From a virus: a stretch of 21,402 nucleotides of DNA. A program made the position numbers and the translations under genes. Below, one piece after another: positions 1 through 21,402 of this stretch. The stretch lies in the IMG/VR virus record IMGVR_UViG_3300014325_000050, positions 1 through 21,402 of that record; one strand, 5' to 3'. How positions within the stretch are numbered: the first letter of the stretch is position 1; each line of letters begins with the position of its first letter. Under the pieces are notes generated by a model, which searched no databases, was not told the DNA's origin, and saw only the letters and a program-made list of their open reading frames with translations.

Positions 1-54
1 CTTTGCTGACTCAGCAGCAGCATTGAAGGCACCCACACCCAGGGCCACCAGCCC
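1..54. repeat. Terminal direct repeat, copy 1 (circular closure overlap)
   Basis: Bases 1-54 are identical to 21349-21402. The repeat lies inside a continuous reading frame of the tape measure, so it is best explained as the overlap left by assembly of a circular or circularly permuted molecule rather than a biological terminal repeat. Confidence 0.9.
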
Positions 55-204
55 AGCAGCCCCAGCAGCTGCTCCAGCTATCAGGGCCTTCCCCATGATG
101 TCAGCAGACTTACCTACTGACTTCACACCATCACTGGTCTCTGCCAGTTCCTTCTTAGCCTTAGAAGCCTCTGTGACAATCTCAATTATCAGTTTGGCTG
201 CCAT
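1..204 (-). CDS. Tape-measure protein, N-terminal part across the circular junction
   Basis: This is the true 5' end of the tape-measure gene whose body lies at the other end of the window. The frame entering position 1 on the minus strand is the same frame that leaves at 21348 once the 54-base duplicated end is collapsed. It begins at ATG 204 with MAAKLIIEIVTEASKAK and has an in-frame stop upstream at 277-279. The ATG overlaps the stop of the frameshifted tail chaperone (TGATG at 206-202), so translation is probably coupled. Joined with the other part the protein is about 870 residues. Residues about 40-57 are alanine/glycine-rich and hydrophobic. The start and the join are seen directly; the role is taken from the rest of the gene. 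Confidence 0.9.
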   Translation of the reverse strand, partial: MAAKLIIEIVTEASKAKKELAETSDGVKSVGKSADIMGKALIAGAAAGAAGLVALGVGAFNAAAESAK

Positions 205-389
205 CAGACTCTTCTCATCTCTGCTCTGCCTGAGTCCACCAGAAACTGCTCTGCTGTCTCTAGGGCTCTGGTGTCCTCATCTAGCCAGCAGCGCCAGTCT
301 GTTCCTGTAATACAGGCAATGGCAACGGCCCTGGAGCCGATGCTGCCTGCTGGGTAGGGCCTGCTCCATTGCTGGAACCTGCCATCTCC
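204..389 (-). CDS. Tail assembly chaperone C-terminal extension (gpT-like), reached by -1 frameshift
   Basis: A frame of 61 sense codons is open from just after a stop at 390-392 to a TGA at 204-206 and contains no ATG, GTG or TTG codon. It reads well as protein (ending in LDEDTRALETAEQFLVDSGR and a few more residues) and lies one base back from the frame of the upstream 114-aa gene, overlapping it at 281-389. This is the standard layout of the lambda gpG/gpGT pair: a short chaperone and a longer frameshifted form made just before the tape measure. Its stop overlaps the tape-measure start as TGATG. I could not find a canonical XXXYYYZ slippery heptamer in the overlap, so the exact slip site is unknown; a +2 shift would give the same frame. 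Confidence 0.72.
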   Translation of the reverse strand, partial: GDGRFQQWSRPYPAGSIGSRAVAIACITGTDWRCWLDEDTRALETAEQFLVDSGRAEMRRV

Positions 390-625
390 TCATAGGTGTC
401 CAGGACATCCACCCAGTCCTGGTAGGGCATCTCACAGAGCCCTTTACGCTGGAGGGCTGAGTGGATGAGTGCAGTGTTCACAGCCACCCTGTTGCCAGCA
501 GACTCAGCAGGGAGCCTGTCCACTGCATTAATGATGTCCTGGACTGTGCTGGTGACAAACACAGGGTCACCATCATCCCAGCACACCTTCCATCTCTGCC
601 TGAGGCTAGCCACCTTACGCTCCAT
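281..625 (-). CDS. Tail assembly chaperone, short form (gpG-like)
   Basis: A 114-aa protein directly between the HK97-gp10-like gene and the tape measure, the usual place of the tail assembly chaperone that coats the tape measure before tail-tube polymerisation. The N-terminal 70 residues look folded (KVCWDDGDPVFVTSTVQD, VDVLDTYEEM). The last 40 residues are a proline/alanine/glutamine-rich tail, as expected where a frameshift would normally divert the ribosome into the -1 frame. The start overlaps the end of the upstream gene by about 10 bases. Assignment rests on position, length and the overlapping alternative frame rather than on a recognised motif. Confidence 0.72.
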   Translation of the reverse strand: MERKVASLRQRWKVCWDDGDPVFVTSTVQDIINAVDRLPAESAGNRVAVNTALIHSALQRKGLCEMPYQDWVDVLDTYEEMAGSSNGAGPTQQAASAPGPLPLPVLQEQTGAAG

Positions 626-959
626 TGATTCTGTTTAGGTCTGCCTGTAGTTCTCTCTCATACGCTGCTGTCCAGGCATTCTGGCTGGCTTCAATACCCT
701 GGGTCAGGAAGGGCTGGGGCTTAATGTTCCTGGCCCTCCAGCCCCAGTGGATGGGAGCAGCGTAGGGAACTGTGAACTGGACTGCTCCCTCTAGGACTAT
801 GCCTGAGGCTCTGAGTTTCCCAGTCCTCACTGGGGTCCTCTCTTTGGCTGCTGCCAGCATGATATCTGGGACCTTCTTAGGTGGCAGTGGCCCTAGAGAC
901 TGGGCATAAGCATCCAGTTCCAGGGCCAGCTTCTCATCACCCTTAACTTCTGCTGCCAT
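615..959 (-). CDS. HK97 gp10-like tail completion/minor tail protein
   Basis: A 114-aa protein with the features of the HK97 gp10-like family: a segment KERTPVRTGKLRAS followed by VPYAAPIHWGW and NIKPQPFLTQGIE. The pattern TPVRTG...Y(A)..IHWG...QPFL is typical. The family acts at the head-tail connector or tail end during assembly of siphovirus tails. It sits between the major tail protein and the chaperone gene. Its ATG at 959-957 overlaps the TAA of the major tail gene (TAATG), and its 3' end overlaps the chaperone gene by about 10 bases. The length is slightly short for the family but nothing is missing that I can see. Confidence 0.82.
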   Translation of the reverse strand: MAAEVKGDEKLALELDAYAQSLGPLPPKKVPDIMLAAAKERTPVRTGKLRASGIVLEGAVQFTVPYAAPIHWGWRARNIKPQPFLTQGIEASQNAWTAAYERELQADLNRINGA

Positions 960-1489
960 TAGGAAGTGGAGTAGGTAGTGGTCTCTCCCACCTGGGGCTC
1001 AGGCTCCTGGTAGGGCTCCTCATCCTCTTCCTGGGGCTCCTCATCAGCAGCAGCGCCACCAGCTACAGGCCAGGTGGCAGTGGGCATACCCTGGCAGGGC
1101 CAGTCAAAGTCAGTGGTGATTCTGGTATTGACATCTCCACCCACTTCTAGAGCCCTGACCTGGACAGTCCCTGTGTAGCTAACAGAGCTAGCGTTAGGCT
1201 GCCAGGTGAAGGGAGTGTTCACCAGATTGTTCTCCCAGCTGAACTGGATAAACCCATCAGGAGAATCAAAGTCCTGGATACTGGTGCCCTGGAGTGCCCA
1301 GTCAGTAGTGGTGTCAGGAGCCAGGGTGTCACCACAGAGGGTTTCTACTGGGTCTCCAGTGTCATTGAAGGTAGGAGCGATACGCACATTAGTAGCCTGG
1401 CAGGCAAATTCTACTCCACCAGTCACAGGACTACCTGTGCCTCCCAGGGTCAGCTTCCCAGTCTTCAGTTTACTTTCTACAATGGCCAT
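959..1489 (-). CDS. Major tail (tube) protein
   Basis: A 176-aa beta-rich protein starting MAIVESKLKTGKLTLGG, in the slot between the tail terminator-like gene and the gp10-like gene, where siphoviruses carry the tail-tube subunit. The core (about residues 8-145) alternates short hydrophobic and polar segments, e.g. TTDWALQGTSIQDFDS and ITTDFDWPCQGMP, as seen in actinophage tube proteins. After about residue 148 it ends in a strongly acidic, disordered-looking tail (DEEPQEEDEEPYQEPEP) that may be exposed on the tail surface. Function is assigned from order and general character, so it is likely but not motif-proven. Confidence 0.75.
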   Translation of the reverse strand: MAIVESKLKTGKLTLGGTGSPVTGGVEFACQATNVRIAPTFNDTGDPVETLCGDTLAPDTTTDWALQGTSIQDFDSPDGFIQFSWENNLVNTPFTWQPNASSVSYTGTVQVRALEVGGDVNTRITTDFDWPCQGMPTATWPVAGGAAADEEPQEEDEEPYQEPEPQVGETTTYSTS

Positions 1490-1499
1490 GAGCCTGCTC

Positions 1500-1835
1500 C
1501 TAGAGTGCTTCAGTGAAGGTCAGCAGATATGCAGGGTAGGTAGTCCCATTCAGGACATAGGAGATGAGGGTTCCATCTGTAAGGTCCAGGACCCCAGCCA
1601 CTGCTTCCACCAGTTCATCCAGTGTCTGCCAGCTAGTCCTGTCTGCTGTGAGGGCAGCAGGAGCCAGGGCCACCAGCTGCCAACTGGCTGTGTAGCCACA
1701 GGCCACATCCCAGGCCAGGTTGGGTGGAGAAAAGAGGACTCCAGGAGGGCTCAGGACAGCTGGGTCAGTGGAGGCTCTGATGCCCTCAGCCTCTAGCTTC
1801 TGCACCAGTTCCTGAGCCCTCTGGAGTGGAGTCAT
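1500..1835 (-). CDS. Tail terminator-like / minor tail protein
   Basis: A 111-aa protein (MTPLQRAQELVQKLEAEGIR...) between the connector gene and the major tail protein. The first 20 residues form an amphipathic helix, and the rest has short strands with LDELVEAVAGVLDLTD near the C-terminus. This size and position match tail terminator or tail-completion proteins (lambda gpU-type) that cap the tube and join it to the head. No diagnostic motif was recognised. It starts at ATG 1835, about 17 bases after the preceding stop, and ends 11 bases before the major tail gene. Confidence 0.55.
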   Translation of the reverse strand: MTPLQRAQELVQKLEAEGIRASTDPAVLSPPGVLFSPPNLAWDVACGYTASWQLVALAPAALTADRTSWQTLDELVEAVAGVLDLTDGTLISYVLNGTTYPAYLLTFTEAL

Positions 1836-1851
1836 GACAGGTCCTTAGCCA

Positions 1852-2181
1852 TTAGCTCAGGACTGGTTCCAGCCATGGGCTGAGCAGCTGGAGGACATCC
1901 CTGTCAGCCTTAGCAATGGTGGCTACTCCCAGGTCTGCTACACCCACAATCCCATCAGGACTGTTTCGTCTAGACAGGAGCCTGTTAGTCCAGAGGAGAG
2001 TGGCATACAGGACATCAGGAGGACAGGCCAGTGTGGCCAGAGAGGGAGCCCTAGCCACAATGGCTTCCATCACTGCCGTCAGGGCCTGGTCAATAGCCAC
2101 ATCATCTGAGGCATCTCTAATCCTGGCCCAGTCTTTGTACTCATCCACTGTGGGCCAGTTCAGCCCTGACGGCAGTGGCAT
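1852..2181 (-). CDS. Head-tail connector / adaptor (HK97 gp6-like)
   Basis: A 109-aa, mostly helical protein starting MPLPSGLNWPTVDEYKDWAR, with VDLG-like and LLWTNRLLSRRNSPDGIVGV segments. The pattern of a short acidic N-terminus, helices containing LLWTNRLLSRR and then PDG(I)VG is common in actinophage head-tail connector proteins placed immediately after the capsid gene. I chose ATG 2181 rather than the longer frame up to 2301, because that extension lies inside the capsid C-terminus and reads as low-complexity noise. The ATG comes two bases after the capsid stop (TGAGATG). Confidence 0.7.
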   Translation of the reverse strand: MPLPSGLNWPTVDEYKDWARIRDASDDVAIDQALTAVMEAIVARAPSLATLACPPDVLYATLLWTNRLLSRRNSPDGIVGVADLGVATIAKADRDVLQLLSPWLEPVLS

Positions 2182-2182
2182 C

Positions 2183-3547
2183 TCAGGTTCCAGCCTTCTT
2201 AGTGGAAGCAGCAGCGGTACCTGTGTAGGTCCCACCATTCTGAGTCTCAGGAGTGGTGTCCCCATTGCCATTGCTCTGGGACAGAGGCAGGACAGGCACA
2301 CCTGTAATCTTCACAAAGGCAGCTGCCTCCAGGACCAGCCAGGCAATGTAGCCATAGAAGGCCATCTGAGTGCCCAGCACAGAGGGTTCAATAACAGAAA
2401 CCTGGCCACCAATAGTCTCATAGGTTTCCACATAGGTGGAATCTCCCAGAATGGCAGTGCCAGCAGGGAGGTGTTTATCCACTACCAGCCTCATGCCAGC
2501 CACTGAACCAGACATGCTGGTGGGAGAGATGGAACCCAGAGCATTAGAAGGGTTCACAGTGGGAAACAGTTGACGCCCAGTGGAGTCAGAGAGGCTACCG
2601 ATAGCTCCCCACACATCAGGAGCCACCCAGAGAGTATCTGGCATCCCATTAGTGGCTCCAAAGATGGTGGCAGTGGCAGCATAGATAGCTCCCACCAGGC
2701 CTTCACCATCTGCTGTGGCCAGTGCCTGAGTGGCTGTGATGGATCCAGCAAAGTAGGTACAGAAGGCCTTATCAGTCTCCTGGAAGTAAGAAGCTGCCAT
2801 GTCACTGACCAGCAGGTCCATAATCGCTGGGTCAGTCCAGTCCCTGTCCTGCCAGCTGAGGTTAATCGTCCCACCATAAGTGGACTTAGTAACTGTGATG
2901 GGGTCCACAGTCATATTCCTGCTGGGTAGCTCAGCCTTCTCAGCAGACTGGGGTCCAGCAGTGGTGTTCTGGGTGATACGTGGACGCTGGAAAGTCTTAC
3001 CAGGGCCAGGAAGTGGACGGCGGGTAGTGGCTTCAATGGCAGGCCTACGCTGGGACTGCTGGGTAAACACAGGCCCCAGGATGGGCACTGGAAGCAGGCC
3101 AGGGTTCTGTGCTGTGGTCTGGTGAGCCACAGCCCTCTGGAGGTACCGATTAAATCGGTCCTTAGCAGCTACAGACCCTTCCTCAGTGGAGCGACTAAGC
3201 ACATAGTCCACTAGATACTGGCCTGGGCTGGTATACACAGGCTCAGTGCTCTGGCCACTGCGTTCAACAGTCTGGGTACGCTTCTCTCCAGCTGGGGCAG
3301 TGCCAATATTGGACACCATGTCCTGGAAGGTGGCACTCCGCTGGGCCAGGTCAGCCTCCACCTTAATGGCAGGCTCCAGTTCAGCGATACGTGAGCGACG
3401 TGCCTCACAGGTCTGGACTTCTGAGTCAGACAGTTCCCTGTCCTCATCAGCAGCCCTGGAGGTGATGGTGTCAACATCATCCAGGGCCTGCTCCATTTGG
3501 CGCTTAAGCCAGTCCAAACGTTTGGAGCCAGAAAGAGTCTCAGGCAT
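2183..3547 (-). CDS. HK97-fold major capsid protein with N-terminal scaffold domain
   Basis: A 454-aa protein. Residues about 5-80 are charged and helical (MEQALDDVDTITSRAADEDR and onward), like the delta/scaffold region that a prohead protease removes. The rest matches an HK97-type capsid: PGLLPVPILGPV, then a segment around PITVTKSTYGGTINLSWQDR, then TDKAFCTYFAG, a region TLWVAPDVWGAIGSL, and near the end GYIAWLVLEAAAFVKITGVP. After about residue 420 there is a Thr/Asn/Gly-rich tail (NGNGDTTPETQNGGT and on) beyond the usual end of the fold. The start has a GGAG Shine-Dalgarno five bases upstream. A 168-base gap with two hairpins precedes it, unusual in this tightly packed operon and probably tied to high expression. 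Confidence 0.93.
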   Translation of the reverse strand: MPETLSGSKRLDWLKRQMEQALDDVDTITSRAADEDRELSDSEVQTCEARRSRIAELEPAIKVEADLAQRSATFQDMVSNIGTAPAGEKRTQTVERSGQSTEPVYTSPGQYLVDYVLSRSTEEGSVAAKDRFNRYLQRAVAHQTTAQNPGLLPVPILGPVFTQQSQRRPAIEATTRRPLPGPGKTFQRPRITQNTTAGPQSAEKAELPSRNMTVDPITVTKSTYGGTINLSWQDRDWTDPAIMDLLVSDMAASYFQETDKAFCTYFAGSITATQALATADGEGLVGAIYAATATIFGATNGMPDTLWVAPDVWGAIGSLSDSTGRQLFPTVNPSNALGSISPTSMSGSVAGMRLVVDKHLPAGTAILGDSTYVETYETIGGQVSVIEPSVLGTQMAFYGYIAWLVLEAAAFVKITGVPVLPLSQSNGNGDTTPETQNGGTYTGTAAASTKKAGT

Positions 3548-3557
3548 GACTACTCCA

Positions 3558-3583
3558 GTCAGAACAATTGAATAGGTTCTGAC
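3558..3583. repeat. 8-bp inverted repeat adjacent to capsid ribosome-binding site
   Basis: gtcagaac at 3558-3565 pairs with gttctgac at 3576-3583 around a 10-base loop. On the minus strand the hairpin ends 10 bases before the capsid ATG, next to its GGAG. It could be an mRNA stability or translation element, or a dimeric protein's operator. Confidence 0.6.
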
Positions 3584-3630
3584 ATGGGTGAGGCAGGTGT
3601 AGCTGCCTGGGTCATGTCTAAATGCTGGGG

Positions 3631-3673
3631 GCCTGCACTGGGCTCTGCCGTGTGAGAGTGAACCAGTGCAGGC
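3631..3673. repeat. 11-bp perfect inverted repeat upstream of capsid gene
   Basis: gcctgcactgg (3631-3641) and ccagtgcaggc (3663-3673) are exact inverse complements with a 21-base spacer. There is no following T-run on either strand, so it is not a standard intrinsic terminator; it may still be a transcript processing or pausing hairpin. Confidence 0.65.
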
Positions 3674-3715
3674 ATGGAAGCAGATGGTGAGTGCTCCCCA
3701 GCGGTACCTCTTCTA

Positions 3716-3880
3716 TCACCTCAGCCTGAGGCTGTCTAGAGCCTTCTCTAGCTGCTTCTGGATGAGGGCTGGGTCAGTGGATAGAGGGTATGCAGTCCTC
3801 TCCCACAGAGCTATCTCTAGTTCAAAGTCAGTCACCTGGTACTGAGGTACCAGGCTCCTGGCCCACTCCAGTGCTGTCAT
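3716..3880 (-). CDS. Small hypothetical protein between protease and capsid (54 aa)
   Basis: A short gene not visible at ordinary length cut-offs. It encodes 54 residues, starting MTALEWARSLVPQYQVTDFE and ending KQLEKALDSLRLR. It starts at ATG 3880, overlapping the protease stop as ATGA, the coupling pattern used throughout this genome, and ends at TGA 3716-3718. It is helical in character with a charged C-terminal helix, and its codon use (AGG for Arg, no CpG) matches its neighbours. Small proteins at this place in other phages can be capsid accessory or scaffold factors, but I do not recognise the family and assign no function. Confidence 0.7.
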   Translation of the reverse strand: MTALEWARSLVPQYQVTDFELEIALWERTAYPLSTDPALIQKQLEKALDSLRLR

Positions 3881-4446
3881 GTCCTACGCATTCTGACTGT
3901 CCAGTCCTGCCAGTAAGCCAGCCTGTCTGGTGGGCCTTCTGGAGGAGCAGACCTGACAGCCTCCACCTGGGCACTGGCATAGGCAGGGAACTGGCACAGG
4001 GCTACATGGTGTAGGGCCTTAATCTTCTTCCTGACTGTGACCCTCTTACCGTCCACTGTCCTGGTGATGTTGCCCTCTGGGTCCTCACTGAGCCTGTACG
4101 CAACAGACAGGCCTGGGGTCTGGCCATCCCTAATCTTAAACGCTGCTTCTCTGCCAGCCTCTGTGTCATCCAGCCTCATATCAGCAGCCAGGCCCTGGTC
4201 ACTGTCTCTCCAGACAGAGCCTCTACCTACCCAGTGGCCATTGTGCTCCAGCTGGAGCCTGAGGTAGCTGGCATTCCCTCTGAGGGCTCTGGCGAAACAT
4301 CCTCTCTGAAACATCTCCCAGTAAGGCCCAAATCCATCATCTACTTTGGCTGGTGTGTCATAGGGAGCCAGGAGCCCAGTGACAGTTCTCCCATCACCTG
4401 TGACTTCCAGGTCAGAGGCTACTGCTCTGATATACAGGCCATCCAT
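3877..4446 (-). CDS. Prohead protease (HK97 family, peptidase S78)
   Basis: A 189-aa protein between portal and capsid. The N-terminal half has VTGDGRTVTGLLAPYDTPA and FQRGCFARAL, typical of S78 proteases. LRLQLEHNGHWVGRG holds the conserved histidine, and GQTPGLSVAYRL holds the nucleophilic serine in the L-S-x-x-(F/Y) setting. It then has KALHHVALCQFPAYASAQV, matching the family's HVALV..PAY.gA motif. It would process the capsid scaffold domain during prohead maturation. Two starts are possible: GTG 4449 (GTGA overlap with the portal stop) or ATG 4446 (TGATG). I chose the ATG; the difference is one residue. Confidence 0.93.
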   Translation of the reverse strand: MDGLYIRAVASDLEVTGDGRTVTGLLAPYDTPAKVDDGFGPYWEMFQRGCFARALRGNASYLRLQLEHNGHWVGRGSVWRDSDQGLAADMRLDDTEAGREAAFKIRDGQTPGLSVAYRLSEDPEGNITRTVDGKRVTVRKKIKALHHVALCQFPAYASAQVEAVRSAPPEGPPDRLAYWQDWTVRMRRT

Positions 4447-5597
4447 CACAGGACATCTACCTCCTCCTGCACATTCTCTATGAATTCCACAGCACCCAAA
4501 TTGAAGAATGCCCTGGCTTCCTGCTGGGTGAAGAGTCCTCCCTGGAGACTCTTAATGGCCAGGTCCACTCTCTGGGGAAGGTCTGGCCTGAGCACAGCAC
4601 CCAGGAAGAATCTGGCCTGGGTACCTCTGGGCAGACACTGGAGAGTCATCTGCTGCTCTAGTGGGACCAGGTAATGCATCACAGTGGTAGTGATGAACTG
4701 CTGAAAGACATCTGTGATGTTGCGATAGGTGAGGCTGGGCGAGTCCAGCCCTAGCAGGGCTCCAGGGATGCCGATAGCCATAGCCAGCTGCTGAGCATTC
4801 AGCTTCCTGGTCTCATTCAGCTGGGCCTTCTCAGCATCACTGCTGAGCACTTCCAGTTCAGTGCCACCAGGGAGGACAGCCCACTCCCTAGCCATGGCCA
4901 CTGCCCTCATCTTTGCCTTAAGGGCATCAGCCTGGGCCTGGGTTAGCTCTGGGTTAGGGTGCTTCACTGCTCCTGGTGGGACTGCTCCACCTTCAAAGTA
5001 GGCAGCAGCCCATCTCTCAGCAGCCACATTGCTAGCCACTAGGCCTGTGTAGAGAGTCATGATGCCTCTCCCCACTAGCTCCCCATTAAGGGCATTCATA
5101 CTGACATGGAACACCTGGTCTGGAGAGTAGCTGACACCATTCACCAGGTACCTGTACTGGCTGCCATCTACCAGAATCTCCCACTGACCAGCTGGCACTG
5201 GGACAAACAGGTCAGGCCAGCCAGCAGCATTCTTAGGTCCCAGCACTGCCACATAGTTCCCAAACAGGAGCATGTCCCTGAGGTATTCAGATATGAAGTC
5301 TGCAAAGGTTCTCTGGGGTCCTGGAGTGGGATTAGTCAGGATGGCTGGGTCTGGGTTCAGTGGTGTAGCTGACCTGTAGCCATGGAGTGGCATTTGGAGC
5401 AGGAGACTAGTGGTGATGTTTAGGAACCCTCCCACTACAGGCAGCCCTAGTACCTGCTCCTCTGTGACAAAGGGATAGCTGGTGTCATACCCAGGCCAGC
5501 CCTGCCAGACAGCTAGAGGTGTGAGGTTTGTGTGAGGACTAACAGTCTTCCTGACAGTGGGAGTCCTGGCCCTCTGTAGCAGTTCTAGTAGGGCCAT
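4446..5597 (-). CDS. Portal protein (HK97 family)
   Basis: A 383-aa protein with the order of an HK97-type portal: an N-terminal arm, FADFISEYLRDMLLFGNYVAVL, then QYRYLVNGVSYSPDQVFHVS, GRGIMTLYTGLVASNVAAER, and a clip/stem region KLNAQQLAMAIGIPGALLGL followed by NITDVFQQFITTTVMHYLVP. The portal forms the dodecameric ring at one capsid vertex, through which terminase pumps DNA and to which the tail attaches. It is slightly shorter than many relatives. The ATG shares a base with the stop of the upstream membrane-protein gene (TGATG). It lies between terminase and protease as usual. Confidence 0.95.
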   Translation of the reverse strand: MALLELLQRARTPTVRKTVSPHTNLTPLAVWQGWPGYDTSYPFVTEEQVLGLPVVGGFLNITTSLLLQMPLHGYRSATPLNPDPAILTNPTPGPQRTFADFISEYLRDMLLFGNYVAVLGPKNAAGWPDLFVPVPAGQWEILVDGSQYRYLVNGVSYSPDQVFHVSMNALNGELVGRGIMTLYTGLVASNVAAERWAAAYFEGGAVPPGAVKHPNPELTQAQADALKAKMRAVAMAREWAVLPGGTELEVLSSDAEKAQLNETRKLNAQQLAMAIGIPGALLGLDSPSLTYRNITDVFQQFITTTVMHYLVPLEQQMTLQCLPRGTQARFFLGAVLRPDLPQRVDLAIKSLQGGLFTQQEARAFFNLGAVEFIENVQEEVDVL

Positions 5598-5773
5598 CAG
5601 TCTCTAGCTCCCAGGCTGGTGTGTTCCACATAGAGACAGGCAAACAGAACTACCACTGCACAGATGAGGGCAAACACTGGCCTGTCCACCAGCAGCCAGG
5701 CTGTGTAGAGAATGGTGATGAGGCTCAGTAGCTCCAGCACCCAGAGCACATATTGCGGTATCGCATTCTTCAT
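5597..5773 (-). CDS. Two-helix membrane protein between terminase and portal (58 aa)
   Basis: A 58-codon gene exactly filling the space between terminase and portal: its ATG overlaps the terminase stop (TAATG at 5775-5771) and its TGA overlaps the portal start (TGATG). The protein starts MKNAIPQYVLWVLELLSLIT. It has two hydrophobic stretches, about residues 8-28 and 32-49, separated by the short turn DRP, and ends with a polar tail. This is a two-transmembrane hairpin. As no holin is seen beside the M23 endolysin, this is one candidate holin, but its place in the head operon also fits a membrane-docked packaging accessory. No family recognised. Confidence 0.72.
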   Translation of the reverse strand: MKNAIPQYVLWVLELLSLITILYTAWLLVDRPVFALICAVVVLFACLYVEHTSLGARD

Positions 5774-7434
5774 TAGTAAATGGTCCAGTTCAGTGGCTGG
5801 TCTGGCTTCAACTGTGTAGGAGCCCAGAGGGCTAGGACAGCAGCCAGGGCAGCATCATTGTCTGCACTGTCATTGATTCTGTGTACCTGGGACACCAGCC
5901 CATCAGGCCCTCTCTGTGTCAGAGCCAGGGCTGCTGAGATACCAGTGCCTCCTGGGTGAGAGACCTGCCTGGCCCTCACAGCAGCATAGAAGGCCCTACA
6001 GGCTCTGGCCCACTCAGCAGGCCTGACAGCACTGTGAGTGATGTTTGCAGTGGCAGCCAATTTAGCCACTGTGGGCTCACAGGGACTCTTCTGTGTGGTG
6101 ACCAGCTGGGCTGGCTTCCAGCGGTTCAGGAGACCATCTAGGCGCTGCTCAGCGTACGTCAGGGCAGAGGGTCCTGTGAAGGTCTCCACCAGTTCTATGT
6201 GGTGAGTCTTCCCCACTAGAGCACCAGCCACAATGGATACATGCCTCAGTTCAGGCACAGCATCCACTGCCAGCACAAAGGGCTGGTCTATGGGGAACTG
6301 GTCTCTAGTGGTACAGGCATCCCATTCTGAGGGCTCCACCCAGCCAGCTATCTGTGCCACCTTCCTGCACAGCACTTCCACTTCAAACACCCTGGGAGGG
6401 TCTGTCTGGAATTCTGCTCTGACCACATCCTCATCCAGGATGTAACCCAGGGCAGGGTTAGCATGAGCCCAGGCAGTGACATCTCCTGCCTTCAGACCTG
6501 GTGGAGCAGACCATTCAAAGTAGCCCACTGGGCTGGTCTCTCCAGCTTCTATGGCATCCCTACCTATGGCCTGAATCTTATTCATCACTACTGAATGGAT
6601 GTCTCCCTCAGTGGTGATAGCCCAGACCTGGGCATCTCTTCTGACCCTTCTAATCTTGTCTAGAGCAGCGTAGGACTCCCAGTGCCTCATCTGCCTCAGT
6701 TCATCCAGGACTACCAGGTCCACACCACTGAGCCCTCTAGCTCCACCAGTAGTGGCAGAGACCAGTTTGTACCTGCCACCTTCCACCCAGAATTCTTCCT
6801 GGCCAGCAGCCCTTCTCATCTTTGTCAGCTTCAGGCCTGCCTGGTCAGCTAAGTCATAGGCATATGTCATTGCCTCCAGGGCAGTGCCACGATTATTGGC
6901 ACTCCCTACCACAAACCGCTCACCAAACAGGCACAGGCCACCCAGGATTCTGATAGCAGTAACCAGAGTCTTCCCATTCTGCCTAGCCACAATGGCCAGG
7001 AGGGTCCTGTACCTGAACCTGTCATCCATCCTCACCAGACCCTCCCTGAGCAGGAATTCCTGCCAGGGCAGAAGGTCCACCTGGAGTATCTCTCTAGCCC
7101 AATTGATTAGAGCATTACCATAGCGGTAATCCAGGGATTTAACGCTAACTGGACTAATTCTAGGGAAAGTTCTGCCTAATTGGCTGGAGTTAGCATCAAA
7201 GTTCGGGTTATTTCGGTCGCCCGGCAACGCAGCCCTGGCCGGAATCTCCTCTAAAAAACCGCCCCCGTAATTCTCTAAACCCCCTGCTTTAGTTCTATCT
7301 ACTTCAAAGTCTAACCAGGACCATCTATCCTCTATAACCCATTCATCTACTGTCTCTGCCCTGTTCACCCTGTCCTGGGCAATAGGAATGACCAGCTTCT
7401 CACCCTGCTTAGTATATTTAGCAGTCATCCACAT
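5773..7434 (-). CDS. terL: Terminase large subunit (packaging ATPase/nuclease)
   Basis: A 553-aa terminase. The ATPase domain shows a Walker A variant VARQNGKT (residues 149-156), Walker B VDLVVLDE (238-245) and coupling motif TTEG (274-277). The C-terminal nuclease domain begins around FVLAVDAVPELRHVS, with Asp391 as the likely first metal ligand. It cuts and pumps DNA into the prohead through the portal. HNH and a small basic gene lie upstream, portal downstream. Start ATG 7434 follows AGAGG closely; ATG 7428 two codons on would have better spacing. The 5' coding part is odd: around 7140-7330, codons turn AT-rich and CpG-containing (eight CpG in 7201-7270), unlike anywhere else in the gene. 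Confidence 0.95.
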   Translation of the reverse strand: MWMTAKYTKQGEKLVIPIAQDRVNRAETVDEWVIEDRWSWLDFEVDRTKAGGLENYGGGFLEEIPARAALPGDRNNPNFDANSSQLGRTFPRISPVSVKSLDYRYGNALINWAREILQVDLLPWQEFLLREGLVRMDDRFRYRTLLAIVARQNGKTLVTAIRILGGLCLFGERFVVGSANNRGTALEAMTYAYDLADQAGLKLTKMRRAAGQEEFWVEGGRYKLVSATTGGARGLSGVDLVVLDELRQMRHWESYAALDKIRRVRRDAQVWAITTEGDIHSVVMNKIQAIGRDAIEAGETSPVGYFEWSAPPGLKAGDVTAWAHANPALGYILDEDVVRAEFQTDPPRVFEVEVLCRKVAQIAGWVEPSEWDACTTRDQFPIDQPFVLAVDAVPELRHVSIVAGALVGKTHHIELVETFTGPSALTYAEQRLDGLLNRWKPAQLVTTQKSPCEPTVAKLAATANITHSAVRPAEWARACRAFYAAVRARQVSHPGGTGISAALALTQRGPDGLVSQVHRINDSADNDAALAAVLALWAPTQLKPDQPLNWTIY

Positions 7435-7445
7435 CTACCTCTGGT

Positions 7446-7494
7446 GGGACTCTCTAGGTAGCCATCCACCCTGGCCTTTGACCTAGAGAGTCCC
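7446..7494. repeat. 14-bp perfect inverted repeat before terminase
   Basis: gggactctctaggt (7446-7459) and acctagagagtccc (7481-7494) are exact inverse complements with a 21-base spacer, ending 12 bases before the terminase start. No T-run follows it on the minus strand. A stable mRNA leader hairpin or a dimer binding site would both fit. Confidence 0.75.
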
Positions 7495-7538
7495 TGTCAG
7501 AGACAGGCTCAGTAGTCCAGCTGCTGCTCTGCTCACTG

Positions 7539-7668
7539 GCTCTGTCACCTATCCATGTCTAGCTAGACACTTCTCATAGAGCACTTCACCCTGTGCCCTG
7601 CTGTGGTACCGCACATCTGCTCTGAGTGTGGAGCTACTGCAATGAACGCTGCTCTCTCACCTATCCAT
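7539..7668. repeat. Direct repeat pair, 112 bp apart, plus 14-bp palindrome
   Basis: gctctgtcacctatccat (7539-7556) and gctctctcacctatccat (7651-7668) differ at one position. The first copy runs straight into the palindrome TGTCTAGCTAGACA (7556-7569). Repeated sites plus a dyad suggest a multisite protein-binding region such as a terminase or regulator target. Confidence 0.6.
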
Positions 7669-7722
7669 TGCTCCTGCCAGTACTGACCACAGACACCACA
7701 CACCCACACATCCCAGCCAACA

Positions 7723-8094
7723 TCATTCTGGAAAGGTGGGCTCCCTCACCTCAGCAGTACCAGGCTCAGGCTGGGGCACAGGAGGCTGGTCAGGCTGGGG
7801 CTCTGGCTCAGCAGGAGTCTCAGGCTCAGGGTCACCATTGAACCGACCGAACACAGACCATCCATACTGGGTCTCCCTCACACTGAATGAGAACCCTTTG
7901 CCCTGTGCATAGTTACTGCGTTTGCGTGCCTCATCCTTAGTGGGCAGGTCCCAGAGTCTGGCCCACTTTCCCTGGTTAGCCCTCATGGTCTCTTTGAAGG
8001 CCTGGGTTTCCTTACGAATAGGAGAGGGCTCCCTGGTACCGAACCTGGCTCCTCTGCCTCCTGTTTCAGGAGGGTCCTCCCAGATGACTGACAT
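7723..8094 (-). CDS. Small basic protein upstream of terminase; possible packaging factor
   Basis: A 123-aa protein starting MSVIWEDPPETGGRGARFGT. The first 85 residues are basic with several tryptophans (KWARLWDLPTKDEARKRSNY and RETQYGWSVFGRFNG), while the last 35 are a Pro/Glu/Gln-rich disordered tail (PEPETPAEPEPQPDQPP). It follows the HNH gene and precedes terminase, the slot where a small terminase subunit would be expected, but I see no clear helix-turn-helix and do not recognise it. I chose ATG 8094 because GGAG lies eight bases upstream; a GTG at 8112 overlaps the HNH stop (GTGA) and would add six residues. Confidence 0.72.
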   Translation of the reverse strand: MSVIWEDPPETGGRGARFGTREPSPIRKETQAFKETMRANQGKWARLWDLPTKDEARKRSNYAQGKGFSFSVRETQYGWSVFGRFNGDPEPETPAEPEPQPDQPPVPQPEPGTAEVREPTFPE

Positions 8095-8108
8095 GATGTG
8101 TACTCCAT

Positions 8109-8345
8109 TCACCAATTGACTGTGAGCACAGGTAGGTCTGTATACCTGTGATGCTTCCTGTTATTACATGGGCCACAGGCAGCAGCCAGGTTCTCTGCCT
8201 GGTCTGTCCCAATAGGTGGAGGCACCAGATGGTCGACCTGATTAGCCCTGCCTCCACACATCCAGCAGATGTAGTTATCCCTCTCCAGGACCAGTTTCCT
8301 GAGAGTCCTCCAGCGTTTGGTGCTTAGCTCTGGTCTGTGGCTCAT
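8109..8345 (-). CDS. HNH endonuclease
   Basis: A 78-aa HNH protein: KLVLERDNYICWMCGG gives the first zinc pair (C27, C30), QVDHLVPPPIGTDQAENLAA contains the D-H catalytic pair (D38, H39) and the central Asn52, and ACGPCNNRKHH gives the second zinc pair (C57, C60) with the terminal N/H residues. HNH genes beside terminase are widespread in HK97-like phages, where they assist terminase in cohesive-end cleavage. The location just upstream of the packaging genes supports that role here. The start overlaps the upstream 96-aa gene by about 70 bases, and the stop is close to the next gene. Confidence 0.92.
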   Translation of the reverse strand: MSHRPELSTKRWRTLRKLVLERDNYICWMCGGRANQVDHLVPPPIGTDQAENLAAACGPCNNRKHHRYTDLPVLTVNW

Positions 8346-8565
8346 CCTTCTGGTCCTGTTTCTGTTTCAGGAGGGAGCGTACATATGCAATGTTCTCCAG
8401 GTTTCTTTGCTTCTGTTTAGGAGACAGTTGATTCCTGGCTGACATTCCATGTCTCCTATCTGTGCAGTTGCTAGCGCCAGGCACTGTGTGGGTTTCATAA
8501 CCCAGAAGCCTGACCTTCCACTCCAGTTCTCTGGCCAGAGACAGGATGGGTTTCAGTTTGAACAC
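8275..8565 (-). CDS. Hypothetical protein overlapping HNH start
   Basis: An open frame of 96 aa beginning at GTG 8565 with FKLKPILSLARELEWKVRLL. The middle (SPKQKQRNLENIAYVRSLLK) is a basic helix. It overlaps the HNH start by 71 bases, and its last 24 residues are low-complexity (QTLEDSQETGPGEG), consistent with a tail dictated by the HNH frame. Ribosome-binding evidence is better for an internal ATG at 8445 (GGAG seven bases upstream), which would leave 56 residues starting MSARNQLSPKQKQR. I do not recognise a family. The frame uses the genome's typical AGG and CTG codons, so it is probably real, but the start is uncertain. Confidence 0.55.
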   Translation of the reverse strand: MFKLKPILSLARELEWKVRLLGYETHTVPGASNCTDRRHGMSARNQLSPKQKQRNLENIAYVRSLLKQKQDQKDEPQTRAKHQTLEDSQETGPGEG

Positions 8566-8720
8566 CTAACGATTAGTTGTCACTGGTCTCATGGGGTTTG
8601 TGGCCTGCCCAGCGGTACCCCATCTGGCCTGGCAAGCCAGCCCACTGAACCCCTATCAAGCTATATACGTACACGCGTTATACACGCGCACACACAGGGG
8701 AGGAATCGACAGGAACATTG
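8566..8720. other. Non-coding segment with alternating purine-pyrimidine tract; candidate replication origin or control region
   Basis: 155 bases without a gene. From 8662 to 8696 bases alternate strictly pyrimidine-purine for 17 and then 18 positions, with one phase break at 8678-8679. The tract has five CpG and two copies of tacacgcg 11 bases apart (8670-8677, 8681-8688). Such tracts favour Z-DNA or easy unwinding. TTATACACG at 8678-8686 differs from a consensus DnaA box (TTATCCACA) at two positions. There is also a 6-bp dyad, atgggg/ccccat (8591-8596/8618-8623), and the shared 12-mer cccagcggtacc (8608-8619). The winged-helix-like gene is immediately adjacent. The origin role is inference. 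Confidence 0.45.
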
Positions 8721-8736
8721 TCAAGTGTCCTGTCGA
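8706..8736. repeat. 9-bp inverted repeat at the 3' end of the winged-helix-like gene
   Basis: tcgacagga (8706-8714) and tcctgtcga (8728-8736) pair around a 13-base spacer. The repeat spans the stop codon of the gene at 8721 and borders the alternating tract. It could be an operator, an origin element or a weak terminator hairpin; no T-run is present. Confidence 0.6.
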
Positions 8737-8987
8737 ATTCTGGCCAGTTTGCCTCTGCCCTCAGGCTCACCCACTAGCCAGCCATCAGCTATGAGCACAG
8801 CCAGGGCAGCCCTCACATAAGGGAACCTGTTCCCAGTCATAGGAGCCAGCAGGCTCAGGTCCAGGTCTAGGAAGCCATCACAGTCAGCCAGTCCGATACA
8901 GGCACAGATGACCTTACGCTCCAGTCCTCTCAGGTCTGCCTGTAGGACTTCCCTGATTAGTTCTGGTTTGTTCAGGTGGCCAGTCAT
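8721..8987 (-). CDS. Small winged-helix/HTH-like protein
   Basis: An 88-aa protein starting MTGHLNKPELIREVLQADLR. It reads as a compact DNA-binding domain: helices around LRGLERKVICACIGLADCDG, then LDLSLLAPMTGNRFPYVRAA as the turn and recognition helix, then a strand pair LIADGWLVGEPEG like a wing. ATG 8987 overlaps the upstream stop as ATGA, which settles the start over longer in-frame alternatives. It lies next to the candidate origin at 8566-8720 and could be a replication or transcription regulator. Family assignment is by pattern only. Confidence 0.68.
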   Translation of the reverse strand: MTGHLNKPELIREVLQADLRGLERKVICACIGLADCDGFLDLDLSLLAPMTGNRFPYVRAALAVLIADGWLVGEPEGRGKLARIRQDT

Positions 8988-9160
8988 CTGCACAGCCCTC
9001 TGAGCCTGGACAGCCACAGGGCACTGTCTTTGACTAGCTCAGCTAGCTCCTGGTCATTGAAGGCATCCAGAACACCACTGCTGACAACAGGCTCTGCTCC
9101 TGCCTTCACCAGGTGGCCACAGAGCCTGTTGTACTCAGCTAGCAATAGTTCCCTGTTCAT
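8984..9160 (-). CDS. Small hypothetical protein (58 aa)
   Basis: A gene of 58 codons (MNRELLLAEYNRLCGHLVKA at the N-terminus, SRLRGLCR at the C-terminus) exactly linked at both ends: ATG 9160 overlaps the previous stop (ATGA) and its TGA overlaps the next start (ATGA). It is all-helical in appearance, with an acidic central helix (NDQELAELVKDSALWLS). I do not recognise it. The double overlap and the genome's typical codons make it a real translated frame. It belongs to the recombination/early leftward operon. Confidence 0.72.
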   Translation of the reverse strand: MNRELLLAEYNRLCGHLVKAGAEPVVSSGVLDAFNDQELAELVKDSALWLSRLRGLCR

Positions 9161-9375
9161 TGCTGCTCCTCAGGGAGACCCTGAGCAGTCCAGGGTCTCA
9201 TGCTCCACCAGAGCCTGGCTGTGTCATGACACTCACAGGGACACTCCTGCACTGAAGGTGGCAGACCATAACCTGACACGCATTCACAGGAAGGGCAGAT
9301 GATAGTGCTGATGTCTGTCCTCCTGGCAGGCAGTTTCTGCTGGGTGCCCTTCCCAGGTACCTGCCTCTTTACCAT
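9157..9375 (-). CDS. Small cysteine-rich, probable zinc-binding protein
   Basis: A 72-aa protein with a basic N-terminus (MVKRQVPGKGTQQKLPARR) followed by CPSCEC and, 13 residues after that, CPCECH, which together form a likely zinc site. The remainder is tryptophan-containing and polar. It starts at ATG 9375 inside the end of the 26-aa membrane gene and its stop overlaps the next gene (ATGA). It may bind nucleic acid beside the exonuclease-annealase-resolvase set, but no family was recognised. Confidence 0.7.
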   Translation of the reverse strand: MVKRQVPGKGTQQKLPARRTDISTIICPSCECVSGYGLPPSVQECPCECHDTARLWWSMRPWTAQGLPEEQQ

Positions 9376-9449
9376 CTCTTAATCACTATAGCTAGAAGGA
9401 TAGCTACTAGCAGGATGACAGTGACCCACTGGTACGTTTCTAGGCTCAT
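9369..9449 (-). CDS. 26-aa single-pass membrane micro-protein
   Basis: A tiny gene encoding a 26-residue protein with a polar N-terminus MSLETYQW, a hydrophobic helix of about 16 residues (VTVILLVAILLAIVI) and a basic end KRW. ATG 9449 overlaps the resolvase stop as ATGA and the TAA overlaps the next gene's start, so it is embedded in a translationally coupled chain. The helix plus terminal positive charges suggests an inner-membrane protein with the N-terminus outside. A lysis-accessory or host-takeover role is possible but unproven. Confidence 0.65.
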   Translation of the reverse strand: MSLETYQWVTVILLVAILLAIVIKRW

Positions 9450-9808
9450 AATTTGCCCTCCCTGGGCCAGAGTGGAACCTGATGCCTGACATAGCTCAGA
9501 GCCCACCAGTCACCCACTGACTCCAGGCCCACACCCACAGGCTTAATGATGACTACCGCTATCTTCTCTGGCCCTCCCTGTATGGCTGCCTGTCTCAGAG
9601 AGGACCCCAGCTGGACATCCCTACGATTCTTCACCTCTAGGGAGACACCAGGGACTCCCAGGATGTCCTCACCAAACTGCATACCTCCAGAGGCTGACCT
9701 GGCTGTGCAGGCCAGTGGGTAGCCCTGGTCCTGGAGATACCTGGCCACTGCCTGTTCAGCTACATGGCCCTTAGCTCTGGCATAGGCACCAGGGTTTCTA
9801 GCTGGCAT
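9446..9808 (-). CDS. Holliday-junction resolvase-like PD-(D/E)XK nuclease
   Basis: A 120-aa protein with the nuclease core of the archaeal-type Hjc/phage resolvase group. [19 protein letters not shown] contains the first acidic residue (Glu18), [10 protein letters not shown] the metal-binding Asp48, and [10 protein letters not shown] the E-x-K motif (Glu58, Lys60). A QxxAAIQGG-type helix and the strand [11 protein letters not shown] follow. It would cut four-way junctions made by the annealase and exonuclease encoded just upstream. Its ATG at 9808 lies about 10 bases inside the end of the bet gene. Length is normal for the group. Confidence 0.82.
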
Positions 9809-10685
9809 CAGAAGCCTCCCTACAGATGGCTAGCCAGGAATTCGCTACATCAGGGCCAAACTTCCCATCTCCAGCCTCATCAGGAAGAGGCAGCTTCTGA
9901 GCATCGGCCTGCTCCAGGGCATGACTCCTCTGAGAAGGGCTCAGCTTCCCCAGGGCCTGGCTCACCCTGCTCCTCATTCCAGCCTGGGTCTCATTAGAGG
10001 CACCTGTAGGCCCTTCTGAGGGCCTGGGAGGAGCCAGGATGGGGGACTGGGGCTTAGAGGGCCTAGAGAGGCTCTGAGGGCCTTCTGGAGGGCTCTGCTG
10101 GGATATGTGCTGGTCAGGAGGCACATTGCTGGCCTGCCCCATCTCATCACCTGTGTAGAGCCCTGACAGCTTCTGTGGGAAGGCCTTCCTGAGGGCTAGT
10201 GCTTCTGCACATTTGGCCAGCATCTCAGGCCCCATCTGCTCCCACATTCTGGTGGGCCTGCCATCCTTCTTAGTCTGGCAATAGCTGTCATACAGGGCTA
10301 CACCTCTGAACCCTGCCAGGGTGATACCAGCACTGGTCCTGTAAACAATCACCTTTGCTGCTCTAGGTTCACCTGGCCCTAGCCAGACATCCTTCCACTT
10401 CCCATCTGGGCCACACCAGTAAGGCCCATCATGCCCTGCCATCTCTCCAGTGTCAGCAGCCAATGTCCTGAGTCCATCTATAGACACCTGGGTCTGCATC
10501 ACCTCCTGGCCCAGAGTGGCATCCCAGCGTTTAATGGCATAAATCTGCCTGGCAAAGGGATCTAGCCCTGTGCGTTCACACTGCCTCACAAACAGTTCTA
10601 GCTCCAGGTCAGTGGCTCCCTTAGCCACTGTGCGTTTAATCAGGTCCATCTGCTCCCTGAGGGAGTCCACTGGTGTGAGGCTCAT
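9798..10685 (-). CDS. bet: Phage recombination protein Bet (RecT/Red-beta single-strand annealase)
   Basis: A 295-aa protein with the Bet core in residues about 20-195: [65 protein letters not shown], and [16 protein letters not shown] followed by [10 protein letters not shown]. These are characteristic of Red-beta/RecT proteins that coat resected single strands and anneal them. The C-terminal 100 residues are a Pro/Ser/Gln-rich linker ([16 protein letters not shown]) and a small helical end, where such proteins contact host SSB. ATG 10685 overlaps the exonuclease stop (ATGA), so the two are co-translated. Confidence 0.93.
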
Positions 10686-11524
10686 GCTGGGCTCCCCACA
10701 ATGATGGGAGCCTGGGTGCCTGGAGTCTTCTCTGCTTCCTTCCTCCAGCCATAGGCCTTACGTAGAGCCAGGAACACCTCATGCTCAGCTGGGCCTGCCT
10801 GGATGCCATCCACCTGGAATTCCCCATCTCCATACAGGTGAACAATCACACAGCCAGCCACATCTGGTAGCTCCATGGAGCCCTTCTCCTGGCCATCCTC
10901 CCCATAGACCACTGACTCTGTGCAGTAGCGATAGGCAGCCAGCTGGAGCCTCCACTGGTCCCAGTACTTCCCAGCACCCAGTTTGGTGTTCCCAGTTGTC
11001 TTCAGGTCCAGCAGGAAGGGCTCCCCATCCAGGACAGCCCTCCAGTCAGTCTGTCCCACATAAGTGAGGCTGGGAGCCTGGGTGTTTGTGTACCGCACAC
11101 ACTGTTCCCAGGACAGGGTGTCAGGCTTCAACCTGTCCCAGACTCTGGCCAGGCCATCAGCCATAGGGAGCAGGTCCCTGTAAATGTCAGTCTCAGGCTT
11201 CTGTCTCCAGAGCCTGGAGCCCTCTCTTAGCTCCTGGATGACATCCACTACTCGCACTGTGTGTCCCTGACACCACTCTGCGTTTATCTGGTGTAGGGCA
11301 GTCCCCAGCATGGCCCTGTGATCCCACACACCTCTGTGGTGACGGTATAGGGTGTCCACAGCATCATCTGGTCTCAGGTTCTGCCACTGGTCTAGGTGAT
11401 GGACTGCATACTTTGCAGTCTCCCTGGCTGCTCCCCAGGACAGTCCAGGAGCAGAGAGAATCCCTAGAACCTGAGTCACAGAAGGTGGAGCACCAGGCAA
11501 CTTCGCATATGGCCTATGAGCCAT
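10682..11524 (-). CDS. RecB/Cas4-like PD-(D/E)XK exonuclease, partner of Bet
   Basis: A 280-aa protein with the lambda-exonuclease/RecB nuclease motifs in order: GTALH (residues 74-78, His78), [11 protein letters not shown] (Asp160), LLDLKTT (Asp173, Lys175) and [10 protein letters not shown], the QxxxY helix (Gln194, Tyr198). It should resect double-stranded ends to expose single strands for Bet, which overlaps its stop by four bases (ATGA). It is the first gene of the leftward array. A candidate promoter with an overlapping inverted repeat lies 160-190 bases upstream. Confidence 0.88.
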
Positions 11525-11552
11525 ATCACTCCCTTAGGGATAAGGGTGACCA

Positions 11553-11629
11553 GCACACAGCCCAGGAAAGTCCAACTGTTGGAGCAGGAGGACTCCCTGA
11601 ATGGGGGCTTAAGCCACTGGGCTGTGTGC
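11553..11629. repeat. 13-bp inverted repeat enclosing two smaller palindromes
   Basis: gcacacagcccag (11553-11565) pairs perfectly with ctgggctgtgtgc (11617-11629). The enclosed 51 bases contain tccaactgttgga (11571-11583) and ggcttaagcc (11605-11614), so the transcript could fold as a closed stem with internal hairpins. It lies in the leader of the exonuclease mRNA. Confidence 0.65.
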
Positions 11630-11669
11630 AGTCACACTGCCAGGGCCTGTACTGGTCACCAGGATTTGA

Positions 11670-11704
11670 CTTTCTGTCCATCTATCAATAGTGCAGACAG
11701 AAAG
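11670..11704. repeat. 9-bp inverted repeat overlapping the leftward promoter (candidate operator)
   Basis: ctttctgtc (11670-11678) and gacagaaag (11696-11704), spacer 17. Further out, accagg (11658-11663) and cctggt (11705-11710) extend the symmetry with a six-base bulge. The right arm lies between the proposed -35 and -10 and the left arm near the expected transcription start, the arrangement of a repressor operator. Confidence 0.5.
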
Positions 11705-11713
11705 CCTGGTCAA
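11685..11713 (-). promoter_or_regulatory. Candidate leftward promoter for the exo-bet operon
   Basis: On the minus strand, TTGACC (11713-11708, five of six to the -35 consensus) is followed after 17 bases by TATTGA (11690-11685), a weak -10. Position (about 160 bases before the exonuclease ATG) and the overlapping inverted repeat support it. It is a by-eye match only. Confidence 0.35.
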
Positions 11714-11821
11714 CTGGCCTGCCTGGACACTGATGGATGCTCAGGGTGACCTAGCCAGGTCAGAATACACTGATATGTGGTAGGGCTAGGTACAGTTCTC
11801 ACTCTCTGTGCCAGGGAGAGG

Positions 11822-11863
11822 GCAAATCTCAGTTTCCTAACGTTTCCAGTTGCTGAGATTTGC
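11822..11863. repeat. 11-bp perfect inverted repeat before the rightward operon
   Basis: gcaaatctcag (11822-11832) and ctgagatttgc (11853-11863) flank a 20-base spacer containing AACGTT. The repeat ends 50 bases before the first rightward start codon. It is most simply an operator for rightward transcription; a serine-integrase attachment site is an alternative, less favoured because the arms do not show the inner dyad seen at 13869-13920. Confidence 0.6.
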
Positions 11864-11913
11864 TGGTCTGATAGGTTCCTGGGTGTAGGAGCCACCTTCA
11901 GGAAGGGAGCAGT

Positions 11914-12339
11914 ATGCCAGGACCAGGCATAGTCAGCAGGGCTGGGCTGGATGCCAGCCTCAGTCAGGACAGCAGAGCTAAATGGCATGTAGTACTGAAG
12001 GATGATTCTGGGGCAGAAGTCTTCAGTGGAGGACCCTATAAGTCAGATACCTCAGCTAAGGCAGCTGCTGGTCAGTGGGTCCAGAGGCACTATCAGGTGG
12101 AGACCCAGGAGGTTCCTGCCCCAGAGCCCAGACCCAAATCTAAGCCTAAGAGGGCTGCCCCATACACAGGTAAGGCTCCCTCTGCCAGCCACCTGAACAG
12201 GCTGCTGAACCTCAGGGCTGACAGGAATGAGGAGAAGGCCCTAGCCCTCAGAACAGAGGCTGATGCCCTGGAGACAGAGGCTAAGAGGCTCAGGGAGGCA
12301 GCAGACACCCTGGCAGGAGGGCCTGATGGTCAAACCTAA
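11914..12339 (+). CDS. First gene of the rightward operon, unknown function (141 aa)
   Basis: A 141-aa protein. After a short N-terminus it contains KWHVVLKDDSGAEVFSGGPY and KAAAGQWVQRHYQVE, a small alpha/beta unit often seen in short phage proteins. A Pro/Lys linker (APEPRPKSKPKRAAPYTG) follows, and then a long charged helix from about residue 98 (NLRADRNEEKALALRTEADA...) likely to form a coiled coil. The ATG at 11914 is preceded at five-base spacing by a strong purine-rich ribosome site (AGGAAGGGAG), which fixes the start. Basic linker plus coiled coil would suit a nucleic-acid or protein adaptor; no family recognised. Confidence 0.72.
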   Translation: MPGPGIVSRAGLDASLSQDSRAKWHVVLKDDSGAEVFSGGPYKSDTSAKAAAGQWVQRHYQVETQEVPAPEPRPKSKPKRAAPYTGKAPSASHLNRLLNLRADRNEEKALALRTEADALETEAKRLREAADTLAGGPDGQT

Positions 12340-12616
12340 GAAGGTCCCTGACAGCTACCAGGACCCATTCTTACATTGCAGGACATTTGGGCACACCTGG
12401 CAGCTGGGTCCAGGTGAGGACCAGGGCCACTTCTACCAGTTCATTCTGGTCTGCTCTGAGTGCCACACCAGAAGGATAGATGTGATTAACAGGAGGACTG
12501 GAGCCCTGGGTGGCTACAGGAGATATGAGTACCCAGAGGGCTATCAGGCCACTAGAGGTGAAGGCCTGGCCAGGACCAGCTACCGCATTGAATTCATCAG
12601 GAGGGTAGCCAGGTGA
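12326..12616 (+). CDS. Small zinc-motif protein with CRTFGHTW signature
   Basis: A 96-aa protein with a conserved-looking C-x-x-F-G-H-x-W (Cys18, His23, Trp25), then LVCSECHTRR (Cys43, Cys46), and a C-terminal RRYEYPEGYQATRGEG. I recognise this pattern from many small actinophage proteins of unknown function; the cysteines and histidine could bind one zinc ion. I start at ATG 12326, which has GGAGG six bases upstream and overlaps the previous gene by 14 bases; the longer in-frame start upstream lies inside that gene. The stop overlaps the next start (GTGA). Confidence 0.8.
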   Translation: MVKPKKVPDSYQDPFLHCRTFGHTWQLGPGEDQGHFYQFILVCSECHTRRIDVINRRTGALGGYRRYEYPEGYQATRGEGLARTSYRIEFIRRVAR

Positions 12617-12936
12617 GCAGTCTCCCTCCCATGGGCCTGGAGGTGACACCTGAGGGCCTAGTCATCCCTGTAGAGGCTCCAGCCTGTGGAGCCACACTGG
12701 ATATCCCAGAGAGGCATGTCCACCTGGTCTGTGACAGGCCAGCAGGGCACCAGGCAGGGACTTATGGGGTCCTAGCCACCAGGCACAGGCAGATAATCCA
12801 GCTGAGTCCTCCACAGGCTGTGGGCTGGTGTGACGACCATTGTTCACAGCCCTGTGAGCCTCTGAAGGGTGTCCTGGACCTGCTCAGGAAGCAGGGCCTA
12901 TCTGCCCATCAGAATAATCAGGATGGCAAACAGTAG
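12613..12936 (+). CDS. Hypothetical Cys/His-rich protein (107 aa)
   Basis: A 107-aa protein from GTG 12613, overlapping the previous stop (GTGA), with GGAGGG seven bases upstream. Potential metal ligands are spread over residues 25-82: ACGATLDIPERHVHLVCDRP, then AGHQAG, then GWCDDHCSQPCE. The pattern C...H.H..C...GH......WC..HC resembles small zinc-bound phage proteins but I do not recognise a family. An internal ATG seven codons in is an alternative start. Confidence 0.68.
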   Translation: MSSLPPMGLEVTPEGLVIPVEAPACGATLDIPERHVHLVCDRPAGHQAGTYGVLATRHRQIIQLSPPQAVGWCDDHCSQPCEPLKGVLDLLRKQGLSAHQNNQDGKQ

Positions 12937-12946
12937 GAAGACAATT

Positions 12947-13243
12947 ATGACAGCTGGCCACCATGGGGCAGCAGTTGAAGCATCCATGAGCACAGACCCT
13001 ACACAGGAAGGAAGGGCAGTGACAGACCAGACCCATCTCCAGGACCCAGAGCCCTACACAGTGCCCAGCACAGGCTTTCTGGTGGAGTATGACCAGCAGA
13101 TTTATGAGGTAGTCAGGACTGGCACACAGGTGGAACTGGTGAGGGACCCACAGGGCAGGGAGCAGCACAAACTGGAGATACGCATTCAGGCTGTCTGGTC
13201 AGAGGAGGGCTACCAGAACCCAGCCATGGATGGGCTGCTGTGA
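12947..13243 (+). CDS. Hypothetical protein (98 aa)
   Basis: A 98-aa protein starting MTAGHHGAAVEASMSTDPTQ. The C-terminal half (FLVEYDQQIYEVVRTGTQVE, then LEIRIQAVWSEEGYQNPAMD) looks like a small beta sheet. ATG 12947 follows AGGAAG at six-base spacing, better than the upstream ATG at 12923, and comes just after the preceding stop. An internal ATG 13 codons on is also possible. The stop overlaps the next gene (GTGA). No function assigned. Confidence 0.65.
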   Translation: MTAGHHGAAVEASMSTDPTQEGRAVTDQTHLQDPEPYTVPSTGFLVEYDQQIYEVVRTGTQVELVRDPQGREQHKLEIRIQAVWSEEGYQNPAMDGLL

Positions 13244-13392
13244 ACCTCAGGGAGCTAGTAGACCAGCTGGCAGCCATTCTGCTTACCCAGGGAGATGTGC
13301 CAGTGCTGTCAGAGGATGGCCAGGCCCTGCATTCTGTGGAATTCAATGATGATGAGGGACCCTGTGTTCTGGTCCTGTTTGGGGAGGACTGA
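13240..13392 (+). CDS. Small acidic protein (50 aa), DG-turn phage family
   Basis: A 50-codon gene starting GTG 13240 (GTGA overlap) and ending in TGATG with the next gene. Sequence: MNLRELVDQLAAILLTQGDV, then PVLSEDGQAL, and a C-terminal strand CVLVLFGED. This layout (an N-terminal helix of the form LxELxxxL, a D-V-P-V strand, a DG turn and a hydrophobic end strand) is common in very small proteins of many tailed phages. Its function is not known to me. The linkage on both sides shows it is a genuine gene. Confidence 0.75.
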   Translation: MNLRELVDQLAAILLTQGDVPVLSEDGQALHSVEFNDDEGPCVLVLFGED

Positions 13393-13622
13393 TGGTGGAG
13401 CAGAGGGCTGCCCTACATGCCTATTTGTCACCTGAGTCCCATGCTGCCTGGCAGGCATTCTCAGAGGAGAATGGAGTCAGTGTCACAGGGCTCCTGGAGG
13501 CTCTGGGCCTGAACCTGGCCAGAGAGATAGCAGAGACAGGAGATGCTGACATCAGGCAGGACTGGGTGAAGGCTGGCAGGAAGATAGATGGCATCAGGAG
13601 GAGAAGAGGAGGGCAGCAGTAG
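13392..13622 (+). CDS. Ribbon-helix-helix-like small DNA-binding protein
   Basis: A 76-aa protein. AALHAYLSPESHAAWQAFSE gives a short strand and first helix, and NGVSVTGLLEALGLNLAREI the turn and second helix, the pattern of ribbon-helix-helix (Arc/CopG-type) proteins. The C-terminus is very basic (KAGRKIDGIRRRRGG). It could be the phage's transcription regulator or a recombination directionality factor, since it is encoded in the integrase operon and no other repressor is obvious. ATG shares a base with the previous stop (TGATG); the stop overlaps the next start (TAGTG). Confidence 0.72.
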   Translation: MVEQRAALHAYLSPESHAAWQAFSEENGVSVTGLLEALGLNLAREIAETGDADIRQDWVKAGRKIDGIRRRRGGQQ

Positions 13623-13828
13623 TGCCTGAGTCCTACAGAATCCATGGTGAGCATCACACTGAGTACCTGAGGGCCAGGGAGTGTATCGCTAGGGCCTACA
13701 GGGAGGCTCAGGTATTGAACCTCAGAGCCTCCTCTGAAGCGTTTGCAGAGGCTGTCCTGGCCAGGCTGGCAGCCCTGGAGCCACCCATGCTGGTAGTGGC
13801 CCTGGATGAGGTAGAAGAGTCTGGATGA
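13622..13828 (+). CDS. Hypothetical helical protein (68 aa)
   Basis: A 68-aa protein from GTG 13622 (TAGTG overlap), starting MPESYRIHGEHHTEYLRARE and continuing as two long helices (IARAYREAQVLNLRAS, AFAEAVLARLAALEPP) and an acidic end. No family recognised. It is the last gene before the hairpin-rich gap that precedes the integrase end of the operon. Confidence 0.65.
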   Translation: MPESYRIHGEHHTEYLRARECIARAYREAQVLNLRASSEAFAEAVLARLAALEPPMLVVALDEVEESG

Positions 13829-13978
13829 GCAGCCCTGTACTGGCAGGCCCTGTGACCAGGGCAGGGCTGAGGTGTAGGAGTAGAGTCCTGTGTGAGTCCA
13901 GGACTTCAGCACTACACCTCTGATGCCGATACTGTGTCTGGTGGCTAGAGGGCCACCCTGACACAGGAGCACAGCATC
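13829..13978. other. Gap with three consecutive dyads upstream of the integrase
   Basis: 150 bases with three back-to-back symmetric elements: 13831-13837/13862-13868 (agccctg/cagggct, with an alternative inner pairing 13847-13852/13857-13862), the nested dyad 13869-13920, and 13932-13938/13960-13966 (ctgtgtc/gacacag) enclosing ggtggc/gccacc (13940-13945/13952-13957). A 32-codon frame (13825-13923, ATGA-coupled to the previous gene) and a 12-codon frame (13923-13961) cross it, but their content is unconvincing. It likely contains the attachment site and possibly a structured transcript. Confidence 0.55.
13869..13920. other. attP: Candidate attP for the serine integrase
   Basis: gaggtgtag (13869-13877) pairs with ctacacctc (13912-13920), and inside it agtcctg (13884-13890) pairs with caggact (13899-13905). 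Both dyads share exactly the same centre, between 13894 and 13895. The eight central bases tgtgagtc are not symmetric, and the central dinucleotide is GA, which is non-palindromic as directional serine recombination requires. Large serine integrases bind attP sites of about 50 bp as dimers with inner (recombinase-domain) and outer (zinc-domain) motifs. The integrase starts 360 bases downstream. Function is inferred from geometry. Confidence 0.5.
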
Positions 13979-14179
13979 ATGATTCTGACTATCCAGCAGA
14001 GACAGGCCCTAGATTCCTATGTGGAACTGGCCTGGGGCAATGGTGCCTGGGAGGAGTACCCAGCCATAAGGCAGTCTGCCATTGCCTGGGCTCTGGCAGG
14101 AGTGGATGAGGAGTATGCCAGGGCCATCATTAAGTATCTGGGTAAGGCCTGGGCACTGAAGCTGGAGCAGGCTAAGTGA
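13979..14179 (+). CDS. Hypothetical protein (66 aa)
   Basis: A 66-aa helical protein starting MILTIQQRQALDSYVELAWG, with several tryptophans and an AIIKYLGKAWALKLEQAK C-terminus. AGGAG lies 13-17 bases before the ATG, somewhat far. The stop overlaps the following GTG start (GTGA), so it is coupled to the micro-gene and integrase that follow. No family recognised. Confidence 0.68.
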   Translation: MILTIQQRQALDSYVELAWGNGAWEEYPAIRQSAIAWALAGVDEEYARAIIKYLGKAWALKLEQAK

Positions 14180-14283
14180 ACGCCTTCCAGCTGGATGACT
14201 TTGACCTAGCCTTGGTGAGGCTCCACCAGTTCCTGGCTGCTGTGCAGTGGACCAGAGCTAACGTCCTGGAGGTGTCCCAGTGA
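14176..14283 (+). CDS. 35-aa micro-gene linked to the integrase
   Basis: A 35-codon gene that exactly bridges two genes: GTG 14176 overlaps the previous stop (GTGA), with GGAG eight bases upstream, and its own TGA overlaps the integrase GTG (GTGA). Protein: MNAFQLDDFDLALVRLHQFL, continuing to an end at NVLEVSQ. It looks like one or two amphipathic helices. A leader whose translation feeds ribosomes to the integrase, or a small partner such as a directionality factor, are both conceivable; neither is shown. Confidence 0.62.
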   Translation: MNAFQLDDFDLALVRLHQFLAAVQWTRANVLEVSQ

Positions 14284-15719
14284 GCCCCCAGTTTGCTGCC
14301 CTGGAGAGGCTGTCAACTGTCAAAGAGAAGGCTGAGAACCAGGCCAGGGCTCTGGAGAGGCAGCACACAGGTAATGAGCAGCTGGCCAGGCTCCTGGGTG
14401 GCACTGTGGGAGCCCACTACTGTGACCCTGATAAGTCTGCCTACAAAGAGGGAGTGGTCAGGCCTGAATTTGATAAGTGCCTCAGGGAGCTAGACCAGTG
14501 GGATGGTCTCCTGGCTTCTGACCTGGACAGGGTGACCAGAGACCCTGCTATTGGAGAGGTGATTATTAAGAGGGTCAGGGAGTGCTCTAACCCTGTGGTC
14601 TACACCAGGAACCCAGAAGCAGCCTGTGGCTATGAGACCTTTGACCTGAGCACTGAGAGAGGCAGAGAAGCGTTCAGGACCAACATCCTGGCCATCAGGA
14701 GGGAAGCCAGGAAGGCCAGTGAGAGGCAGGCATCCAGGCATGAGCAGTGGAGGGATGCAGGCAGGCCTGTTGGAGCCAGGGCATTTGGTGAGAAGCCAGG
14801 GAAGCTGGAGCTAGATGAGGTAGAGGCTGGACTGATAAGAGAGGGAGCCCTGGACCTGTTGGCAGGGAAACCTCTATGGCAGCTAACCAGAGAGTGGAAG
14901 GCAGCTGGTGTCCTGGGTCCCAGAGGGACCCAGCTGGAGAGGGTCACCATTAGGAATATGTACCTGTCACCCAGGCTGGCTGGGTGGAGGGTCCACACAC
15001 CTGCCAGGCAGAAGGGCCAGGCTGCTGTGCCCAGGTCCCAGTGGATAGCCAGGGACAGCATCACAGGTGAGCCCATCAGGAGTAAGACTCCAGCCATCCT
15101 GACCCAGGCAGTCTGGGAGGCAGTAGTCCTGGAACTGGAGGGCAGGAAGGAAGCCCAGTCAGTCAGGCCCTCTAACAGTGCCAAGTACCTGCTCAGTGGT
15201 CTGGCTTACTGCTCCACCTGCACAGCCAGACTCCATGGGGCCTGGAGGGAGGCAAAGGGCTACCACTGCTATAGGTGTCCAGATGGGTGTGTCACTATCC
15301 ATGGGCCAGAGCTAGAGAGGTATGTCACAGGGCTCCTGCTGGAGCACTGGGCTAACGCTCCAGAGCTAGTGCCTGATGTCCAGCCCTTCCAGGGTGAGGC
15401 TGAACTGGCCAGGTTGAAGGGCCAGCTGGAGGAGCTATCAGAAGCCAGAGTGTCAGGACTCATCCCAGACCTGGGTGAGTACCTGGAGGAGAAGGGGAAG
15501 GTGAACACCCTTCTGAAGCCTCTAGAGGCTGAGCGTAAGAAGTGGGCTAAGGCCCAGGTGACACCCAGGGCTGTGGGCTCTGTGGAGCTATGGGAGAAGG
15601 CAGACCTGGATGGTAAGAGGCTAATGGCCAGGAGGGAGCTAGAGATGGTGCAGGTGGATAAGGCTAGGAAGGGCCTTAAGAGGTTTGATTCCCTGAGGGT
15701 CCACCTAGAGTGGCGCTAA
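14280..15719 (+). CDS. int: Large serine integrase (site-specific recombinase)
   Basis: A 479-aa large serine recombinase. The catalytic domain opens with ALERLSTVKEKAENQARALE, where Ser12 in R-L-S is the probable nucleophile. VRPEFDKCL (about 60) and DLDRVTRDP (82-89, catalytic arginines) follow. The recombinase domain runs about 165-300 (EVEAGLIREGALDLL, then RNMYLSPRLAGWRVH). A zinc ribbon follows with CSTC (311-314) and CYRCPDGC (330-337). Next comes a coiled-coil segment (about 374-430, LARLKGQLEELSEARVSG) as in family members that control directionality. It integrates the phage at attB. The start is GTG 14280. The 3' end overlaps an opposite-strand gene by 44 bases. Total length is normal for the family. 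Confidence 0.95.
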   Translation: MSPQFAALERLSTVKEKAENQARALERQHTGNEQLARLLGGTVGAHYCDPDKSAYKEGVVRPEFDKCLRELDQWDGLLASDLDRVTRDPAIGEVIIKRVRECSNPVVYTRNPEAACGYETFDLSTERGREAFRTNILAIRREARKASERQASRHEQWRDAGRPVGARAFGEKPGKLELDEVEAGLIREGALDLLAGKPLWQLTREWKAAGVLGPRGTQLERVTIRNMYLSPRLAGWRVHTPARQKGQAAVPRSQWIARDSITGEPIRSKTPAILTQAVWEAVVLELEGRKEAQSVRPSNSAKYLLSGLAYCSTCTARLHGAWREAKGYHCYRCPDGCVTIHGPELERYVTGLLLEHWANAPELVPDVQPFQGEAELARLKGQLEELSEARVSGLIPDLGEYLEEKGKVNTLLKPLEAERKKWAKAQVTPRAVGSVELWEKADLDGKRLMARRELEMVQVDKARKGLKRFDSLRVHLEWR

Positions 15720-15924
15720 CACCAGCAGCCCTGGCTAGAGCCTCCCAGTGCTCACTGCTTCTGACAGGAGCCTGCTCCAGTTGCCTGGCCTTCCAGGCAG
15801 CCAGTGACTCTGGGTCCAGGCCCCATCTCAGAGAGTCCTCACAGTCCACCCACACAATAGGCTCATTTGCTCCAGAGGGTCCTGTGTGGCCCTCTGTTGC
15901 GTTTGGGCTCTGCTCAGGTGTCAT
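15676..15924 (-). CDS. Small hypothetical protein, convergent with integrase (82 aa)
   Basis: An 82-aa frame starting MTPEQSPNATEGHTGPSGAN, with a central EPIVWVDCEDSLRWGLDPES and helices SLAAWKARQLEQ and SSEHWEALARAAGV. AGAGGG lies seven bases before the ATG. Its 3' end overlaps the integrase 3' end on the other strand. It is the last gene of the leftward array, separated from the rest by a 107-base hairpin-rich gap. It is plausible but unrecognised; the N- and C-termini look disordered. Confidence 0.5.
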   Translation of the reverse strand: MTPEQSPNATEGHTGPSGANEPIVWVDCEDSLRWGLDPESLAAWKARQLEQAPVRSSEHWEALARAAGVSATLGGPSGNQTS

Positions 15925-16031
15925 CCATCAGCCCTCTCTGCTCCAGGCCCTTAGAAGGGCACACAGCAGGCCCCCAGGCCAGGAAGGGCTCCAGGGAGTG
16001 AGGCTAGGAGCAGCCTGGGGGCCTGCCAGTG
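15925..16031. terminator. GC-rich hairpin gap at the convergence of the two operons
   Basis: A 14-bp perfect inverted repeat, gcaggcccccaggc (15966-15979) and gcctgggggcctgc (16013-16026), has a 33-base spacer with an extra 5-bp pairing (15988-15992/16007-16011). Beside it gccctt/aagggc (15947-15952/15955-15960) forms a second dyad. The long stem starts six bases after the stop of the upstream minus-strand gene. No T-run follows on either strand, so a classical intrinsic terminator is not proven, but a strong bidirectional transcription barrier here is sensible. Confidence 0.45.
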
Positions 16032-16262
16032 TCAGAGCGCGGACCCTGACAGGACTGATAGTAGTCGCTCACAGGTGATGTGTGTAGCTGTCTGTCCACA
16101 GACCATGGGAGCATCACAGACCAGACACCTGGGCTTCCTGTACATCTTCTCTAGCCATCTACGCTCCAGGGTGATGATGTCTCTCCAGGGCCAGTCCTCA
16201 TAGTCCAGGTGACTTCCCTCTAAATGATTCTTGCCACAGTACCTGCATTTGTGCTGTGGCAT
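16032..16262 (-). CDS. Small zinc-finger-like protein after endolysin (76 aa)
   Basis: A 76-aa protein with CRYCGKNHLEGSH near the N-terminus, CLVC in the middle (RKPRCLVCDAPMV) and ATHITCERLL near the end, so two C-x-x-C or C/H sets suitable for zinc. Between them is a Trp-rich helix (DYEDWPWRDIITLERRWLEK). It starts as TGATG on the endolysin stop. This treble-clef-like arrangement can belong to nucleases or to regulatory zinc fingers; I see no complete HNH set. Its position in the lysis region does not explain its role. Confidence 0.7.
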   Translation of the reverse strand: MPQHKCRYCGKNHLEGSHLDYEDWPWRDIITLERRWLEKMYRKPRCLVCDAPMVCGQTATHITCERLLSVLSGSAL

Positions 16263-16981
16263 CAGACTTCAGGCAGGTTGTTAAATTCTCTGATGAACAC
16301 TGGGTCTGTGATGGTCCTAGAGGCTCCCTGGCCATCTCCTGCCAGATGGTCCACCCACTGGAGCATTCTCAGCTGGTCAGGGTTAGGGATGTGTCGTTTG
16401 GCCACCTGGCCCTCGCCAGTCACCACAATCTCAAACAGACCATCATGGCCCTGGGCACCCACAGCCCTAGCTCCTGTGTAGTTATCCTTCATAGCAGCAT
16501 TAACAGTACTGCTTACGATATCTGAGATTCTCTTAAAGTCATCCTCTGTCATCTCTTCCTCTCCTGGTCCTGGGCCATCCCTGAGTGGAGCCCTGTCTAG
16601 GTAGCCTGTGGGATCTATCCTGGTGCTTCCCTCCCACAGTTCAAAGTGAGCATGGGAGCCTGTGCTGCTGCCTGTGCTGTCTATGTAGGCAATGACTGTG
16701 CCTGCTGAGACCCAGCCACCTGAGACAGCAAATGAGACATGATGGAAGGACTTAAACCTGTCACTTCCACTGTCCACCCAGAGCCAGTTCCCTGCACCAG
16801 ATTCATAGCCAGTGGTGACATGGCCATCATAGGGAGCTACCACAGGCTCCCCATGAGGAGCCCCATAGTCCACACCTCCATGGAAGCTGCCCTGTGCTCC
16901 TGTGATGGGGTCTGTCCTGTAGCCATAACCTGATGTCTTAGGGAATGACTGGAGGAGTGGGAAGTAGGTCAGTTCTCTCAT
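16262..16981 (-). CDS. Endolysin, M23 metallopeptidase
   Basis: A 239-aa protein with a complete M23 (LytM-type) zinc endopeptidase domain in residues about 14-130: SGYGYRTDPITGAQGSFHGG and VDYGAPHGEPVVAP (zinc ligands His34 and Asp38), KSFHHVSF (His80/81) and GSHAHFELWEG (catalytic His110, zinc His112). It would cleave peptidoglycan cross-bridges. The remaining 100 residues (TEDDFKRISDIVSSTVNAAM, then LFEIVVTGEGQVAKRHIPNP) resemble C-terminal parts of other actinophage lysins and may bind the wall. No signal peptide and no adjacent holin are seen. Placement after the tail genes supports a lysis role over a tail-tip role, though the latter is possible. Confidence 0.88.
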   Translation of the reverse strand: MRELTYFPLLQSFPKTSGYGYRTDPITGAQGSFHGGVDYGAPHGEPVVAPYDGHVTTGYESGAGNWLWVDSGSDRFKSFHHVSFAVSGGWVSAGTVIAYIDSTGSSTGSHAHFELWEGSTRIDPTGYLDRAPLRDGPGPGEEEMTEDDFKRISDIVSSTVNAAMKDNYTGARAVGAQGHDGLFEIVVTGEGQVAKRHIPNPDQLRMLQWVDHLAGDGQGASRTITDPVFIREFNNLPEV

Positions 16982-16982
16982 A

Positions 16983-17603
16983 TCACACCCTACTTATTCT
17001 GAGGTAGCCAGGAAGGTACTGACCAGCACTGCCAGAGCCACAGAAGATGGTCCCATTGCCTCCACTGACTGTGGCTCCCAGTGTGTAGTTATGGTTACCA
17101 GCACTGGGAGTCATTCTCCTGGCAGCATAGCCAGGCACAATGAACTGGCCTGTAGCTGGATTACAGAAGCTGGCTAGCCTGCCGATTGAAACACCATCCT
17201 GGTAGAGCCAGAGAAACAGAATGGCTCCTGCTACCGCTGCTGGTACCACTGCTGGCACAAAGAATTCAATAAGCACTGTTGTGGTACCATCAAAGGCCAC
17301 AGCTGGAGCCTGGATTACTGCGTTAGCAGCTGCTTCTGCTGTGCCAGTGATGCCCACCTGGGCAGTCTGCTCTGTGTAGGACATCTCAGTCTTAGTGATG
17401 GTATCCACCCAGGCAGACCCACTCCAGCGTTCAATAGCTCCAGGCCTGTCATCTCTCATGCTCAGCTGGTTCAGCACTGGGGCTGTCAGCTGGCTAGTCC
17501 TCTGAGCAGCGTTAGTGAACCTGGGAACTGTCTGGGACATCAGATACTGGTTAGCATCAGCAGCCAGAGCCTCCTCCCCAGCTACAAAGACTTTGTAAGG
17601 CAC
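16983..17603 (-). CDS. Minor tail / fibre-like protein
   Basis: A 206-aa protein. The N-terminus YKVFVAGEEALAADANQYLM followed by SQTVPRFTNAAQR is a familiar opening of small tail-fibre or baseplate proteins in actinophages (a Y-K-x-F-x-A-G-E-x-L-x-A-x-x-x-N-x-Y-L-M pattern). The C-terminal half is glycine-rich with short strands and ends in GYLRISRV, usual for trimeric surface proteins. It may form a receptor-contacting part of the tail tip. It uses GTG 17603 with a strong GGAGG upstream, and lies between the large minor tail gene and the endolysin. Confidence 0.72.
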   Translation of the reverse strand: MPYKVFVAGEEALAADANQYLMSQTVPRFTNAAQRTSQLTAPVLNQLSMRDDRPGAIERWSGSAWVDTITKTEMSYTEQTAQVGITGTAEAAANAVIQAPAVAFDGTTTVLIEFFVPAVVPAAVAGAILFLWLYQDGVSIGRLASFCNPATGQFIVPGYAARRMTPSAGNHNYTLGATVSGGNGTIFCGSGSAGQYLPGYLRISRV

Positions 17604-17612
17604 AGTGTCCTC

Positions 17613-18947
17613 CTATAGCCACACATTGCCCTGTGTGAGCCTGTCATTAGGATGAGTGCCCCAGTGGAACACTCTGGCGAATAGGTCAGCCATGGTGAGG
17701 CTCACATCTGTCTCCCAGTGCTGCCTGGTGATGGTGTGGTCTATGCCCAGCACTCTGCCAACACCATCTATCAGAGGCTCACCTGGGGGCTGCCACTGGA
17801 CTCTCAGCCTGTCCTGGATAAGTCTCAGGCCCAGGAGGGCAGGCCACATTGCAGGAGTGAAGGCAGGCCTGAGGGTCACACTCTCTATGTGTGGCCTGGG
17901 GTAGCCATTAATCTGGAGTAGGAAGGTGGCCCAGGCTCCAGCCTGCCCATCATTCTGCATTCCCAGGTCTGTACGTTTGTAACCATGGATGCCATAGGTA
18001 GCGATACTGGGCTCTGACCTGGCCACCTGAGTAGTGCCACCAGTGTTACTGGCATAGATGGCATTCCTCATGTCCCCACTGGCCTTCACCTGGGCATCCA
18101 CCACTGAGTCATAACCATCAGGGCAGCCCACAGTGAAGGCTGGAGCACTGAGGACCTTCCAGGCATCTCTGTTCCTGAACTGGAGGACACCCAGTCTGTC
18201 TATCCAGGTGAAACCCAGTTCATCATCCACAGCCCTGCCCAGTAGCTCCCAGGCAGACTTAGCCAGGGTAGTGGCCTGGAGTGTGACAGCTGAGGTATCC
18301 AGATTCTTTGAACCTGTGTAGCCATAGTAAGTCAGGATTCGGTTTATACGCTGGGTGACAGTCTCCCCAGCACCCACTGCTGGCTGCTCACCCCAGTCCA
18401 GGTTCACTAGAGTCTTCACAGCATCACTGGCCACTACTTTAGCTTCTCTCTGTGCCTTATGTAGCTGCCAGTCCTCCTGCCAGCTGTCCACGGAGCCTGT
18501 AAAGATTCTCCAGGTAGTGACAGTGGTAGGAGTGTCCAGTAGCTCAGCCCAGACCCATACAGGAGTCCCAGGAGCCAGCCTGGACCTGCCTGCATACTGC
18601 CAGGGACTGTCTGGGTTCAGTGGGTCATAAACCCTGTTTGGGTCAGCCAAAGTCAGGGAGCAGGTAGCTGCCTCAGTCCTAGACAGAGCCCCATCTGACC
18701 TGGAGCCTCCCAGGTGTGTCTCTAGCCTTCTGACATCACAGGACACATCCACCCAGAGTCTGCCAGCAGGTGGAGCAGGCCCTACAGAGCCTCCACCCCA
18801 CACATTGCCTGCATCCCAGGTACTGGTAGGGCTGGCTCCCCATTTAAAGGTGGAGCCTGAGGAGATGGCTAGCCAGACATAGAGTCTGATGTCTCCTCCC
18901 CAGGTAGGGCTGCTAGCTCCTCCTGGAGTGCCTGGCCAGCTAGACAC
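17613..18947 (-). CDS. Minor tail protein / tail hub
   Basis: A 444-aa protein directly after the tape measure. It opens with a Gly/Ser/Pro/Trp-rich stretch, then VDVSCDVRRLETHLGGSRSD and EAATCSLTLADPNRVYDPLN, which recall the strand-rich core of distal-tail/hub proteins, then a long middle with LGFTWIDRLGVLQFRNRDAW, and ends with LADLFARVFHWGTH-like segments. Position after the tape measure is where siphoviruses encode the baseplate hub that anchors fibres and ejects DNA. GTG 18947 overlaps the tape-measure stop by eight bases. No enzymatic motif seen. Confidence 0.75.
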   Translation of the reverse strand: MSSWPGTPGGASSPTWGGDIRLYVWLAISSGSTFKWGASPTSTWDAGNVWGGGSVGPAPPAGRLWVDVSCDVRRLETHLGGSRSDGALSRTEAATCSLTLADPNRVYDPLNPDSPWQYAGRSRLAPGTPVWVWAELLDTPTTVTTWRIFTGSVDSWQEDWQLHKAQREAKVVASDAVKTLVNLDWGEQPAVGAGETVTQRINRILTYYGYTGSKNLDTSAVTLQATTLAKSAWELLGRAVDDELGFTWIDRLGVLQFRNRDAWKVLSAPAFTVGCPDGYDSVVDAQVKASGDMRNAIYASNTGGTTQVARSEPSIATYGIHGYKRTDLGMQNDGQAGAWATFLLQINGYPRPHIESVTLRPAFTPAMWPALLGLRLIQDRLRVQWQPPGEPLIDGVGRVLGIDHTITRQHWETDVSLTMADLFARVFHWGTHPNDRLTQGNVWL

Positions 18948-21402
18948 TGATAGGCCCTTCTCTGGCTGTGTACCGCTGGAGGGCTCCCACTAGATCCCTC
19001 TGGAGCTTAGGGCTGTCTATGCCCAGGCCTGAGTGCTGGATGGTCACATTGATAACTGTGCTCCCAGACTGGGAACCCATTCTGGATGCCAGGCTGGTAG
19101 GGATGATGGCTCCACCTGTCCTGGGCACAAACAGTTCTGGCCCTCTCTCACCCACCATGTAGGGCTGCCCTCTGAGGACAGGCCCACCATCAGCCCTACC
19201 TCCAAATGCATCACCTATCACACCTAGCCCTCTGGTGAAGTCCTGCCACCATCTGCCCAGGCCTGACAGTTCCTGCTTAGCAGGCCCAGTGTCTGCTGTG
19301 ATGGTGGCCTTCCCTCCCTGGTTCACCTGGTTAATCTGGTCCTGTACTCCAGCGATAGGCCCAGCAGCTGGTGCTGTGTTAGCTGTGATGGCAGGGTTAG
19401 CTCCCTGGTCCACTACATCCAGTTTGCCCTGGGTGGTGTCCAGGGCAGAATTTGCCTGCTGGTTAGCCAGGTTCACCTGGGTATTAATGTTCTCTGGAGT
19501 CAGGCCTAGCCTATCAATGTAGGCCTTAGCAGCTTCCTCTGTGTAACCAGTCGCCACCATATTGGCTATCAGCTTCTGCCTGTTGGTCTCCAGGGCAGCA
19601 GTAGCCAGGCCTATATCGTTTGTCTCCTGGAACTTTGCATTTGCCAGGTCCATAGCAGACTTCACATTTGCCTGGATGGCACTATTGTTCTCATTCACAG
19701 CTGCTGTCTGGGCCAGGGTAGTGGCCTGGTTTGCATCTATGAGCCCATTAGCTATGGCCCTGTTCTCATTCAGCTTCCCTATCAGGGTCAGACTGTTCTC
19801 TGAGTACTGGGTCTCTGCCTGGGCTGCTGAGAGGTGAACACCTATCAGGGCATCCAGGGACTGCTTATAGGCATCAGTCTTATCTTTGGCTGTGCTGGCA
19901 GCATCATTGAACTTCTCCTGAGCATCACTCATATTCAGTGTGGATGTAGTGGCAAACTGAGTCTTCTCATACAGGGCAGTCACCCTGTCCACAGCATCCT
20001 GTGATGTCAGGTCTATCTTCTTAGATTCAGCGATGGCCTTCAGGGATGCATACATAGCATCCACCTGGCCACCCAGTTCCCCAGTGGGGCCTATGGCCTT
20101 ATCACAGGCATCAGCCTGTGCCTCCAGGCCACTGGCTGCTGCTACTGTCTGGGAGGCATAGCCAAACAGAGCATTCTCAGAGTCCCTGATAGTCTTCTCA
20201 TACTCTGCCTGCTTCTCTTTCAGGGTAATAATCTTTGATGTCTGGTCATCCACACTGTCTTCCACATCATGGAAGGGAATGAGGATGTCAGCCACAGAGG
20301 CAGCTATCCCACCAGGGCCATAGGTCTCTGCCAGGTGCTTCCTGTTCTCAGCCAGTTCATCACTGACCTTCTTCATACCCTGGTGCATAGAGTCCAGGGA
20401 TGAGGTGTCTATGTCTTTGACCACAGAGTCAAAGAATTCATCAGCAGACTCTGAGGAGGTGTCAAAGGCAGAGACCAGGCCATAGAGGACACCAGCCACA
20501 GCTGCCACAGCCAGAGTCACAGGGAGCATGGTGAGGGCCAGAGTCCCAGACACAGCTGCCAGCACACCTTCTGCTGCTGCTGTCTCCAGGAAGATGGCAG
20601 CCAGGGTTCCCATGTATCCAATCACTGAGGAGACCCACTGGATGACTCCCTGGCCCATGAGGATGGCCTGGGCAGCTATCACAGGACCATAGGCACCAGC
20701 CAGGGCTACCAGGGCCACTCCACCCAGATACTTAATTAGCTCTGTGTGGTCAGTGACAAACCCTGACACAGCCTCTAGGGCTGGTCCCATAGCACCCAGC
20801 AATACACCTGCCACAGCATCCACAGCAGGAATAAGTTTGGCTCCTATCTCCTCCTGGAGGTTCCCTGCTGCCACCATCAGTTTGTCCAGAGGAGTGCCAG
20901 CTGCTTCTGCTGCTCCCTTAAATTCCTTAGATAGCTCAGCCAGCACTATCTTCTGGGCTCCCAGCAGGTCACCAGACTCAGCCATCAGCTTTATCTGTGC
21001 CTTCTGGTCCTCAGTGAAGCTGACACCTGCCTTTGACAGTGCAGTGATGCCCTTCAGAGGGTCATTCAGTGCCTTACCCAGCTGGACAGCAGCACCAGAC
21101 ATATCGGTACCCAGTGCTGTGGACATATCCAGCGCCAGGCCAGTGGCCTGGTCAAAGACATCATTCCCTTCTCCTACCTCATTCTTCACATTTGCAAAGG
21201 TGAGGAGAAGGTTTGCACCAGACTGGATAGCCTCATCATCAGCACCAGTCTTATCTGAGATGGCTCCTGCTAGCTCTGAGACCTGGGCAGCACTGGTCCA
21301 GGAGGCAGCACCAATAGTCTTAATGACTCTCTCAGTCTCTCTGCCTATCTTTGCTGACTCAGCAGCAGCATTGAAGGCACCCACACCCAGGGCCACCAGC
21401 CC
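18940..21402 (-). CDS. Tape-measure protein (main part; continues at 204-1)
   Basis: This is the tail length tape-measure protein, joined through the circular end to its N-terminus, about 870 residues in all. The conserved tape-measure motif is seen at about residues 160-207 (NDPLKGITALSKAGVSFTED, then SGDLLGAQKIVLAELSKEF). Hydrophobic segments that can enter the host membrane span about 274-362. A long helical, Ala/Gln/Asn-rich region with repeated SxDQAN-like content follows. The C-terminus has DGGPVLRGQPYMVGERGPEL and FVPRTGGAIIPTSL, characteristic of the family. It sets tail length and likely guides DNA entry. At about 1.5 angstrom per residue it would fit a tail near 130 nm (estimate from the lambda rule). 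Confidence 0.93.
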   Translation of the reverse strand, partial: GLVALGVGAFNAAAESAKIGRETERVIKTIGAASWTSAAQVSELAGAISDKTGADDEAIQSGANLLLTFANVKNEVGEGNDVFDQATGLALDMSTALGTDMSGAAVQLGKALNDPLKGITALSKAGVSFTEDQKAQIKLMAESGDLLGAQKIVLAELSKEFKGAAEAAGTPLDKLMVAAGNLQEEIGAKLIPAVDAVAGVLLGAMGPALEAVSGFVTDHTELIKYLGGVALVALAGAYGPVIAAQAILMGQGVIQWVSSVIGYMGTLAAIFLETAAAEGVLAAVSGTLALTMLPVTLAVAAVAGVLYGLVSAFDTSSESADEFFDSVVKDIDTSSLDSMHQGMKKVSDELAENRKHLAETYGPGGIAASVADILIPFHDVEDSVDDQTSKIITLKEKQAEYEKTIRDSENALFGYASQTVAAASGLEAQADACDKAIGPTGELGGQVDAMYASLKAIAESKKIDLTSQDAVDRVTALYEKTQFATTSTLNMSDAQEKFNDAASTAKDKTDAYKQSLDALIGVHLSAAQAETQYSENSLTLIGKLNENRAIANGLIDANQATTLAQTAAVNENNSAIQANVKSAMDLANAKFQETNDIGLATAALETNRQKLIANMVATGYTEEAAKAYIDRLGLTPENINTQVNLANQQANSALDTTQGKLDVVDQGANPAITANTAPAAGPIAGVQDQINQVNQGGKATITADTGPAKQELSGLGRWWQDFTRGLGVIGDAFGGRADGGPVLRGQPYMVGERGPELFVPRTGGAIIPTSLASRMGSQSGSTVINVTIQHSGLGIDSPKLQRDLVGALQRYTAREGPISV
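21349..21402. repeat. Terminal direct repeat, copy 2
   Basis: Exact copy of bases 1-54. Removing one copy gives a 21,348-base circle on which the tape measure is intact. Confidence 0.9.

Follow-up and report, generated by a model that had tools for sequence, protein, structure and literature searches.

A predicted attP site upstream of a large serine integrase gene in a small tailed phage genome

The 52-bp double dyad at positions 13869-13920 of the window (the whole 21,402-nt stretch of the virus record IMGVR_UViG_3300014325_000050 analyzed here) is very probably the attP of the large serine integrase encoded beside it, and we put the probability of this reading at roughly 85%. The initial annotation had proposed the site as a probable attP, a reading supported by published attP geometry, by a symmetry scan calibrated on known sites, and by equivalent sites upstream of related integrases. 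Its direct support comes from the dyad itself, the type and fold of the integrase, the geometry of the arms, and the co-location of dyads and integrase genes in relatives and at known attPs. The predicted site would be ordinary in mechanism and of an already known type.

The integrase gene and the dyad upstream of it

The window is a small tailed phage encoding a terminase, portal, prohead protease, capsid, tape measure, M23 lysin, and RecT. Bases 1-54 are identical to bases 21349-21402, with the tape-measure frame on both sides of the joint; the identical ends therefore indicate that the genome is circular, with a length of about 21,348 bp. Its size of about 21.35 kb is small for a tailed phage that encodes a serine integrase. 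On the + strand, small early ORFs run from 11914 up to the integrase gene (14280-15719).

The ORF at 14280-15719 (+ strand, 479 aa) is a full-length large serine integrase with the motifs R10-x-S12 and D83-R84-x-x-R87, zinc cysteines, and a coiled coil. In Pfam, it scored above cut-off for Recombinase and slightly below cut-off for the recombinase zinc ribbon, and it also matched the phrog_95 integrase (7e-53). Among named proteins, those closest to it are the serine integrases of the Streptomyces phages Celia, Yosif, and Conan (29-31% identical over the whole protein), of which Conan is the best match at 31%. R10, S12, D83, R84, R87, and the zinc cysteines are invariant across 14 sequences, and a structure model built from this alignment (pLDDT 82) had as its best PDB match the Bxb1 integrase bound to attP and attB (E 5e-18), followed by the phiC31, SPbeta, and A118 integrases. 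Bxb1 is thus the closest solved fold, at 17% identity in the structural alignment. A model made from two sequences alone was not usable (pLDDT 38), and a two-sequence profile returned only repeat-protein matches from the PDB, which we judged spurious. Since the ORF is a large serine integrase, an attP is expected nearby.

The initial annotation placed the dyad in the sole gap of the integrase operon, 360 bases before the integrase start, and both statements hold. From 11914 to 15719, only the interval 13829-13978 is a real gap, since short ORFs (13240-13392 and 14176-14283) occupy the other apparent gaps, and the edge of the site lies 360 bp from the GTG at 14280 (about 385 bp when measured from the dyad centre). 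The predicted attP thus adjoins a serine integrase in the same gene cluster, yet stands farther from it than the usual 26-45 bp. This spacing, with two small ORFs before the integrase, is unusually large and departs from the usual layout.

The predicted attP has no strand of its own and consists of two 26-bp half-sites (GAGGTGTAGGAGTAGAGTCCTG and GAGGTGTAGTGCTGAAGTCCTG). The left outer arm, GAGGTGTAG (13869-13877, + strand, 9 bp), is the putative zinc-ribbon-domain motif of half-site P, as judged from published geometry (PMC3783163), and the right outer arm, CTACACCTC (13912-13920), is GAGGTGTAG on the - strand. Nested between them are the 7-bp left inner arm AGTCCTG (13884-13890, + strand), a putative recombinase-domain contact, and the right inner arm CAGGACT (13899-13905), which is AGTCCTG on the - strand. 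The arms thus span d5-11 (inner) and d18-26 (outer) from the centre. Inspection of the letters confirmed that both pairs are exact and share the centre 13894/13895, and that the middle is a non-palindromic GA (13894, G; 13895, A; + strand), which is the predicted crossover dinucleotide and would give the reaction its direction.

Such a structure is rare by chance. An inner run of at least 7 together with an outer run of at least 9 on one even centre was found in 0 of 40 first-order Markov windows and at 3 sites across 400 second-order Markov windows; in the real window it occurs once, at 13869-13920 alone. A chance dyad that also landed within the integrase operon's single 150-bp gap would be much rarer again. 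The half-site pattern had no match elsewhere in the window with up to 3 mismatches allowed (expected 0.01). Scored for symmetry over all 21.4 kb, the dyad ranked first (24.5 versus 19.0 for the next site). The scoring zones were fixed after the reported dyad had been read, and we therefore place weight on the calibration described below and not on these chance figures alone.

A perfect dyad could also act as RNA: folded into a stem-loop in the early transcript, it might cause attenuation or protection of the stretch of message that joins the early genes to int. The + strand does fold stably (-34.6 kcal/mol, z -3.9), but such folding is expected of any perfect dyad, and the site has no T tail and belongs to no Rfam family, making this the least probable of the explanations that we weighed. 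Two further candidates were rejected: the dyad is not a G+C stem with a T run behind it, as an intrinsic terminator would be, and a tRNA explanation was negative.

Comparison with known attP sites

In the structure of the A118 family, the contacts of one integrase dimer extend over about 50 bp of attP, and each half-site carries a 9-bp zinc-domain motif at its positions 16-24, or roughly 17-25 counted from the centre, with the recombinase domain bound inside it (PMC3783163). The arms in the window agree with this geometry to within one position, which supports the earlier claim that the site has the two motifs per half-site that a large serine integrase needs. The A118 (Listeria LI) attP is alike in its 9-bp outer motif and in the roughly 50 bp contacted by a dimer, but its outer motif lies one position nearer the centre and the site is downstream of int. 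The attP of the Streptomyces phage phiJoe, which was confirmed experimentally (PMC5311408), resembles the site in the window: it is an imperfect inverted repeat of about 50 bp around a two-base centre and lies a short way upstream of the serine integrase gene. It differs in its GG centre, its other arm sequences, its distance of 44 bp from int, and a divergent RDF gene that flanks attP opposite int. The Bxb1 attP has its dyad at d6-10 and d18-24, nearly the same as in the window, but has a GT centre and lies 26 bp before int.

We calibrated the symmetry scan on these and other systems, and the A118, R4, Bxb1, and phiC31 sites used are those that we take to be the known attPs on the basis of their cores. 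The attP ranked first in 8 kb for phiJoe, where it was centred on the GG annotated in KX815338, first for Bxb1, with the dyad centre on the GT, and first in its region for A118. For phiBT1, the scan gave a tied first site inside the annotated attP. The attP of R4 ranked third and that of phiC31 only sixth, and those of TG1 and TP901-1 were not recovered among the top-listed sites. A second scoring used a profile trained on six known attPs alone. Over the whole window, this profile placed 13894 first (13.5 versus 10.0 for the next site), and when each known site was left out in turn, they ranked 1, 1, 1, 2, 2, and 15.

Equivalent dyads recur beside other serine integrase genes. Celia, Yosif, phiCAM, Curiosium, L063, L064, and L067 each have a double dyad 28-45 bp ahead of the integrase start codon. 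In the Streptomyces phages Celia, Yosif, and Conan, the double dyad is 44-45 bp from int and is very strong in Celia (score 26.0) but weak in Conan (15.5); the arm sequences in all three Streptomyces phages differ from those in the window, and their attPs are, like ours, only predicted here. At p<0.05, an upstream site was present at 12 of 23 serine-integrase loci. Taken together, the loci give a p of 2e-20, a figure that is only indicative, since several loci are homologous, the p-values are floored, and the best upstream match in phiC31 and phiBT1 is not attP itself. In 302 kb scanned, six sites had inner runs of at least 6 and outer runs of at least 7, and three of these (the window, L063, and L067) lie directly upstream of a serine integrase.

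The same scores bear on whether attP lies elsewhere, at the 14190/14191 dyad, at 11822-11863, or downstream of int, with 13869-13920 being something else. The A118 attP does lie downstream of int, and 14169-14212 matches at 18 of 28 positions. However, the 14190 dyad lies in a coding region and is centred on a palindrome (CCAG/CTGG), and L002, which has a 79% identical integrase, lacks the right half of this dyad. The 11842 dyad (11822-11863) has weak inner symmetry, the 15966-16026 structure is a simple hairpin located after int, and the 15719 site reached only 9.3 against 13.5 at 13894 with the six-attP profile. The dyads at 14190, 11842, 15719, and 15884 all score below 13894, and the preference of the initial annotation for 13869-13920 over 11822-11863 and 15966-16026 is upheld, as both score far lower. 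We consider an attP at any of these other positions unlikely.

Two of these repeats are features in their own right. An 11-bp perfect inverted repeat (GCAAATCTCAG...CTGAGATTTGC) makes up 11822-11863 in the divergent intergenic region 11525-11913 and is operator-like, and the 14-bp perfect inverted repeat at 15966-16026, with a 33-nt loop after int, is found in L002 too.

Relatives and the exchanged integrase module

Four relatives (G005, G007, G008, and G010; compared through L036, L037, L038, and L039) share with the window the early operon (up to about 13624) and the lysin side (onward from about 15926), with a tyrosine integrase module replacing the 13624-15926 segment. The dyad at 13869-13920 is absent from all four, and the serine integrase and dyad therefore lie within one exchanged segment. 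The only close relative with a serine integrase (G001/L002) has an integrase 79% identical to that in the window; its contig begins about 50 bp right of the dyad, so that its span leaves out the arms. CpG observed/expected is 0.03 in the integrase gene and in the early region alike, and because the integrase is as CpG-poor as its surroundings, its sequence composition makes a recent entry of the module from a CpG-rich phage appear unlikely. As a separate observation, L039 has a double dyad (inner 5, outer 9) centred at 2575, about 770 bp before the tyrosine integrase of G010.

The relatives also bear on the idea that the dyad is an operator at which a dimeric or tetrameric regulator, such as the product of an upstream small ORF, controls the unit formed by the 66-aa ORF and int. 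The dyad does occupy the only gap in the operon, where an int promoter would be expected, and the 76-aa ORF at 13392-13622, kept in all relatives, looks on inspection like a small DNA-binding protein. Yet a 52-bp site with 9- and 7-bp arms on one centre exceeds the usual operator size, its half-site occurs once in the window, the dyad is missing from relatives that retain the same upstream ORFs, and its layout recurs at confirmed attPs. An operator seems unlikely, and slightly less probable even than an attP elsewhere. The 76-aa ORF lies upstream of either integrase type and had no match in Pfam or PHROG; its product may be a small DNA-binding protein, judging by inspection only.

Between the predicted attP and the integrase lie a 66-aa ORF (13979-14179, + strand) and a 35-aa ORF (14176-14283, + strand), the latter with a GTG start, overlapping the ends of both its neighbours and absent from L002. 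The 66-aa ORF is a speculative RDF candidate, because small ORFs beside int sometimes encode such factors; the 62-aa gp52 of phiJoe is a directionality factor encoded beside int (PMC5311408). A 61-aa homologue, 32-38% identical, lies just after the tyrosine integrase in the relatives, and queries with the 66-aa ORF and with an upstream 68-aa ORF found no match beyond the L002 contig. We regard it as improbable that the 66-aa protein is a directionality factor that stayed where it was when one class of integrase replaced the other; if this were true, one small-protein family would serve both serine and tyrosine recombinase chemistries.

Predicted integration and genome composition

If 13869-13920 is the attP, one integrase dimer would occupy the 52-bp site, with zinc-ribbon domains on the outer 9-bp arms and recombinase domains on the inner arms, and the complex would synapse with a host attB carrying bound integrase. 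Ser12 would then cut attP and attB with a 2-bp stagger at GA 13894-13895, after which the half-sites would rotate and the circular phage would be joined into the chromosome, flanked by attL and attR. The asymmetric GA would set the orientation of integration. In the resulting prophage, P', the 66-aa ORF, and int would come first, in that order, at one end, and the early operon and then P would close the other.

Two genome scans, for which the integrase pair and eight terminases served as queries, turned up no prophage, attL, attR, or attB, and searches of viral contigs with the exact and half-site patterns gave no match. The genome scans returned no relatives, and thus no attB or host was identified; likewise, as no junction was found, we infer from the dyad the crossover at GA and the direction in the host. 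The initial annotation had also expected the site to predict the host attB core, which is too strong. For serine integrases, the phage and host sites need have little in common beyond the central dinucleotide.

A precise predicted attP (52 bp, GA crossover) is now available for an uncultured phage; with its integrase it makes a new, divergent pair of potential use for DNA integration, though the practical gain is modest because host and attB were not found in our searches. Our data also show that a simple double-dyad scan can indicate where attP lies without a prophage, as several confirmed sites were recovered with the right centre.

The window shows an extreme depletion of CpG (observed/expected 0.09 at 56% G+C). 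Among relatives (L002, L007-L015, and L036-L039), values are mostly 0.07-0.35, with 0.89 in L014, and this graded loss within one phage clade is striking and more surprising than the presence of an attP in this window. Possible causes are restriction that targets CpG or an unusual host. All NCGN contexts are rare, and in five genes arginine is encoded by AGG/AGA 127 times versus 27 times by CGN.
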